Of a DNA stretch of 64,000 bases, positions 1 through 64,000 are shown piece after piece. The DNA comes from Chitinophagales bacterium (GTDB lineage: Bacteria; Bacteroidota; Bacteroidia; Chitinophagales; LD1). A model generated the notes under the pieces. It was not told where the DNA came from. It saw nothing but the letters and a program-made list of their open reading frames with translations, and searched no databases. Every line of letters begins with the position of its first letter. Within the stretch, counting starts at the first letter, position 1. Location of the stretch: contig JAEUUZ010000023.1 of assembly GCA_016786765.1 (NCBI GenBank), forward strand, positions 62,001 to 126,000, written 5' to 3'. The position numbers and the translations under genes were made by a program.

Positions 1-942
1 CAATTTTCTTTTGCACAAAACGATATTGTTGATGATATTCTAAATGAACAAAAACCGAAGCGCGAATATGTAGCCTATACATTCAAGAGTACACGTATCA
101 TTAATGGACACTCCATAGAAATGGTAAAGAAGAATGCCATTGATGTTCGTATTTCTCATCGTTTTGGGGATATTGCAGTTAAAGGAGTAAGTGGGCATAC
201 TTTAGGTGGTATAGATAATGCATCAGATATTTTAATCTCAGTAGAGTACGGTATTTTAGACGACCTATCCATTGGCGTTGGAAGAACAAAAGGAGGGACT
301 GCAAATGTTGGTTTAAAAGAGCTATACAATGGCTATATTAAATATCGCGCATTGAAACAAACAACCGATTTTAAATATCCAATGTCAATTACATTTATTG
401 CAAATGCCGTGATTTCTTCTCAAAAATTCGACCCGTTTGTTGCGAATCAATTGCTAAAGAATGAACCTATTGCCCACAGGGCTTCATATATGTTACAAGG
501 GTTATTTGCGTGTAAAGCCACACCATGGTTGTCATTACAACTTTCTCCAACATTTATATGGCGAAACTATGTGCCATATAACGATGTGAACGGGATGTTC
601 TTTTTAGGGTTTTCGGGGCGGGCAAAAGTAGCCAAACGCACCGCCATCATTTTCGAGTATTTCACTGCATTAGGTGCTATGGGAAATCGCCAATACGGTG
701 GTTTTGTTCGTGGGAAGAAAGGCCTAGACTATTATCCAAATCTTCATGTTGGTGTTGAGTTTGAAACTGGAGGACACGTTTTTGCCATAAACTTAACGAA
801 CTCGGAAGGTTTGATTGAAAACGATTTTCTTCCATATAATACAAAAACATGGAGTGCAGGTCAAATTCGTTTAGGATTTACCATATCTCGTATTTTCCAA
901 CTAGGTAAAGGAGGAACATTTAGTAAGAAGGCTAAAAAGTAA
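1..942 (+). CDS. DUF5777-type outer-membrane beta-barrel protein (5' truncated)
   Basis: The reading frame is open from base 1, so the gene starts before the window. The visible product is about 313 residues. It opens with what looks like the end of a signal peptide (FSFAQ, then ND), so little beyond the signal is missing. Next come the family-typical stretches FKSTRIINGHSIE and DVRISHRFGDIA, and then alternating hydrophobic/aromatic strands typical of a small outer-membrane barrel. This matches the Bacteroidota DUF5777 family from memory; function is unknown. An internal ATG at 121 is not the true start because the conserved motif lies before it. It ends in a basic tail and is followed at once by a hairpin terminator shared with the convergent hydrolase gene. 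Confidence 0.75.
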   Translation, partial: QFSFAQNDIVDDILNEQKPKREYVAYTFKSTRIINGHSIEMVKKNAIDVRISHRFGDIAVKGVSGHTLGGIDNASDILISVEYGILDDLSIGVGRTKGGTANVGLKELYNGYIKYRALKQTTDFKYPMSITFIANAVISSQKFDPFVANQLLKNEPIAHRASYMLQGLFACKATPWLSLQLSPTFIWRNYVPYNDVNGMFFLGFSGRAKVAKRTAIIFEYFTALGAMGNRQYGGFVRGKKGLDYYPNLHVGVEFETGGHVFAINLTNSEGLIENDFLPYNTKTWSAGQIRLGFTISRIFQLGKGGTFSKKAKK

Positions 943-961
943 TTAGTGGTATAGCATACAT

Positions 962-993
962 AAAAATGCCTGTTCAAAAGAGCAGGCATTTTT
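962..993. terminator. Bidirectional hairpin terminator
   Basis: An 11-bp perfect outer stem (AAAAATGCCTG with CAGGCATTTTT) extends inward through one G-T pair to an AAAA loop. A- and T-tracts flank it, so it can serve both convergent neighbours (the DUF5777 gene and the metallo-hydrolase). Confidence 0.8.
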
Positions 994-1006
994 GTTTGGA
1001 TAAAGT

Positions 1007-1666
1007 TTACAATTGGAAGAAGAATGCTTTGTTCAGGAAAGGGTTAGATTTTCGTTCCTCGCCAATTGTCGTTTTTGGGCCATGGCCGCTAAAAACGATT
1101 ACATCATCGGGCAATGCCATTAAGGTTGCTGTAATCGAATGAAAAAGGTCTTCGCCATTAGAGCCGGGGAGATCATAGCGCCCTACACTACCTTTAAACA
1201 AAACATCTCCGGCAATGATGACTTTTGCTTTCGGAAAATAGAAACAAACACTGCCCGGGGAATGCCCAGGGGTATGCAAAACATGAAACTCAGTATCTCC
1301 GAATTGTTCCACATCACCATCTTTTAAAAAGCGTGAAACTGCTGGTTGTTTTGGTATTTCTATACCAAACATAGGTCCGTAATTCGGAGCTTGCGCCAAA
1401 ACATCTTCTTCAAGCGCATGAATTTCTAATCCAAGATTATATTGTTCAGCCATTATTGGGTTTCCCGGAATGTGATCTACATGACAATGGGTATTCAATA
1501 ATCGAATAGGTGTTAATCCGTTTTTTTCAATGTAATTCGTTACTTGTCCAATCTCGTAAGCGTTACTGCATCCCGGATCTATAATTAAACATGCTTTGGC
1601 ATTGTTATGCACTATGTAGGTGTTTTCGGCAAAAGGATTAAATGTAAATTGCTTTAGTGAGATCAT
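1007..1666 (-). CDS. MBL-fold metallo-hydrolase, glyoxalase II-like
   Basis: A 219-residue metallo-beta-lactamase-fold hydrolase. The metal-binding THCHVDH motif is near residue 59, a second histidine lies in HTPGHSPGS near 131, and a bridging aspartate in AGDVLF follows. The family usually hydrolyses thioesters such as S-lactoylglutathione or related persulfide/thiol esters; the exact substrate cannot be read from the sequence. No signal peptide is visible, so it is likely cytoplasmic. I chose the ATG at 1666 (MISLKQFTFNPF), which matches the family's usual N-terminus; an upstream in-frame start at 1696 would add ten atypical residues. It is convergent with the DUF5777 gene. Confidence 0.85.
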   Translation of the reverse strand: MISLKQFTFNPFAENTYIVHNNAKACLIIDPGCSNAYEIGQVTNYIEKNGLTPIRLLNTHCHVDHIPGNPIMAEQYNLGLEIHALEEDVLAQAPNYGPMFGIEIPKQPAVSRFLKDGDVEQFGDTEFHVLHTPGHSPGSVCFYFPKAKVIIAGDVLFKGSVGRYDLPGSNGEDLFHSITATLMALPDDVIVFSGHGPKTTIGEERKSNPFLNKAFFFQL

Positions 1667-1777
1667 GTTTTTTGTTCTTGTAGGGCGAAAATTCAAAAAC
1701 TTTTCAAATTTTATAGGCTAATAGCATATATTTAACCATCTTCGTAACATTCTCCGATAGAGAAACGGCACCAAATA

Positions 1778-4700
1778 ATGAAACAACGTTTTCTTTTATA
1801 CTCCATGCTCATTTTTAGCGGCATGTTTGCGCAAACTCCGGACACAAAGTTCGGACAAAGCAGGGTGCAATACAAAGATTTTAATTTCTCTTATTATCCG
1901 TCCGATCACTTTGTTACTTATTTCTATCAAGGCGGTCAAGACATCGGAAAATATGTAGTGAATGCCGCTGAAGAATATTACGATGAGTTAGCGCAGCAAT
2001 TGGATGTAAAAGTGAAAGCCAAAACAGATATTATTGTTTATAACACGCTTGAAGATTTAAATCAAACCAATATTGGCATTTACGAGCCAGATCAGAATCA
2101 AGGGGGCTTAGCAAAATTACCCCACAATCGAATTTTTATTTATTTCAACGGTAGTCACGAACATATCGATGAGCAAGTAAAAGCCGGTATAGCTCGTGTG
2201 TTAGGTGCTCGTGCCGTATCCGGGAAGGAACGCGAAACACGTTTCTACAAACGCTTACCGGAATGGTTCACCAGTGGTTTGAATTTGTATTTATCTAAAC
2301 CGTGGACCTCCACTGCCGAAGATCAGTTACGCGATGGTATTGTGAGCGGACGCTATGAAACCTTCAGACAGTTAGGGAGCGATGAGATAACGCATGTAGG
2401 CTATTCTATTTTTCATTACATCGAAGAAAAGTATGGCAAAACAGCAGTGAATAATGTTATTTACTACACACGCTTAAATCGCAGCACTGATTATGGTTTA
2501 CAGTTTTCTGTAGGGGTAAATTCTAGCGAATTGCTAGTGCAATGGTTTGCCTATTATCGCAGTCGTTTTCAGGCTGAAAACCTTCAAACAATAACTCCAC
2601 GCGATAAGGATAATGTTAAAATTCCGGTAAAAAAGGAAACACAATATTTCGAAACGAAAATTTCTCCTGACGGGAAATTTATGGCCTACGCCACAAACAA
2701 TTGGGGGCGAGTACAGATTCATCTCAAAAATACAACATCGGGCGAATGCAAAACCATTTACAAATATGGTTGGAGAACAAGAACGCTGTTTACCGATTTA
2801 AAGTTGCCATTATTGGCGTTCACCCCCAAAGGCGACAAGTTAACTATTGTATACAATAGGCGAGCTGTCAACCGAATGGTGCATCACACTTTAGAAACAG
2901 GAAAACAAGAAAAGGTTCGTGTAGAAAAATTCCAAAAAATAACGTCTATCAATTATATGCCAGACGGTAAGTCTTTGGTAATGTCGGCATTTCAAAAGGG
3001 ACAAAGCGATATTTATATCTATACATTAGCATCCACATCAACTAAGCAGATTACCGATGATTATTTCGATGATTTTGATCCGGCTTTTGTTGATGTAGAC
3101 GAAATTCAAGGCATTGTATTCTCAAGTAACAGAGACGATGATACGTTACGTAAAGTGCGTTACAACAACCAAGCCTTTAATAAGCAATGTGATATTTTCA
3201 TGTATGACTTGGATGCGGCCGAAGTATATCAGATTACGAAAACGCCCAAAATCAGTGAACGTAAGCCTTTTCAGTTCTCTTCCGATAAATATCAGTTTTT
3301 AAGTGATGCAAATGGAATAATGAATATTCATACGGGCCACTTAGAATCACAATTCGATCATAAGCAGGTAACATACTATGTGCTAAATAAAGAAAGTAAC
3401 GAAACAGATTCAACCTCATTCCCTGAAAGCCTAGATATAACTACTATCTTAGATACTTCAGTTTATAGTATTCTTAATACACGAAAAGAGGATATATATA
3501 AAATTAAAGGCGTTAACCATCAACTCACAAATTTTTCTTCAGATATTCTTGAACTCAGTTTTGAAACAAAGCAGAACCATGCGTTAACACGATTTCAAAA
3601 AGAGGGGAAGCCTGCACTGTACAAATTTATCTTAGACACTTCGGTAGATAACAGTACATCCGATTTCATACAAACTGATCGTGTAGTTAAGCAAACGAAA
3701 CCTATCGAAGTATCACCTCTGCAGCAAGAAGCGTTCAAGATGATTGTTATTGATGGCACAAACGATGCACCTGTATATAACGCAAACGACTTTCAAAGTG
3801 AATTCGATTTTTTAGAGCACAGTATTGAGCCCGATTCTGCATTGCAATTGATTACACAAGAAGCAACTCCACCATCATTTATAAATGAAGAAGATATCGT
3901 AGCAGGCGCACGTTTTAAGCCATCAAAGGTTCGTCCATATTTTGTTCGATTTATGGTTGATAAGATAATAACGCAGTTGAACAACGACCCTATCATTACA
4001 ACCTATCAACCCTACAACGCTGCCAATCCACAGTATTCGTTTCAACCGTTGAACATCTTATTCAAACTAGGAATTACAGATATGTTAGAGGATCACAAAA
4101 TATACGGAGGTTTAACTTTCCCAACACTGGGCAAAGGTGGTTTTTCCTTTACCAACTTAGGGTATTTCCTCACCTACGAAAATTTGAAAAAACGGTGGGA
4201 TAAAAAACTTACTTTCTATCATCAATCGGTGAGCGATGTGGCCACATCTGTAATCCCCGGAAGTACGGATGCGCTACCGGTGAGTCAATCGGTAAATTAC
4301 AGCATAAAAACCAACTTGCTTAATTTAGAATTCAAGTATCCTTTTGATGTGTTTCATGCCGTGAGTTTTGGATTAGCCTACCGAAATGATCGTTATGTTT
4401 TTAAATCGGAGGATAAATATTCTCATTTCTTGAACGACAATGTAATTCATTGGTTTATCGGCAAAGCACAATATGTTTTTGATAACTCGTTTGAAGTGAT
4501 GGAAAACATTCGTTCGGGCTCTCGTGTGAAAGTGTTTGCGGAATTACATAAAGACATACCTACAAAGCAATATAACGTATTAGATTCTAAACTTCGTTTG
4601 CCTGATTTCAACAAAACCATCTTTGGCGAATTTGGTATTGATGCGCGGCATTATCAGAAGCTTTATAAGCAAATAACGTTAGCTACTAGAGTAACATTCA

Positions 4701-5263
4701 ACACTTCTTTGGGAAATGTGAAGATGATGCACTATATCGGTGGCACAGAGAATAACTTACTTACTTCTATTCCTGCTTTAGGGTCAATCCTTGGTCAGCC
4801 TACTGCAAGTGCAAGTGCACCTGTAGACAATACGGTGAAGTATGCCTATCAAACGATTGTATCGCCTGTACGGGGATTTTTAGCAAATACTCGAAATGGC
4901 TCATCTGCTGCCACTGCCAATCTTGAAGTACGCATTCCACTGTTTTCGGTATTGGCCAAAAACAAATTGCGTTCAGAATTTCTTCGAACCTTCCAAATTA
5001 TTGGTTTTGTGGATGCAGGGGCCGCATGGAATAGCTGGGATGTATTCAAAGGTAATTACCCAGTGTTTTACGAGGAGTATCAGAATCAAACCACCACCTT
5101 GCGTATTCGTAAAGTGAAGTCACCAGCCGTGATTGGCACAGGCTTTGGATTACGTGCAGCTTTATTGGGTTATTTTATAAAATTTGACGCAGGTTGGGGT
5201 TACGATAGTGGTACTTGGAGTAAAAAGCCGGTGTTGTATTTGGGCTTCGGATATGATTTTTAA
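1778..5263 (+). CDS. Large exported protein: degenerate MA-like peptidase, beta-propeller, C-terminal BamA-like barrel
   Basis: A 1161-residue protein. A signal peptide of about 18 residues (cut near MFAQ-TP) precedes a region at about 30-265 that resembles the peptidase-MA-like N-domains of Bacteroidota 'TolB-like' proteins (LPEWFTSGLNLYLS). Residues 285-520 carry PD40/WD40-like blades (ETKISPDGKFMAYATN, FSSNRDDD). The last ~400 residues look like a surface-antigen/BamA-type barrel (HYIGGTEN, VRGFLANTRNG, FVDAGAAW), ending in aromatic GFGYDF. At the place where active relatives have HExxH, this protein reads HIDEQVKAGIA, so the peptidase is probably inactive. lptB starts 3 bases downstream, suggesting co-transcription and an envelope role. 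The function is inference; I do not recognise a characterised homologue. Confidence 0.6.
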   Translation: MKQRFLLYSMLIFSGMFAQTPDTKFGQSRVQYKDFNFSYYPSDHFVTYFYQGGQDIGKYVVNAAEEYYDELAQQLDVKVKAKTDIIVYNTLEDLNQTNIGIYEPDQNQGGLAKLPHNRIFIYFNGSHEHIDEQVKAGIARVLGARAVSGKERETRFYKRLPEWFTSGLNLYLSKPWTSTAEDQLRDGIVSGRYETFRQLGSDEITHVGYSIFHYIEEKYGKTAVNNVIYYTRLNRSTDYGLQFSVGVNSSELLVQWFAYYRSRFQAENLQTITPRDKDNVKIPVKKETQYFETKISPDGKFMAYATNNWGRVQIHLKNTTSGECKTIYKYGWRTRTLFTDLKLPLLAFTPKGDKLTIVYNRRAVNRMVHHTLETGKQEKVRVEKFQKITSINYMPDGKSLVMSAFQKGQSDIYIYTLASTSTKQITDDYFDDFDPAFVDVDEIQGIVFSSNRDDDTLRKVRYNNQAFNKQCDIFMYDLDAAEVYQITKTPKISERKPFQFSSDKYQFLSDANGIMNIHTGHLESQFDHKQVTYYVLNKESNETDSTSFPESLDITTILDTSVYSILNTRKEDIYKIKGVNHQLTNFSSDILELSFETKQNHALTRFQKEGKPALYKFILDTSVDNSTSDFIQTDRVVKQTKPIEVSPLQQEAFKMIVIDGTNDAPVYNANDFQSEFDFLEHSIEPDSALQLITQEATPPSFINEEDIVAGARFKPSKVRPYFVRFMVDKIITQLNNDPIITTYQPYNAANPQYSFQPLNILFKLGITDMLEDHKIYGGLTFPTLGKGGFSFTNLGYFLTYENLKKRWDKKLTFYHQSVSDVATSVIPGSTDALPVSQSVNYSIKTNLLNLEFKYPFDVFHAVSFGLAYRNDRYVFKSEDKYSHFLNDNVIHWFIGKAQYVFDNSFEVMENIRSGSRVKVFAELHKDIPTKQYNVLDSKLRLPDFNKTIFGEFGIDARHYQKLYKQITLATRVTFNTSLGNVKMMHYIGGTENNLLTSIPALGSILGQPTASASAPVDNTVKYAYQTIVSPVRGFLANTRNGSSAATANLEVRIPLFSVLAKNKLRSEFLRTFQIIGFVDAGAAWNSWDVFKGNYPVFYEEYQNQTTTLRIRKVKSPAVIGTGFGLRAALLGYFIKFDAGWGYDSGTWSKKPVLYLGFGYDF

Positions 5264-5266
5264 AAA

Positions 5267-6022
5267 ATGATGGAGAAAAAAATGTTGTTGCGATCAGAAA
5301 AGTTAGTCAAACGATATAAGGGAAGAACCGTTGTTAACGAAGTTTCTGTAAATGTAAGTCAAGGTGAAATTGTAGGTCTGTTAGGTCCGAATGGTGCCGG
5401 AAAGACGACTTCTTTCTATATGATGGTGGGTTTAATTAAGCCCGATGAAGGACAGATATTTTTGGACGACAAAAATATTACCGATATGCCTATGTATCAG
5501 CGGGCACATAACGGAGTTGGCTATTTACCACAAGAAGCAAGTGTATTTCGACATATGACAGTGGAAGATAATGTGGCTGCTGTGTTGGAAATGACTACTT
5601 ATTCAAAAGCGGAACAGAAAGATCGTCTAGAAAGTTTGTTGAGTGAATTTGGTTTGAATAGGGTGCGAAAAAATATGGGCAATGTGTTGAGCGGTGGTGA
5701 ACGAAGACGAACAGAGATAGCACGAGCGTTAGCAACAGATCCTAAGTTTATTTTACTCGATGAACCCTTTGCCGGTATTGATCCCATTGCGGTTGAAGAT
5801 ATTCAGCAAATTGTATCGAAGCTAAAAACCAAAAATATTGGTATTCTCATCACCGATCACAACGTGCAAGAAACATTGTCAATTACCGACAGGGCGTATT
5901 TGCTTTTTGAAGGAAAAATTTTGAAAGCAGGATCAGCTGAGGAATTGGCGGAAGACGAGCAAGTGCGTAAAGTATATTTGGGTCAAAATTTTGTGCTTCG
6001 CCCTAAGGCGAAAAGTGTCTAG
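5267..6022 (+). CDS. lptB: LPS export ABC transporter ATP-binding protein LptB
   Basis: A 251-residue ABC ATPase that powers lipopolysaccharide extraction from the inner membrane with LptF/LptG. Walker [10 protein letters not shown] is at residues 40-48, the Q-loop glutamine in YLPQE at 89, signature LSGGE at 141, Walker B FILLDEP at 161-167, and the switch histidine in ITDHN near 196. The [18 protein letters not shown] stretch is typical of LptB rather than other ABC subunits. It begins 3 bases after the large barrel protein and is followed 10 bases later by the GH3-family gene, so the three probably form one transcript. In-frame ATGs also exist at 5270 and 5282. Confidence 0.95.
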
Positions 6023-6032
6023 TTTTTGCAAT

Positions 6033-7514
6033 ATGAAATTAATCGATTGCATTGCTAAAGCCTACTTCGCAACTCGCTATTCCGTATTAATGAAAGCGGT
6101 TAGGTCTGTATCCAGTCAGCAGCAGACCCTGCATCATCTTATAAGAGCCGGCAAAAATACCGTGTACGGTAAGCAATATTGTTTCGCAGAAATAAAAACG
6201 TACAAAGATTTTGTGCAGCATGTTCCAGTAGTGGATTATCCTGTTTTATTTCCTTATATCGAACGAATGTTACAGGGTGAACAGAACGTACTTTGGCCTA
6301 CTATCAAGCAATTTTCGCGTTCCAGCGGGACTACTTCCGGAAAGAGCAAATTTATTCCTGTTAGTCGAGAAGGGCTTGTAGATTCTCATATTGCTACCGG
6401 AAAACATTTTTTAAGTACCTATTTACATGACTATCCTGAAAGTCGATTTTTTCAGGGCAAGGGAATTGTGCTCACGGGAAGTTATTACCACTACGACTAT
6501 TCTTCAAACCCTGAAATTGCAGATGTTTCAGCATTGTTATACCGATTTACAGATACTTGGATAAATTATTTCAAAGCACTATCTGTTGATGTGGCATTAA
6601 TGGATGATTGGGAAATAAAATTAGAGGCTATAGCTGAGGTAAGTATTCCTCAATCCGTGACCAATATTTCCGGTGTGCCTACTTGGATGTTATTGCTTTT
6701 TCGAACAGTATTAGCTAAAACGGGAAAAGCAACTATAGCAGAAGTTTGGCCTAATTTAGAGTTGGTGATACACGGAGGTGTTGATTTTTCACCTTACCGA
6801 AAACAATTCGAAGAGATTATTGGGAAGCAGGTTGTTTTCAGAAATGTCTATAATTCTTCGGAAGGTTTTTTTGCTTTTCAAGACACCGATGAGGACACGA
6901 TGTTGCTTGATTTGGCTAATGACGTGTTTTACGAGTTTGAAGAAGAGAAGTCAAAAGTAGTTGTGCCGTTAGCTAATGTAGCATTAGCGAAGCGTTATGC
7001 TATTATTGTTACTACGAATTCGGGAATGTGGCGTTATCGCATTGGGGATGTGGTTGAGTTTACATCATTAGCCCCATATAGACTCAAAATAGTGGGAAGA
7101 ACAGGGCAATATATCAATGTATTTGGGGAGGAACTTATTCAGGCGAATGCTGATGCAGCTCTCGCAAAAGTAACAGCTGATTTAAATCTACATGTGATAG
7201 ACTATACCGTGGCACCCAGTTATTTTTCGAATGAGCAAAATGGATATCACGAATGGTTAATTGAATTTGAAACACCTCCTCAGGATCTTGCTCATTTTGC
7301 AATACAATTGGATCTTGAGTTGCAGCGGCTTAATTCCGATTACGAAGCAAAACGATATAAAGATTTAGCACTCAAATGTGCAGCGATTGTTATTGGGTCA
7401 AAAGGTGTTTTTGCTAAATGGTTGAAGGAAAATAATCGATTAGGTGTGCAAGCAAAAATTCCCCGATTAGCTAACGATCGAAAGATTTTTGGACAAATAT
7501 TGTCCGGCAATTAA
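6033..7514 (+). CDS. GH3 auxin-responsive-promoter family protein (acyl-adenylating enzyme)
   Basis: A 493-residue member of the GH3 branch of the firefly-luciferase/acyl-adenylate superfamily. In plants these enzymes conjugate amino acids to hormone carboxylates; the bacterial substrate is unknown. The ATP-binding motif SSGTTSGKS is at 97-105. Later adenylation motifs are visible as YNSSEGFFAFQ and MWRYRIGDVVEF. The start at the ATG at 6033 (MKLIDCIAKAYF) avoids an overlap with lptB; a longer in-frame form from 5991 would overlap it. The gene sits directly behind lptB, and a strong hairpin follows. I infer, weakly, an envelope- or lipid-related acyl transfer. Confidence 0.85.
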   Translation: MKLIDCIAKAYFATRYSVLMKAVRSVSSQQQTLHHLIRAGKNTVYGKQYCFAEIKTYKDFVQHVPVVDYPVLFPYIERMLQGEQNVLWPTIKQFSRSSGTTSGKSKFIPVSREGLVDSHIATGKHFLSTYLHDYPESRFFQGKGIVLTGSYYHYDYSSNPEIADVSALLYRFTDTWINYFKALSVDVALMDDWEIKLEAIAEVSIPQSVTNISGVPTWMLLLFRTVLAKTGKATIAEVWPNLELVIHGGVDFSPYRKQFEEIIGKQVVFRNVYNSSEGFFAFQDTDEDTMLLDLANDVFYEFEEEKSKVVVPLANVALAKRYAIIVTTNSGMWRYRIGDVVEFTSLAPYRLKIVGRTGQYINVFGEELIQANADAALAKVTADLNLHVIDYTVAPSYFSNEQNGYHEWLIEFETPPQDLAHFAIQLDLELQRLNSDYEAKRYKDLALKCAAIVIGSKGVFAKWLKENNRLGVQAKIPRLANDRKIFGQILSGN

Positions 7515-7546
7515 AAAGCCGTTTCACAATTGCGAAACGGCTTTTT
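7513..7546. terminator. Bidirectional hairpin terminator
   Basis: A 13-bp perfect stem AAAAAGCCGTTTC / GAAACGGCTTTTT with an 8-base loop overlaps the last bases of the GH3-family stop codon. It lies between that gene and convergent porV and can act in both directions. Confidence 0.85.
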
Positions 7547-7565
7547 AATTGATGTAAGTTATCGG

Positions 7566-8909
7566 TTATTCCTTCTTTATTTCATCCGTTGAAGGAATAA
7601 GTTCCTGCGATTTTTTCTTAGCCGGTTTTAGCTCTGTAGGAAGTGGTTCAGATGTTGTAGAAATACCCTCACCGGTTTTTTTCTTTCCACCTTTAGCAAA
7701 CTCAAAGTTCAGCGTAAAACGGAAGGTATTATCGAGCGGATTTCTCAACGAGGTTGTAGGTACTAAATACGAAAGGTGAAGCGAGGCAACACTGTATTTT
7801 ACTGTGGCACCTACAGTAAGAAACTGACGAGCTCCTTTAGAAGGATGCTCATAGTAATATCCTGCACGAACGCCAAACATTTTTTTGTACATATACTCTA
7901 ACCCAATACTGTACATGTTTTCGTTGAATTTTTCAGCTGAACCGCCCGGTGCATAGCCAAACGATCTGAATATACCTTGAACCGATGATGCCTCTTTATA
8001 ATCTAAAACGCCATTCGCGTTTTTGTCGTATTCTGCTTTAATTTTCTTAGTTGTAGCATCATAGTAAACGTCTTTAGGAACAGGAGTAGGAACTAATAGA
8101 CGATTCAAATCAAAATAAAAACCCAATTGATGTTTTTCGTTTGCGTTGAATACATAACCTAAGCCAATGCCCATGTTGGCAGGAATAAAGTCTTTGGTTG
8201 TACTTGCTGTATACGTAATTTTACTACCTAAATTAGAAAGGTTCATGCCGGCATATAACTCGTGCGACACTTTTCCTTTGCCGGCAAATGTTTTGTGAAC
8301 AAGCCATGAAATATCTCCAGCTCCTGCAATTCCTGTTTGAATCACTTCTCCGTTAGATGTTAACCCACTTGCAAGGTTGGAGTAAATAAAACGTAGGGTA
8401 ACACCAAGTGAAAAAATCTCGCCAAATTTTCTAGAATACCCTGCATCTATTGCCATTTCAAATGGTTTTCGCGTACCTAAGTCGTTATTGTTTTCATCGC
8501 GGAAATTGATGCTTCCCAACGAGAATAGTCTTAACGAGGCCTGAATGGTTTGTTTATCTTTAATCTTGCCATACCCCGAGATATTCGCCAAATAAATATC
8601 ATCCACTAATGATTTCAACCATGGCGTAAATGAAACGCTAAATCCGAAATCTTTGTCGATAAAGGCCATTTTAGCCGCATTGGCTTGTGCTCCACCGGCA
8701 TCGGCTGCCATTGCAATACCTACATCGCCCATACCCCCTTGGCGAGTATCTGTTGAAATACGTAAAAAGGGAACTGCCGTAGTAATTGTATTTACTTTAT
8801 TTGGGTCGTAACCATTGCTTACCTGTACTTGAGCATTCGCTACTTGTGATGCCGTAATGGATGAAAATGCAAATAACGTGCACCACGCTTTCCTGCTGTA
8901 CCAATTCAT
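7566..8909 (-). CDS. porV: Type IX secretion outer-membrane barrel PorV (LptO)
   Basis: A 447-residue FadL-like 14-strand-type barrel. The signal peptide ends near VANA-QVQV (residue 26). Family hallmarks are TTAVPFLRISTDTRQGGMGD and the following AMAADAGGAQANAAKMAF. In P. gingivalis and Flavobacterium, PorV shuttles T9SS cargo from the translocon to the PorU sortase on the cell surface. A charged, lysine-rich C-terminal tail (about residues 415-447) extends beyond the last barrel strand. It lies downstream of porU on the same strand with a 146-base gap, matching the functional partnership. I recognise the family with high certainty. Confidence 0.93.
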   Translation of the reverse strand: MNWYSRKAWCTLFAFSSITASQVANAQVQVSNGYDPNKVNTITTAVPFLRISTDTRQGGMGDVGIAMAADAGGAQANAAKMAFIDKDFGFSVSFTPWLKSLVDDIYLANISGYGKIKDKQTIQASLRLFSLGSINFRDENNNDLGTRKPFEMAIDAGYSRKFGEIFSLGVTLRFIYSNLASGLTSNGEVIQTGIAGAGDISWLVHKTFAGKGKVSHELYAGMNLSNLGSKITYTASTTKDFIPANMGIGLGYVFNANEKHQLGFYFDLNRLLVPTPVPKDVYYDATTKKIKAEYDKNANGVLDYKEASSVQGIFRSFGYAPGGSAEKFNENMYSIGLEYMYKKMFGVRAGYYYEHPSKGARQFLTVGATVKYSVASLHLSYLVPTTSLRNPLDNTFRFTLNFEFAKGGKKKTGEGISTTSEPLPTELKPAKKKSQELIPSTDEIKKE

Positions 8910-9055
8910 AAATTTGTCTGTTTTGTTTAAAATTCTAAACGTAGATGTGCTTCATTCAATAGCAGGTTGAGTAACAAAAATATATTTTTAAACTGTTTTA
9001 GCAATTAATAGACACAAAAAATACGGAAATAGTTGTTCTGTCTATGCTTTATTAA

Positions 9056-12000
9056 TTATTTGAGCACAACTAATCGCTCCGTTTTTTGCACAGCATTTCC
9101 TTTAGAGTCGATAAGTGTGAGCCTATAAACATACACGCCTTTTCCAATGGGTGCACCTCCGTTATCTAAACCATCCCAGGCTATACAATCTACTCTAAAC
9201 CCATCTGCATCAAGCGTTTGGTTGATTCTTTTCACCATCACTCCTGCAACACTATAGATCTTTATGTCTACAGTAAATTGCTCATCTGCACAATTGTGCT
9301 CGAATGAAAAGCAGGTATGATCGATAACCGGGTTAGGATAATTCCACACATGTGTTAACGCAAGCTTAGCCGAGTTGGAAACAATAAATTCGGTGTATGC
9401 CTCTCCTGAATTGTTATAAATATCCCAAGCCTTTAACTTAAGACTATGTTTGCCTTCTGCCAATTTCGAGAAAGGATATTCTACTTTCCCTTTTCTAAAA
9501 TTATCTAAATCCGAGCGATAAAATTCATTGAGCACAATTGGATTTTTAGCATCACCATCAAGTATTGCGGTGATATCGTGTCCTAGTCCGTTACCTGTTG
9601 TATTTATTCCGCCTTTTGCTTCAAGAATGCCAAACATCTTTGGGTTTTCATCTGTAAGACCCCCAAATTCAAACGTAACACTATCCATATATAACTGTAC
9701 CTGTGGTCCGGTAGTATCAACATAGAAGTTGTCTTCAGCTCCACCAATTTTAATGGAGTTGTTATAGCCGTGTGCATCAAGTTGATCACCGTTATCAGCA
9801 TAATAGCTAATTCTTCCATCGCCAATTTGATAGTTAATATCAGATGGAACAATAAAAGAATATTCAAACACACCATTGGTTACAGAACAAGCGCCTTTAA
9901 ACAATATGTTTTTGTATGCGTTGAACGATTGAATCGGATACCCCGGTATATTTCCAAGTGATTTGAAACTGGAAAGTTTATCATACACCAAGGGATTACA
10001 TGTTCCATTGAAAGAAGTTAATCGATTACCGCTCCAATCTTGTACTTCACCTTTAATAGTAACTTGTTTAAGCGCTTTAAGTGTATCTGTTGATAATCCA
10101 ATTGGCGTATTATTAATTTCGGTTGAAACCACATTGTATTCAGGGTAGTTTAATGTTAATGCTGCATCCCCCAAGAACACAAATTTTCTTGTGTTTTCTA
10201 TATCTGTACCATTCATGATATAGTTTTTGGTATTGGTCATTAAATCGCCCATAGTGGGCTTTTCACCATGAAATTGTTCAAACAACTTAATAAATAAAGC
10301 ATCCTGTAATGCATCATTCGCATCAGAAAAAACAGGGCGAACAGTGGTAATTAAACCAATCCCACCGCCCATGCTGTTCGTCATTAAAAATTCACCTGCA
10401 GATTTTTTTTCAGGATCATCGAACTTGCTGAATTCGCAGGTTGCAGTAATAAAAAGGGGCAACCGGTATTCGTTTTTTAATAGTTGAATATCGTTCAAAT
10501 TAAAGATACGTGCATTCGATAGGTTGGCAATGCCACCATGTCCGGTATAGCTAATCGCAAGCGTTCCATTGTTTATTTTATTCAGTATGGCGGCATTTAC
10601 ATCGGGGTAGCGATCACCTCCCGGAGTCGACAGCACTTGATAAGCATCCAAGATTATTTTTTCAACATTGTAGTTAGGGTTGTTGATACGTATGTACTCG
10701 CCTAATTTATCGGCTTGTTGCTGGAAGATAGTTCCCCCATGTCCGATTTCATCGCCAATGGTAGTGATAACATTTCTCCATTCACCTAACGAAGGCGCTG
10801 ATTTATACTTTTTAATTTTACTTACAACACCTTCGGCTTCTTCTAATGTGCTTACTGGAAGTCTACCAATGGCAATGTCGCCTCCTTGTCTTGAGTTCAT
10901 ATCTCCCCCTTCTGTAGGGTCAAGACATCCGAAAAAGTCGTCCGAAGTATAAGAGCTTAGCGGATAATTCGAGTTGTAACTTTGATACGTAGGCACTTTA
11001 TTGTTGTTGTCACTTATTCTGTCTTTAGGATCGAAAGATCCATCGCCAAAAAGTGTCAAATATTTTGGGAGTTGCGTAGAATCCGCACCTGCTCTATCAT
11101 AAAACATTTTTACAAAATCGCGAATGGCTGAAATATCTTGTTTGCCTGAACCAAACTCGTTGTAAATTTGCTCAGTAGTAACTACAGCTACTCGCATATT
11201 GTTTCTTGTGTTATGAAAGTTGCCAAGCTCTTGAGCTGCCGACAATAAATCATTGCTGGTTACAATTAGTAAATCTTTTTGCGGTATACCATGAAGATTC
11301 TGATTGGCTACTTCTCCGATATATTCCGGGGAAGAGAAGCTGCCATTGCGATCAACGGCAATAAATTCTTTAAGCGTATTGGTTTCGTAATTGAATGAGT
11401 GTGAACTGCCATTGCTTTGTGCAGCCACATCTACAACATTTGTTGGATCCGTTACATCCCATACACGCGTATTTGAATTCGTATTACTTAACGTGAATTG
11501 CGTAGTGTTACCTGCTCCGGTCACATCTGCATTGCGGAAAGGCATTGCGCTGCCAGTCAACGATAGCGAACGTTTAGCCACCACTTCTAAATAGTTGATG
11601 TATCCGTTTGAGGTACTGTTTTGATCTGGGTTGCTGAAGTTGTAGTTGAATGTAATTTGATTTGAAGAGGAGAAAAAACTGCCTTTTTTCACATTGTCTT
11701 CGTACACCGGTTTGTATGTGTATTCAGGTATTCCACCTATGTTTTGTGTTGCAATAGGTTGTCCGTTTCCGGTTAAGGTGATGGTAGAGTTAAAGGGGGA
11801 ATTGGCCGCCACATCCGATGTATAACTTATTGGTGATGCTGTAATCAGATTTGGAAAGTCAAACGAAAAAGAAATATCTGTTTTGAAACTACTCATTTTG
11901 TCTCCTAACCAAATTCTTCCTGACGAAAGAGGATTGTATTCTTCCAATTCATGGAATTGGTAGTCGTCAAAGGTATTTGCGGTTTGATTGTAGGTTGGTG

Positions 12001-12910
12001 GCGAGGTTACGTTGCCAATTGTTTTTCCTGTGCCTTGTGTATTGGTAACGAAATAAAAGTTTTTATCTGCATAAATATTTTTTTGATGCGAAAATGTTTT
12101 TGTGCCCGCATCAAATACCCATTTATTGGCACCTTGACCATAAAACAAAATGTAATCACCGGCATCTAATTTATTGTTGCCATTATTGTCAACGCGAACA
12201 ATTGCATTTTCTTGAATATCATCAAAGCGAGTTTCATTATTTTTTTCAGGCACCATTCCACCTCCATTGCCAAACACGGCAATTTTGCTGAAATCTCCGG
12301 ATACATCAAGGTTTAATGTGTTTTTGATAAATTCATAATCTAACTTGTAAATGCCATCCGATGTAACTCCAATTTTTCGCCATTGTCCGGAGGCTAATGC
12401 CGAAGCCGAGGCATAACTTCTTCCTCCTCTGTGGGCCGCTTGTGATGTAGTTTGCACACTTAAATCAAAGGCAACTAATTGTTCTATAACACCATTATTG
12501 ACGCGCATTGGTGTGATAGCAATGTTTGCAACGGTTTTCTTTTTGATGGTCGAAACGCTTGTATTGACCGTTATTGTAGTGGGCAATACATCAACATTAC
12601 CGGTGAACGAATGTACCGGAGTGAATTGTTCATTTGTGATAGAAACAGTATTCACAATTTCTCCTTGAATCGGTAGCGATATTAGATGTATTGGAAGAAA
12701 ATGGTTTGAAGAAGAATGAATAGCATTTTTAAATGTAGGCACTGAAATTATTTTTCCTTCAGCATCCATTAATGCATTCGTTTTACTCCACTCGATTTGA
12801 ATGTGTTGACGCTGTCCATTCGCATGTGTGAATGCAAAAAGAACAACCCATGCGAAAAATATTTGTTTAACACACAACATATTTAGGGGTTTGACGTTGA
12901 AAATTGGCAT
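9056..12910 (-). CDS. porU: Type IX secretion system sortase PorU
   Basis: A 1284-residue C25 (gingipain-like) peptidase that removes the C-terminal domain of T9SS cargo and, in P. gingivalis, attaches cargo to A-LPS. The catalytic His is in YTGHGG (near 791) and the catalytic Cys in TATCEF (near 825); both are intact. The C25 core spans roughly 545-920, preceded by Ig-like/propeptide regions. The C-terminus carries an FlgD-like Ig fold and a sorting-type tail (NYPNPVIDHTCF to RLVVLK). I chose the ATG at 12910, which is followed by a signal peptide and preceded by AAGAAG; ATG 12880 is possible. A form starting at 13054 would overlap the divergent porP-like gene. Confidence 0.93.
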   Translation of the reverse strand: MPIFNVKPLNMLCVKQIFFAWVVLFAFTHANGQRQHIQIEWSKTNALMDAEGKIISVPTFKNAIHSSSNHFLPIHLISLPIQGEIVNTVSITNEQFTPVHSFTGNVDVLPTTITVNTSVSTIKKKTVANIAITPMRVNNGVIEQLVAFDLSVQTTSQAAHRGGRSYASASALASGQWRKIGVTSDGIYKLDYEFIKNTLNLDVSGDFSKIAVFGNGGGMVPEKNNETRFDDIQENAIVRVDNNGNNKLDAGDYILFYGQGANKWVFDAGTKTFSHQKNIYADKNFYFVTNTQGTGKTIGNVTSPPTYNQTANTFDDYQFHELEEYNPLSSGRIWLGDKMSSFKTDISFSFDFPNLITASPISYTSDVAANSPFNSTITLTGNGQPIATQNIGGIPEYTYKPVYEDNVKKGSFFSSSNQITFNYNFSNPDQNSTSNGYINYLEVVAKRSLSLTGSAMPFRNADVTGAGNTTQFTLSNTNSNTRVWDVTDPTNVVDVAAQSNGSSHSFNYETNTLKEFIAVDRNGSFSSPEYIGEVANQNLHGIPQKDLLIVTSNDLLSAAQELGNFHNTRNNMRVAVVTTEQIYNEFGSGKQDISAIRDFVKMFYDRAGADSTQLPKYLTLFGDGSFDPKDRISDNNNKVPTYQSYNSNYPLSSYTSDDFFGCLDPTEGGDMNSRQGGDIAIGRLPVSTLEEAEGVVSKIKKYKSAPSLGEWRNVITTIGDEIGHGGTIFQQQADKLGEYIRINNPNYNVEKIILDAYQVLSTPGGDRYPDVNAAILNKINNGTLAISYTGHGGIANLSNARIFNLNDIQLLKNEYRLPLFITATCEFSKFDDPEKKSAGEFLMTNSMGGGIGLITTVRPVFSDANDALQDALFIKLFEQFHGEKPTMGDLMTNTKNYIMNGTDIENTRKFVFLGDAALTLNYPEYNVVSTEINNTPIGLSTDTLKALKQVTIKGEVQDWSGNRLTSFNGTCNPLVYDKLSSFKSLGNIPGYPIQSFNAYKNILFKGACSVTNGVFEYSFIVPSDINYQIGDGRISYYADNGDQLDAHGYNNSIKIGGAEDNFYVDTTGPQVQLYMDSVTFEFGGLTDENPKMFGILEAKGGINTTGNGLGHDITAILDGDAKNPIVLNEFYRSDLDNFRKGKVEYPFSKLAEGKHSLKLKAWDIYNNSGEAYTEFIVSNSAKLALTHVWNYPNPVIDHTCFSFEHNCADEQFTVDIKIYSVAGVMVKRINQTLDADGFRVDCIAWDGLDNGGAPIGKGVYVYRLTLIDSKGNAVQKTERLVVLK

Positions 12911-12979
12911 GATGACTTCTTTTTTTATAAACTGAATTTTGAAATTCGAATGCAATAACGCAGTTTCGTTCCCTTTAGT

Positions 12980-14029
12980 ATGTATAAATATAGCGCAAAG
13001 AAAATTTATTTTACAATAGCAATTCAATTTTGCTGCATACTTTCTGTGCTTCATGCCCAGGATGTAGAGTTATCGCAATATTGGACAGCTCCTTTGCACA
13101 TTAACCCTGCTATGGCCGGCATATCGGTGGGACCAAGAGCTTCTGTTAATTATCGCAATCAATGGCCTGAATTGGGTAATGGATTTAATGGGGGCTTTAC
13201 CACATATATGGCCGGAGTGGATGGCTATATTCCTAAAGCGCACAGTGGTATTGGATTGCTTTACACCGGTGATTATATTGCAAATGGGTTATTATCTACT
13301 AATAAAGTAACCCTTTCCTATGCTTTTCAAATAAAATTTTCCAAAAAATTGGGATTGCGTTTGGGAATTGAAGGGTCCTTTATTCATCGCAGAATTAAGT
13401 GGAACGAATTAACTTTTTCAGATATGATAAATCCTTACACCGGATTTTACAATAATGTGAATGTTCCTAATACTACCGCTGAAGCAATTCCACAGCGATT
13501 TAACACCTACGGTGGAGATGCAGGGTTTGGTATATTGTTGTTTAACGATAAATTTTATGGAGGTTTTTCTATGCGAAATGCCATCATGCCCAAGGAGTCT
13601 TTTTACACTAATTCAACAGCGAAAGCACCATTCCGATTTATTGTTCATGCTGGGGCAAACTTCAATATTAAGCACGCTCGGATGTACAAATACAATATTT
13701 TTGTATCTCCAAACGTTCTATTTGCAAATCAAGACAAGAACATTCAATTTAATGCAGGATTAATGGGCGGAGTGAGTTTAGTTTATTTTGGTGCGTGGTT
13801 TAGGTACGCTTTTCGTAACCCTGATGCGGTTATTGCCGTATTAGGTGTAAGAAAAGGGAAATTCCGGTTGGGATATAGTTACGATATAACAGTTTCTAAG
13901 CTGGCCGGTAAGACAGGAGGTAGTCATGAATTATCACTTATTTTCAATTTTTCTGGGTCTGATGATAATTCGCTGAATCCAAATGCAGATAAAGCATATA
14001 TCGAGTGTCCGGAAATCTTAAAGTTTTAA
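12980..14029 (+). CDS. PorP/SprF family type IX secretion membrane protein
   Basis: A 349-residue outer-membrane barrel of the PorP/SprF family. The signal peptide ends near LHAQ-DVE (residue 26). The family signature follows directly: QYWTAPLHINPAMAG and NYRNQWPELGNGF. Family members are T9SS accessory or anchor proteins; genomes carry many copies, often paired with a particular adhesin or with core T9SS genes. Here it is divergent from porU with a 69-base gap and 54 bases upstream of gldJ on the same strand. That placement argues for a core T9SS role. The product ends without extra domains. Confidence 0.9.
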   Translation: MYKYSAKKIYFTIAIQFCCILSVLHAQDVELSQYWTAPLHINPAMAGISVGPRASVNYRNQWPELGNGFNGGFTTYMAGVDGYIPKAHSGIGLLYTGDYIANGLLSTNKVTLSYAFQIKFSKKLGLRLGIEGSFIHRRIKWNELTFSDMINPYTGFYNNVNVPNTTAEAIPQRFNTYGGDAGFGILLFNDKFYGGFSMRNAIMPKESFYTNSTAKAPFRFIVHAGANFNIKHARMYKYNIFVSPNVLFANQDKNIQFNAGLMGGVSLVYFGAWFRYAFRNPDAVIAVLGVRKGKFRLGYSYDITVSKLAGKTGGSHELSLIFNFSGSDDNSLNPNADKAYIECPEILKF

Positions 14030-14083
14030 CATTTTGTAATAAAAAATTTATATCTTAGCGAACCTTTAAAAAACAGACATTAA

Positions 14084-15595
14084 ATGAAAATGAATCTAAA
14101 AAAATGGTTAGTACTGTCCAGTTTGCCCGTGTTATTTGGGGTTGCGTCATGCTCTAATAGCGGTGGATCGGCTGGAAAGTCTTCAGTAACCGGCTGGGAA
14201 TACAATAACACCAAGAATGGTGGGTTTGAAGTTCGTCCTTATTCCGGACAAGTAACAGGACCTGGTCTTGTACTTATTCAAGGGGGTACTTTTGTGATGG
14301 GTAACACCGAAACCGATGTGTTGTATGATTATCACTCTGTGCCAAGACGAACAACAGTAAGTTCGTTCTACATGGACGAATCTGAAGTAGCTAACGTACA
14401 CTATCGTGAGTATGTATATTGGTTATTTCGTGTTTTCGGAACAGATTTTCCTGAAGTAGTAAAAAAAGCACTTCCTGATACATTAGTTTGGAGAGATGAA
14501 TTAGCATATAACGAACCTTATGTTGAATATTATTTCCGTCATCCTTCTTACAATTACTATCCTGTAGTAGGCGTAAATTGGTTGCAGGCAAACGACTTTG
14601 CTGCATGGCGTTCTGATCGTGTAAATGAAAGAATATTAATTGACCGTGGTGTTTTGGCTGAAAATCCATCTCAAATCGGGAACGATAACTTTAATACTGA
14701 ATCTTATTTGCAAGGGCAGTACGAAGGTGCTGCAGGAAAACGTCCAATGAAAGATTTAAATCCTGCAGGAAGCGGTACACGTAAAGTGCAAATGGAAGAT
14801 GGTATTATGTTACCTAGCTATCGTTTACCAACCGAAGCAGAGTGGGAATATGCAGCTATTGCAGCCATTGGTAACCAACCTGCAACTGGAGAAGAGCGTG
14901 TAACCGATAGAAGAATTTATCCTTGGAACGGTACTTCTACACGTTATCCAAAAGCTGGTAACTGGCAGGGTGAATTCTTAGCGAACTTCAAACGAGGTCG
15001 TGGGGATAACATGGGTATTGCTGGTAAATTGAACGATAATGCCGATATTACTGCACCGGTTAAATCATTTATTCCAAACGATTATGGTTTATTTAACATG
15101 GCGGGTAACGTTAGCGAGTGGGTTATGGATGTTTATCGTCCGATGACTTCTACAGATATGAACGACTTCCGTTCTTATCGTGGTAACCAGTTCAAAACAA
15201 AAGTAACTGATGCGGATGGTAAACCTGTTGAGAAAGACAGTTTAGGTAAGATTTCATATAGAATGGTAACAAAAGAAGAGTCTCAAAACAGAAGAAATTA
15301 TCGTGACGGTGAAGTAAGAAATTACATTGACGGTGATGAAGTTTCTAACGTTGATTACAAATTCGCTACTTCTTCATTAGTAAATGATGACGCTCGAGTT
15401 TACAAAGGAGGTTCTTGGAAAGATAGAGCTTACTTTATCGCTCCGGGTTCTAGAAGATACTTAGATCAAGCATTATCTACAGATGATATTGGTTTCCGTT
15501 GTACTATGGATCGTTTGGGTTCACCGGCTGGAAATGAATTCAAAGGGGGTAATCACTACAAAGAAACTGGCGCAAGAAAATACAGAGGAAAATAA
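14084..15595 (+). CDS. gldJ: Gliding motility lipoprotein GldJ
   Basis: A 503-residue outer-membrane lipoprotein with the lipobox GVASC (Cys 23) and an FGE/sulfatase-modifying-factor-like fold. Fold markers are GGTFVMGNTE, DESEVANVHYREYVYW, RLPTEAEWEYAA, GNVSEWVMDVY, and the C-terminal YKGGSWKDRAYF and GFRCTMDRLG. Like GldK, GldJ lacks known enzymatic activity. It stabilises GldK/T9SS components and is needed for gliding in Flavobacterium johnsoniae. The gene follows the PorP-like gene and is closed by a long perfect hairpin. Downstream lies murF, as in other gliding Bacteroidota. Confidence 0.94.
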   Translation: MKMNLKKWLVLSSLPVLFGVASCSNSGGSAGKSSVTGWEYNNTKNGGFEVRPYSGQVTGPGLVLIQGGTFVMGNTETDVLYDYHSVPRRTTVSSFYMDESEVANVHYREYVYWLFRVFGTDFPEVVKKALPDTLVWRDELAYNEPYVEYYFRHPSYNYYPVVGVNWLQANDFAAWRSDRVNERILIDRGVLAENPSQIGNDNFNTESYLQGQYEGAAGKRPMKDLNPAGSGTRKVQMEDGIMLPSYRLPTEAEWEYAAIAAIGNQPATGEERVTDRRIYPWNGTSTRYPKAGNWQGEFLANFKRGRGDNMGIAGKLNDNADITAPVKSFIPNDYGLFNMAGNVSEWVMDVYRPMTSTDMNDFRSYRGNQFKTKVTDADGKPVEKDSLGKISYRMVTKEESQNRRNYRDGEVRNYIDGDEVSNVDYKFATSSLVNDDARVYKGGSWKDRAYFIAPGSRRYLDQALSTDDIGFRCTMDRLGSPAGNEFKGGNHYKETGARKYRGK

Positions 15596-15606
15596 TTTCT
15601 CAAAAT

Positions 15607-15650
15607 AAAATAGAAACGGCTGACGATAATTTGTCAGCCGTTTCTATTTT
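15607..15650 (+). terminator. Strong hairpin terminator after gldJ
   Basis: A perfect 18-bp stem (AAAATAGAAACGGCTGAC with its complement) around an 8-base loop, ending in TTTT. It separates gldJ from murF although both are on the same strand, so murF probably has its own promoter in the ~20 bases left or depends on readthrough. Confidence 0.85.
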
Positions 15651-15671
15651 TATGAAAGAATAGTTTTTGTT

Positions 15672-16967
15672 ATGAAGATAGAAGAGTTGTATTTACTGTT
15701 TATGCAGTGTACGGGTATCACTACAGATACGCGAAGTATAAAGGATGGTTGTATGTTTTTTGCATTGAAGGGCGAGAAGTTTAATGGAAATCTCTTTGCC
15801 TCAGATGCATTAAAGAATGGAGCGAAATACGTTGTTGTCGATGAACAAATTCATCCATCCGATTGCGAATTGGCGAATGTTGTTTTAGTGGATAATGTGC
15901 TTAAAACCATGCAACAGCTGGGCTTGTATCACCGTCAACAAATCGGATGTAAAGTAATTGCATTAACCGGCAGTAATGGAAAAACAACCACAAAGGAGTT
16001 AATGGCAGCAATATTAAGTACTTTGTTCAAAACACATTTCACCAAAGGGAATTTAAATAATCACATCGGCATACCCTTAACATTATTGGAAATGCCTGCC
16101 GATACCGAAATCGCTGTAATTGAAATGGGCGCGAATCATCAACTGGAAATTAAAGGATATTGTGATTATGTGGAGCCAAATTATGGTTTGATTACAAATG
16201 TTGGGAAAGCTCATTTAGAAGGCTTTGGTGGCGAAGAAGGGGTAGTGAAAGGGAAGACGGAGCTTTATGAATACGTTGGACGAAAGGGTGGGTTTCTTTT
16301 TGTAAGTGATCGAAGTGAGCGATTGATAGAACGTGCGAACGCTTTTTCAGTTGAAAGCAATATTATTTACTATGGTGAAAATGAAGCCTCATTTGTTTCC
16401 GGACAAATAGTGAGGAACGGAGAGTGTTTATGCATTGCATTGCCAAGTGGCTCTTCTATCCAAACACAATTAGTAGGCGACTATAATTTTGACAATGCTA
16501 TGGCCGCCATTTGTGTGGGGAAATACTTCGGTATTGACGAAATACTTATGGTCAAAGCTCTTCAAGAATATGTCCCATCCAATAACCGTTCTCAAAAGAT
16601 TGTAGTTGGAACAAATACTATAATCCTTGATGCATATAACGCAAATCCTAGCAGCATGCAAGAAGCATTAAAGAATTTTGCGTTGCTTGATGCAAACAAT
16701 AAAATGGTAGTGTTAGGCGAAATGATGGAGCTGGGGGAGTTTTCAACAGAAGAGCATCAAAAGATTGCCAATATTGTTTTGCAAATGAACCTGATGAAAA
16801 GCGTGTTTGTTGGTAAACAGTTTGCTTTCTTAAGGCATAATACAGCGTTCCTCTATTTTGAAAATGTAGCACAATTAAAGGATTGGTATACACAACAACA
16901 ATTTAGTTATACTACCCAATTAATCAAAGGTTCACGAAGTAATGCATTAGAAGGTTTACTCAAATGA
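15672..16967 (+). CDS. murF: UDP-N-acetylmuramoyl-tripeptide--D-alanyl-D-alanine ligase MurF
   Basis: A 431-residue Mur ligase that adds D-Ala-D-Ala to the UDP-MurNAc-tripeptide in the cytoplasm, completing the peptidoglycan stem peptide. The N-terminal UDP-binding region shows TDTRSIKDGCMFFALKGEKF. The P-loop TGSNGKTTT is at 99-107, NLNNHIGIPLTLLEM follows, the central metal/ATP motif is AVIEMGANHQLEI, and the C-terminal domain has LDAYNANPSSM and LGEMMELGEF. Length is normal for the family. It stands alone, away from a dcw cluster, next to gldJ. A palindromic terminator lies directly downstream. Confidence 0.96.
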   Translation: MKIEELYLLFMQCTGITTDTRSIKDGCMFFALKGEKFNGNLFASDALKNGAKYVVVDEQIHPSDCELANVVLVDNVLKTMQQLGLYHRQQIGCKVIALTGSNGKTTTKELMAAILSTLFKTHFTKGNLNNHIGIPLTLLEMPADTEIAVIEMGANHQLEIKGYCDYVEPNYGLITNVGKAHLEGFGGEEGVVKGKTELYEYVGRKGGFLFVSDRSERLIERANAFSVESNIIYYGENEASFVSGQIVRNGECLCIALPSGSSIQTQLVGDYNFDNAMAAICVGKYFGIDEILMVKALQEYVPSNNRSQKIVVGTNTIILDAYNANPSSMQEALKNFALLDANNKMVVLGEMMELGEFSTEEHQKIANIVLQMNLMKSVFVGKQFAFLRHNTAFLYFENVAQLKDWYTQQQFSYTTQLIKGSRSNALEGLLK

Positions 16968-16983
16968 TAGTAATCTCAAACTA

Positions 16984-17011
16984 AAAAAGGGCACAAATTT
17001 GTGCCCTTTTT
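16984..17011. terminator. Perfect palindromic terminator between murF and hsp20
   Basis: AAAAAGGGCACAAA and TTTGTGCCCTTTTT form a perfect 28-base palindrome, A-rich on one side and T-rich on the other. It can serve as terminator for both convergent genes. Confidence 0.85.
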
Positions 17012-17028
17012 AGTGACCAATACTGAAG

Positions 17029-17478
17029 TTATCCAACTTTAATTTCGATTGATGATTTTGCTTTTACTTCTTCAATTTTTGGAAGGGTAACACTTAAAAT
17101 TCCATTGTTGTAGGTTGCTTCAATCTTTTCGGCATTCACTGTTTTCGGCAATGTGAAGTGGCGATTAAAACTAGAAAAGCTATACTCTTTTCGAGTGTAC
17201 TTTTCGCCTTCTTCTAATTTGTTATTTTCTTTTTCAGCCCAAATTTTCAAAGTGTTTTCTTCCACAGCAATTTTAATTTGTTCCTTTTCAAAACCCGGAG
17301 CAGCAACTTCAATTTTGAAACTGTCTTTAGTTTCGATGGTGTTTACCAATGCCGGTGTTTTAATACTGTCGAAGTGTGGAGTTGTTGGAAACTCGTTTTC
17401 GAAAAAGGTCTCTAAAAGATTAGAGAATCTTGGGAAAGTTACTCTTCCTGTTTCCGGTCTTACGCTTACTAGTGTCAT
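17029..17478 (-). CDS. Small heat-shock protein, Hsp20/alpha-crystallin family
   Basis: A 149-residue small heat-shock protein. The alpha-crystallin domain spans about residues 40-145, with FKIEVAAPGFEKEQIKIAVEENTL at its start and the signature tail YNNGILSVTLPK. These proteins form oligomers and hold unfolding proteins for refolding by ATP-dependent chaperones. The product ends IEIKVG just after the domain. It is transcribed divergently from the lipid kinase across a 200-base intergenic region containing three phased GACAAAA repeats, which may control its stress induction. Confidence 0.93.
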   Translation of the reverse strand: MTLVSVRPETGRVTFPRFSNLLETFFENEFPTTPHFDSIKTPALVNTIETKDSFKIEVAAPGFEKEQIKIAVEENTLKIWAEKENNKLEEGEKYTRKEYSFSSFNRHFTLPKTVNAEKIEATYNNGILSVTLPKIEEVKAKSSIEIKVG

Positions 17479-17552
17479 ATTGTTTTGTTTTTGATTTTTT
17501 AAAAATGTTTACGAATGCAAATCTTCAAACAAAATGCCATTGCATTTTTTAA

Positions 17553-17622
17553 GACAAAACGGCTGATTCGTTTAAAAAACAAAGACAAAATGTCTTTATT
17601 GCCCTAGGGATAAAGGACAAAA
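17553..17622. promoter_or_regulatory. Three phased GACAAAA repeats in the hsp20/lipid kinase divergent promoter region
   Basis: The heptamer GACAAAA occurs at 17553, 17584 and 17616. The steps of 31 and 32 bases are about three helical turns. The middle copy is part of the perfect inverted repeat AAAGACA-AAA-TGTCTTT (17581-17597). Same-face phasing suggests an operator or activator array, but no regulator is known to me. In hsp20 orientation the motif reads TTTTGTC, so partial overlap with -33-type TTTG elements is possible. Confidence 0.35.
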
Positions 17623-17680
17623 CTGCCCTTTACCTATACTCATATTCAAAAATATAGAGATAATTCCCTAGTTTTCCTTA

Positions 17681-18613
17681 ATGAACCAAACCGACAAATA
17701 TTTTGTAATTGTTAATCCAGCCTCCGGTAATGGAAAAGTGGCAAAGAAATGGGACTCCATTCGGGTCGAATTACAAAAGCACTTCAACTTCGAGTTTCAA
17801 CTTACGGAATACCCTTCTCATGGCGAAAAGATTGCTATTAAAGCCATTGAAATGGGTTATCGCAAGATTATTGGCGTGGGAGGCGATGGCCTTCTTCAGG
17901 AGATTTCTAATGGTATTTTAAATCAAAATGCAGTACCATCTGCCGAAGTTACAGTGGCTTTACTCTCTAATGGAACCGGCAACGATTGGATTAAAACCTC
18001 AGCTATGCCCGGTAAACTATCCAAGGCAATGGATACCATTAAAAAAGGGAAAACGATTACTCAAGACGTTGGCAAGGTAACGTTCACGAAAGATGGTGTT
18101 CGTCAAACTCGTTACTGTGTTAACTTTGCAGGGGTAGGCTTTGATTCGTATGTGGTGGCGAAAACCTTGCATTTGAAAAAGTATGGTGCGATTGCATACT
18201 TGCTTGGTATGTTACAATGTCTATTTTCTTATAAAAAGCCGGTGTTGAAAATTTCAGCGGCTGAGCATTCAGTAACAACCGAGTGTTATTTGTGTATTAC
18301 CGGCATTGGCAAATATGGTGGTGGAGGAATGAAACTAATGCCCGGTGCGCTTTTAGACGATGGATTGTTTTTTGTTTCTGTAGCGAAAAACTTATCAAGA
18401 ATGAAAGTAGTGACCAATATTCATAAGCTCTACAGTGGAGATTTGGTGCACATGGATGAAGTAGATGCTTTTGAAACAAAGAAGATTAACATCGAAGTAG
18501 TTTCTTCTGACCAAGATGTTTATATCGAAGCTGATGGAGAAGTGCTTGGTACAGGCCCTTTTGAGATAGAAATTGTTCCAGCAGTGTTAACTGTTATTAT
18601 AAGCGAGAATTAA
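17681..18613 (+). CDS. Diacylglycerol/sphingosine kinase-family lipid kinase
   Basis: A 310-residue protein of the DAGK catalytic-domain family (YegS/DgkB/LCB5 type), which phosphorylates membrane lipids such as diacylglycerol using ATP. Visible motifs are NPASGNGK (12-19), the nucleotide-binding GVGGDGLLQEISNGIL (GGDG at 67-70) and SNGTGNDWIK. The C-terminal half forms the beta-sandwich domain with ADGEVLGTGPFEIEIVP. The substrate (diacylglycerol, ceramide or another lipid) cannot be decided; Bacteroidota often make sphingolipids, so that class is open. The stop codon overlaps that of the convergent dehydrogenase in a shared TTAA at 18610-18613. Confidence 0.88.
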   Translation: MNQTDKYFVIVNPASGNGKVAKKWDSIRVELQKHFNFEFQLTEYPSHGEKIAIKAIEMGYRKIIGVGGDGLLQEISNGILNQNAVPSAEVTVALLSNGTGNDWIKTSAMPGKLSKAMDTIKKGKTITQDVGKVTFTKDGVRQTRYCVNFAGVGFDSYVVAKTLHLKKYGAIAYLLGMLQCLFSYKKPVLKISAAEHSVTTECYLCITGIGKYGGGGMKLMPGALLDDGLFFVSVAKNLSRMKVVTNIHKLYSGDLVHMDEVDAFETKKINIEVVSSDQDVYIEADGEVLGTGPFEIEIVPAVLTVIISEN

Positions 18614-19464
18614 GCGCTGTAATCGTAAAACCCTTTACCCGTTTTCTTTCCTAAATGACCCGCATCAACTTTTTGTTGTTGAATGCGCGATGGACGAAAT
18701 TTTGCTTCTTGATGAAAGGCTTGATACATGGAACTTGTAACGGCAAAGTTGATATCGTTGCCAATGGTGTCCATCAATTTAAATGGTCCCATTTTAAATC
18801 CTGCTGATTCTAACAATTCATCTATGTTCTGCATTTTGCAGGCGTTTTCTTCCAGTATTTTCAACGACTCAACATAGTAATGACGCGCCACTCGGTTTAC
18901 AATAAAGCCCGGTGAGTCTTGACATAAAACCGGAGTTTTGCCAATAGTAATACACAATGCTTTTAATGTTTCAATAGTTTCTTCATCAGTACTAGCCCCT
19001 TTAATCACTTCTACCAATTTCATTAAATGAGCTGGATTGAAAAAGTGAAGACCTGCAATTCTGCCCGGTTGGCTTATCCCTTTTGCAATGGCGGTTATAG
19101 CTAAGGAAGAGGTGTTTGATGTAAGTATTGTTTCAGTTGTATTTATCGCGACTAAATCAGCAAAGAGATTTTGTTTGATAGCCATATTTTCAACAATGGC
19201 TTCAATAATCAAATCGGCTTTTACTTGATTTAAATCGGCAGTAAAAGTTATACCAGATAATGTTTTTTGTTTTTCAGTCTCCGTTAGTTTTCCTTTTTCA
19301 ACAGCTATACTCAGGTTCTTTTCAATTCCCTTTTGTGCTTGTTGTAAAACAGCTTCATTTAATTCAAACAACACTACACTGAAGCCATGTTGTGCAAACA
19401 CTTGCGCGATGCCTGAGCCCATTGTGCCCGCACCGCAAACGCCAACTGTTTTAATCGTTTTCAT
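18610..19464 (-). CDS. 3-hydroxyacyl-CoA (3-hydroxybutyryl-CoA) dehydrogenase
   Basis: A 284-residue NAD-dependent dehydrogenase that oxidises (S)-3-hydroxyacyl-CoA to 3-oxoacyl-CoA. The Rossmann motif GAGTMGSG is at 10-17. Catalytic and substrate-binding stretches are NTSSLAI, GLHFFNPAHLMKLVEVI and SPGFIVNRV. The C-terminal domain ends LGKKTGKGFYDY. Length matches the monofunctional family (Hbd/PaaH type). It lies one base downstream of pheS on the same strand, an operon-like arrangement without an obvious functional link. Its stop codon shares the TTAA with the lipid-kinase gene. Confidence 0.93.
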   Translation of the reverse strand: MKTIKTVGVCGAGTMGSGIAQVFAQHGFSVVLFELNEAVLQQAQKGIEKNLSIAVEKGKLTETEKQKTLSGITFTADLNQVKADLIIEAIVENMAIKQNLFADLVAINTTETILTSNTSSLAITAIAKGISQPGRIAGLHFFNPAHLMKLVEVIKGASTDEETIETLKALCITIGKTPVLCQDSPGFIVNRVARHYYVESLKILEENACKMQNIDELLESAGFKMGPFKLMDTIGNDINFAVTSSMYQAFHQEAKFRPSRIQQQKVDAGHLGKKTGKGFYDYSA

Positions 19465-19465
19465 C

Positions 19466-20497
19466 TTATTTCGCGTTTTTAAACTGTTTCAAAAAGCGAA
19501 CATCGTTTTCGAAAAATAAACGCAAATCATTGATTTGGAATTTGAGCATAGTGCTTCGTTCAATACCCATACCGAAGGCATAACCTGAATATTTTTTGGG
19601 GTCTAACTTACAGTTTTCCAATACCACAGGATCTACCATGCCGCAACCGCCAATTTCAACCCAACCGCTGTATTTACAAACCGGACAGCCTTTGCTGTTG
19701 CAGATAAAGCACGAAACATCTACCTCTGCACTTGGTTCTGTGAAAGGGAAGAACGAAGGGCGGAAACGGATCTCTGTATTTTGTCCGAACATTTCTCTCA
19801 CAAAGTAAAACATGGTTTGTTTCAAATCAGCAAAGGAAACACCTTCATCGATATACAAACCCTCGAGTTGGTGGAACGTACAGTGCGCACGGGCTGAAAT
19901 GGTCTCGTTACGGTACACACGGCCCGGCATCAAAATTCGCAATGGTGGTTTTTGTGATTCCATCATTCGAATTTGAACCGAAGAAGTGTGCGTTCTTAGC
20001 AATGTATTTTTATCTTCCGAAATATAGAAGGTATCTTGCATGTCGCGTGCCGGGTGATCTTTAGGCGTACCCAACGCAGTAAAGTTGTGCCAATCATCTT
20101 CAATTTCCGGGCCTTCAGCTACCACAAAACCTAAACGAGAAAAGATCTCTATCATCTTGTTTTTCACAATCGAAATGGGATGTCGTCCACCAAAATCAGT
20201 AGTGAATCCTGGTGCAGTTAAATCAGCCGATTCGCTGCTTTTGGCTTTGCTATCGCCAAACGAATCTTTCAAATTGTCGAATTTAGTTTCGGCCGTTTGC
20301 TTCAATACGTTCATCAACTGTCCGTATTCTTTTTTGCGCTCGTTCGGCACTTGACCCATAGCTCCAAAAAGATCTTTGATGATTCCTTTTGTACCGATAT
20401 ACTTAATACGGAATTGCTCCAACCCAGCAGCATCTGCCGGTTGTTCCGCTTCTATTTGTTTTAAAATTGTGTTGGCTTTGTCGAATATCTCTTGCAT
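19466..20497 (-). CDS. pheS: Phenylalanyl-tRNA synthetase alpha subunit
   Basis: A 343-residue class II aminoacyl-tRNA synthetase subunit; with PheT it forms the alpha2-beta2 enzyme charging tRNA-Phe. The N-terminal coiled-coil tRNA-binding arm covers about residues 1-85. The catalytic core has HPISIVKNKMIEIF, motif 2 GRVYRNETISARAHCTFHQLEG (split here as GRVYRNE and HCTFHQLEG), a cysteine-rich insert FICNSKGCPVCKYSGW, and motif 3 GYAFGMGIERSTMLK. The alpha-subunit length is typical. pheT is 26 kb away (46987) on the other strand, so the two subunits are not co-transcribed. Confidence 0.96.
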   Translation of the reverse strand: MQEIFDKANTILKQIEAEQPADAAGLEQFRIKYIGTKGIIKDLFGAMGQVPNERKKEYGQLMNVLKQTAETKFDNLKDSFGDSKAKSSESADLTAPGFTTDFGGRHPISIVKNKMIEIFSRLGFVVAEGPEIEDDWHNFTALGTPKDHPARDMQDTFYISEDKNTLLRTHTSSVQIRMMESQKPPLRILMPGRVYRNETISARAHCTFHQLEGLYIDEGVSFADLKQTMFYFVREMFGQNTEIRFRPSFFPFTEPSAEVDVSCFICNSKGCPVCKYSGWVEIGGCGMVDPVVLENCKLDPKKYSGYAFGMGIERSTMLKFQINDLRLFFENDVRFLKQFKNAK

Positions 20498-20568
20498 CTG
20501 CCAAAAATAATATTTGTGGAGATTTGTTCTGCATTATCTGCAAACGAATTCTTCAAGATCCGGTTAGG

Positions 20569-20946
20569 TTATTTTTTAAGCAGGGAGTAGCGTATTTCAT
20601 TCGTGAATGCTCCATCCACAGAACGCGTATAAGTCACGGTTAAATTTCCATTTCGGATGGTGCCGCTTCCTATGTTTAATGCTCCTGTGATGTCAGTTTC
20701 ATTGATGCTGAAGGAATCAGCGCTTAGGAGTTTTACGTGCGTTAAAGTATAAGCAGCCGGGCTTCCATTATAGGCATCAATCGCAATTTCGCGGTTACTT
20801 ACTTTAGACACTGAAGCATGTTTTTCTCGTTCTGCATCAACATAATCGCCCTGCAAAGCAGTCGCCCAATCCAAAGAATTGTCTTTGGAGCAACTTTGCA
20901 AGAGTGTAAATACACTTAAAACGGTTATGCTTTTGAGCAGTTTCAT
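20569..20946 (-). CDS. Small hypothetical lipoprotein
   Basis: A 125-residue predicted lipoprotein. The ATG at 20946 (MKLLKSITVLS) gives a clean signal with lipobox LLQSC (Cys 19); a longer form from 20979 would put eleven extra residues before it. After the lipid anchor is a serine-rich linker and a small beta-rich domain with a run of polar strands (REIAIDAYNG, GTIRNGNLTVTYTRS) that resembles the lipocalin-like small lipoproteins of Bacteroidota. I do not recognise the family. It is divergent from another small lipoprotein gene at 21074. Confidence 0.65.
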   Translation of the reverse strand: MKLLKSITVLSVFTLLQSCSKDNSLDWATALQGDYVDAEREKHASVSKVSNREIAIDAYNGSPAAYTLTHVKLLSADSFSINETDITGALNIGSGTIRNGNLTVTYTRSVDGAFTNEIRYSLLKK

Positions 20947-21073
20947 GGTGTAAATAGAAGTAACATAAATGTATACCACTAATTTTTTAACGCATTTTTG
21001 AATTATTTATTTTGAGAAAACGGCAATGAATCGTTAAGATTATTTTACTTTCAATGTAAATGCCCCATCGACT

Positions 21074-21424
21074 ATGAAAAATTGCAAACCGTTTACGCTC
21101 ATTTTCTCCTTTTTTTGTATCGGTATTACAGGGTGTTATAAAGAAAATGTTTTTGTCTACGATGAAATTTCTTGTGCTCAAAAACCATGGACGTGTATTA
21201 TAGACTGTCCGGTTGGTGAAACACGCGAATCGCTAGATGCCATGCAAGAGCAATGTGTTCTTGAATTTCTTCACGACAAGCATATCTGCGCAAAAAAGGT
21301 GGATATCATATACACTAGCGATGGTTCAGATGCAACAGTTTGTGGGGTGAAAACCGGGCTTAAATTTATTGTAACTGCACCTGCGAAATCTTCTGCTTCA
21401 CTTAAAGCATTAGGTTTTCATTGA
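21074..21424 (+). CDS. Small cysteine-containing hypothetical lipoprotein
   Basis: A 116-residue predicted lipoprotein with lipobox GITGC (Cys 21). The mature part has six further cysteines, in pairs that could form disulfides (SCAQKPWTCIIDC; EQC; HICAKK; TVCGVK). No family is recognised. It is divergent from the lipoprotein gene ending at 20569 and stops 12 bases before the convergent guaB stop. The signal peptide, lipobox and intact frame support a real gene. Confidence 0.6.
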   Translation: MKNCKPFTLIFSFFCIGITGCYKENVFVYDEISCAQKPWTCIIDCPVGETRESLDAMQEQCVLEFLHDKHICAKKVDIIYTSDGSDATVCGVKTGLKFIVTAPAKSSASLKALGFH

Positions 21425-21436
21425 TGAAGTTAAATG

Positions 21437-22918
21437 CTATTTTCTCGAATAATTAGGCGCTTCCTTTGTAATCATCACATCGTGCGGATGCGATTCGTTA
21501 ATGCCGGATGATGTGATACGAACGAATTTTGCTTTCTTTAATTCTGCCATATTTTTCGCTCCGCAATAACCCATACCGGCTCGCAACCCACCTACATATT
21601 GATACACAATTTCAGCCACTGTGCCTTTGTAAGGGACACGGCCAACAATGCCTTCCGGTACTAATTTTTTAATATCATCTTCTGCGTCTTGGAAATAACG
21701 GTCTTTTGAACCTTCCTGCATCGCTTCCACAGAACCCATACCACGATAGGATTTAAATCGTCTACCTTCGTAAATAATGGTTTCACCCGGACTTTCATCT
21801 GTTCCAGCAAAAATACTTCCTGCCATCACCGTATCTGCCCCGGCTGCCAGGGCCTTCACAATATCTCCCGTGTAGCGAATACCTCCATCGGCAATAATCG
21901 GCACACCGGCTTTTTTAGCTGCCTGATATGCTTGATGGATTGCTGAAAGTTGTGGTACTCCTACACCCGCTACAATGCGTGTAGTACAAATAGAACCCGG
22001 ACCCACACCCACTTTCACACCATCAACCCCCGCATCAATCAGTGCTTTAGCGCCTTCTGCTGTAGCGATATTGCCCGAAATGATTTCTAGTTTTTTGAAA
22101 TTCTTTTTCGTGTTTTTTACGTTTTCCAAAACACCTTTTGAATGTCCGTGTGCAGTATCAATAGTCACCACATCCACACCCACTGCCATTAAGGCTTCAA
22201 TGCGGGTAAACATATCGGGCGTAACGCCAACGGCTGCTCCACACAATAGTCGTCCGAAGCCGTCTTTGCTAGAGCTTGGGTGAGAACGCAATTTCAAAAT
22301 ATCTTTATAGGTAACCAAACCCACCAATTTCCCGGCATTGTCGATTACCGGTAATTTTTCGATTTTGTATTTTTCGAGAATCCCTTCGGCTTTTTTCAAA
22401 TCCATGCCTTTGTGCGCGGTGATTAGGTTTTCCCGTGTCATCACCTCACTCACCTTACGTTTTTTATTTTTCTCGAAACGCAAATCGCGGTTCGTTAAAA
22501 TACCTACTAATTTGCCCGATTTATCTGTAATTGGAATACCTCCAATTCTATTTTCGCTCATGATTTTCATGGCATCACCTACTGTGGCTTCGGCTTGTAA
22601 TGTAATGGGGTCGAGGATAAGGCCACTATCAGCACGTTTTACTTTTCGTACCTGTTCGGCTTGTTTTTCGATAGACATGTTCTTGTGCAGAATCCCAATT
22701 CCTCCCTCACGTGCAATCGCAATAGCCATAGCCGATTCGGTTACGGTGTCCATAGCCGCAGAGATCAACGGAACATTAATTTCAATGTTGCGTGTAAGTC
22801 GGGTGCGTAAGCTAGTGTCACGTGGTAAGATTTCCGAATAAGCGGGAACTAATAAAACATCATCAAATGTTATCCCTTCGAAAGCGAATCTATCGCTGGT
22901 AGAATTTCTTGTTGCCAT
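21437..22918 (-). CDS. guaB: IMP dehydrogenase
   Basis: A 493-residue enzyme oxidising IMP to XMP, the rate-limiting step of GTP synthesis in the cytoplasm. The N-terminal catalytic part contains [13 protein letters not shown]. Two CBS domains occupy about 95-210, and the active-site cysteine is in [11 protein letters not shown] (Cys 311). The flap and phosphate-binding motifs follow as [19 protein letters not shown] and [10 protein letters not shown]. The C-terminus carries the K+-site region [12 protein letters not shown]. Length and order of domains are normal. It is divergent from the acyl-CoA ligase gene across 150 bases. Confidence 0.97.
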
Positions 22919-23068
22919 GTGTAAAAGTAGAAAAAAGAAATTATTACAGAATTTTTTGAAAACTAAAGTTGAGCAGTTAGTTGAGAAAAAATAGTCTTTC
23001 CTTCGAACTATTTCGTTCTAATACACTTTGTTTATATATTCGAAATTCACAATCAACACCAAACCACA

Positions 23069-24859
23069 ATGAAAGACTTTACAAGACTCTTTGATGTCAT
23101 CTATTATCAAAACGAGAAATATCCGCAAACGGATGCCATTTCAAGAAAGATAGACGGAGAGTGGAAGCACTACTCTACTAAACAGATTATTGACACTATG
23201 ACTCAGGCGAGTTTGGCTCTCCTGAAATTAGGTTTAAAAAAGGACGATAAAATTGCTATTGTATCTCCAAGCCGACAAGAATGGAATATCATTGATATGG
23301 CTTCGTTGCAGGCTGGTTTGGTAAATGTGCCGGTTTATCCAACAATCAGTGAAAGTGAATATAATTTCATTTTCAACGATGCCGAGATTAAGTACGCCTT
23401 TGTTTCGGATGCCGGTTTGGTGAAGAAAATAAAATCTATTCAGCCGAATGTACCTTCGTTGATTGATGTATTTTCTTTCGATCAGGTGGATGGTTGTAAA
23501 AGTTTTGATGACTTTTTAGCGCTCGGTGAAGGAGGTGATGTGGCGGCTTTAGAAGCAATAAAAGCATCCGTTCAGCCAAGCGAATTGGCTACAATTATTT
23601 ACACCTCTGGAACTACCGGTAATCCAAAAGGAGTAATGCTTTCCCACGATAATGTGATTAGCAATATCAAGGCGGTAAACCCTATGCTACCATTAGATTC
23701 AGAGAAACGCGTGTTGAGCTTCTTACCATTGTGCCATATTTTCGAAAGAACGGTTTGTTTTGTGTATATACTCAACGGGGTTTCTATTTATTATGCCGAA
23801 AGCATGGAAACAATTGCAGAAAATCTAAAAGAAGTAAAACCACATTTCTTTACATCTGTTCCACGTTTATTGGAGAAAGTGTACATGAAGTTGGAAGCCG
23901 CTTCTATTAACCTAGAAGGATTTAAAAAGAAATTATACTTCGCGGCTATGGAGTTTGCGAATAACTACGATTTAACCAAAAACTACGGTTTGTTAGATTC
24001 GTTAAAATATAAGCTCTACGATAAATTAATTTATACGAAATGGCGTGATGCTTTGGGCGGAAATGTGTTAGGTATTTGTACCGGTGCTGCGAAATTGAAT
24101 CCAAAATTAGCGCGTGTATTTACGGCTGCAGGAATCTTAGTGGCAGAGGGTTACGGACAAACAGAATCGTCACCGGTTATTTCGGTAACTCCGTTTGAAA
24201 AGGATATGATTGTTTTCGGTACAGTGGGTGCAATTATCGATGGGGTGGATGTGCATTTAGACCATCGCGAAGGGATGAAAGAAGGCGAAGGCGAAATCTT
24301 GTGCAAAGGTCCGAACGTGATGATGGGGTATTACAAACGACCTGATTTAACAGCAGAAACCATTGTTGACGGCTGGTTGAAAACAGGCGATGTGGGAACG
24401 ATTGTAATACACAAAGGGAAAAAATATTTGAAAATTACCGATCGTGTGAAAGAAATTTTCAAAACTTCCGGAGGTAAATATATTGCACCACTTTCGTTGG
24501 AAAGTAAAATGAAAGAGATCCCATATATCGAGCAAATGTTGGTAGTGGGAGAGTCAAGAAATTATGTTTCGGCATTGATTGTTCCGAATTTCGTGAACTT
24601 GAAAGATTGGTGCGTATCGAATGGGGTAAAATCATTATCGAATAAAGATTTAGTAAACGACCCGGCTGTTCGCAAAATGTTCCAAGAAAAAATTGACGAG
24701 AAAAATAAACACTTCGGCCAGTGGGAAACTATTAAACGTTTTGAATTATTACCTGACGAATGGACCATTGACGGTGGCGAGCTAACGCCAACATTGAAGG
24801 TGAAACGTAAAATCGTAACCGAAAAATATCAAGCTTTAATCGAAAAGCTATACAGTTAA
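23069..24859 (+). CDS. Long-chain fatty acid--CoA ligase (AMP-binding)
   Basis: A 596-residue ANL-superfamily enzyme that activates long-chain fatty acids to acyl-CoA through an acyl-adenylate. The P-loop signature IIYTSGTTGNPKG starts near 175. Later motifs are LSFLPLCHIFERT, EGYGQTESSPVI, the hinge GWLKTGDVG and KITDRVKEIFKTSGGKYIAP. It matches the FAA1/FadD15-like cluster that lacks an N-terminal membrane span. Together with the nearby fabI and hydroxyacyl-CoA dehydrogenase it places this stretch in fatty-acid metabolism, though these genes are not in one operon. A hairpin terminator follows. Confidence 0.94.
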   Translation: MKDFTRLFDVIYYQNEKYPQTDAISRKIDGEWKHYSTKQIIDTMTQASLALLKLGLKKDDKIAIVSPSRQEWNIIDMASLQAGLVNVPVYPTISESEYNFIFNDAEIKYAFVSDAGLVKKIKSIQPNVPSLIDVFSFDQVDGCKSFDDFLALGEGGDVAALEAIKASVQPSELATIIYTSGTTGNPKGVMLSHDNVISNIKAVNPMLPLDSEKRVLSFLPLCHIFERTVCFVYILNGVSIYYAESMETIAENLKEVKPHFFTSVPRLLEKVYMKLEAASINLEGFKKKLYFAAMEFANNYDLTKNYGLLDSLKYKLYDKLIYTKWRDALGGNVLGICTGAAKLNPKLARVFTAAGILVAEGYGQTESSPVISVTPFEKDMIVFGTVGAIIDGVDVHLDHREGMKEGEGEILCKGPNVMMGYYKRPDLTAETIVDGWLKTGDVGTIVIHKGKKYLKITDRVKEIFKTSGGKYIAPLSLESKMKEIPYIEQMLVVGESRNYVSALIVPNFVNLKDWCVSNGVKSLSNKDLVNDPAVRKMFQEKIDEKNKHFGQWETIKRFELLPDEWTIDGGELTPTLKVKRKIVTEKYQALIEKLYS

Positions 24860-24868
24860 AACAACGAG

Positions 24869-24896
24869 AAACCGCTCAAATTTTGGGCGGTTTTTT
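24869..24896 (+). terminator. Rho-independent terminator after acyl-CoA ligase
   Basis: AAACCGCTCAAA pairs with TTTTGGGCGGTTT, including one T-G wobble, and is followed by six T. It lies ten bases after the ligase stop. Confidence 0.8.
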
Positions 24897-24961
24897 ATTT
24901 TTTGAATAAGTTTTAGCTATTTAGGCGAACCAAAACTAAAGTTCGTCACTAAAAATCATGT

Positions 24962-25783
24962 ATGAATAATTTATTGAAAGGAAAGAGAGGAATCATTTTC
25001 GGAGCATTAGATGAAAATTCTATTGCTTGGAAAGTGGCATTGAAAGCGCATGAGCAAGGAGCGCAATTCACGCTCACCAATGCACCGGTTGCTTTGCGTA
25101 TGGGCGAAATCAAAAAACTTTCTGAAATTTGTAATGCGCCTATCATTGGAGCAGATGCAACAGTTGTAGAAGATTTGGAAAAATTGGTGAGCGAGTCGAT
25201 GAATCATTTAGGCGGTAAATTGGATTTTGTTTTGCACTCGATTGGAATGTCGCCAAACGTCCGCAAAGGGAAAACCTATACCGATGTGAATTACGAATGG
25301 ATGCAGAAAACCTATGATATTTCGGCTTTTTCGTTGCATAAAACGTTGCAGACTTGTATGAAGCAAGACGCATTAAATGATTGGTCCAGTGTGTTGGCCT
25401 TGACTTACATTGCCGCACAGCGTTCGTTTCCGGGTTATGGCGATATGGCTGATGCAAAGGCAACGTTGGAATCAATTGTACGTTCATTTGGCTACTATTA
25501 TGGTACCCAAAAGAAAGTGAGGGTGAATTCCATTTCGCAATCACCAACGATGACTACTGCAGGTTCGGGCATAAAAGGGTTTGATTCGTTTTTCGGGTTT
25601 GCTGAAAAAATGTCGCCACTGGGCAATGCTCCGGCTGATGCTTGTGCCGATTACTGCGTGTCGATGTTCTCGGATTTAACGCGCTATGTAACCATGCAGA
25701 ATCTCTTTCACGATGGAGGATTTTCGAATGTTGGCGTGAGTGATGCAATTATGCATTTATTTGAAGAGAAAAAAGGCGAATAA
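24962..25783 (+). CDS. fabI: Enoyl-[acyl-carrier-protein] reductase FabI
   Basis: A 273-residue NADH-dependent enoyl-ACP reductase, the last step of each type II fatty-acid elongation cycle and the classical triclosan target. The nucleotide-binding loop is GALDENSIAW rather than the usual GxxxGxG, as expected for FabI. The catalytic residues are Tyr149, Tyr159 and Lys166 (TYIAA and YGDMADAK), spaced as in E. coli FabI. HSIGMSPNVR and the C-terminal LFHDGGFSNVGVSD also fit. The start at 24962 gives the family-length N-terminus. A hairpin terminator lies just downstream. Confidence 0.95.
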   Translation: MNNLLKGKRGIIFGALDENSIAWKVALKAHEQGAQFTLTNAPVALRMGEIKKLSEICNAPIIGADATVVEDLEKLVSESMNHLGGKLDFVLHSIGMSPNVRKGKTYTDVNYEWMQKTYDISAFSLHKTLQTCMKQDALNDWSSVLALTYIAAQRSFPGYGDMADAKATLESIVRSFGYYYGTQKKVRVNSISQSPTMTTAGSGIKGFDSFFGFAEKMSPLGNAPADACADYCVSMFSDLTRYVTMQNLFHDGGFSNVGVSDAIMHLFEEKKGE

Positions 25784-25798
25784 GTCAAAGTAACCCAT

Positions 25799-25836
25799 AA
25801 AAAAATGCCGAGTTCTATTGAGCTCGGCATTTTTAT
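25799..25836. terminator. Bidirectional hairpin terminator between fabI and the YugP-like gene
   Basis: AAAAATGCCGAG pairs perfectly with CTCGGCATTTTT and extends inward through G-T pairs to a TATT loop. A- and T-tracts on both sides serve the convergent genes. Confidence 0.85.
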
Positions 25837-25850
25837 TTAATTCTATTGAA

Positions 25851-26531
25851 TTATCTTCTTCTCAAGAAAATCATGATGTAATACATTAGTGTTGCAAGAG
25901 ATCCTAGAGCTGCTACTACATAAGTCATAGCCGCCCATTTTAAAGCATCTTTTGCTTGTTCATGCTCTTGCGATGAAGTAACACCACTTGATTCCAACCA
26001 CGCCAATGCACGTGCAGAAGCATCAAATTCTACAGGTAAAGTGATAAAACTAAACAATGTAGTCATAGCAAAAAGTACAATTCCTACCAACAACACCCAA
26101 GCACCAACCATTCCGGCAAAAGCCATAATAACTACTCCTGCTAATAAAATCCATTGTACCCAATTCGATGCAAAGCTTACAGCAGGCACTAATTTAGAAC
26201 GCATGCCTAGCCACATATAAGCTTGTGCGTGTTGCACTGCGTGTCCACACTCGTGTGCCGAAATTGCTGCTGCGGCAACACTTCTACCTTGGTAAACTTC
26301 GGGTGAAAGATTCACGGTTTTGTCAACCGGATTGTAGTGGTCCGTTAATCGACCTTCAACCGAAACGATTTTTACATCGTCAATACCGTTTTCGCGCAAC
26401 ATTTTCGCTGCTATTTCTGCACCACTTAAGTTCCCACGCGATGGAACTTGCGAGTATTCTTCGAATTTACTTTTTAATCGCCATTGAATCAACCAACTGA
26501 TGCCTAAAATGACTAATGATAGTATCCACAT
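25851..26531 (-). CDS. YugP-like zinc membrane metallopeptidase
   Basis: A 226-residue membrane protease of the YugP family (neutral zinc metallopeptidase). It has an N-terminal transmembrane helix (MWILSLVILGISWLI), a soluble segment, the zinc motif HECGH at 93-97, then about three further membrane segments (residues ~115-175) and a C-terminal one. The third metal ligand is probably the glutamate in LPVEFDASARA. Substrates are unknown; the fold suggests intramembrane or membrane-proximal proteolysis. The ATG at 26531 begins at the family's usual first helix; an upstream in-frame start at 26570 adds a non-conserved stretch. Confidence 0.85.
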   Translation of the reverse strand: MWILSLVILGISWLIQWRLKSKFEEYSQVPSRGNLSGAEIAAKMLRENGIDDVKIVSVEGRLTDHYNPVDKTVNLSPEVYQGRSVAAAAISAHECGHAVQHAQAYMWLGMRSKLVPAVSFASNWVQWILLAGVVIMAFAGMVGAWVLLVGIVLFAMTTLFSFITLPVEFDASARALAWLESSGVTSSQEHEQAKDALKWAAMTYVVAALGSLATLMYYIMIFLRRR

Positions 26532-26614
26532 AATTTTTGTTTTAATGAGTGAATTGCAAATAGCATGCAAATTCTCACTACTGCAATTTTGTCAGTCTAA
26601 TTTAAAGCTTTTTA

Positions 26615-27970
26615 TCAATTTCTACGTAAATCGAATTTTTCAATCTTGTTGTATAAGTGCGAACGTTGAATGTCCAAAACATCAGCTGTTTTCGATACAT
26701 TCCAGCCATGTTTTTTCAGCATGTGTTCAATGAACAGTTTTTCCATGTGCTCTTTAAAATCCTGAAATTTTTCGAATTGTTCAAAGGTATCAGTAGGTGT
26801 ATTTTTGGCGTGAATATTCGTTACGAAGGTTTTCACATCCTCATCCGTTATTTTCGTTTCGCTCAAAATAATTAAACGCTCAATTACGTTACGCAACTCA
26901 CGAATATTACCTTCCCACTTCATGTTTTTTAATTCTTCCAAAGCTTTTGGCGTAATTACTTTTTTCGGAATGCGATAATCTTCGCAGATTTCTTTCACGA
27001 ATTTTTCGGCCAATTGTGGAATATCATCTGCTCGTTCGTTCAACGTTGGAACGTGAATAATAATCACACTCAAACGATGATATAAGTCCATACGAAAACG
27101 ACCTTCTTCAATTTCTTTTGTCAAATCTTTATTGGTAGCGGCAACCACACGTACATCTACTAAAATGTCTTTATCGCCACCCACGTGTGTGATGCGGTTT
27201 TCTTGCAATGCCCGAAGCATTTTCGATTGAGCCGACATGCTCATATCGCCAATTTCATCCAAGAACAAAGTCCCGCCATTCGCCAATTCGAATTTCCCTA
27301 ATTTGGTTTTGATGGCAGAAGTAAAAGCTCCTTTTTCATGTCCGAACAACTCGCTTTCAATTAGTTCTGATGGAATTGCTGCACAGTTCACTTCAATTAA
27401 GGGCATTTGTGCACGATTCGATTTTTCGTGAATCCAACGCGCAACTAATTCTTTTCCGGTTCCGTTTTCACCTGTTACCAAAACACGTGCTTCAGTAGGT
27501 GCAACTCGATCAATAGTTTCTTTGATTTTCAAGATAGCCGGTGAATCGCCCACAATTTCTCGCGTACTCGACACCTTGCGTTTCAACACTTTGGTTTCGG
27601 TTACCAAATTGCCTTTGTCCATGGCGTTACGCACGGTAATCAATAAGCGATTTAAATCAGGCGGCTTCGAAATAAAATCGAAAGCTCCTTTACGCACGGC
27701 TTCTACAGCTGTTTCGATGTTTCCGTGGCCGGAAATCATAATCATTTGCGTTTCTACGCCTTCTTTTTTCAATTTGTCTAACACTTCCATGCCATCCATT
27801 TTCGGCATTTTGATATCGCAAAGGGCTACATCGTAATCGCCATCTTTCAGCATATCATAGGCTTTCTGGCCATCTTCCGCTTCGTCTACTTTGTAGTTTT
27901 CGTATTCCAGAATCTCGCGTAGGGTTCTGCGGATGGCTTTCTCGTCATCGGCAATAAGTACATTGGGCAT
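26615..27970 (-). CDS. Sigma-54-dependent NtrC-family response regulator
   Basis: A 451-residue transcriptional activator. The receiver domain (1-120) has the phospho-acceptor Asp52 in ALCDIKMP. The AAA+ domain has Walker A GENGTGKEL (near 170), the sigma-54-contacting loop GAFTSA, Walker B GGTLFLDEIGD and the arginine finger region. The Fis-type helix-turn-helix at the C-terminus reads DVLDIQRSHLYNKIEKF. It activates sigma-54 promoters on phosphorylation by a partner histidine kinase, which is not in the window. It lies upstream of RNase P RNA on the same strand, with a 38-base gap to the YugP-like gene's upstream region. Confidence 0.95.
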   Translation of the reverse strand: MPNVLIADDEKAIRRTLREILEYENYKVDEAEDGQKAYDMLKDGDYDVALCDIKMPKMDGMEVLDKLKKEGVETQMIMISGHGNIETAVEAVRKGAFDFISKPPDLNRLLITVRNAMDKGNLVTETKVLKRKVSSTREIVGDSPAILKIKETIDRVAPTEARVLVTGENGTGKELVARWIHEKSNRAQMPLIEVNCAAIPSELIESELFGHEKGAFTSAIKTKLGKFELANGGTLFLDEIGDMSMSAQSKMLRALQENRITHVGGDKDILVDVRVVAATNKDLTKEIEEGRFRMDLYHRLSVIIIHVPTLNERADDIPQLAEKFVKEICEDYRIPKKVITPKALEELKNMKWEGNIRELRNVIERLIILSETKITDEDVKTFVTNIHAKNTPTDTFEQFEKFQDFKEHMEKLFIEHMLKKHGWNVSKTADVLDIQRSHLYNKIEKFDLRRN

Positions 27971-28040
27971 GGTTGTTCGTTTTTAGGTTGTTTATGTTGT
28001 TCCTCTTTTTCGTTAGAAATCGAGATTAAAAATTAATTCA

Positions 28041-28401
28041 CTGTATGCCTATAAGCCGGATTCTGTTCCTTTGATTGCTCAAAGACCTTTGTCATTTAAC
28101 TGCGACATCAATCACTTGATGCCTGATGCACCCAACCCCTCAGCTCGAGCGAGTAGCCCTCAAGCGCTGATATACATGGGCTTTCAATCCGCCAGGTTTA
28201 CCCAACTGCGCTATTACTAACGCAATTCGTGTGCTCTTACCACACGTTTTCACCCTTTCCGCAACCGAAGTGGCGGTGGTTATTTTCTGTGGCACTATCT
28301 CTGTTGCTATTACACAACATCCACCCGTTAGGTGGCGCGGCACTCTTTATTGTCCGGACTTTCCTCTCCAGATAAATCTGAAGCGACAAAGCAACATACA
28401 G
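28041..28401 (-). ncRNA. rnpB: RNase P RNA (bacterial type A)
   Basis: Read on the minus strand, the sequence shows the universal RNase P core: GAGAGGAAAGTCCGGAC near the 5' end, ACAGAAAATAACCACCGCC in the middle, and AGAATCCGGCTTATAGG at the 3' end. P1 is closed by CTGTATG (5' end) pairing with CATACAG (3' end), which sets both limits and a length of about 361 nt. It processes tRNA 5' ends with RnpA. Ends are judged from pairing only and may be off by a few bases. Short open frames inside it are spurious. Confidence 0.95.
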
Positions 28402-28487
28402 CTGTCGGTAAAATTATACGTTTATTTTTCTATACAAATAGCGAAATCAGCTTTGTGCATATCTTGTTGGAAATGGTGGATGGCGGA

Positions 28488-28523
28488 AGCTTCTAGCGGC
28501 TAGCCTCTAGCTTCTAGCAGCTA
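28488..28523. repeat. Short CTAGC-rich imperfect repeat
   Basis: Just upstream of the methyltransferase gene, the units CTTCTAGC, GGCTAGC, CTCTAGC, TTCTAGC and AGCTAA follow one another over about 36 bases. The sequence is simple, partly palindromic and occurs in a 140-base gap after rnpB. The purpose is unknown; it may be slippage-derived. Confidence 0.5.
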
Positions 28524-28541
28524 AAATGTTACCTTCGTTGC

Positions 28542-29192
28542 ATGTTGCTACGTTGGAAAATTGCACAATGGTTTGAGTTACAGTGGTGGAAGCGCTACCT
28601 TACGGGTAAGTCGAAGGAGGAGTATATCGCCTGGAAAACCAATTATTGGTTGCTGTTGATGCGCACTTTGGAATTGGAACGAACAATTGAAGAAGCAAAT
28701 ACCATTATTGATTTTGGTTGCGGACCATTCGGACTTCCATTAGCCAATCAACAGTGGAAAAAAGAACTGACTGCGGTGGATCCTTTGTTGGATGAATATG
28801 CAATTACGATTCCTTTTTTCGATAAGCACGATTATTCCGGTACGCATTTTATTACCCAGTCGATGGAGGACTTTTCTTCACCTGAGAAATTCGATCTGGT
28901 GTTTTGCATGAATGCCATCAATCATGTGCATTCCATGGATAAAGCCTTTGATGTGGTGGTGGGAAGCACTCAACAAAACAGCAAAATTGTGGTGAGCATT
29001 GATGCGCATAATTTTTCCTTTTTTAAATTTTTGTTTCGATTGATTCCGGGAGATATTCTACATCCTCATCAATACGATTTGAAAGAATACAGCTCGTTTT
29101 TGGAAAGCAGAAATTGCAAAATAGAACAGGCCGTTTGCATAAAGCAGGAATTTTTCTTCGATCACTATGTGTTAGTGGCGCGGAAGCTGTAA
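28542..29192 (+). CDS. Class I SAM-dependent methyltransferase
   Basis: A 216-residue methyltransferase of the UbiE/COQ5-like superfamily. The SAM-binding glycine motif IIDFGCGPFGLPL is near 55-67, with the acidic end of strand 2 in AVDPLLDEY and the post-motif FDLVFCMNAINHVH. The substrate is not recognisable. The N-terminal 50 residues are helical and tryptophan-rich. It is convergent with the DUF2279 gene, with a three-base gap between the stop codons. Confidence 0.8.
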   Translation: MLLRWKIAQWFELQWWKRYLTGKSKEEYIAWKTNYWLLLMRTLELERTIEEANTIIDFGCGPFGLPLANQQWKKELTAVDPLLDEYAITIPFFDKHDYSGTHFITQSMEDFSSPEKFDLVFCMNAINHVHSMDKAFDVVVGSTQQNSKIVVSIDAHNFSFFKFLFRLIPGDILHPHQYDLKEYSSFLESRNCKIEQAVCIKQEFFFDHYVLVARKL

Positions 29193-29195
29193 CGA

Positions 29196-30245
29196 TTACT
29201 TTTTCAAATAAATCGGCATTTCCATATTCAAGAAAAAACATGGGTGAAAAACCACTTGCCCTAGGGTGTTGAACTCTATAGCAGGTGCAGGCAATTTAAT
29301 CCAGTTGAGGGCACCTAGCACCATTCGTCCGAAACGCGTACGGGCTTTGATTTGCGTTAAATCGTAGTCGAGCGAAATGAAAAATTTTCGGTAGCGTTTC
29401 ACCGAAGAATAATCATAGACGTTACCTTGTTTATCGGTCCATTTATTTTCGAAACCGCCATATAAATTGCCGGCTCCATAGCCCACGGCAACGCTCAACC
29501 ATTTTGCACGTTTTTGATTCGGGTTGAAGCGAGCGGGATTCACACTTAACCAGAAATTAATGTTGTTATAATCTTTCAGAATCTTTTCGAATACCGATGT
29601 GCCGAATAATTCGTTCGCTCGGTTGCGCAAATCACCTCGTGGGTAATCCACCAAATGCAGCGACATCTTGAGTTGTATGCGTTGTTCACCCCAGGCCATA
29701 TTCTGCGACATCGCCAATAATGAACCGAAAGCATTCGCGCCAATATCGCTCCAACTCGCTCCCCATTTCGAAGAAAAGCCATCCAGAATTTCAATAGAAG
29801 ATTGCGCTAAAAAACCGCTCAATGCCCCATAGCCGGCAGCTTGCATACGATTCATGCCTGCCCAACGATAAATATGATAAGCGTATTGTGCCTCCACATA
29901 CGAACCCGTGATATGTCCGCATTTATCGATTTGATTCCATTCAGCTGCATCATTAAAAAAATGGAATTTTGATTTCGGATATTGTGCATACCATGCGTGG
30001 TTCAAGTATAACATGCCCCCAACATAAGCTGCACCAATGGTTCCGGAAACTACGCCTATCCTCGTTTTATTTAATCTCGGTGAATAATCTAAAATGGATG
30101 TTTTTTTGCGGAAATGGAAAGTAGTGTCTTGAGCGAAAGTAGTGGAATATATGCTTTGAATACATAGTAGAGCAACGAACATAAACTGCAGCAACCTTTT
30201 GGGGTGTCGACCAAGGCGAAAAATCTGTTTTCCTTTCAACAGCAT
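29196..30245 (-). CDS. DUF2279 (YfiM-like) exported protein
   Basis: A 349-residue protein with a long n-region signal sequence (cleavage likely at TTFAQ-DTT, near residue 38). The mature part contains the DUF2279 core: helical segments around HFFNDAAEWNQIDKCGHITGSY and GYGALSGFLAQSSIEILDGFSSKWGASWSDIGANAFG (shown here only as landmarks HFFNDAAEWNQ and GASWSDIGANAFG). A C-terminal strand-rich part follows. The family is widespread in Bacteroidota and annotated as a predicted periplasmic protein; the function is unknown. It lies downstream of the yifB/comM gene with a 40-base gap. Confidence 0.8.
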   Translation of the reverse strand: MLLKGKQIFRLGRHPKRLLQFMFVALLCIQSIYSTTFAQDTTFHFRKKTSILDYSPRLNKTRIGVVSGTIGAAYVGGMLYLNHAWYAQYPKSKFHFFNDAAEWNQIDKCGHITGSYVEAQYAYHIYRWAGMNRMQAAGYGALSGFLAQSSIEILDGFSSKWGASWSDIGANAFGSLLAMSQNMAWGEQRIQLKMSLHLVDYPRGDLRNRANELFGTSVFEKILKDYNNINFWLSVNPARFNPNQKRAKWLSVAVGYGAGNLYGGFENKWTDKQGNVYDYSSVKRYRKFFISLDYDLTQIKARTRFGRMVLGALNWIKLPAPAIEFNTLGQVVFHPCFFLNMEMPIYLKK

Positions 30246-30285
30246 AATGGAAATTGAAAATTTAATGTTGGTCGTTTAAAAAAAA

Positions 30286-31827
30286 TTATTGCCCCCAATT
30301 TTCTCTGTCTAAACTACGAAACTGAATGGCTTCTGCTATATGTTCTGTTTTTATTTCTTCACAATTCGCTAAATCGGCAATGGTGCGGGCTACTTTCAAA
30401 ATGCGATCGTAGGCACGGGCAGAGAGGTTCAGCCGCTGCATGGCTTTGCTCAACAGCATTCTAGCTTGATCGGAAATTACACAAATTTCCTGCACTTTTT
30501 GCGCTTCCATTTGGGCATTGCAATGCATTCCTTCCATCTGCTCAAAACGTTTGGCTTGTATTTCTCTAGCCCGAATCACTTTCTCGCGAATGGTATTACT
30601 GTCTTCTGTTTTCCGTTCCGATGACAATTCGTTAAACGATACCGGAGTGACTTCTACATGCAAATCAATTCTGTCGAGTAATGGCCCCGAAATTTTGTTC
30701 AAATACTTTTGTACGATACCCGGTCCGCATACACATTCTTTCTCAGGGTGGTTGAAATACCCACATGGACAAGGGTTCATCGAGGCTACTAACATGAAAC
30801 TAGCCGGATAAGTTACCGAAAAGCGCGAACGCGAAATGGTAACCTTTCGGTCTTCCATGGGTTGGCGCATTACTTCGAGGACACTGCGTTTAAATTCAGG
30901 TAATTCATCCAAAAACAAAACACCGTTGTGTGATAACGAAATCTCTCCGGGCTGCGGATTCGAGCCACCACCAACAAGGGCGACATCGCTTACCGTGTGA
31001 TGTGGCGAACGAAATGGACGAGTATACACCAACGAAGTGTTTTTTGATAGTTTTCCTGCTACAGAATAGATTTTAGTAGTCTCGAGCGATTCACTGAGAG
31101 AAAGCGGTGGAAGTATAGTGGGCATTCGCTTGGCGAGCATGGTTTTTCCTGCACCTGGCGGACCAATCAGGATTAAGTTATGTCCACCTGCAGCCGCAAT
31201 TTCCATGGCACGTTTGATGTTTTCTTGTCCTTTCACATCGGCAAAATCAAATTCCGAATGTTGAATGTTGGCGGCAAATTCTTCACGTGTGTCTACCACC
31301 GTTTGTTGTAGGGTTGAATTGCCATTGAAGAACTCAATTACATCCAACAAACTTTCTGCACCATACACTTCGATGTTGTTCACTATAGCAGCTTCGCGCG
31401 CATTCTGCTTTGGCAAAATAATGCCTTTGAATTTTTCTTTGCGCGCCTGAATGGCAATAGGCAATGCGCCTTTAATGGGTTGTAAGCTTCCATCGAGGGA
31501 AAGTTCACCCATAATAATGTACTTGTCGAGCTCATCAATATTATCTATTTGCCCAGATCCGGCTAAGATACCAAGGGCAATGGTAAGATCGTAAGCAGAG
31601 CCTTCTTTTCGAATATCGGCAGGGGCGAGGTTAATCACAATTTTTTGTCGGGGCATTTTGTAGTTGATATGCTTTATGGCGGTTTCCACGCGGTGCTGAC
31701 TTTCTTTTACCGCATTATCGGGCAAGCCCACCATAAAATATTTCATCCCTTGCTCCACGCTGGTTTCTACCGTAATGGTTACGGCATCTACCCCATAAAC
31801 TGCACTTCCAAAGGTTTTTACTAACAT
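30286..31827 (-). CDS. comM: YifB/ComM-family Mg-chelatase-like AAA+ ATPase
   Basis: A 513-residue protein with an N-terminal Lon-protease-like ChlI domain (1-180), an AAA+ magnesium-chelatase-like domain with Walker A GPPGAGKTMLAKRMP, Walker B GVLFLDELPEF, and a C-terminal Mg-chelatase domain. In transformable bacteria ComM is a hexameric helicase that widens branch migration during natural transformation. The four-cysteine motif CPCGYFNHPEKECVC is intact. The start at ATG 31827 (MLVKTFGSAVYGVD) matches the family. Together with comEC 750 bases away on the other strand it hints at natural competence. Confidence 0.92.
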   Translation of the reverse strand: MLVKTFGSAVYGVDAVTITVETSVEQGMKYFMVGLPDNAVKESQHRVETAIKHINYKMPRQKIVINLAPADIRKEGSAYDLTIALGILAGSGQIDNIDELDKYIIMGELSLDGSLQPIKGALPIAIQARKEKFKGIILPKQNAREAAIVNNIEVYGAESLLDVIEFFNGNSTLQQTVVDTREEFAANIQHSEFDFADVKGQENIKRAMEIAAAGGHNLILIGPPGAGKTMLAKRMPTILPPLSLSESLETTKIYSVAGKLSKNTSLVYTRPFRSPHHTVSDVALVGGGSNPQPGEISLSHNGVLFLDELPEFKRSVLEVMRQPMEDRKVTISRSRFSVTYPASFMLVASMNPCPCGYFNHPEKECVCGPGIVQKYLNKISGPLLDRIDLHVEVTPVSFNELSSERKTEDSNTIREKVIRAREIQAKRFEQMEGMHCNAQMEAQKVQEICVISDQARMLLSKAMQRLNLSARAYDRILKVARTIADLANCEEIKTEHIAEAIQFRSLDRENWGQ

Positions 31828-31929
31828 GGTTTTACAAATGAACTTAAACTTAAATAAAAAAATTGAACGCAATTCTCTTCCAAAACTTTCATCGGTTTTT
31901 TTTACTTTCGCAAGGCTAAAAAATAGAAT

Positions 31930-32496
31930 ATGACAGATACAGATGTTAAAGATTTATTGAACGAAGTGCGTGCGCAAATGAAAAAAGCCATTGAGCATTT
32001 TGAATATGAGTTGTCGAAAATTAGAGCAGGACGTGCCACTACGTCAATTCTTGATGGTGTGAATGCTGAAGCCTACGGGGCTTTGACGCCAATCAGTCAG
32101 TTAGCGAACATTTCTATTTTGGATGCAAGAACCATCTCTATTCAGCCTTGGGATGGAGGTTTGTTACACCCTATCGAGCGTGGAATTTTGATGGCGAACA
32201 TTGGTTTAACGCCACAGAACGATGGAAAGGTTATTCGTTTGAACATCCCTGCATTAACCGAAGAGCGCAGAAAAGACTTGGTAAAGCAAGCAAAAGTGGA
32301 GGCCGAAAACTGTCGTGTATCGTTGCGTAGTTTTAGACGAGACGGTAACGAGAAAATCAAAAAATACATTAAAGACGGTTTGCCTGAAGATGCCGGAAAG
32401 CAAGCAGAGACAGACATTCAGAACACATTGAACGACTTTTCAGCGAATGTCGATAAGCACTTAGAGTTGAAAGAAAAGGAAATTATGACGGTGTAA
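31930..32496 (+). CDS. frr: Ribosome-recycling factor
   Basis: A 188-residue ribosome-recycling factor that releases post-termination ribosomes with EF-G. Recognisable stretches are the N-terminal helix MKKAIEHFEYELSKIRAGRA, the hinge PISQLANISILDARTISIQPWD and the C-terminal helix bundle EERRKDLVKQAKVEAE. Length is normal. In many bacteria frr follows pyrH; here it stands alone, divergent from the comM gene and ahead of comEC. A hairpin terminator follows its stop. Confidence 0.96.
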   Translation: MTDTDVKDLLNEVRAQMKKAIEHFEYELSKIRAGRATTSILDGVNAEAYGALTPISQLANISILDARTISIQPWDGGLLHPIERGILMANIGLTPQNDGKVIRLNIPALTEERRKDLVKQAKVEAENCRVSLRSFRRDGNEKIKKYIKDGLPEDAGKQAETDIQNTLNDFSANVDKHLELKEKEIMTV

Positions 32497-32518
32497 AAGC
32501 CTTCATTGTATACGAAAT

Positions 32519-32557
32519 AACAGAGCCGCGTGATATTCATGCGGCTTTGCTGTTTTT
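32519..32557 (+). terminator. Rho-independent terminator after frr
   Basis: AGCCGCGTGA pairs with TCATGCGGCT (one G-T) around a TAT loop, framed by AACAG / CTGTT and ending in TTTTT. It separates frr from comEC. Confidence 0.8.
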
Positions 32558-32579
32558 AGAAATAGCCCTACCTTGAAGC

Positions 32580-34733
32580 ATGGACAGTACTCGTTCGCTA
32601 TGGAATGACGCCCCGGCTGTGCGCCTTTTATTACCCCTAATTGCTGGTATTATGGGGGCTGTTTCCCTTTTGCACTTTGTGTTTCAGCCACTAGTCTTCA
32701 ATCCGCACTTTCGTTTTATTGTTGCTTATTTGTTGTTAAGTCTAGCCCTATTGTGTGGGGTGTTATTATTCCTGAATCAATTGAAAAGTGTAGTAACCGG
32801 TTATCGCCTTCGCTTTATAACCGGAACGGTTGTGCAATTACAAATGTTTATTATCGGTTGGTTGCTCGTTTTTGTCCATACAAGCGTGTTTGATCGTTCG
32901 CATTTGATTCATTTTCGTTCTGAAGAATGTATGTATATGGCTCGTATTACTGAACCTCCTGTGCGCAAAGAAAAGACTACCATGGCTGTGGCTGAGCTTT
33001 TACTAAAGCAAGGCGAAGAGAAACAAGTTGTTTCAGGATTGGTGATGCTGCAAATGCGAACCGATTCGAACAGCGCGAAAGTAAAGTACGGTTCAGAAGT
33101 CTTATTTCATGGGCTTCCTGAGTTATTAGGCGGACCCAAAAATCCATACCAGTTTGATTATGGGCAGTATCAGCGCTTTCACAATATTTATTTTCGCGTT
33201 TTTCTAAAAGAGGAGGCTTGGCGCATAGTTGCTCAAAAACAAGGGAATAGTTTATTAACAGCCATTTACGACTTGCGTGATTTCTTTCTTTCGCTTATCG
33301 AACAACATGTAAAAACGAAAGATGAATTAGCGGTAGCCAGTGCCATTATGTTGGGTTATCGCGATTATATGAATGCTGATATAGTACAAGCCTATGCCAG
33401 CAGTGGGGCCTTGCATGTGCTCAGTGTAAGCGGTTTGCATGTAGGTATTTTGTTTTTAGCACTACAGTTTTTATTACAGTGGATGGATAAATATCGACAA
33501 TTGAAATGGCTAAAAGTGCTGCTTGTTTTAGCGGTAATGTTTTTCTATGCAGTACTTACAGGTCTTAGTCCATCGGTGTTGCGGGCCGTGGTGATGTTTA
33601 CTTTCTTCGTCATTGCCAAAGTTCTGAATCGCGATAATAACATGTACAATGTGTTGGGCGTTTCATGTTTGTTACTTTTGTTTTGGAATCCGTATTTAAT
33701 TACTGAAATAGGATTCAAACTTTCATATTTAGCTGTATTAGGCATTGTTGTGCTCTACCCGATTTTACAGCCTATTTTGACGTTCAAGAATAAAATATTG
33801 AAAGGTGCTTGGTCTATTACTTGTCTTTCTATTGCTGCTCAGATTGCTACATTCCCCATCAGCTTGTATTATTTTCATCAGTTCCCGAATTTGTTTTTGA
33901 TTTCAAATCTAATCATCATTCCGGCCAGCGATTTTGTGTTGTATTTGGGGATGTTGATTTGCATTACATTCAAAATACCCTTTGTGTTTAAGATTGTAGG
34001 TTGGCTCTTCAATTTTCTGTTGGTGTGGATCAATAAGTTCGTTTACTTCATCGATAGTTTGCCTTTTGCGTTAATAGAAGAAATTCAAGTAACACAAACA
34101 GAAATGTATTTGATATACGTAATCATTGCCCTAGCACTGCTCTATTACTTTTCACCGAAGGGAAAATATGGTGTATGGCTATTGGCGGTATTTATGGTAT
34201 ATGCTTCCGTTCGGACGCTTCGGCTTTTGCAGAATGAAAACCAAACCCAAATCGTTTGCTACTCGGTGCCCAAACATACTGCGTTATCCTTCATTCAAAA
34301 CACAACAGCATATACTGCTATAGATAGTTCTCTGCAAATGCATGAAAGCAGTATGTTGTTTCATATCAAACATCATTGGTGGGCATTGGGTATAAAGCAC
34401 AGCATGTCGATAAGGCATAGCGATATTCGGCAATTGGAATTACCCATTGGGCAATTATATGTTTTTCATGGAAAGCGAATCTTGTTGATTGATAAACCGG
34501 TGAAGCTCCAGGAGGCTATTGCTTTTAAGCTGAAATTAGATGCTATTATTCTTTCCGGAAATCAACGACAGCGTATGGCAGTGCTTCATCATCTGTTTGA
34601 TACGAAACAATATATTTTCGATACTTCTAACAAAAATTGGCGTGTCAAAAAATGGAAAGCTGAATGTGATGCAATGCACTTACCCTACTTCGATGTAGCG
34701 CAATACGCATATGTCGAACACCTTAAATTATAA
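32580..34733 (+). CDS. comEC: ComEC/Rec2-family DNA-uptake channel protein, degenerate C-terminal domain
   Basis: A 717-residue inner-membrane protein. An N-terminal DUF4131/OB-like part with three membrane helices is followed by the Competence domain: the signature ASSGALHVLSVSGLHVGILF (near 275) and about eight membrane segments to residue ~535. ComEC transports single-stranded DNA into the cytoplasm. The C-terminal ~180 residues, where many ComEC proteins carry a metallo-beta-lactamase nuclease domain, show no HxHxDH motif; they look like a shortened or degenerate version (LYVFHGKRILLIDKP). This C-terminal reduction is common in Bacteroidota ComEC as far as I recall. Confidence 0.88.
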   Translation: MDSTRSLWNDAPAVRLLLPLIAGIMGAVSLLHFVFQPLVFNPHFRFIVAYLLLSLALLCGVLLFLNQLKSVVTGYRLRFITGTVVQLQMFIIGWLLVFVHTSVFDRSHLIHFRSEECMYMARITEPPVRKEKTTMAVAELLLKQGEEKQVVSGLVMLQMRTDSNSAKVKYGSEVLFHGLPELLGGPKNPYQFDYGQYQRFHNIYFRVFLKEEAWRIVAQKQGNSLLTAIYDLRDFFLSLIEQHVKTKDELAVASAIMLGYRDYMNADIVQAYASSGALHVLSVSGLHVGILFLALQFLLQWMDKYRQLKWLKVLLVLAVMFFYAVLTGLSPSVLRAVVMFTFFVIAKVLNRDNNMYNVLGVSCLLLLFWNPYLITEIGFKLSYLAVLGIVVLYPILQPILTFKNKILKGAWSITCLSIAAQIATFPISLYYFHQFPNLFLISNLIIIPASDFVLYLGMLICITFKIPFVFKIVGWLFNFLLVWINKFVYFIDSLPFALIEEIQVTQTEMYLIYVIIALALLYYFSPKGKYGVWLLAVFMVYASVRTLRLLQNENQTQIVCYSVPKHTALSFIQNTTAYTAIDSSLQMHESSMLFHIKHHWWALGIKHSMSIRHSDIRQLELPIGQLYVFHGKRILLIDKPVKLQEAIAFKLKLDAIILSGNQRQRMAVLHHLFDTKQYIFDTSNKNWRVKKWKAECDAMHLPYFDVAQYAYVEHLKL

Positions 34734-34802
34734 CAGTTGTGGAAAATTTGATTTCACAATGGCAGAAATTGGATACAAATTTACCCGATTCAATACTCCG
34801 TC

Positions 34803-35597
34803 ATGCTACTATCGCTTTTCGAAAATATAATGCCTAAGTCACAGAAAGTAGTGGAAGAGAAGGAGCGTGTAGAGGCATTCGAAATTAATGTTGGCGATTT
34901 GGCCGTACCGGTTAAGATTTTGTTCGAAGATCGATTCAACAATAGAGTTACAGTAAATTCGAATGGAATTACCATAAAAATCAGTGCGAAACAACCCAAA
35001 GAGGAGCAGCGCAAAAACATCGATTACTTTTTGAAGTGGGCCAAGGAAAAGTTAGGCAGTAAACCTGAGTTGCTTGATTTCCTTCCACAGCGCAAGTACA
35101 TGAATGGCGAAGTGATTCACATCGGTGGCTACGATTTTTTTATCAGCATCTTCTTCCAAGAGCAGAAAAAGAGTACGGCAAAAATATTCAATAATCAGAT
35201 TGTGATTTCGTTAGCGAAAGGCTTATCGGCTGAAGCCCAAGCCAATACTAACAGTTATTTGGTATGTAAATGCTTGACCAAGTTTTTTCAGCCCATTATT
35301 ACCGAACGTATTCATGAGTTGAATAGTCGCTATTTTGGTAAACACATTAACTCCGTGAAGCTGAAATACAATACCAGCAATTGGGGCAGTTGCTCTACGC
35401 AAGGGAATATCAATATTTCACTGCGCTTACTTTTCGCTCCGCAAGATGTAATTGATTATGTATTAATTCATGAGTTGGCGCATTTAATTCACCCGAATCA
35501 CTCCAACCGTTTTTGGAACTTGGTGGAGAAAATAATGCCGAGCTATCGTGATAAGGAAAAGTTCCTGAACGATAACAATCACAAGTTCTATTTGTAG
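34803..35597 (+). CDS. YgjP-like (DUF45) M48-family metallopeptidase
   Basis: A 264-residue putative zinc protease. The core NTSNWGSCSTQGNI and LIHELAHLIHPNHSNRFW (zinc motif HELAH near residue 220) are the YgjP/DUF45 (UTP-pyrophosphatase-associated) signature. There is no signal peptide, so it is cytoplasmic. The true start may be ATG 34803 or ATG 34830 (MPKSQKVVEEK); no clear ribosome-binding site separates them. The N-terminal strand-rich region (FEINVGDLAVPVKILFEDRF) also belongs to the family. It abuts the convergent rlpA gene with no gap between stops. Confidence 0.85.
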   Translation: MLLSLFENIMPKSQKVVEEKERVEAFEINVGDLAVPVKILFEDRFNNRVTVNSNGITIKISAKQPKEEQRKNIDYFLKWAKEKLGSKPELLDFLPQRKYMNGEVIHIGGYDFFISIFFQEQKKSTAKIFNNQIVISLAKGLSAEAQANTNSYLVCKCLTKFFQPIITERIHELNSRYFGKHINSVKLKYNTSNWGSCSTQGNINISLRLLFAPQDVIDYVLIHELAHLIHPNHSNRFWNLVEKIMPSYRDKEKFLNDNNHKFYL

Positions 35598-36275
35598 TTA
35601 TTTGAATTTGCTGTATTGAATGACATAGCAGCCGGGGTAAGCCTTCTTCACCTTATCAATCATAGCATCTGCCTCAGTTTCTGAAGTAAATTTACCTAAA
35701 AACAAGCGATACATATTTCCCCTTGCCAGTGCAAACCGCTCCAAGCTGACCGGCATTTTGTATTTTATTACCAAATCATTAGCCGTTTTCAAAGCAATAT
35801 CCGCATTCTCATAGGCTGCGATTTTGATGCCGTAATCTTGGAACAGAACAGTATCGGGCGGTGAAATGGTAATAAATTGAGAGTTTTGAAATTGGATAGA
35901 GTCAACAGGTTCTGTTTTATCTTTGCTGATAATTTCATACATCACCTGTGTTGTTCCACTATTGATAAACCCTAATTCTTTTGCAGCTGCTTTAGTAAGG
36001 TCGAGCACTCGCCCTTTTACATATGGGCCTCTATCGGTCACTTTTACAATTACCGACTTGTCGTTGGTGAGATTTGTTACCTTAAGCATAGTTCCAAAAG
36101 GAAGTGTTTTATGGGCGCAGGTCATTTTTGTGTTATCAAACAACCCACCACCGGCCATTTTTTTTCCGTTGAAATAATTATCGTAAAAACTGGCTATTCC
36201 ACTTTCCTGTGCACACAGTCTGCCGGAAGAAAATACTCCCAGTATCAGACAACATGCTATAATATATTGCTTCAT
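35598..36275 (-). CDS. rlpA: Septal-ring lytic transglycosylase-like RlpA with SPOR domain
   Basis: A 225-residue exported protein. The signal peptide ends near RLCAQ-ESG (about residue 22). The double-psi beta-barrel covers 23-115 with ASFYDNYFNGKKMAGG, TCAHKTLPFGTMLKVTN and VKVTDRGPYVKGRVLDLT; the catalytic-type aspartate and histidine positions look intact. A SPOR domain at 150-225 binds glycan strands denuded of stem peptides at the division site. RlpA cleaves such naked glycans in some Proteobacteria. The chosen ATG at 36275 gives the clean signal peptide. Confidence 0.9.
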   Translation of the reverse strand: MKQYIIACCLILGVFSSGRLCAQESGIASFYDNYFNGKKMAGGGLFDNTKMTCAHKTLPFGTMLKVTNLTNDKSVIVKVTDRGPYVKGRVLDLTKAAAKELGFINSGTTQVMYEIISKDKTEPVDSIQFQNSQFITISPPDTVLFQDYGIKIAAYENADIALKTANDLVIKYKMPVSLERFALARGNMYRLFLGKFTSETEADAMIDKVKKAYPGCYVIQYSKFK

Positions 36276-36345
36276 AGGACAATGTTGTGTAAGTAAGATA
36301 AACATTCTCCTTGGATTACAAAAGCCGTGCCGAGTATAATTAGGG

Positions 36346-37614
36346 TTATTTTCTACTCAAAGCCGCCTCAAAAAGGGCTGCAAATCGGAAAACATCTTCG
36401 AACGAATTGTACATTGGGACAGGGGCAACACGAATTACATCCGGTTCACGCCAATCGGCAATAACCCCGTTTTTAGTTAAGTAATCGAATATTCTTCTGC
36501 CATCTTTTTTCATTTGGATGGAAAGTTGACAACCTCTTTCGTTAGGCTTTTTTGGAGTAATGAGCTGAAAATCAGCGCTTTTTATTTCAGAAAGTAGAAA
36601 ATAAAGGTAGCTCGTTAGGTTTTTACTTTTAGCGCGAAGGTTTTTCATGCCTGCTTTTTCGAACAACGAGAGGGCTGCAGCATGAGCCGACATAGAAAGA
36701 ATGGGCGCATTACTGATTTGCCATCCTTGGGCACCTTCGGCAGGCTCGAAATGTTTTTGCATTTTAAAACGCGTTTTTTCATCATTACCCCACCAACCGG
36801 CTAATCGTTTCAGCGAAAAGTTCTTCGCGTGGTAATTGTTTACGAAAATACCGCTCACTCCACCCGGACCCGAGTTCAGATATTTATAGCTGCACCAAGT
36901 GGCGAAATCTACATTCCATTCGTGAAGTTTTAATTCCACATTGCCGATAGCGTGCGCTAAATCTACGCCAAACGTAATTTTGTGGTCGCAGCAGGCTTTA
37001 GCAATGGCTTTTATGTCGAAGAACTGTCCGGTATAATAATTCACAGCACTAAACAACACTAATGCTAGTTCATCTTTGTGTTTGTGGATGGTTTCAGCAA
37101 TATCTTCAGTGCGTAATATTTCTTCTCCTTTTCTTGGCTTTGCTTCTATTATGCAATCTTTTGGTTTTAGTCCATGCAAACGTATTTGTTGTTCCACTGC
37201 ATAATAATCGGAAGGAAACTCGCTCGCTTGCATCAAAATCTTTTTCTTTTTGCCTTTGGGTTGGTAGAAGGAAATCAGCAATAAATTAAGATTCACTGTA
37301 AGTTGGTTCATTGCCACTACTTCACCTTTTTTCGCCCCTATTAGGTTCATTAATGGCTTTTCGAATTGACGATGATAACTCAACCACGGATTTTTGGCGT
37401 GAAAATGCCCTTCTACACCAAAGGTTCGCCAGTCTTTCAACTCTTGTTCGATATATGATTGGGTCACTTTTGGTTGAAGACCTAATGAGTTTCCGCAAAG
37501 GTAAATGCTGTCTTTCTTACCGTGTTTCGGAATAAAATATTCGTTGCGGAAAGCTGCTAATGAATCGTTTTTGTCGAGTTGTTTCGCGAAAGCGAGTGTG
37601 TTTTCAAATGTCAT
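36346..37614 (-). CDS. kynU: Kynureninase
   Basis: A 422-residue PLP enzyme that cleaves kynurenine or 3-hydroxykynurenine to (hydroxy)anthranilate and alanine. CGNSLGLQPK near the N-terminus, GVDLAHAIGN (Asp218, PLP ring contact) and the Schiff-base lysine in SYKYLNSGPGG (Lys244) are the expected kynureninase signatures. Length is typical. It lies 19 bases downstream of an ACMSD-like gene on the same strand, so both likely act in tryptophan/kynurenine breakdown; other pathway genes are not in the window. Confidence 0.93.
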   Translation of the reverse strand: MTFENTLAFAKQLDKNDSLAAFRNEYFIPKHGKKDSIYLCGNSLGLQPKVTQSYIEQELKDWRTFGVEGHFHAKNPWLSYHRQFEKPLMNLIGAKKGEVVAMNQLTVNLNLLLISFYQPKGKKKKILMQASEFPSDYYAVEQQIRLHGLKPKDCIIEAKPRKGEEILRTEDIAETIHKHKDELALVLFSAVNYYTGQFFDIKAIAKACCDHKITFGVDLAHAIGNVELKLHEWNVDFATWCSYKYLNSGPGGVSGIFVNNYHAKNFSLKRLAGWWGNDEKTRFKMQKHFEPAEGAQGWQISNAPILSMSAHAAALSLFEKAGMKNLRAKSKNLTSYLYFLLSEIKSADFQLITPKKPNERGCQLSIQMKKDGRRIFDYLTKNGVIADWREPDVIRVAPVPMYNSFEDVFRFAALFEAALSRK

Positions 37615-37633
37615 ATCATCGAATAGTTACTAC

Positions 37634-38656
37634 TTATTTGTGCATATGCAGGAAGCGCGATTTTTCCATGCCCAGCCAATTCAGCGCATTTTCATAAAGC
37701 AATTGGTCTTTTACAGGTTGGCTAGGATTTAGCAATTTAACCACTTCCCCCGGAATTAATTCACCTAACGGGAAAGGATAATCGGTGCCCAACATAATTT
37801 TGTCGCTGCCGATTAAATCGATAATAAACTGCAACATTTTGGGGTCGTGTGTAAGTGAGTCCACATAAAACTTACCCAAGTATTCACGCGGATTCACATC
37901 GTTATCGAGTGCCGTTAAATCGGGGCGCGCTTTATAGCCTTGTTCAATTCGTCCAATGGTAGCCGGGAAAGTTCCTCCTCCATGTGCAAATGCCACTTTT
38001 AGTTTTGGGAAGCGTTCAAACACACCGCCAAATATCATCGCGCAAATAGAACGAGTGGTTTCAGCCGGCATTCCCACAAGCCATGGCATCCAATATTGTT
38101 GAATTTGTTTGGTGCCCATCATATTCCACGGGTGAACAAATACACTCATGTCTAAGGCTTGAAGGGCTTCGTAGATAGGGAAGAACTGGCGTTCGTTCAG
38201 GTTCAAATCGTTTACATTGCTTCCAATTTCAATACCGCTTAAGCCAATTTTTTTGCAGCGTTCAATTTCCTTTATAGCCAATTCAGCCGATTGCATTGGG
38301 ATAGTGCCTAAACCAAAGAAACGATTTGGATACTTGGCTACTATCTCGGCAATGTGATCATTTAGAAAACGAGAAGTGTCATACGCATCAGCAGCTTTCG
38401 CCCAATAATGAAACATAACGGGAATGGTGGACAACACTTGCATGTGCACGTGATGATGATTGCATTCTTCGATTCGTTTCTCCGGATCCCAACAATTCGA
38501 CTGGATTTCACGGAAGAACTCATCGTCTTTCATCATTCTTGCACAACAAGGTTTGTGATGCTCTAAGTGTATAAAGCCCTTGTACCCGAATTTATCTGCC
38601 CAGCGAGGCATTTTTTCTGGTATGATATGTGTATGTATGTCAATCTTAAAATGCAA
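37634..38656 (-). CDS. ACMSD-like amidohydrolase (aminocarboxymuconate-semialdehyde decarboxylase)
   Basis: A 340-residue amidohydrolase-superfamily protein. The metal motif IDIHTHIIP is at residues 5-13, further ligands are in FVHPWNMMG and AFAHGGGTFPA, and the catalytic aspartate in MLGTDYPFPLGE. These match 2-amino-3-carboxymuconate-6-semialdehyde decarboxylase, a zinc enzyme that diverts the kynurenine pathway away from NAD synthesis to the glutaryl-CoA route. Its tandem placement with kynU strengthens this call. The start codon at 38656 gives the expected N-terminus. Confidence 0.9.
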   Translation of the reverse strand: MHFKIDIHTHIIPEKMPRWADKFGYKGFIHLEHHKPCCARMMKDDEFFREIQSNCWDPEKRIEECNHHHVHMQVLSTIPVMFHYWAKAADAYDTSRFLNDHIAEIVAKYPNRFFGLGTIPMQSAELAIKEIERCKKIGLSGIEIGSNVNDLNLNERQFFPIYEALQALDMSVFVHPWNMMGTKQIQQYWMPWLVGMPAETTRSICAMIFGGVFERFPKLKVAFAHGGGTFPATIGRIEQGYKARPDLTALDNDVNPREYLGKFYVDSLTHDPKMLQFIIDLIGSDKIMLGTDYPFPLGELIPGEVVKLLNPSQPVKDQLLYENALNWLGMEKSRFLHMHK

Positions 38657-38743
38657 AGCCTTTGGTTTTGGATTTTGACTTCAAATATATTTTTTAAAAA
38701 GAGTAAATTGGTAAATCATTATTAACTATTAAAATCAAAAATC

Positions 38744-39301
38744 ATGTTCGATCAATTATTAGATATTGTAAAGCAACAGGCGCAAAGTGCTATTGTGAAT
38801 AACGATGCAGTTCCCAATCAGCACAACGATGCCGCTATTAACGAAGCCGGTAGTGCAATTCAGCAAGTACTTTCAGGTGCCGTGGCTAATGGAAATTTAC
38901 AAGATGTGATGAGTCTTTTCAGCAATGGTGGTGGCAATGTAGCTTCTAATCCTTTGGTGGGAAACATTGTGAATAGCCTTGCGGGTAATTTAGCTTCGAA
39001 ATACGGAGTTGACAGCAGTGCTGCTTCATCTATTGCATCTTCATTAATACCTCAGGTATTGAGCCAATTCACACAAAAAACTGCAGATCCTAACGATAGT
39101 TCTGTAGATATGAATAGCGTTATCAGTTCGTTAACGGGTGGCAAAACCGGAGGTGTAGATTTCAATTCGGTGTTGAGTCAGTTTTCAAAAGGTGGCGGAC
39201 AGGGTGTTGATATTGCTGGTATTGCAGGTCAGTTATTGTCTAACCAAGGTGGAGCAGGTGGATTGTTAGGAACAATTGCCGGTATGTTTGGTAAGAAGTA
39301 A
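38744..39301 (+). CDS. DUF937-like low-complexity protein
   Basis: A 185-residue protein rich in Ser, Gly, Ala, Asn and Gln. The N-terminal half resembles the DUF937/YidB-like helical repeat (QQVLSGAVANGNLQDVMSLF and SSLIPQVLSQFTQK). The C-terminal half has short Gly-rich loops between hydrophobic helices (SVLSQFSKGGGQGVDIAGI) and ends GTIAGMFGKK. There is no signal peptide. The function is unknown. A long hairpin follows it. Confidence 0.75.
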   Translation: MFDQLLDIVKQQAQSAIVNNDAVPNQHNDAAINEAGSAIQQVLSGAVANGNLQDVMSLFSNGGGNVASNPLVGNIVNSLAGNLASKYGVDSSAASSIASSLIPQVLSQFTQKTADPNDSSVDMNSVISSLTGGKTGGVDFNSVLSQFSKGGGQGVDIAGIAGQLLSNQGGAGGLLGTIAGMFGKK

Positions 39302-39320
39302 TATAGCTTGTTCGATATTT

Positions 39321-39356
39321 AGTAAGGCTTTGCAACATATGTTGTGAAGCCTTACT
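39321..39356. terminator. Long imperfect hairpin between convergent genes
   Basis: AGTAAGGCTTTGCAACAT pairs with ATGTTGTGAAGCCTTACT over 18 bp with two weak positions. It lies between the DUF937 gene and the EGF-like lipoprotein gene. There is no strong T-run, so termination is inferred from position and stem length. Confidence 0.6.
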
Positions 39357-39359
39357 AAT

Positions 39360-39878
39360 TTAATAGAAGGTATGTGTGCATGCTTTGTTTTGGCCATAAA
39401 GGCTGTATTCGAAATTAACAGTAATGCGCTTATTGTTAATGTCATAGGTCCCCATTCCATAGATTGTGCCCGAGCCACCTAGTTGTTGATTTGGAAATTC
39501 AATCGTATTCCCTGAGCCGTCAGCAGCCCCACGTACATATCCGGTTATGGTATATTGATTTAGGAAATTGTTAAGTACAAGTTCCGATACGTTGCTGCTA
39601 CCTGTGCTTTGGAAACTTGTATAATACGTTGAACCACCTCCACCATTTTGGCAATTTTCTGAAACAGTCCATTGATAGTTGGTCATTCCATTTTTGGTTA
39701 AAAACTTTGTTGCACTAAGTAGTGAACAATCGGCTCCTTCATACCCATCGCGGCAATAGCACACACCACCGTTACATACTTGGTTTGTTCCACAAACGGT
39801 GTCTTTGCACGACTTATTATCGCAACCGGAAATCAAAAGAAGTACAACTGTTGAAAGGGCTAAGGCTAAGGATTTCAT
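39360..39878 (-). CDS. Lipoprotein with EGF-like module
   Basis: A 172-residue lipoprotein with lipobox LISGC (Cys 19) from the ATG at 39878; a longer form from 39938 adds an unlikely leader. Residues 23-52 form an EGF-like module (CKDTVCGTNQVC, NGGVCYC, RDGYEGADC) with the six-cysteine spacing of eukaryote-type EGF. The rest is a small beta-domain of about 115 residues with one further disulfide pair possible (ENCQNGG and NKACTH). Such EGF-bearing lipoproteins occur in some Bacteroidota; the function, possibly surface binding, is unknown. Confidence 0.75.
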   Translation of the reverse strand: MKSLALALSTVVLLLISGCDNKSCKDTVCGTNQVCNGGVCYCRDGYEGADCSLLSATKFLTKNGMTNYQWTVSENCQNGGGGSTYYTSFQSTGSSNVSELVLNNFLNQYTITGYVRGAADGSGNTIEFPNQQLGGSGTIYGMGTYDINNKRITVNFEYSLYGQNKACTHTFY

Positions 39879-39941
39879 GTTTATTGATTGTGCTGTAAAA
39901 TTAGCATTATTATCGGAATGCAATTTAAACTTTCCCAAAAA

Positions 39942-39975
39942 TTAAAATGCCATTTCATTCGAAATGGCATTTTAA
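39942..39975 (-). terminator. Perfect hairpin terminator downstream of the OmpA-family gene
   Basis: TTAAAATGCCATTTC and GAAATGGCATTTTAA form a 15-bp perfect stem around ATTC. On the minus strand it lies 18 bases past the OmpA-family stop, ending that transcript before the EGF-like lipoprotein gene. Confidence 0.85.
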
Positions 39976-39993
39976 AACGAAAAGAAATTATGC

Positions 39994-42066
39994 TTATTTT
40001 TTAGGTGCAGCTGTACTATCAATAGGCTTTAATTCATCAATGATAGTAAAGATGGTACGTCTGTTTTTTGCTCTTCCTTCAGGATTGTCTTTGCCGTCTT
40101 CTTTTGTATTAGGGGCAGCAGGCTGAGAAGTTCCGTAAGCTTTTGCAACAAATCTTGCTTTGTTTAATTTTTTCTCGTATACAAAATAATTGATTGCTAC
40201 TGCTGCACGGTGTTGAGACAGTTTTAAGTTATATTCTTCAGTTCCTTTTCCATCGGTGTGCGCACCTACTTCAATAACTGCATTTGGATATTGTTTAAGA
40301 ATATCAACTACTTTTTTCAAAGTATCTCTTCCTTCAGGTAAGATTCTTGCACGGTCATATTCATAGTAGATAGTGCCGATTCTTCTTCCGAAAAGAGGAT
40401 TAACTTCTACTTTTTTCTTCAACATTAAGTCGAATAAAAGCGTGTCAGAGGAAGTGCGATTATCGGTATTGAACGAAAGTTGCGTTTCGTAGTAGCCGTC
40501 TTTTTTAGACGTTAATTTGTAGCCTCTGTTAGGCTCTAGGTCAAAGAAGTATTGTCCATTGATTACGTTGTACTGACCTAACTCAAATCCGTTACGTTCG
40601 TCAAATAACACAACGTTTCCGTTCTCAGCTAATGTTCTTACGCTATCTTTTTCTTCAAACAATTTTCCGTTTACGGCTAAGAACAATCTTGATGTTTCTA
40701 CAAAGAAAATATCATCGCAGCATGTTTCATTTCTTAAGCTCATACCACCTGCACGGTTCGATACAACAAATCCTTTTGTATTGGCTTCGTTCAACGTAAA
40801 GTTAATGTCATCAACGCTAGAGTTAACCGGTAGTCCTAAGTTTTCAGGCTCCATCCACTCGCCACCATTATCCCATGTAGTGCGGAAAACATCAAATCCT
40901 CCAATGTTAATCCATCCGTTAGAACTGAAATAGAGTGTGTTTGTTTTCGGCTCATAGAAAGGGGTAACTTCGTCTAGTTTCGAGTTGATTTGCGGACCAA
41001 CAGAACGTGGTTTGCTCAAAGAACCGTCTGTATTGATTTTCGAAACAAAGATGTCTAATCCTTTTCCAAGATTTCTATCGGAAACAAAATAAACCACATC
41101 ATCTCCTTCTTTGTTTTTACCAACAGCAGGTTGTGTAGACGTAAATAAAGGATCGTTTACCGCACCGGCATTCACCCCTTTCTCCCAAACACCATTCACC
41201 AATTTGCTTACAAAGATGTTGCATTTTGAATGTTGCAAATCGGTTTGTGTGCATTGTGTGTAATACATGGTGTTACCGTCTTTAGTGAATGCAGGATTGC
41301 CTACATGTACATTTGGCACGTTCACGTTTTCAGAAATTTCAACACCTGATGTAAATTCGTTTCCGTTTTTCTGCGATTTGTAAATTCGAGAATAAGTAGA
41401 ATAAATTTCTTTTTTGTTGACCTCTTTTGTTTGGTTTGATTTCAATGAAGTGAAATACAAAGCATCGTCTTTCATAATAGGCGAAAAATCGGCATAAGGT
41501 TGGTTTAAGTTACCGTCTAAGTGACGCACTTTGAAAGCCGGTTTTTCTACCGAATCGCGGAAGAAAATCCCTTTTCTACATCCTTCAGCTTCGCGTTTTG
41601 CACGTTTTTTCAATTCTACAGAGGCATCATCATCTTTTGCCAACTTGGTGTATTTTTTGAAGTTTTTTTCAGCCTCTTCATACTGTCCGAGATATTTTTG
41701 CGTCATTGCATATTGGAACAAATACTCCGGTTTTTTGTGTTTAACCGAATCTTTGTCTACCAATGTTTTATACCACTTGTTTGATGCTGTATAATCTCTC
41801 AACGCAAGCTCTGTAGGCGCTAGTGTTGTTGCGAAGTATGTTTTCTTTGGCTTCTTTGCAGCACCGGCTTCCAGATACGCAGTTGCTGTTTCCAAGCTTC
41901 CCTTTTTTAGAGACTTTTTAGCCAATTTTCTGTTTTTTCTCCAGCTTAACTTATCAGGAGTTGTAGATGCAGATGCTGAACCTGATTTGGCAGGTGCTTC
42001 CTGTTGTGCAAACGTTGACACAGCGAAGAAAATCAGCGAAGAAAGTAACAAAGTTGTTTTTTTCAT
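39994..42066 (-). CDS. OmpA-family envelope protein with TPR and PD40 repeats
   Basis: A 690-residue exported protein (ATG 42066; signal cut near VSTFAQ-QEAP). Residues ~30-165 are helical TPR-like repeats (AYLEAGAAKKP, AEKNFKKYTKL). Residues ~175-440 are PD40/propeller blades (FTKDGNTMYYTQC, VYFVSDRNLGKG, TLYFSSNGWIN). A carboxypeptidase-regulatory-like beta-domain comes next. The C-terminal OmpA domain binds peptidoglycan (YYEYDRARILPEG, VEVGAHTDGKGTEEYN-type, LSQHRAAVAINYF). The architecture is that of PorE, a T9SS component in P. gingivalis, and of its many paralogues; which one this is cannot be told from sequence alone. Confidence 0.88.
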   Translation of the reverse strand: MKKTTLLLSSLIFFAVSTFAQQEAPAKSGSASASTTPDKLSWRKNRKLAKKSLKKGSLETATAYLEAGAAKKPKKTYFATTLAPTELALRDYTASNKWYKTLVDKDSVKHKKPEYLFQYAMTQKYLGQYEEAEKNFKKYTKLAKDDDASVELKKRAKREAEGCRKGIFFRDSVEKPAFKVRHLDGNLNQPYADFSPIMKDDALYFTSLKSNQTKEVNKKEIYSTYSRIYKSQKNGNEFTSGVEISENVNVPNVHVGNPAFTKDGNTMYYTQCTQTDLQHSKCNIFVSKLVNGVWEKGVNAGAVNDPLFTSTQPAVGKNKEGDDVVYFVSDRNLGKGLDIFVSKINTDGSLSKPRSVGPQINSKLDEVTPFYEPKTNTLYFSSNGWINIGGFDVFRTTWDNGGEWMEPENLGLPVNSSVDDINFTLNEANTKGFVVSNRAGGMSLRNETCCDDIFFVETSRLFLAVNGKLFEEKDSVRTLAENGNVVLFDERNGFELGQYNVINGQYFFDLEPNRGYKLTSKKDGYYETQLSFNTDNRTSSDTLLFDLMLKKKVEVNPLFGRRIGTIYYEYDRARILPEGRDTLKKVVDILKQYPNAVIEVGAHTDGKGTEEYNLKLSQHRAAVAINYFVYEKKLNKARFVAKAYGTSQPAAPNTKEDGKDNPEGRAKNRRTIFTIIDELKPIDSTAAPKK

Positions 42067-42196
42067 TATCAATAAGGTTTTTTTGAGCTCAGCGAATGTA
42101 AAAAAATATTGATATAACAAAGAAAAAAGAGGGGCTGTATCTGCAAAATGTAAACCTTTATAAAGAAACTGTTTAGATTTAATTCAAAAAGTTAAG

Positions 42197-42988
42197 ATGA
42201 AAGGCAAAGTAGTATGGATTACAGGAGCGAGTTCGGGTATTGGTGAGGGACTTGCCTATGCTTTTGCGCGAAGAGGTGCAAAACTGGTGCTTTCCGCTAG
42301 AAGAGCATCGGAATTAATACGGGTGAAAGAGCACTGTAAACTGAATGAAGATGAAGTGCTCGTTTTTCCATTAGACATTGAGCACACTGAAACGTTTGAG
42401 CCAGCACTTCAAGCAGTATTAAATCGGTTCGGTACTATTGATGTTTTGATCAATAATGCGGGTATTAGCCAACGTTCATTAGTAAGAGAAACCCCATTAG
42501 CTGTAGATAAGCGATTGATGGATATAAATTATTTAGGTACAGTGGCACTTACAAAAGCGGTGCTGCCTACAATGCTGGGAAAACAACAAGGACAAGTTGT
42601 TGTAGTAACCAGTGCCGTAGGAAAATTTGGTTCACCATGGCGGAGTGGGTATTCAGCTTCAAAGCATGCTTTGCATGGTTTTTTTGATGCCATGCGTGCC
42701 GAGTTGTATGACGATAACATTAAAGTGCTGTTGGTGTGTCCGGGTTTTGTGCGCACAAATGTTTCAATCAATGCATTGAATGAAAAGGGAGAACCTTTGA
42801 AGCAAATGGATGAAGCTACTGCCAAAGGACTTTCGCCAGATGATGTTGCAAATCAAATATTACGCGCTATTGACAATGGAAAAGAAGAAGTGGTGATTGG
42901 CGGATTAAAAGAAAAGTTTGGCGTTTGGATGAAACGACATTTCCCATCGATTTTTTCCATAATGATTCGGAAAATGGCCGTACGATAA
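42197..42988 (+). CDS. Short-chain dehydrogenase/reductase (DHRS7-like)
   Basis: A 263-residue SDR-family oxidoreductase. The cofactor motif TGASSGIG is at 9-16, NNAG follows near 87, and the catalytic Ser-Tyr-Lys set is in VTSAVGKFG and YSASKHALHGF. The long C-terminal substrate part contains VCPGFVRTNVSINAL. It resembles the DHRS7 group, whose members act on lipids, retinoids or steroids. The convergent neighbour is a sphingomyelin-synthase-like PAP2 protein, so a lipid substrate is plausible but unproven. Confidence 0.88.
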   Translation: MKGKVVWITGASSGIGEGLAYAFARRGAKLVLSARRASELIRVKEHCKLNEDEVLVFPLDIEHTETFEPALQAVLNRFGTIDVLINNAGISQRSLVRETPLAVDKRLMDINYLGTVALTKAVLPTMLGKQQGQVVVVTSAVGKFGSPWRSGYSASKHALHGFFDAMRAELYDDNIKVLLVCPGFVRTNVSINALNEKGEPLKQMDEATAKGLSPDDVANQILRAIDNGKEEVVIGGLKEKFGVWMKRHFPSIFSIMIRKMAVR

Positions 42989-42990
42989 AA

Positions 42991-43626
42991 TCAACCTCTG
43001 TTTTTTACAAAAACTACATATCCCCAATAGGCAAAAAAAGGAGCAGCAAATACATCCGCTGAGTAATGAACGCGTTGCCAGATGAGGAGAAATCCAACTA
43101 TACAGGCAGTGCCCGTAAGCCAATATTTTAGCCACTTTTCGGGGCTACAGAAAATAAGAAACGACAAATCGGATACATGTCCCGAAAAAAACAAATCGTT
43201 TGTTAACTCCGAAGAACTTCCCGGCACAAAACAATCCAGAAATGGATCTACTAAAACGATTTGCCCTAGGGGTGCAGCAAGCGGTATCAAAAAGATAAGA
43301 ATTGTTCGCACAATGAAAATGGCAGTAAAGCCCTGAAAGGCGCAATAGAGCAATTTTGGATAGAAGATAAAATGGCGCAAAAATATAACTATGCCAGAGT
43401 AGGTGAGAAGGAAAATAAGCGGTGAAAAATTATGCGGAGGTAACATGTTTTGAATCACATCGTTCAGCACAACACCGGGTCGGTCTTTGTTCATGGCTAC
43501 CAATTGCGCAAAGGCAATATACGTTACAAAGCAAAAGGCAAAATTGATGTAGAAACGTCTCGCGAAGTCTTTCTCTTCCAGCACGTTAGTCCAAATTGCT
43601 TTTAAATTTTGCAGGGTGTATTGCAT
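42991..43626 (-). CDS. PAP2-like membrane protein, sphingomyelin-synthase type
   Basis: A 211-residue protein with about six membrane helices. The catalytic phosphatase-like motifs are FFSGHVSDLSFLIF (first His) and RVHYSADVFAAPFFAY (second His and Asp), the H-H-D triad of the PAP2_C/sphingomyelin synthase group, which transfers phospho-head groups between lipids. GSSSELTNDLFFSGH fits the SMS-type sequence rather than classical PAP2. The ATG at 43626 is preferred; an in-frame TTG six bases upstream gives a two-residue longer form. The true substrate is unknown. Confidence 0.75.
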   Translation of the reverse strand: MQYTLQNLKAIWTNVLEEKDFARRFYINFAFCFVTYIAFAQLVAMNKDRPGVVLNDVIQNMLPPHNFSPLIFLLTYSGIVIFLRHFIFYPKLLYCAFQGFTAIFIVRTILIFLIPLAAPLGQIVLVDPFLDCFVPGSSSELTNDLFFSGHVSDLSFLIFCSPEKWLKYWLTGTACIVGFLLIWQRVHYSADVFAAPFFAYWGYVVFVKNRG

Positions 43627-43720
43627 TACCAATATTCGCTAAACTATGTCAGAAAGGGAAGTTTCTGAAAAAAATTAAGTTTTTTTTAAGTAGGTAATGG
43701 GTAGAAAAAGGGCCGTTAGA

Positions 43721-44227
43721 TTACTTGCTCAATTTAGCGATTTCGTCTTCTAAAATTGTTTCATCGCCTTCTACATAGCCGGAATGGGTATATACAATTT
43801 TGCCGGTTTGGTCGATTAACACAGTGAAGGGAACGCTTTGAATATTCAAAGCGCGCTTAAAATCTTGATTGATGTCCAAAAATACACCAAAATCCCAACG
43901 TTGTGCATCCACATAGGGCTTTACTTTGCTTGAATTGCGAGAATCATCAATAGATACGGCAATCATTTTTACATTGTATTTTTTTGTCCAATCTTCGTAA
44001 AGCTCGCTCACCGTGTTTAATTCTTTCTTACAAGGCACACACCAAGTAGCCCAAAAGCTGATAATGGTAATTTTTCCGTCTTTGGTGAAATCTAAGCTGT
44101 TTATCGATTTGCCGTTAAGGTCGGTGATCGCTACAGAAGGCAATGTTTTTCCGCCTTCCACACATTTGCCGGTAAAAGGAACGGCTACCAAAGCCACAAA
44201 CAATATCATCAGTTTTATAGTATTCAT
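43721..44227 (-). CDS. TlpA-like periplasmic thioredoxin
   Basis: A 168-residue exported thioredoxin-fold protein. The signal peptide is at residues 1-20 or so. The redox motif is WCVPC (Cys63 and Cys66) in FWATWCVPCKKEL, and the cis-proline is in VPFTVLI. TlpA/ResA-like proteins reduce disulfides in the periplasm, for instance for cytochrome c maturation. It is divergent from the DUF6029 gene across 140 bases. Two genes on, the Omp28-like lipoprotein also contains a thioredoxin-like CxxC motif. Confidence 0.9.
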   Translation of the reverse strand: MNTIKLMILFVALVAVPFTGKCVEGGKTLPSVAITDLNGKSINSLDFTKDGKITIISFWATWCVPCKKELNTVSELYEDWTKKYNVKMIAVSIDDSRNSSKVKPYVDAQRWDFGVFLDINQDFKRALNIQSVPFTVLIDQTGKIVYTHSGYVEGDETILEDEIAKLSK

Positions 44228-44367
44228 TCTATATTTTTATAAGTTTATAACTTCAATGTGCGTGCCAAACTTTATAATTGCGTCCACATGAAGGTGTATA
44301 GCTAAAGATTCTTTGTGAAGAACAATCATTTACACCAAACTAAATTTATGAAATTGCTTTATATACG

Positions 44368-46062
44368 ATGAAGTTTGCAGCAAAAATATTTTCCACGATT
44401 TGTGGATTGTTGTTTCTAATGAATGGAAATAGTCAGTCTGTTTTTTCAGGTTCTTTTCAATCGAATACCAATTTTTTTATTCGCGATCCATCCATAGGGG
44501 CAGCCAATTTGCCGCATTACGATAAACTTAAAATTGGGAGTGATATTTGGTTAAATGCGAACTATAGTAACGAGAAATTAGGCTTAGATGCAGGTGTTCG
44601 TGTTGATGTTTTTTTGAATTCAATTTTGCGAAATCCAACTGTACCAAATACCAACGTGGGCCTGGGTAATTTTTATATCAGAAAAAAGGTTAAGGATTTC
44701 ACGTTTACCGGTGGCTATATTTATGGACAAATCGGTTCCGGTATTATTTATCGTGCCTATGAGGAGCGTTCACTGGGTATCGATAATGCCTTAGTTGGCG
44801 GTAGAGCAGAATATACCGGGAAACATCTTCATATTTTTGCGTTTAGCGGTTTGCAAAAAGATTATATGCTTTCCGTAAACACAAGCCCGGTTTATATGCC
44901 AATTATCAGTGGAGGGGCTATTGAAGGGAATGTGCTCATCAAAGGTAAAATATCGCTTGTGCCCGGTGTAGGCATAATGAATCGTTCTATGGATCAAAAT
45001 TCGATAAGTAAATTGATTACGCGTATTGAGGCACTTGACACCAACGATCGCTTTATTCCGAATTATAACGTGTATGCATTTACATTCTACAACACACTTA
45101 CAGCAGGTAATTTTGTTTGGTATGTAGAGGGGGCATACAAAACAAAGGATGCTTTTTATGGAATAGGCAATCAATTGTTGAATAAAAGCGGTAGTACAAT
45201 TTTTACCTCGTTAAGCTATTCCAAAAAAGGGATTGGCGTTAACGTTCAATTTAAGCGCACAGAAAATTTCCAGTTGCGAACTTCAGCCAACGAAAATCTA
45301 TTTCGCGGTTTATTGAACTTTCAGCCGCCTTTAGCGCGCCAGAATGCTTTGCGGATGCCGGCTCGGTATTTTGCTGCTGCCCTCGATCAACAAGAGTTGG
45401 CGTTTAGTGGAGAGGTGAATTATTCGCCCAATAAAAAATGGAAGTTTGTGTTGAGTGGTTCCGAGATAGGCGATTTTTTGTTGAAAAAACCATTGACCTA
45501 CGATATCACAACAAAGTCTAATGGAAGCGGAGGTATTGATACAGTGAATACTCCGATTCGCAATTTCTTTATTGAAGGGTTTGGCGCTGCAGAATATAAG
45601 CCGAACAGAAATATGCAACTCGATTTTGGCTTTCAATTTATTCGCTACAACCGCCAAATCTACCGTGGCGATGGCGATATACGTGTAAATGCCTTTACAC
45701 CTTTTGTAGAATGGCAACATAAGTTCAATAAAAAAATGTCGTACCGTATCGAGCTACAATATCAATATGTGCCGAAAGATTTCGGACAATGGATGTATGC
45801 TTTGGTAGAGTTTAATGTAGCTCCAATGTTCTCGGTGGCCGTTTCAGATATGTGGAATTTCAAACCAAACAAAGATAACCCGGAAGATATTTATCGCACT
45901 CAACATCATTTCTATTCCATATTTGCGGCCTATACCTACCATGCTACTCGCGTGAGTTTAAACTATGTGAAACAAGTGGGTGGAATTGTTTGTACGGGTG
46001 GTGTTTGTAGATTTGAACCTGCATTTAGCGGGGTGAGATTAAGTTTAACCAGCACATTTTAA
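44368..46062 (+). CDS. DUF6029 outer-membrane protein
   Basis: A 564-residue protein with signal peptide ending near NGNSQ-SVFS (about residue 23) and long beta-strand repeats with aromatic girdles typical of a large barrel. N-terminal landmarks are FQSNTNFFIRDPSIGAA, RVDVFLNSILRNPT and GGYIYGQIGSGIIYRAYE; these match DUF6029 of Bacteroidota, which is uncharacterised. It ends SLTSTF, a terminal-phenylalanine barrel signal. The Omp28-like lipoprotein gene begins six bases later, so the two are almost certainly co-transcribed. Confidence 0.85.
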   Translation: MKFAAKIFSTICGLLFLMNGNSQSVFSGSFQSNTNFFIRDPSIGAANLPHYDKLKIGSDIWLNANYSNEKLGLDAGVRVDVFLNSILRNPTVPNTNVGLGNFYIRKKVKDFTFTGGYIYGQIGSGIIYRAYEERSLGIDNALVGGRAEYTGKHLHIFAFSGLQKDYMLSVNTSPVYMPIISGGAIEGNVLIKGKISLVPGVGIMNRSMDQNSISKLITRIEALDTNDRFIPNYNVYAFTFYNTLTAGNFVWYVEGAYKTKDAFYGIGNQLLNKSGSTIFTSLSYSKKGIGVNVQFKRTENFQLRTSANENLFRGLLNFQPPLARQNALRMPARYFAAALDQQELAFSGEVNYSPNKKWKFVLSGSEIGDFLLKKPLTYDITTKSNGSGGIDTVNTPIRNFFIEGFGAAEYKPNRNMQLDFGFQFIRYNRQIYRGDGDIRVNAFTPFVEWQHKFNKKMSYRIELQYQYVPKDFGQWMYALVEFNVAPMFSVAVSDMWNFKPNKDNPEDIYRTQHHFYSIFAAYTYHATRVSLNYVKQVGGIVCTGGVCRFEPAFSGVRLSLTSTF

Positions 46063-46068
46063 TGCATT

Positions 46069-46941
46069 ATGAATACGTTTAAAATATTTTTTGCTATTGC
46101 AGTAAGTACGCTTTTGATTTCTTCTTGTAAGGAAGTAGGTACAGTAGTAGATTTAGGAAAAAGCAAGCCACTAGGCCTTTTGCTGGATACAGCTTATCTC
46201 GAAGCCGTTCAAGCACCTGAAACGAAAATGATTCTAATTGAAGAATTCACAGGTGTACGATGCCTAAACTGTCCGCAAGGGCATGCTGAATTGCGCAGTT
46301 TGAAGCAAACCTATCCGGGTAGATTGATTGGTATTAGTTTACATAGTAATATTCAAAGTGAAGTATATGCCTACAGCAAAGAGGAACTGAAATCGGCTAT
46401 TGCTCAAAAGATAGAAGAATATTTATTATACCCTGGGTATAAACCGAATGGTGCTATTGATCGGGTGAATTTTTCAGGTGCGCAAAGTTTATGCAACGAT
46501 TATTTGGATTGGGCAACACTTTTGCCACAACGCTTGTCGGCAGCAACACCGGTTAATATTTCATTAACGCCTACGTTTAATGCTACAAGCGGAGAATTAC
46601 TGATTGATGTGAAAGCGCATTACACCCAAGCCCAAACCGAACCGAATAAATTGAGTTTGTTTTTAGTGGAAGACAGTATCATCACTGCTCAGTTGCAGCC
46701 GAATAATACCGTGGATACAAACTATATACATAATGAAATTGTGCGGGAATCGTTTAGTGATACTTTAGGCGATAAGTTAAATCACGATTTAAAACGCGGT
46801 ACAACTGTACAACGAGTTTATAAAGTGAATGTGTCTGGCAAAAATTACGAATACAAACACCTGAAGGTGTTGGCTTTCATACATCGTTACGCCACAACAA
46901 AAGAGATTTTACAAGCAAAAGAAGTAGAAATCGAGAATTAA
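46069..46941 (+). CDS. Omp28-related outer-membrane lipoprotein
   Basis: A 290-residue lipoprotein with lipobox LISSC (Cys 20). A thioredoxin-like fold starts with ILIEEFTGVRCLNCPQGHAELR (shortened here: EEFTGVRCLNCP), with CxxC at Cys65/Cys68. The C-terminal half is the Omp28-type beta-domain (VNISLTPTFNATSGELLIDV and ITAQLQPNNTVDTNYIHN). Omp28 of P. gingivalis is a surface-exposed putative adhesin. Here it directly follows DUF6029 and precedes pheT by 45 bases, making pheT the likely last gene of the transcript or a gene with its own start. Confidence 0.88.
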   Translation: MNTFKIFFAIAVSTLLISSCKEVGTVVDLGKSKPLGLLLDTAYLEAVQAPETKMILIEEFTGVRCLNCPQGHAELRSLKQTYPGRLIGISLHSNIQSEVYAYSKEELKSAIAQKIEEYLLYPGYKPNGAIDRVNFSGAQSLCNDYLDWATLLPQRLSAATPVNISLTPTFNATSGELLIDVKAHYTQAQTEPNKLSLFLVEDSIITAQLQPNNTVDTNYIHNEIVRESFSDTLGDKLNHDLKRGTTVQRVYKVNVSGKNYEYKHLKVLAFIHRYATTKEILQAKEVEIEN

Positions 46942-46986
46942 TAGAGAACCCGATTTTTGAATAGATAATATAAGCACGAAAAGAAT

Positions 46987-49410
46987 ATGGAAATTAGTTA
47001 TAACTGGCTGAAACAATATGTAGACTTTACACTTACGCCAGAAGATGTTTCGGAAATTTTGACCAATACCGGATTAGAAGTAGAAGAATTCGAGACCTGG
47101 GAATCAGTGAAGGGCGGATTAAAAGGGGTGGTGATTGGGGAAATTAAAGAGTGTGAGCAACACCCTGATGCGGATAAATTGAAAGTTACCAAAGTAGATA
47201 TTGGCACAGGCGAATTGTTACAAATAGTTTGCGGTGCACCGAATTGCAGAGTAGGTTTGAAATCCCCCATTGCAACTATTGGCGCAAATTTGTATCCGGT
47301 GAATTCAGAAGAGGTTTTCGCGATTAAGAAATCGAAAATTAGAGGAGTAGAATCGTTTGGTATGATTTGCGCAGAAGATGAATTAGGCTTGGGAGAAAGT
47401 CATTCCGGCATTATGGAATTGCCATCAGACACTCCGATAGGATTATCGGCTGCTGAGTATTTCAAGGTAGAAAGTGATATTGTTTATACCATTGGATTAA
47501 CGCCAAATCGTTCGGATGGATTTTCGCACATTGGTGTAGCAAGAGATTTGCGAGCAGCTTTACGTGGTGTGTACAATGTGGGTTTGGATTTGAAATTACC
47601 TACGTCTGTAGTGGCGCAAAAATTCTCTTCGCCAATTGCCGTTAAAATTGAGAATGCCAAGACTTGTAAGCGTTACAGTGCTTTGTATATCAAAAATGTA
47701 AAAGTACAAGAATCTCCACTTTGGTTGCAAAATAGACTGAAAGCCATTGGGGTGAAGCCAATTAATAATATAGTTGATGTTACCAATTTTGTATTGCACG
47801 AAATGGGACAACCACTGCATGCTTTTGATGCTGCAAAAATTGCAGGTGAGCAAGTGATTGTTCGCAATTGCAATGCAGGTACTGCCTTTGTAACCCTTGA
47901 TGGGGTTGAACGTAAGCTCGATGGGGAAGATTTAATGATCTGCGACACACAACGCGCATTATGTATTGCGGGTGTGTATGGTGGTTTAGATAGTGGCGTA
48001 TCGGATAGTACTACCGATGTGTTTTTAGAATCGGCTTTTTTTGATCCGATTAGTGTGCGCAAAACAGCTACACGTCATGCTTTACGTACCGATGCATCAC
48101 AGCATTTTGAGAAAACAACGGATATTAATGCGACTACTCTTGCAGCCTTAAGAGCAGCGGCTTTAATTGTGGAATTAGGCGGAGGTGAAGTATCGGAAAT
48201 GGTAGATGTGTATCCGGATGCTGTTGCGAATGCTGTTGTAGAGACTTCGTTTGCACGCATTAATGAATTGGCGGGAACGAATTTGCCCCAAGAAAAAGTG
48301 GAGGCGATTTTGAACGATTTAGGTTTTGTGATTCAACCGATGTCGGGTGGAATGTTACATTTAACGGTACCTACATACCGCGTGGAAGTTACACGTGAGG
48401 CCGATGTTGTAGAAGAAATATTGAGAATCTACGGCTACAACACCGTGCCTATGCCGAAACGTTTACATGCATCGCTATCGTTTTCACCGGCCATCGATTA
48501 TTTGAAAATGGATAACAAGGCAGCCGACTATCTAGTGGGTGCAGGTTATTTTGAAGCTTCAACAAATTCGATTACACAATCGAAGTTTGAGCAAGATAAA
48601 ACGTTGCAAGAGCAAACAGTCCGTTTGTTGAATTCGCAAACTACAGAATTGGATGCTTTACGTACTTCCATGGTGTATGGTTTGTTGGAAGTAGTGAGCA
48701 GAAATATCAACTACAAAAATCAGGATATTCAATTTTTTGAATTTGGGAATACGTATCACAAAACCGCAGAAGGCTATTCTCAACAGCGCCATTTAACGTT
48801 GTTGCTTTCGGGCAAAACGCGCGAGCAAAATTGGATCTCGAAAGCAGAAAAATTCACCTTCTTCCATTTGAAAACGGACGTGTTGAATTTGCTAAATCGC
48901 TTTATGGGCGGCTATGTTACCACTTCATTTGAAAACGAATCGGTGTTCGAGTTTGGTTTGAAAATTATGGTAGAAGGCCAGTTAGCAGGAACCATTGGCA
49001 AATTAAAATCGAAAATTTGTCAGCAGCAAGATGTGAAACAAGATGTGTTTTTTGCGGATATTAATTGGTCGGTGGTATTGGAGCGCAGTGCTTTCCAGCA
49101 AGTTCGTTTTTCCGAATTATCTAAATACCCTGCCGTGCAGCGCGATTTATCGATGATTGTAGAAGATGCTTTGGCGTTTGAAAAAATTGAGCAATTATCG
49201 TTTGCGGAAAACAAAAAATTACTACGTTCGGTGTCGTTGTTTGACGTATACAAAGGCGAAAAAATTGAAGCCGGCAAAAAATCATATGCCGTAAGTTTCA
49301 CTTTCTTAGATGAAACCAAAACACTTACCGATAAGGACATTGACAAGGTGATGAATCGCTTGATGGATAAGTTCGAGAAAGAGATAGGGGCACAGATTAG
49401 GAGAGGGTGA
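46987..49410 (+). CDS. pheT: Phenylalanyl-tRNA synthetase beta subunit
   Basis: An 807-residue subunit. Domains in order: N-terminal tRNA-binding (EMAP-like) at about 40-150 with VVIGEIKECEQHPDADKL, B3/B4 editing region near 200-400 (NIVDVTNFVLHEMGQPLHAFDA), B5 around 410-480, the catalytic-like core, and a C-terminal FDX-ACB anticodon-binding domain (ELSKYPAVQRDLSMI). The full bacterial length is present. It is unlinked from pheS. The region after it is the start of the repeat/transposase segment. Confidence 0.97.
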   Translation: MEISYNWLKQYVDFTLTPEDVSEILTNTGLEVEEFETWESVKGGLKGVVIGEIKECEQHPDADKLKVTKVDIGTGELLQIVCGAPNCRVGLKSPIATIGANLYPVNSEEVFAIKKSKIRGVESFGMICAEDELGLGESHSGIMELPSDTPIGLSAAEYFKVESDIVYTIGLTPNRSDGFSHIGVARDLRAALRGVYNVGLDLKLPTSVVAQKFSSPIAVKIENAKTCKRYSALYIKNVKVQESPLWLQNRLKAIGVKPINNIVDVTNFVLHEMGQPLHAFDAAKIAGEQVIVRNCNAGTAFVTLDGVERKLDGEDLMICDTQRALCIAGVYGGLDSGVSDSTTDVFLESAFFDPISVRKTATRHALRTDASQHFEKTTDINATTLAALRAAALIVELGGGEVSEMVDVYPDAVANAVVETSFARINELAGTNLPQEKVEAILNDLGFVIQPMSGGMLHLTVPTYRVEVTREADVVEEILRIYGYNTVPMPKRLHASLSFSPAIDYLKMDNKAADYLVGAGYFEASTNSITQSKFEQDKTLQEQTVRLLNSQTTELDALRTSMVYGLLEVVSRNINYKNQDIQFFEFGNTYHKTAEGYSQQRHLTLLLSGKTREQNWISKAEKFTFFHLKTDVLNLLNRFMGGYVTTSFENESVFEFGLKIMVEGQLAGTIGKLKSKICQQQDVKQDVFFADINWSVVLERSAFQQVRFSELSKYPAVQRDLSMIVEDALAFEKIEQLSFAENKKLLRSVSLFDVYKGEKIEAGKKSYAVSFTFLDETKTLTDKDIDKVMNRLMDKFEKEIGAQIRRG

Positions 49411-49451
49411 GTATTGGCTATTTAAGATTCATTAAAAGCCACAATCATCGC

Positions 49452-49484
49452 TTTCGCAAGTTTAGCGAAGCGTAACTTGCGAAA
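49452..49484. repeat. REP-like palindrome copy 1 (inverted orientation)
   Basis: TTTCGCAAGTT pairs with AACTTGCGAAA (11 bp), enclosing TAGCGAAGCGT. The core is the exact reverse complement of copy 2 at 50099. It lies 24 bases past the RAYT stop and contains GCGAAGC, a sequence known for very stable DNA mini-hairpins. Confidence 0.85.
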
Positions 49485-49507
49485 TTAAATAAATGATGTT
49501 TTAAACA

Positions 49508-50056
49508 TCATAAGAAATCAATGGCTATCATTCCTTTTCCACCCGCATAATCTACAGCGCTTCCGTATATCCAATGTTCAGCTTCTGCCACAAATCCTGC
49601 TACGATTGGATTATTGTGGATATAGTCAATTTTTTGATCTATCACTTCATTTGAAAAAAGTTCAATGGGTTGGTTGTCTTGTCGCCAAAACTGAAATTCC
49701 TTATTGTTAGGATTATACGCTCCCGAACTTTTAAAGATAGCCAACATCCATTCTTTTCGGCTCTCTGCGGGGTGATTGGCTATTGTTTTTATAATTGCTT
49801 TGCTACAGTGTTTCTTCAAATCGCGAATTACATCTACTAAACTAAATTGCTCTTGTACACTTACTACTAGATGCACATGGTTTGTCATTATCACCCATGC
49901 GTGAACACGAAGTCCTTTGTGCAATTGACAGAACTTTAGACTATCTACAACAATATCTTTGTAGTTGTTTCTTGTAAATACATCTATCCAACCTACAGTG
50001 GCAAAACTTAGGAAATAAATGCCGTTGGGGTTGTGCACTTTATATGCTCGGCTCAT
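49508..50056 (-). CDS. REP-associated tyrosine transposase (RAYT), Y1_Tnp superfamily
   Basis: A 182-residue IS200/IS605-like transposase domain protein. The metal-binding HUH motif is in VIMTNHVHLVV (near 55-65). Further family landmarks are IRDLKKHCSK, EFQFWRQDNQPIEL, IDQKIDYIHNNPIVAGF and GSAVDYAGGKG. It is full length and uninterrupted. RAYTs are usually single-copy and mobilise or maintain REP palindromes rather than themselves. Here the gene is bracketed by REP copies 1 and 2 in inverted orientation. The position equivalent to a conserved aromatic in relatives reads KKHCSK; whether this affects catalysis is unknown. Confidence 0.93.
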   Translation of the reverse strand: MSRAYKVHNPNGIYFLSFATVGWIDVFTRNNYKDIVVDSLKFCQLHKGLRVHAWVIMTNHVHLVVSVQEQFSLVDVIRDLKKHCSKAIIKTIANHPAESRKEWMLAIFKSSGAYNPNNKEFQFWRQDNQPIELFSNEVIDQKIDYIHNNPIVAGFVAEAEHWIYGSAVDYAGGKGMIAIDFL

Positions 50057-50098
50057 AACTTTTGTTTAACGCAAAGTTACAAACTTTGCTTATTTATA

Positions 50099-50129
50099 CT
50101 CGCAAGTTACGCTTCGCTAAACTTGCGAG
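50099..50129. repeat. REP-like palindrome copy 2
   Basis: CTCGCAAGTT pairs perfectly with AACTTGCGAG across the 11-base spacer ACGCTTCGCTA. It lies 42 bases upstream of the RAYT start, and 26 bases beyond the 3' end of the first T9SS cargo gene. Confidence 0.9.
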
Positions 50130-50154
50130 AGCAGGGATTTTGATTATATTTTAA

Positions 50155-51144
50155 TTATCTGAGTAGTGTGAAAGAACCTGTTTTTTTGTAGGCGATTTTT
50201 TTTTGAGGATTGTCAGGTAAAGGTAAATCAGCAAAAATATAGTACATATAAACTTCTTGAGGTTGGTCTTCACCCCTAAACTTACCATCCCACTTTGTCT
50301 CAGTATTATCGTGGATTAATTCACCCCATTTATTGTATACTCTGAATTGTTGAATTGTTATTTTTTTGTCGAAGTAAACTGGATAGTAAAAGTCATTTTG
50401 ACCATCATTATTTGGCGAAAATGCGGTTGCCATTTCAATTTGGTTGATTCCATATACAGCGACATCGTCAATATAATAATAGGATTGTTCGTAAAAATCC
50501 GGGTTTCTCCCTTGGACGGTATCCCACGTTGTGTTTTGATTATCTGTGAATACTCCAATAGTTATAAATTGCTCGCCACCCGTTGCTTTAAAAAAACCAC
50601 TTACTTCAGTCCAATTTTCATTATTCGTTATTGACTTATTTGGGGTGTTGATAACTTGGGGGACTACACGAAAATTTTCATCGGATATGCTAGTAATTGG
50701 TGTGTCAGAAAAATAAGCACCGATATTATTGCAACCTAAGCCGCTCCGATCTGCTAGTGAGACGTAAAATTTGGTTTGATAAATCTTACCTGCTTCTAAA
50801 GGTAAAATGAGCTTACACTGTATATATTCTCTGATAACTGGAATTATCGAACTATCACCAATAACATAAATACCTGCATAAGCATTTCCGGTTTTTGCAT
50901 TTTGAAAGCCAACATCATTTTGAGGAATCCCAACATCTAAAATATTACATGAGTTATAATAATCTGGAGAAGCAATATTAGGATTACTCCAATTCTTGGT
51001 ATAGCTAAGTTGACTTAATGTATTCGGACAACTATCATACTCCTCAAAACTCGGATTTGGCACCAGATTTATCTGTGCAGTTGCGGGAGTGTATATGAGT
51101 TGGAGTAGACTCATTAACAGGGTGGTTTTTATTAGTCTTTTCAT
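50155..51144 (-). CDS. T9SS type B cargo protein A (gliding motility-associated C-terminal domain)
   Basis: A 329-residue secreted protein. The signal peptide ends near PATAQ-INLV (residue 23), followed by the lectin-like N-region LVPNPSFEEYDSCP. A jelly-roll carbohydrate-binding-like fold seems likely for residues 25-230. The C-terminal ~90 residues are a T9SS type B sorting domain: TAFSPNNDGQNDFY, VYNKWGELI, KWDGKFRGE and the terminal SFTLLR. Export would need the porU/porV machinery in this window. Its first ~41 codons and upstream 200 bases are nearly identical to those of cargo gene B, while the rest diverges. Confidence 0.87.
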   Translation of the reverse strand: MKRLIKTTLLMSLLQLIYTPATAQINLVPNPSFEEYDSCPNTLSQLSYTKNWSNPNIASPDYYNSCNILDVGIPQNDVGFQNAKTGNAYAGIYVIGDSSIIPVIREYIQCKLILPLEAGKIYQTKFYVSLADRSGLGCNNIGAYFSDTPITSISDENFRVVPQVINTPNKSITNNENWTEVSGFFKATGGEQFITIGVFTDNQNTTWDTVQGRNPDFYEQSYYYIDDVAVYGINQIEMATAFSPNNDGQNDFYYPVYFDKKITIQQFRVYNKWGELIHDNTETKWDGKFRGEDQPQEVYMYYIFADLPLPDNPQKKIAYKKTGSFTLLR

Positions 51145-51237
51145 ATAGCCAAAATACGTTAATGGGCATGTATAATCGAGTTAAAATTTTTTTTCGAAAT
51201 GTGCAATATGTGCCGTAATTTTTTTTTTAGTTAAAGT

Positions 51238-51267
51238 GATGTTGTACACGTTATATGCTCAGCTCAT
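51238..51267 (-). pseudogene. RAYT 5'-end relic 1
   Basis: Read on the minus strand this codes M-S-stop-A-Y-N-V-Y-N, against M-S-R-A-Y-K-V-H-N at the start of the intact RAYT. The upstream bases (TTTGTTTAAC, the ACAAACTTTGCTTATTTATACT tract in two parts, then the REP) also match the intact copy. The rest of the gene is gone; the sequence runs directly into the cargo gene's upstream region. Confidence 0.7.
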
Positions 51268-51309
51268 AGTTTTTGTTTAACCCAAATTTACAAACTTTGC
51301 TTATTTATA

Positions 51310-51340
51310 CTCGCAAGTTGCGCTTCGCTAAACTTGCGAG
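51310..51340. repeat. REP-like palindrome copy 3
   Basis: CTCGCAAGTT / AACTTGCGAG with spacer GCGCTTCGCTA, one base different from copy 2. It lies between cargo gene B's 3' end and the RAYT relic of cargo gene A. Confidence 0.9.
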
Positions 51341-51363
51341 AGCAGCGTTATTAAAAAAAATGA

Positions 51364-52350
51364 TTATCGAAATAAGGTGAGATTTGAAATTTTGGAAATA
51401 GGTTTGCCATCTACAACGACTGAAACATACACAGCATATACATCCGAGGGTTGTTGTTCGCCTTTAAATATCCCATCCCATGTATAATTACTGTTGTTTG
51501 AGGTGAAAACCTTTTCTCCCCATCGGTTATAGATATTCATTATGTAATCCACATAATTTGTACAATTAGTTATCCATTTATATGTGTCATTCATATTATC
51601 ACCATTTGGGGAGAAGGCGGTAGGTAAAATAAAATCACAATTTGATACATTAGTGTAACAAATTGTGGAATCTTCACTCAAACAGACGTCATCTAAAAAA
51701 TAATAACTTTGAGAAGGTGGAGAAGCGTTTGACAAGTATGATGTATCTAATTGATTAATGTCAAAAAGTCCTCCAATGATTAAATACTCATATGCGGAAT
51801 CAGCAATAAAAGAACCTGAAACTTTTATCCAATATACGGTATCTTTGATTACAATACTAGAAAATACTTGACTGTAATTTGATAATTGCTTAATGCCTAA
51901 ACTATCATAATGATATAATGTTGAGAACATAACTCCCATTTTGTTTGAGGAAATATTTAAGGAGTAATTATTATAAGCTAGCGATAGATAAAAACTCACA
52001 TAGTATTTATTGCCTTTTATCAATGAGCTGTTTAGTTTTACACCTATTTGTTCTGCATTGTTATTTACATCACAATTTACGAACCCAACATATGCTTCTC
52101 CCGTATGCGCCTTTTGATAACTTAATACATTAGCAAATCCAAGATTTGAAGAACAATTATTAAAATAGTCAGGTGAACCTTTGAAAGATCTCCAATTCTT
52201 CAAATTGCCATCTACTTCTTCGAGGCTATTCGGACAACTAACATACTCCTCAAAACTCGGATTCGGCACCAGATTTATCTGTGCGGTTGCGGGAGTGTAT
52301 ATGAGTTGGAGTAGACTCATTAACAGGGTGGTTTTTATTAGTCTTTTCAT
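51364..52350 (-). CDS. T9SS type B cargo protein B (paralogue of A)
   Basis: A 328-residue secreted protein with the same signal peptide and N-region as cargo A (identical through PNPSFEEY). The middle is homologous but strongly diverged (SPDYFNNCSS against SPDYYNSCN; SYYFLDDVCL against SYYYIDDVAV). The C-terminal sorting domain is TAFSPNGDNMNDTY, IYNRWGEKVF, TWDGIFKGEQQPSDVY and terminal NLTLFR. It is rich in Asn, Ser and Tyr. It lies upstream of A in the same orientation, separated by REP copy 3 and a RAYT relic. It probably arose by tandem duplication. Confidence 0.87.
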   Translation of the reverse strand: MKRLIKTTLLMSLLQLIYTPATAQINLVPNPSFEEYVSCPNSLEEVDGNLKNWRSFKGSPDYFNNCSSNLGFANVLSYQKAHTGEAYVGFVNCDVNNNAEQIGVKLNSSLIKGNKYYVSFYLSLAYNNYSLNISSNKMGVMFSTLYHYDSLGIKQLSNYSQVFSSIVIKDTVYWIKVSGSFIADSAYEYLIIGGLFDINQLDTSYLSNASPPSQSYYFLDDVCLSEDSTICYTNVSNCDFILPTAFSPNGDNMNDTYKWITNCTNYVDYIMNIYNRWGEKVFTSNNSNYTWDGIFKGEQQPSDVYAVYVSVVVDGKPISKISNLTLFR

Positions 52351-52443
52351 ATAGCCAAAATACGTTAATGGGCATGTATAATCGAGTTAAAAATCTTTTT
52401 CGAAATGTGCAATATGTGCCGTAATTATTTTTTTAGTTAAAGT

Positions 52444-52472
52444 GATGTTGTACACGTTATATGCTCAGTCAT
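52444..52472 (-). pseudogene. RAYT 5'-end relic 2
   Basis: The same relic as at 51238 but with one base lost just after the ATG (ATGACTGAGC against ATGAGCTGAGC), shifting the frame. The flanks match relic 1 and the intact RAYT upstream region through REP copy 4. Confidence 0.68.
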
Positions 52473-52514
52473 AGTTTTTGTTTAACCCAAAGTTACAAAC
52501 TTTGCTTATTTATA

Positions 52515-52545
52515 CTCCCAAGTTGCGCTTCGCTAAACTTGCGAG
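52515..52545. repeat. REP-like palindrome copy 4 (one stem mismatch)
   Basis: CTCCCAAGTT / AACTTGCGAG with spacer GCGCTTCGCTA. One base in the left arm breaks the stem (CTCCC for CTCGC), so this copy is likely decaying. Confidence 0.85.
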
Positions 52546-52594
52546 AGCAACGAATTAATGCCACCGCTACTACCTTGAACAATTAGCAAAGTAA

Positions 52595-52697
52595 ATACAC
52601 TGCCCGCAAGTGATGGCAGCGAAAATCCTCTGTCCCGTTTCTTAGCGGGACGGAGATTGCAGCGAACAGCACGACCCGACCTCAGGAGGGATGCGCC
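52595..52697. other. Structured GC-rich intergenic element
   Basis: A patch clearly richer in G and C than its surroundings. It contains a 10-bp hairpin (CTCTGTCCCG, loop TTTCTTAG, CGGGACGGAG at 52628-52655), the near-repeat GGCAGCGAAAATC / GATTGCAGCGAAC on either side of it, and CGACCTCAGGAGGG. It resembles the conserved non-coding element I remember from many Bacteroidota intergenic regions. A 60-codon open frame across it is low in plausibility. It may be an RNA element or a miniature repeat; orientation is unknown. Confidence 0.4.
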
Positions 52698-52776
52698 CAA
52701 TACATTCTTCTTCATTTTTGTTATAAATGCGGGCTTGTTTTAAAGGTTCAAGAAAATATTCTTATTTTGAATCGAA

Positions 52777-55500
52777 ATGAAGCTGAAGTCACTTTTTGTC
52801 GTTTTACTATTTGCCCCTGTGTTTGCCCAAGCATCGCATGTGCGAGCCGGAGAAATTTACTATCAAGTTACGGCCCCGTTTACCATTAAGGCTACTATTG
52901 CCACGTACACCAAAATTGTAGGAGCGAATCCCGGGGCGGATAAAAACCAACTTTCGCTGAATTGGGGCGATGGGTCTTCTTCTGTAGCAACCCGCGTAAA
53001 CGGTCCAATCAATGGTGACGGTTTCCCCAATGGCGAAGATATTGGCAATAACATAAAGCGCAATTTTTACGTGACAACGCACGTGTATGCAGGTGTGCCA
53101 CCAGCGCCTAATAATTTTTATTTAATTACTTGTGCCGATTCCCTACGCAACAACAATATTTTGAACATCAATGGAGGATCATCAGATGGAGTGATTTTCT
53201 TCGTGGAAGACACCATTAAATTCCCGAATGATATTTCCAATATTGGCTTTAATTCGTCACCAATCTTACTTAATCCGCCTATCGATTTTGCGAATGTGGG
53301 AGACACGTTTTATCATAACCCGTTAGCCTACGACATTGATGGCGACAGCCTTATCTATGAATTGATTGATCCCCTGCAACAGAGCGGTGTGCCTGTGCCG
53401 GGCTATAAATACCCAAATCAATTGTACATCAGTGCGAATAATAAAGTCTCGCTCAATCGCTTTACCGGTGAATTTATTTGGGCGGTACCCCAAGCCAGTG
53501 GCATTTACAATATTGCCATTTTAATTCGAGAATACAGGCGAGGTGTGGTGATGGGAACCATGATTCGCGACATGCAAATTATTGTAGAAAACAACAACAA
53601 TCAGCCTCCGCAAATTAATGCATTGAATGATACCTGTATACGCGCAGGAGATGCACTGATACAGGATGTTACGGCTAACGATGGCAATGCTACTCAGCTG
53701 GTTACTTTATCGGGCAATGGCGGCCCCATGCAGGTAACGAACAACAAAGCCACCTTCCCAACACAAGTGGGGAATCCTGTAACAAGCACCTTTACTTGGA
53801 ATACCTTGTGTGAACATATTCAACGATTGCCGTATACCATGGTGTTTAAAGCAGAGGATAACTACAGCACACCATTAGTAGATCAAGAAACGTGGTTAAT
53901 TAATGTGGTACCGCCACCGGTTAAAAATGTTACAGCCACTGCCATTCACAAGCAGATTACAGTGCGCTGGAATAGCTATGATTGCAGTTCTTTCGTTAAT
54001 TTCAGAGGCTTTTCGGTATGGCGAAAAATTGCCAGTAATCCGTTTACCCCTACCTATTGCGAAACCGGATTGGCCGGACGCGGATATACAAAAATTGCAG
54101 ACCGACTTACCGATACGTTTTTTGTAGACAATACGGCTATTCGCGGGAATGAATACTGCTACCGAATTTTAGCGCGCTTTACCAAAAAATCGCCAAACGG
54201 TATTTTTGAATGGGATGAAATTGAAAGTGTACCTTCTAACGAGGTTTGTATTTATTTGCCTTTGGATGTACCGGTGTTGACCAAAGTAAGCGTACAAACA
54301 ACCGATGCAACTACCGGCAAAATGGATATTGCTTGGACAAAACCCAAAGCGGGCGGAACTAACCTAGATACCTTACTTGACCCACCTCCATACCGATTTG
54401 ACTTGTATCGTTCTACAGGATACAATGTAGCTTCGCCTCAGTTGGTGTATAGCGTTACCAAAAATACTTACTACGACTTGAACGATACGATATTCACTGA
54501 TTTGAATTTGAATACCGAATTGAATCCATATACCTATCAAGTTTATTTTTATTCGCAGGCCGATACCATTGGCAGTTCAGATCCTGCATCATCGGTGTAT
54601 TTGAGTATTGGTGCCAGCGATCAGAAATTGAATTTGAGTTGGGATTTTAACACGCCTTGGGCGAATGATACATTCCATGTATTCAAGCGCGATAACGGCA
54701 CTGGTTTGTTTAATTATTTGGCCACAACTAATGTGAAAACACTTACCGATACTGCATTGACCAATGATACTACCTATTGTTACTACATCAAATCGTTTGG
54801 GCATTATACTAATCCGTTAATTCAACGACCGCTCATCAATTTGTCGGAGATACAATGTGCCGCTCCAAAAGATACCATTGCTCCTTGTCCTCCGGTTTTA
54901 GAGGTTTCCAATCAGTGTTCGAACTTGAGTTCTGATACTTTTGTGTATGCCAACTTTTTGAAATGGCATAACTATACGGATAGCTGTGGGGCCGATGTGG
55001 TGAAGTACAAAATTTATTTCCAACGCGATACAACAACCGGATTTCAATATGTTGATTCTACCGGTAATATCAGTGATACAACATATACTCATCAACTCCT
55101 TGAAAGCTTGGCCGGTTGCTATGTTGTAACAGCGATAGACCGATTAGGGAATGAAAGTCCGAAAACGAATACAGTTTGTATAGATAATTGCCCGGTGTAT
55201 GAGCTGCCAAATACCTTTACGCCAAATGGTGATGGGGCGAATGATTTCTTTACCCCGAGAAAACCTTACCGCTTTGTGTCGAGAGTAGAGTTTAAAGTCT
55301 TTAATCGCTGGGGGGAAAAGGTGTTTGAAACTACTGATCCGGAATTGAAGTGGAACGGACAAGATCAGAAAACAGGAAAAGATTTGCCGGATGGGGTGTA
55401 CTATTATGCCGGTTATTATTACGAACAACATTATGGAGCTGAAGTGAAGAAACCGTTGCCATCCAAAAAAGGAGGTGGGTTTATTGAGTTGCTCCGCTAA
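52777..55500 (+). CDS. Large T9SS type B cargo protein
   Basis: A 907-residue secreted protein. The signal peptide ends near FAQAS-HVRAG (residue 19). The N-terminal region SHVRAGEIYYQVTAPFTIKAT-type (landmark HVRAGEIYYQ) is common to large gliding-associated adhesin-like proteins. The centre has an Ig/cadherin-like part (DIDGDSLIYELI) and three or so fibronectin III-like repeats (VTATAIHKQITVRWNSYDC, LDVPVLTKVSV, SDQKLNLSWDFN). The C-terminal type B sorting domain is NTFTPNGDGANDFF, VFNRWGEKVFE, KWNGQDQKTG and IELLR. It is intact. The ribE gene starts 15 bases after it. Confidence 0.9.
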   Translation: MKLKSLFVVLLFAPVFAQASHVRAGEIYYQVTAPFTIKATIATYTKIVGANPGADKNQLSLNWGDGSSSVATRVNGPINGDGFPNGEDIGNNIKRNFYVTTHVYAGVPPAPNNFYLITCADSLRNNNILNINGGSSDGVIFFVEDTIKFPNDISNIGFNSSPILLNPPIDFANVGDTFYHNPLAYDIDGDSLIYELIDPLQQSGVPVPGYKYPNQLYISANNKVSLNRFTGEFIWAVPQASGIYNIAILIREYRRGVVMGTMIRDMQIIVENNNNQPPQINALNDTCIRAGDALIQDVTANDGNATQLVTLSGNGGPMQVTNNKATFPTQVGNPVTSTFTWNTLCEHIQRLPYTMVFKAEDNYSTPLVDQETWLINVVPPPVKNVTATAIHKQITVRWNSYDCSSFVNFRGFSVWRKIASNPFTPTYCETGLAGRGYTKIADRLTDTFFVDNTAIRGNEYCYRILARFTKKSPNGIFEWDEIESVPSNEVCIYLPLDVPVLTKVSVQTTDATTGKMDIAWTKPKAGGTNLDTLLDPPPYRFDLYRSTGYNVASPQLVYSVTKNTYYDLNDTIFTDLNLNTELNPYTYQVYFYSQADTIGSSDPASSVYLSIGASDQKLNLSWDFNTPWANDTFHVFKRDNGTGLFNYLATTNVKTLTDTALTNDTTYCYYIKSFGHYTNPLIQRPLINLSEIQCAAPKDTIAPCPPVLEVSNQCSNLSSDTFVYANFLKWHNYTDSCGADVVKYKIYFQRDTTTGFQYVDSTGNISDTTYTHQLLESLAGCYVVTAIDRLGNESPKTNTVCIDNCPVYELPNTFTPNGDGANDFFTPRKPYRFVSRVEFKVFNRWGEKVFETTDPELKWNGQDQKTGKDLPDGVYYYAGYYYEQHYGAEVKKPLPSKKGGGFIELLR

Positions 55501-55515
55501 TGCAAAACACAAAAT

Positions 55516-56106
55516 ATGTTTACCGGAATTATTGAAACAATTGGGAAAGTGGTGGCCATTGAAACGAATGGCGTTTGTGTAGATTTTGTTATTCAATCAG
55601 CTATTTCTTCGCAGTTGAAAATTGATCAAAGTGTTTCACACAATGGTGCCTGCTTAACCGTGGTGGAACTGAGTGAAGATTCACATCGTGTAACGGCTGT
55701 GCCGGAAACATTAGCAAAAACAAATTTAGGGCAGTTAAAAGCTGGAGATGTAGTGAATTTGGAACGTTGTACCATAGTTGGCGGAAGATTAGACGGACAT
55801 ATTGTTTCTGGCCATGTAGATGCAACCGGAACCTGTGTGCATGTATTGGAAAATCAAAACAGTTGGGTGTTTACGTTTCGTTATTTGCCTTCTGCTAATG
55901 CGTTGGTGGTAGAGAAAGGGTCAATTTGTATTAACGGTATAAGTCTAACCGTTTTTGATGTGCATGATGATGTGTTTTCTGTAGCTATCATTCCATACAC
56001 ATACGAGCACACGAATATTCATGCCGTGAAAGCGGGGTCAACAGTGAATTTGGAGTTTGATGTTATTGGGAAATATGTAGCAAGGATAACTTCCTTCAAA
56101 CAGTAG
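55516..56106 (+). CDS. ribE: Riboflavin synthase alpha subunit
   Basis: A 196-residue enzyme that dismutates two 6,7-dimethyl-8-ribityllumazines to riboflavin. Two lumazine-binding repeats are visible: MFTGIIETIGKV with SHNGACLTVVE in the first half, and GHVDATGTCVHV with CINGISLTVFD in the second. Length is typical. No riboswitch was noticed upstream; it seems to be read from within or after the large cargo gene's transcript. The GT2 gene follows after 58 bases. Confidence 0.96.
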   Translation: MFTGIIETIGKVVAIETNGVCVDFVIQSAISSQLKIDQSVSHNGACLTVVELSEDSHRVTAVPETLAKTNLGQLKAGDVVNLERCTIVGGRLDGHIVSGHVDATGTCVHVLENQNSWVFTFRYLPSANALVVEKGSICINGISLTVFDVHDDVFSVAIIPYTYEHTNIHAVKAGSTVNLEFDVIGKYVARITSFKQ

Positions 56107-56164
56107 TATTCCTATTCGTTTTTCACTTTTTTTCCTTTTCTTTAGCCAACAAAAAGAAAGCGCT

Positions 56165-56854
56165 TTGAAACTATCGATTATCATGCCTGTCTTTAATGAA
56201 GCAAAAACCATTCGCGAGATTATTGCGAAGGTGCAGGCAGTACCCCTCGAAAAAGAATTGGTGATCGTAGACGATTGCTCTACCGATGGCACCACCGACA
56301 TTCTTCGTAATGAATATGACGGAAAATTCGATAACGTTCAAGTATTATATCACTCGGTGAACAAAGGAAAATCGGCCGGTATACGCACCGGAATTCCGCA
56401 TGCTACAGGCGATATTATTTCTATTCAGGATGGAGATTTGGAAACCGACCCGAACGATTTTATTGCCTTAACCGCACCAATTAGAAGTGGTGAAGCGCAA
56501 GTGGTGTATGGTTCGCGGTATTTGAACCCGAAAGAGGCACATTTGTATTTATCGTATCAATTGGGCGGAAGAGTTTTATCTACCGCTGTAAATGTGCTAT
56601 ACGGTCAGCGTATTACCGATGAACCTACATGTTATAAAGTGTTTCGGGCTGATATATTAAAGTCGATAAAGTTAACCTACGATCGCTTTGAATTTTGTCC
56701 GGAAGTAACGGCCAAAGTGTCGAAGTTAGGATATAAGATTAAAGAATTGCCGATGAACTATTACCCACGTTCTTTTGACGAAGGGAAAAAAGTGAACTGG
56801 AAAGATGGCGTGAAAGCCTTGTGGGTGTTGTTAAAATTCAGGTTTGTCAATTAA
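56165..56854 (+). CDS. GT2 glycosyltransferase, dolichyl/polyprenyl-phosphate sugar synthase-like
   Basis: A 229-residue soluble GT-A enzyme. KLSIIMPVFNEAKTIREI opens the fold, VIVDDCSTDGTTD follows, the DxD-like motif is QDGDLETDPNDF and the acceptor-side motif is VVYGSRYL. It matches DPM1-type polyprenyl-phosphate mannose/glucose synthases without C-terminal membrane spans. These load a sugar on a lipid carrier for use by GT-C enzymes outside the membrane. The start is a TTG codon (56165), preceded by AAGAAAG; no ATG gives the conserved N-terminus. The next two genes encode a small membrane protein and a GT-C-like protein, which fits such a role. Confidence 0.85.
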   Translation: MKLSIIMPVFNEAKTIREIIAKVQAVPLEKELVIVDDCSTDGTTDILRNEYDGKFDNVQVLYHSVNKGKSAGIRTGIPHATGDIISIQDGDLETDPNDFIALTAPIRSGEAQVVYGSRYLNPKEAHLYLSYQLGGRVLSTAVNVLYGQRITDEPTCYKVFRADILKSIKLTYDRFEFCPEVTAKVSKLGYKIKELPMNYYPRSFDEGKKVNWKDGVKALWVLLKFRFVN

Positions 56855-56856
56855 TT

Positions 56857-57387
56857 ATGAAACAAGAACAAAATAATCCGGGTTTGTTGCGGAGGAATCT
56901 GCTAGTGGCCTTTATACTTGGAGTGATATTATTACTCCTCTACGTTTCTGTGCCCGGTTATCATTGGGCGATTACAGAAATGGCGGTGCGTAACAAAGAA
57001 CTTATCGATCGTATTGAAACCAGACGGCTAAACACAAATATGCCCGAGCTGACAATGGACGATAAGCGTTTGTTCAAGATCAGTAACTACTGGTATTTGA
57101 AATATTTGCGCGAAAATACACCGGAGAATGCGGTTATTCTTTTACCTCCACATTCGGCTATTGATACATCTGACGAGATGAAATTTCTGAACAGTGCCGA
57201 ATGGGTAGAGTACTTTATTTTCCCGCGTTTGTGTGTGGGTGAAGACGATAAAGAAAAGAGCAAAGCTTTGTATGCCAAGGTAACACATGTGGCTATCGTT
57301 AACGGTTGGGGTTACGATAAACTCCACTATTCGCCCGAGAAACGCACTAGCGAAATTGTATTGCCCATTGATTCTCTAAAAAAGTAA
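56857..57387 (+). CDS. Small single-span membrane protein, module paralogue 1
   Basis: A 176-residue protein from ATG 56857 (MKQEQNN), two bases after the GT2 stop; a longer in-frame form from 56821 would overlap GT2. One membrane helix spans residues ~13-31 (LLVAFILGVILLLLYVSV), then a soluble domain follows, probably outside. Landmarks are NTPENAVILLPPH, WVEYFIFPRLCVGEDD and VAIVNGWGYDKL. All three recur, diverged, in the protein at 60213-60788. No known family is recognised. Its placement between a lipid-sugar synthase and a GT-C protein suggests a cofactor or substrate subunit. Confidence 0.7.
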   Translation: MKQEQNNPGLLRRNLLVAFILGVILLLLYVSVPGYHWAITEMAVRNKELIDRIETRRLNTNMPELTMDDKRLFKISNYWYLKYLRENTPENAVILLPPHSAIDTSDEMKFLNSAEWVEYFIFPRLCVGEDDKEKSKALYAKVTHVAIVNGWGYDKLHYSPEKRTSEIVLPIDSLKK

Positions 57388-57405
57388 ATCGTCAATTTTA
57401 CAGCC

Positions 57406-58791
57406 ATGATGTTATTTGTAGGAATTTTGATGTTGTATGTGACTGGTGCAAGTATTCTTGTTCGCTTTGGCACTCGGTTTAGCTGGAAAGAAATGATTTC
57501 TTTTTCGTTTCTGTTAGGTATAGCCGCGCAAACGTTTTTCATGTTCATAGCTGATTTAATTGGTTTTGGATTCACACATTTGGTGCTCTTTTTTGCCAGT
57601 TTCGCTTTGGTGATATTTAGCTACGATTTGTTGTACAGTTATTATCAAGAGCACAGACAAAACATTAAACTACCTGCGTTTTCGTTGGGTACGCTCAATT
57701 ATCCTGCCGCTTTATTGTTCTTGCTGATTCTTGTGTTGTTTTATATTATCGCACAGAAAAACCTTTATTGGCCGGCTGCGGAGCACGATTCTATTGCCTC
57801 GTTCGACAAACTGGGCATGGTGATGGCATTAGAAGGAAAAATAAAAATCAGCTTGTTTCAATACAATTTGCAAGGTTCAGGAGGGATTTATCCGCCATTA
57901 TTTCACGGAGGAATAGCCTATATGTATCTCTTTGGAGCAGAATCGCCAAAGATTATCACTACGCTATTCTATGCCTCGTTATTGCTTTCTTTTTATGCTT
58001 TGTGCAAGAAATATGTGAGCGCAATCAATGCCTTGTTCTTCACCTTGTTGCTGGAAATGGTTCCGGAAATGTATTCGCACGCTGCTTTGTTGTTGGGAAA
58101 TATTCCAACAACGGCCAATGTTGCAGCTGCAGGAATAACCTTGTTCTATTGGATCGATAAGCGCGAAAATGCCTATTTGTGGCTTTCTGCTACGTTTATT
58201 GCTTTGTCGCTTTGGACAAGAAATGACACCGTAGGTTTTGCAGTTGCTGCAGTTGCAGTGGTGGCTTGGGTTTTAGCTAAAGAAAAAGATTGGAAACGAA
58301 TCGCTATTTATACTGCAGTGTCGTTTTCTACGTTAATACTTTGGACACTTTACCTTCAACTTAAGATTGATATTCCTCAATCATCGCGTTTTGTGGATCA
58401 CTTCGGATTTGATGCACATAAAATGGAAGTGATGATATTATATGTGTTATCAATGTTATCGTGGTTGCAGTTTGGCACCATGTCGCCCGGTCATTTGTTG
58501 TATGGTTTAGCCTTCATTCTGCCAATCATTATCATATTGTTGAATTTCAAAAACATTCGGAAGGATCATACCGCGAAACTGGTTTTTATCTTTATTTCGT
58601 TTGTGGTGTACTTTTTGATTTTCTTTATGCTTGACGAGAAAAAGCAAGCTGCAACAATTTCGGAATTAATGGAATCATCATTCAAACGCGGTATGTTTTG
58701 TTTTATTCCGTTATTGTTGTTTTATGCTTCAACTTCGAGTATAGCTAATTCATTTTCTACATGGGTAGAAAACTTCCGACTCGGAAAATAA
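57406..58791 (+). CDS. Multispanning GT-C-like membrane glycosyltransferase, paralogue 1
   Basis: A 461-residue protein with about 11-12 membrane helices. The first extracytoplasmic loop has NLYWPAAEHDSIASFDKLG, where an acidic-aromatic patch is typical of the GT-C active site, then GIYPPLFHGG and NALFFTLLLEMVPEMYSHA. SLWTRNDTVGFA and RGMFCFIPLLLF are later landmarks. The fold resembles the ArnT/PMT/GT39-83 group, which uses polyprenyl-phosphate sugars. It has no signal peptide. It ends 6 bases before the convergent paralogue at 58798-60162. Confidence 0.7.
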   Translation: MMLFVGILMLYVTGASILVRFGTRFSWKEMISFSFLLGIAAQTFFMFIADLIGFGFTHLVLFFASFALVIFSYDLLYSYYQEHRQNIKLPAFSLGTLNYPAALLFLLILVLFYIIAQKNLYWPAAEHDSIASFDKLGMVMALEGKIKISLFQYNLQGSGGIYPPLFHGGIAYMYLFGAESPKIITTLFYASLLLSFYALCKKYVSAINALFFTLLLEMVPEMYSHAALLLGNIPTTANVAAAGITLFYWIDKRENAYLWLSATFIALSLWTRNDTVGFAVAAVAVVAWVLAKEKDWKRIAIYTAVSFSTLILWTLYLQLKIDIPQSSRFVDHFGFDAHKMEVMILYVLSMLSWLQFGTMSPGHLLYGLAFILPIIIILLNFKNIRKDHTAKLVFIFISFVVYFLIFFMLDEKKQAATISELMESSFKRGMFCFIPLLLFYASTSSIANSFSTWVENFRLGK

Positions 58792-58797
58792 AATACA

Positions 58798-60162
58798 TTA
58801 AAACGTTAGCCAGCTATTCAACTTTTCGAACACCCAATTGATGTGTTTGCTCATGGCTGCATAAGCCAAGCCAAGTGGTGCGTATACGAATAAGCCTCGT
58901 TTATATCCTGAAAGCATCCAACCGCCATTGCTAAACAAAGTTCCATCGGTGTTATCCATTTGGTAATACAGCAAAGTGTATCCACCAAGGGCTACTGCAA
59001 TGATGAATAGGAACGCCCAATTGTCTTTTTTGATAATAGCCGGAATGTTTACTAATACTGCCAAAACAAATATCCAGAAGGTCCATGCATACGTTTGAGG
59101 ATTCGTCATTATACCCCAAGCAGTAGAAAGTACTTGTCCTAATTTTTCTGAATTCCAAAACAAGTGATCGATGAAAAAACCTCCTTGCGACTTAGGAATT
59201 ACTGTTTTTGAGTACAGGCTCCAAATCACAAAGGTGCTCATGGATGCGCCAATAAATAAAAGTGGTTTTATGTTTTTTTCTTTCACCAAAACAAATGCAG
59301 ATACGAGCAACAATGCTCCGGTCACCATTACCACATCTGAACGCGTCCACATCCCCAATGCCATGAGTAGTGCTGAGATAGCTAAAAAGCCCGGTACTCT
59401 TTTTTCATACCATACTAAAAAACTTAATACCGCTCCAGCGGTATAAACTGTACACGGGTAATTAGTGAGGGAGAATGCCCCATGTGCAAACATCTCAGGC
59501 GTAATCACCATAAACAAGGTGAAGAAAATAGCGCTGGTGGAACTCACAAATCTTCTGAGCAATGCATAAAATAAGAATACCCACGGCACAAAGAAAAGGG
59601 TGTTAATTAACTTTGGCGTGTCCATGCCATTCATGTAACAAATAGCATTGTTAAGTGCCAATAAAGGTGGATAGAGTAAACGAGGGCCGCAACCTTCAAC
59701 TATGGCTTTGTTCGTTAGAATCGAATTTGCTAAATGCCCTTCATGCGCAATGGCCTTCGATAATAAATCGTAGCCTTCAATGGTATCGAATTCTGCCGGT
59801 GGCCAGTACAAACATTTAGTAGTAATTCCCCATACTAAATAGGTTGTCATACCTGCAAATACAAGCCACACCAAGTTGAACCATTTGAAATCAGGTTTAA
59901 TCACCGGCTTTTCAAATGGTCTGATGCCTTTGAAATGCAAGAAGGCTAATACGCCAACACAAATGGCAATACAAAGCAACAGTAGGAGCTGCAAGTATCC
60001 TAAAGTAATTGTATGAAAAAGAATATCGCTTATGAACATGAATAAGCTACTTAATCCTAATCCAATTGGAAAGGCAAATGCCAGTTTTTCGAGCAGCGTG
60101 AAATGATTTGAAATTGTAGTGACAAGAATAAATCCTGTAATAAATATTAAAACAAATAGCAT
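58798..60162 (-). CDS. Multispanning GT-C-like membrane glycosyltransferase, paralogue 2
   Basis: A 454-residue protein, collinear with the one at 57406-58791. Shared landmarks: CLYWPPAEFDTIEGYDLL against NLYWPAAEHDSIASFDKL; RLLYPPLLALN against GIYPPLFHGG; SAIFFTLFMVITPEMFAHGA against NALFFTLLLEMVPEMYSHA; MWTRSDVVMVTG against LWTRNDTVGFA; YKRGLFVYAPLG against FKRGMFCFIPLL. About 11-12 membrane helices. It is transcribed toward its paralogue, after the small protein at 60213-60788, so the pair mirrors 56857-58791. Confidence 0.7.
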   Translation of the reverse strand: MLFVLIFITGFILVTTISNHFTLLEKLAFAFPIGLGLSSLFMFISDILFHTITLGYLQLLLLLCIAICVGVLAFLHFKGIRPFEKPVIKPDFKWFNLVWLVFAGMTTYLVWGITTKCLYWPPAEFDTIEGYDLLSKAIAHEGHLANSILTNKAIVEGCGPRLLYPPLLALNNAICYMNGMDTPKLINTLFFVPWVFLFYALLRRFVSSTSAIFFTLFMVITPEMFAHGAFSLTNYPCTVYTAGAVLSFLVWYEKRVPGFLAISALLMALGMWTRSDVVMVTGALLLVSAFVLVKEKNIKPLLFIGASMSTFVIWSLYSKTVIPKSQGGFFIDHLFWNSEKLGQVLSTAWGIMTNPQTYAWTFWIFVLAVLVNIPAIIKKDNWAFLFIIAVALGGYTLLYYQMDNTDGTLFSNGGWMLSGYKRGLFVYAPLGLAYAAMSKHINWVFEKLNSWLTF

Positions 60163-60212
60163 AGTAGACGATCTTTAGTTAGGGCAATGAATACAATAAA
60201 AATTAGGGCAAA

Positions 60213-60788
60213 TTATTTTAGTTTCAAAATCATGAACGGCTCCGGTTTCTCAATGGGAGGCGATACTTTGTCGATTCCCCAGCCGTTAATCGATACCAAG
60301 TAATTGGCTTTTGCATAATTGGGATTAGTAGCTTTTTCATCTTCGTATACAACAACACGCGGATACAAAAAATAAGTAATCCATGGTAAATCGGGCGCAC
60401 TTTTGAAGCCTACATCCGTAAACGTTTTCTTGGGTGGTAAGAGAATAACAGCAGATTCAGGTGTTTCGTTCTTCATTTTGTATACATAAGTAATTTCACC
60501 TTGTCCCCACTTGGCTTCATACTTTTGTTGTGTATTCAAATCGGGGTGCTGCTCTATAGTTTTTAAGTTATTGGCTAACATGGTGTTGAACAGCCAATCG
60601 TAGCCGTTTTGGCTCTCTTCGTTGTGTTGAAACAAAATCATTAAAAAGATACCTGCAACAAAAGCACCACCCACATTGGCAACCACTTTCATGAACTTTC
60701 CGGACGATTCGGTTTCCGGCTTTTTAATAGCTTTCGCTTGTGAGGCTCGGTTTTTTGGCTCAGGCTTAACGTGTTTATTTTCTTTCAT
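60213..60788 (-). CDS. Small single-span membrane protein, module paralogue 2
   Basis: A 191-residue protein from ATG 60788 (MKENKHVKPEP); an upstream in-frame TTG at 60794 is less likely. A long charged N-terminal region (lysine/proline rich, ~36 residues) precedes one membrane helix (VVANVGGAFVAGIFLMILF). The soluble domain matches the paralogue at 56857: ETPESAVILLPPK, WITYFLYPRVVVYED and LVSINGWGIDKV. The family is unrecognised. It is upstream of the GT-C-like gene on the same strand with a 50-base gap. Confidence 0.7.
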   Translation of the reverse strand: MKENKHVKPEPKNRASQAKAIKKPETESSGKFMKVVANVGGAFVAGIFLMILFQHNEESQNGYDWLFNTMLANNLKTIEQHPDLNTQQKYEAKWGQGEITYVYKMKNETPESAVILLPPKKTFTDVGFKSAPDLPWITYFLYPRVVVYEDEKATNPNYAKANYLVSINGWGIDKVSPPIEKPEPFMILKLK

Positions 60789-61028
60789 GGGCAATTGATG
60801 TTATGGATACGTGTTCAAGAATAGGAAATATTATTGGGAGAGCGAAGCGTCTTTATATTGTATGAAAAAGATAGGCAGTTTATCCTATAAATCGTATTTC
60901 AAAATAGAAGAAGTGAAAAACTTCCCCCTCAAATAGCCTTTCGGAAAGGAGTAAATATTGTTTTTGAGTATAATTTTCACTGAAAATCAATTAATTATGG
61001 GTCACTGTCCAATTTTTTCAGAGAAATA
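60789..61028. other. Intergenic region between the glycosylation module and rpsC
   Basis: The gap to rpsC at 61100 is 311 bases; apart from the promoter at 61029-61059 I see no gene in it. A small hairpin (CCTTTCGGAAAGG near 60951) sits inside the looser pair CTCAAA/TTTGAG. It lies ahead of the promoter, so it is not in the rpsC leader. A 24-codon frame from 60862 is not convincing. Confidence 0.5.
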
Positions 61029-61059
61029 TTTGATAGAGTGTGGATAAACTATATCTTTG
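61029..61059 (+). promoter_or_regulatory. Bacteroidota-type housekeeping promoter for the ribosomal cluster
   Basis: TTTG at 61029-61032, a 19-base spacer, then TATCTTTG at 61052-61059, a perfect match to TAnnTTTG at -7. The rpsC start is 41 bases further on. No upstream ribosomal gene exists from which the cluster could be read, which supports use of this promoter. Confidence 0.75.
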
Positions 61060-61099
61060 CGTTCCCTTTTTCAGAAATAGATAAAAAAATAATAACCGA

Positions 61100-61861
61100 A
61101 TGGGTCACAAAACGAGTCCGATAGCAAACAGATTAGGCATCACCAAAGGATGGGATAGCAATTGGTATGGTGGAAAAGATTCTGCTCAGAAATTAGTTGA
61201 AGATGCTAAAATCAGAACGTATATCAATGCGCGTATCAATAAAGGAGGTATTAGCCGTATTGTTATTGAGCGTACGTTAAAACGAATCACTGTAACAATT
61301 CACACTTCTCGTCCGGGAATTATTATCGGTCGTGGTGGAAATGAAGTAGATCGTTTGAAAGAAGAGTTGAAAAAATTGACATCTAAAGATGTTCAAATCA
61401 ATATCGTAGAAATCCGCAGACCGGAGTTGGATGCTGCAATCGTTGGCGAAACTATCGCAAAACAATTGGAAGCGCGTATCAACTATAGAAGAGCCCTTAA
61501 AATGGCTATCGCTTCTGCAATGCGTATGGGAGCTGAAGGAATCAAAATCAAAGTTTCTGGCCGTATCGGTGGAGCAGAGATGGCACGTTCTGAGGAGTAC
61601 AAACAAGGAAGAACTCCTCTACATACTTGGAGAGCAGATATCGACTACGCATTGAGCGAGGCGTTAACTGTATACGGAAAATTGGGCATTAAAGTATGGG
61701 TTTGCAAAGGAGAAATCTACGGCAAAAAAGAATTGGTGAGTTCATCATCATTAGAGCAAGGTGCAACCGGTCCGGCTGGTCAACAACAAGGACAAGGAGG
61801 TAGAGACGGAGGTCGTCAACCGCGCAGAGATGGTGGAAGAGCAAGAGCACCTAAGAAATAA
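61100..61861 (+). CDS. rpsC: 30S ribosomal protein S3
   Basis: A 253-residue protein. [22 protein letters not shown] opens it (landmark [12 protein letters not shown]), the KH domain has [20 protein letters not shown], and the C-terminal domain contains [17 protein letters not shown] and [13 protein letters not shown]3 forms part of the mRNA entry tunnel and has helicase activity. The last ~35 residues are a Gly/Arg/Gln-rich tail ([19 protein letters not shown]). It is the first gene of a six-gene ribosomal fragment; the expected upstream genes rplV, rpsS and rplB are absent. Confidence 0.97.
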
Positions 61862-61890
61862 ATTTACGGAAAAGATAAAATAGTCAGGAG

Positions 61891-62325
61891 ATGTTATTAC
61901 CTAAACGTACAAAGTTCAGAAAGCCCCAGAAAGGCAGAAATAAAAACACAGCTACTCGTGGAGCGGAAATCGCTTTTGGTGTTTTCGGTTTGAAAACATT
62001 AGAGTACTGCAAAATCACAAACAAACAAATCGAATCTGCAAGGGTTGCGGTTACACGTTTCATGAAGCGTGAAGGAAAAGTTTGGATTCGTATATTCCCT
62101 GACAAAGCGATTACACGCAAACCGCTAGAGGTAAGGATGGGTAAAGGTAAAGGTAATCCGGAAGGATGGTGTGCACCTGTTAAGCCGGGAATGTTATTGT
62201 TCGAATGTGATGGCGTTTCTCGCGAAGTTGCAGAAGAAGCAATGCGTTTGGCTGCTCAGAAATTGCCGGTGAAAACCAAATTTGTGGTGCGTAGAGATGC
62301 TGTTGAGTATAACGAGGTAGCATAA
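61891..62325 (+). CDS. rplP: 50S ribosomal protein L16
   Basis: A 144-residue L16. [15 protein letters not shown] opens it, with [41 protein letters not shown] and [11 protein letters not shown] later (given as landmarks [12 protein letters not shown] and [11 protein letters not shown]). L16 shapes the A-site tRNA pocket of the 50S subunit. The gene follows rpsC by 29 bases in the standard order. Confidence 0.97.
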
Positions 62326-62360
62326 TATCCAAGTAGATAACTGATATAAATAAAAAGAAA

Positions 62361-62570
62361 ATGGCCGCTAAAAACACAAAGAAAACAGATCTTTCTAGCT
62401 TAGACGATGCAGCATTGGCATCTCGTATCGCAGCAGAAAAAGCAGATTTGCAACGTTCTACTTTTTCTCACGCTATTGCAGCGATTGAGAATCCGATGAG
62501 CCTTAGAGTTCAACGTAGAGGTATAGCTCAGTTGCTAACTGAACAAACCGCAAGAAAAAACAAAGCCTAA
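62361..62570 (+). CDS. rpmC: 50S ribosomal protein L29
   Basis: A 69-residue helical L29. The family's central helices are DDAALASRIAAEKADLQRSTF and MSLRVQRRGIAQLLTEQ, with the ending ARKNKA. L29 lies near the peptide exit tunnel and binds trigger factor/SRP. It starts 35 bases after rplP; both its length and place are normal. Confidence 0.94.
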   Translation: MAAKNTKKTDLSSLDDAALASRIAAEKADLQRSTFSHAIAAIENPMSLRVQRRGIAQLLTEQTARKNKA

Positions 62571-62599
62571 TTAATAAAGACGAACGAAATAGCTGAATT

Positions 62600-62854
62600 A
62601 TGGAAAGAAATTTAAGAAAAGAGCGTGTTGGAGTTGTATTGAGTGACAAGATGGATAAGTCTATCACTGTTACTGAAGTAACTAAAATCAAACACCCAAT
62701 CTACGGAAAGTTCATGAAACGTACTAAGAAGTATGTTGCACATGACGAGACGAACACTGCAAAACACGGTGATACTGTGAAAATTGCAGAAACTCGCCCA
62801 ATGAGCAAAACGAAGAAGTGGAGATTGGTAGAGGTGGTAGAAAGAGCAAAATAA
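62600..62854 (+). CDS. rpsQ: 30S ribosomal protein S17
   Basis: An 84-residue OB-fold protein binding 16S rRNA helices 7 and 11. Landmarks: [38 protein letters not shown] and [18 protein letters not shown]. It follows rpmC by 29 bases in the usual order. Confidence 0.96.
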
Positions 62855-62884
62855 TTTTGAAGATAAAGATTAAATAAAGTAATC

Positions 62885-63253
62885 ATGTTACAACAGGAAT
62901 CAAGAGCGAATGTGGCTGACAACAGCGGTGCCCGTGAGGTATTAGTTATCCGTGTTTTGGGTGGAACAGCTCGAAAATATGCTTCCATTGGCGATAAAGT
63001 GGTAGTAGCTATTAAAAAGGCGTTACCAACCGGTGGTGCTAAAAAAGGAACAGTATCTAAAGCAGTTGTGGTTAGAACCACCAAAGCGATCAGAAGAAAA
63101 GACGGTTCTTATATCCGTTTCGATGATAACGCTGTAGTGTTGTTGAACGCAAACGATGAGCCAAGAGGTACTCGTATTTTTGGACCTGTAGCGCGTGAGT
63201 TGCGTGATAAATCTTTCATGAAGATTGTTTCATTGGCTCCTGAAGTATTATAA
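62885..63253 (+). CDS. rplN: 50S ribosomal protein L14
   Basis: A 122-residue protein of standard length. [18 protein letters not shown] opens it; [28 protein letters not shown] and [13 protein letters not shown] follow. L14 forms an intersubunit bridge with 16S rRNA. It follows rpsQ by 30 bases. Confidence 0.97.
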
Positions 63254-63274
63254 GAATTTTAAAAAATCATACAC

Positions 63275-63583
63275 ATGAAATTGAGTGTAAAAAAAGGCGA
63301 TAATGTAATCGTTATTACCGGTGAAAACAAAGGTAAAACTGGTGTTGTAAAAACAGTAAATAAAGAAACACAGCGTGTAATTATTGAAGGTGTTAATCTT
63401 CAAAGCAAACACACGAAACCAAATGCACAATATCCGCAAGGAGAAATTGTGAAACAAGAAGGTCCTATCCACGTATCGAACGTGGCATTGGTATCTGACG
63501 GTAAAGCCACTAAAGTAGGTCGTAAAACTGAAGGTGGAAAATCTGTTCGTTTCGCAAGAACTACAGGAAAGAACTTAGACTAA
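63275..63583 (+). CDS. rplX: 50S ribosomal protein L24
   Basis: A 102-residue L24 with the KOW motif (KKGDNVIVITGENKGKTGVVK) and GVNLQSKHTKPNAQYPQGEIV. It is an assembly-initiating protein near the exit tunnel. A terminator lies 21 bases after its stop; rplE, which normally follows, is not here. Confidence 0.96.
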   Translation: MKLSVKKGDNVIVITGENKGKTGVVKTVNKETQRVIIEGVNLQSKHTKPNAQYPQGEIVKQEGPIHVSNVALVSDGKATKVGRKTEGGKSVRFARTTGKNLD

Positions 63584-63604
63584 TTGGTCTAGTAAATCAT
63601 ATTG

Positions 63605-63636
63605 AAATCCCGATTCGAAAGAGTCGGGATTTTTTT
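63605..63636 (+). terminator. Rho-independent terminator ending the ribosomal cluster
   Basis: AAATCCCGATTC pairs with GAGTCGGGATTT (one wobble) around GAAA, followed by a run of seven T. It confirms that the transcription unit ends after rplX. Confidence 0.9.
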
Positions 63637-63829
63637 GTGTTGGTGATGTGTACTAAATGATTTTCGACACTATACTTTGTGAGCCTTGTGCAATCTTTGT
63701 GATACTTTGCTCAACAGCCTCACTTCTTGGTAAGCTACTAATGGTAGTTTTATCCAGTTTTCACTTTGAAATGCCTTCTCATTCTGTTTGCATAATTTTT
63801 ATTCCTTAGTTTCACCGTAAATATTGACG

Positions 63830-64000
63830 ATGAAATATCTTTTCTTTTTGCTTGTCTGTTTTCAAGTTGTTACAAGTTTTGCATTGCCGGGCGATACCAC
63901 ACAAATGCCCTTTAATGCTTCGTTTGTGCCGAAAGATGCCTTTGTATTCTATGTGATTGGCGATTGGGGAAGAAAAGGCAAAGGCAATCAAAGGCCGGTG
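63830..64000 (+). CDS. Metallophosphoesterase, purple acid phosphatase type (3' truncated)
   Basis: The first 57 codons of a gene cut by the window end. The signal peptide is MKYLFFLLVCFQVVTSFA, then LPGDTTQMPFNASF. FYVIGDWGRKGKGNQ matches the first metal-binding motif of the tartrate-resistant (ACP5-like) acid phosphatases, GDWGR with a following Asn-Gln. It would act in the periplasm or outside. The upstream ~190 bases hold no gene; a TATACTTTG sequence there (63677-63685) is a poor promoter match. Confidence 0.75.
   Translation, partial: MKYLFFLLVCFQVVTSFALPGDTTQMPFNASFVPKDAFVFYVIGDWGRKGKGNQRPV

Follow-up and report, generated by a model that had tools for sequence, protein, structure and literature searches.

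A probable two-polypeptide GT-C glycosyltransferase in Bacteroidota: small single-span proteins paired with GT-C membrane cores

Introduction

Why should a GT-C-like membrane protein be encoded, twice over at one locus, directly behind a gene for a small protein with a single membrane span? The question is raised by five genes in a 64,000-nucleotide stretch of DNA (the window) from a genome of Bacteroidota (G000). The relatives named here are Chitinophagales and unclassified Bacteroidetes MAGs. GT-C enzymes usually carry a C-terminal outer domain, as do ArnT, STT3, AglB and DPY19, and they use an acid in the first outer loop for catalysis. The small proteins of the module are labelled S1 and S2, and the large GT-C-like proteins B1 and B2.

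Organization of the locus

A gene for a DPM1-like glycosyltransferase (GT2) is followed by S1 and B1 on the forward strand; B2 and S2 face them on the reverse strand. Inspection of open reading frames located all five genes that the initial annotation had assigned to the module. The features are as follows.

56165..56854, forward strand: GT2, 229 aa, TTG start, predicted polyprenyl-phosphate sugar synthase of the DPM1/ArnC kind, with no membrane domain of its own
56857..57387, forward strand: S1, one N-terminal membrane helix, then a predicted outer (periplasmic) alpha/beta domain
57406..58791, forward strand: B1, 461 aa, GT-C membrane core with about 95 extra N-terminal residues and without a C-terminal outer domain
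58773..58787, reverse strand: stem resembling a terminator of the B2 transcript, located within the end of the B1 coding sequence
58792..58797, no strand: gap of exactly 6 bases separating the stop codons of the convergent genes B1 and B2
58798..60162, reverse strand: B2, 454 aa, paralogue of B1
60213..60788, reverse strand: S2, 191 aa, paralogue of S1, 50 bases upstream of B2

Since the terminator-like stem of B2 sits within the coding end of B1, the convergent transcripts would overlap. The terminator count in the region is 8, only a slight excess over shuffled sequence (4.9, sd 2.1), and promoter-like sites do not rise above the shuffle level. No flippase is visible in the module, and neither S1 nor S2 matches a flippase family in Pfam or NCBIfam. 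Both have one hydrophobic span, and the plan of one span plus an outer domain rules S out as a several-span flippase of the GtrA/GtcA type.

The module has well-marked neighbours on both sides. The ribosomal protein genes rpsC and rplP (61100-62325) and those onward start right after S2. A break between rplV and rpsC divides the S10 ribosomal operon, with rplB-rpsS-rplV on another contig (C9; G000:C9:51262-51573, L160). Relatives in the family likewise have rpsC without an adjoining rplV, often with S1-B1 upstream. Directly before GT2 lie genes for a CHU_C (T9SS signal) protein and the riboflavin synthase RibE (52777-56106), and the order CHU_C-RibE-GT2-S1-B1 is kept in a genome of the same genus (G001). 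The initial annotation had named T9SS cargo, or else lipid, as a possible acceptor; the CHU_C gene is only a neighbour of the module. Farther upstream are two tandem genes for secreted proteins (50155-51144 and 51364-52350) whose first 37 residues are identical and whose remainders have diverged; judged by eye, both have a CHU_C-like tail. They are adjoined by a reverse-strand ORF of 182 residues (49508-50056) that resembles a REP-associated (Y1-type) transposase.

The lipid-sugar synthase

GT2 matches the Pfam family Glycos_transf_2 (PF00535) with an E-value of 1.3e-31. Its best match in the PDB is the dolichol-phosphate mannose synthase 5mlz (E 3.4e-14), followed by structures of ArnC (E about 1e-12). 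DPM1 and ArnC are the nearest relatives among solved structures, in agreement with the DPM1-like identity given to the protein at the outset. All NCBIfam equivalogs score far below cut-off, so sequence does not identify the sugar.

The link between this gene and the S-B pairs is looser than the initial annotation proposed, which counted GT2 as an integral part of the unit. Adjacency argues weakly for membership: GT2 stands next to S1-B1 in genera g1 and g4 and in some g3 genomes, and is located after B in G143. The orthologue in the same genus as G000, 86% identical, also adjoins S1-B1. Against this, the orthologue in genus g2 (55-60% identical) is unlinked to S1-B1, and in several g3 genomes no close orthologue was seen, only a second, order-wide GT2 paralogue (44-50%). 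With such variable linkage, GT2 is a frequent companion of S1-B1, not an obligate one.

The large proteins as GT-C cores

Judged by sequence scores, the GT-C assignment of the B proteins is borderline. In hmmscan against PMT_2 (PF13231, curated cut-off 26.1 bits), B1 scored 19.9 bits and B2 24.7. When the genome was searched with PMT_2, B2 reached 27.9 bits, above the cut-off, and B1 24.2, below it. A profile of B proteins matched PMT_2-type proteins of the same genome with a probability of 94 and an E-value of 1.4e-7, residues 104-300 of B aligning with the N-terminal half of those proteins. A sequence search of the PDB with the B profile gave nothing meaningful.

The predicted structure of B1 settles the assignment with good support. 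The AlphaFold model, built with 36 aligned relatives, has a mean pLDDT of 88.7 and a pTM of 0.91, and almost all of its structural neighbours are GT-C enzymes. For example, residues 97-450 of B1 match ArnT with Z 22.2 over 308 residues at an rmsd of 3.9; ALG12 (Z 18.6), AglB (18.3), STT3 (17.4) and PMT (16.3) come after it. The GT-C fold that had been suggested for the large proteins is thus borne out for B1, the protein modelled. Before residue 97, where the match begins, B1 has about 95 residues with three further helices.

The conserved residues of the family fall where a working enzyme would be expected to keep them. D128 of B1, in the first outer loop, follows directly on core helix 1 (99-121) and is invariant in 54 of 54 relatives; it has the place of the conserved outer-loop acid of GT-C enzymes. 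P164, P220, R272 and R428 are likewise invariant in the 54 B relatives, which come from several classes, and D134 is kept in 50 of 54. As read from this conservation, the invariant residues would make up the pattern of an active site and not of a degenerate scaffold.

What B1 lacks is a C-terminal outer domain in the same chain. The protein ends with a helix at 445-458, and the model covers the membrane part only of its structural matches (ArnT 26-364, AglB 15-473, STT3 6-431 and DPY19 23-509). Many GT-C enzymes function without a C-terminal outer domain, so its absence from B is by itself no proof of a split enzyme.

The small proteins as candidate outer domains

S1 matches no Pfam or NCBIfam family. 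Its AlphaFold model (pLDDT 75.9) has a helix at 8-31 and a domain at 67-176 in which confidence is mostly 81-90. S1 and S2 have the motifs TPExAVILLPP ... YFLYPR in common. The first structural match of the S1 domain, and the highest, is residues 533-684 of DPY19 (Z 3.8). Other matches include residues 494-684 of STT3 (8agb, 6c26, 8age, 6s7o), the isolated C-terminal domain of AglB-S2 (3vu0) and ALG12. All of these are weak, with Z below 4, and almost the same scores are reached by unrelated alpha/beta folds, for example pyruvate kinase, so the structural matches alone would not carry the claim that S is an outer domain. A Foldseek search of the PDB with the S1 model gave no match at E <= 0.001, and a sequence search of the PDB with an S profile gave nothing meaningful.

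Profile comparison with ordinary GT-C proteins provides a second line, independent of the structure matches, that points weakly but consistently to the same domain. In three sets of such proteins the S profile was placed at the C-terminal domain only, at positions 409-451 of 550, 403-423 of 519 and 426-449 of 527. The first set gave a score of 39.8, and none of 60 column shuffles exceeded 20.9; scores against the other two were weak and add only positional agreement. The match spans about 36 columns around one motif, with a probability of 72-80, and the motif shared by S and the C-terminal ends of the GT-C proteins is 'TPenAVILlPP'. In an ordinary GT-C protein of the same genome, for example, the S-like motif at the end of the chain reads 'NTPKDAVFSARKP'. 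Weakly but consistently, then, S looks like the missing C-terminal domain of a GT-C enzyme, beyond a mere accessory, a likeness that the initial annotation had missed. With B1 matching the membrane parts and S1 the C-terminal domains, the two models between them span the length of DPY19, STT3 and AglB.

Pairing and distribution

S precedes B on the same strand, at distances from an overlap of 4 bases to a gap of 50, in 35 of the 36 pairs aligned, and in 14 of these 35 the two reading frames overlap. In the host family, B was found in 27 of 30 sampled genomes. S adjoins it in 24 of the 27, one is a fragment, and in the other two (G002 and G005) S is located elsewhere in the genome, which rules out its absence there. 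Outside the family, S precedes B at three Cytophagales loci and in G143, G335, G038, G548, G660, G728 and G791. The most distant lineages are f45, a family of another class, and G679, G789 and G623; there, a gene for 159-184 residues with one N-terminal span precedes B, and would belong to S by position, size, plan and a profile match with a probability of 93. Across several families and classes of Bacteroidota, almost all of the loci examined have a small gene directly 5' of B. S1-type proteins occur only with B1-type and S2-type only with B2-type, and no exception was found. This gene-neighbourhood survey supports the earlier proposal that the small and large genes are kept together elsewhere. 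The S-B pairing is real and old.

Inspection of long open frames revealed no natural fusion of S with B. A frame of 615 residues in G437 had the appearance of one, and proved to be an out-of-frame read of S before B, where S is an ORF of its own.

The family is not widespread. It was found in 11 of 394 sampled genomes of the phylum (about 3%), one of the 11 (G222) being an ordinary GT-C protein, and the count at the level of the order is 35 of 396 genomes. The transferase of general O-glycosylation in Bacteroidota has been reported as undiscovered (PMC12871550). A family present in about 3% of the sampled genomes is too rare to fill that place, so B was ruled out for it, and S-B would not solve the problem of the missing enzyme.

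Origin of the face-to-face layout

B1 and B2 share 33% identity over residues 4-448 (E 3.5e-54), and S1 and S2 share 35% (E 1.9e-17); each is the sole copy of its kind in the genome. The paralogy and the mirror-image order of the two pairs speak for a recent inverted duplication of a single S-B pair, the origin proposed in the initial annotation. The phylogeny and the gene order in relatives leave that origin with hardly any credibility. In the tree, B1 (26 rows) and B2 (8 rows) form separate clades, each supported at 100/100, and Cytophagales B proteins are closer to B1 than B2 is, though long branches make the deep branching order less sure. In G001 the two pairs occupy separate contigs, and the neighbour of B1 is a different one. 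The pairs are likewise on separate contigs in g3, where some genomes have GT2-S1-B1 just upstream of rpsC, without S2-B2 there. Genus g4 has both pairs on one strand, separated by about 7 kb in which rplP and rpsC lie on the opposite strand. Inverting the block of rplP-rpsC and S2-B2 converts the g4 order to that of the window. The layout is therefore most simply explained, on gene order, by a rearrangement near rpsC that would have joined two old pairs face to face.

A glycosyltransferase in two polypeptides

Each S-B pair probably forms a single extracytoplasmic GT-C glycosyltransferase, divided between two polypeptides. B would be the membrane core, binding a polyprenyl-phosphate-linked sugar as donor and carrying D128 as the catalytic acid of the first outer loop. 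S, anchored by its own N-terminal helix, would bind to B and supply the outer domain that is found C-terminally in ArnT, STT3, AglB and DPY19; this role of S is assigned with moderate confidence. The reading frames of the two chains adjoin or overlap. GT2 beside pair 1 would most likely charge polyprenyl phosphate on the inside, and the two pairs, as old paralogues, presumably serve different acceptors or linkages. In STT3 and AglB the C-terminal outer domain helps bind the acceptor. A narrower form of the proposal has the split enzyme act as a protein-glycosyl or oligosaccharyl transferase, with acceptor choice placed in S as an exchangeable, separate subunit; this form must be regarded as doubtful.

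The division of labour could also be different. B may be a complete GT-C enzyme and S an unrelated single-span accessory that stabilises it, comparable to Pbn1/PIG-X with Gpi14/PIG-M. Gpi14-Pbn1 and PIGU-PIGT are known heterodimers in which a GT-C protein has a single-span partner (PMC12653191), and the weak likeness of S to GT-C C-terminal domains leaves room for such an arrangement. However, the best structural matches and the best profile matches of S both fall on the GT-C C-terminal domain, and the lumenal domain of Pbn1 is all beta (PMC12653191), whereas the S model is alpha/beta. We consider the accessory role unlikely. Far less probable is a B protein that is GT-C-like and has no glycosyltransferase activity, acting together with S as a polymerase, a ligase or a scaffold in the manner of PIG-U. 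GT-C-like proteins that are not enzymes do exist, and PIG-U is among the structural matches of B1 (7wld, 8imx). Across deep lineages, however, the outer-loop acid and the R428 motif are invariant, as would be expected of an active site, and a lipid-sugar synthase adjoins the pair in several genera and in G143.

If the two-polypeptide enzyme is the right explanation, it would be a GT-C family with a natural, separate outer-domain subunit, one that Pfam and NCBIfam cover only by weak PMT_2 scores, and two unnamed gene families would gain a testable function. One could then ask directly whether the outer domain, whose role is poorly understood, binds the acceptor, gates the site or does no more than stabilise the core. 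Core and acceptor-binding domain, fused in STT3, AglB, DPY19 and ArnT, could be studied or swapped as two natural proteins. In the open-access literature, no bacterial case of a split GT-C enzyme, or of an outer domain on a separate chain, was found.

Comparison with known systems

ArnT (GT83) and other bacterial PMT_2-type GT-C enzymes resemble B in a membrane fold of about 310 residues, in the outer-loop acid and in a PP motif after the acid, and by analogy with ArnT a polyprenyl-phosphate donor is likely for B. In contrast to ArnT, with which it is about 10% identical, B has three extra N-terminal helices, no outer domain in the same chain and an obligate small partner gene. In STT3/AglB/PglB and DPY19, the membrane part is the counterpart of B and the C-terminal outer domain that of S. 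These enzymes are single chains, unlike S-B, and no WWD-type motif is shown in S.

Proteins with DUF6798 (PF20604), which are GT-C-like proteins of Bacteroidota, have an S-like motif (ntPkDAvfl..p) at the C-terminal end, fused to a membrane part. They are single-chain, and their membrane part matches B by profile with a probability of only 1.1. Two ordinary GT-C-like proteins of G000, L141 (G000:C3:253799) and L152 (G000:C60:22005), have an S-like C-terminal domain of the DUF6798 type fused to them.

Among systems of two chains, GPI mannosyltransferase I (Gpi14-Pbn1, or PIG-M/PIG-X) combines a GT-C catalytic subunit with a partner that has one helix and a lumenal domain (PMC12653191). The domain of Pbn1 is all beta and its helix C-terminal, whereas S has an alpha/beta domain and an N-terminal helix. 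The three-component GtrABC systems (flippase GtrA, GT2 enzyme GtrB, GT-C enzyme GtrC) likewise join a carrier-charging GT2 to a GT-C enzyme (PMC11127046). The GT2 described here differs from the GtrABC arrangement in having no membrane spans and in not always being linked. Judged by analogy, the closest functional likeness of the module would be to such a pathway of GT2 and GT-C enzymes, as exemplified by the three-component systems (PMC11127046).
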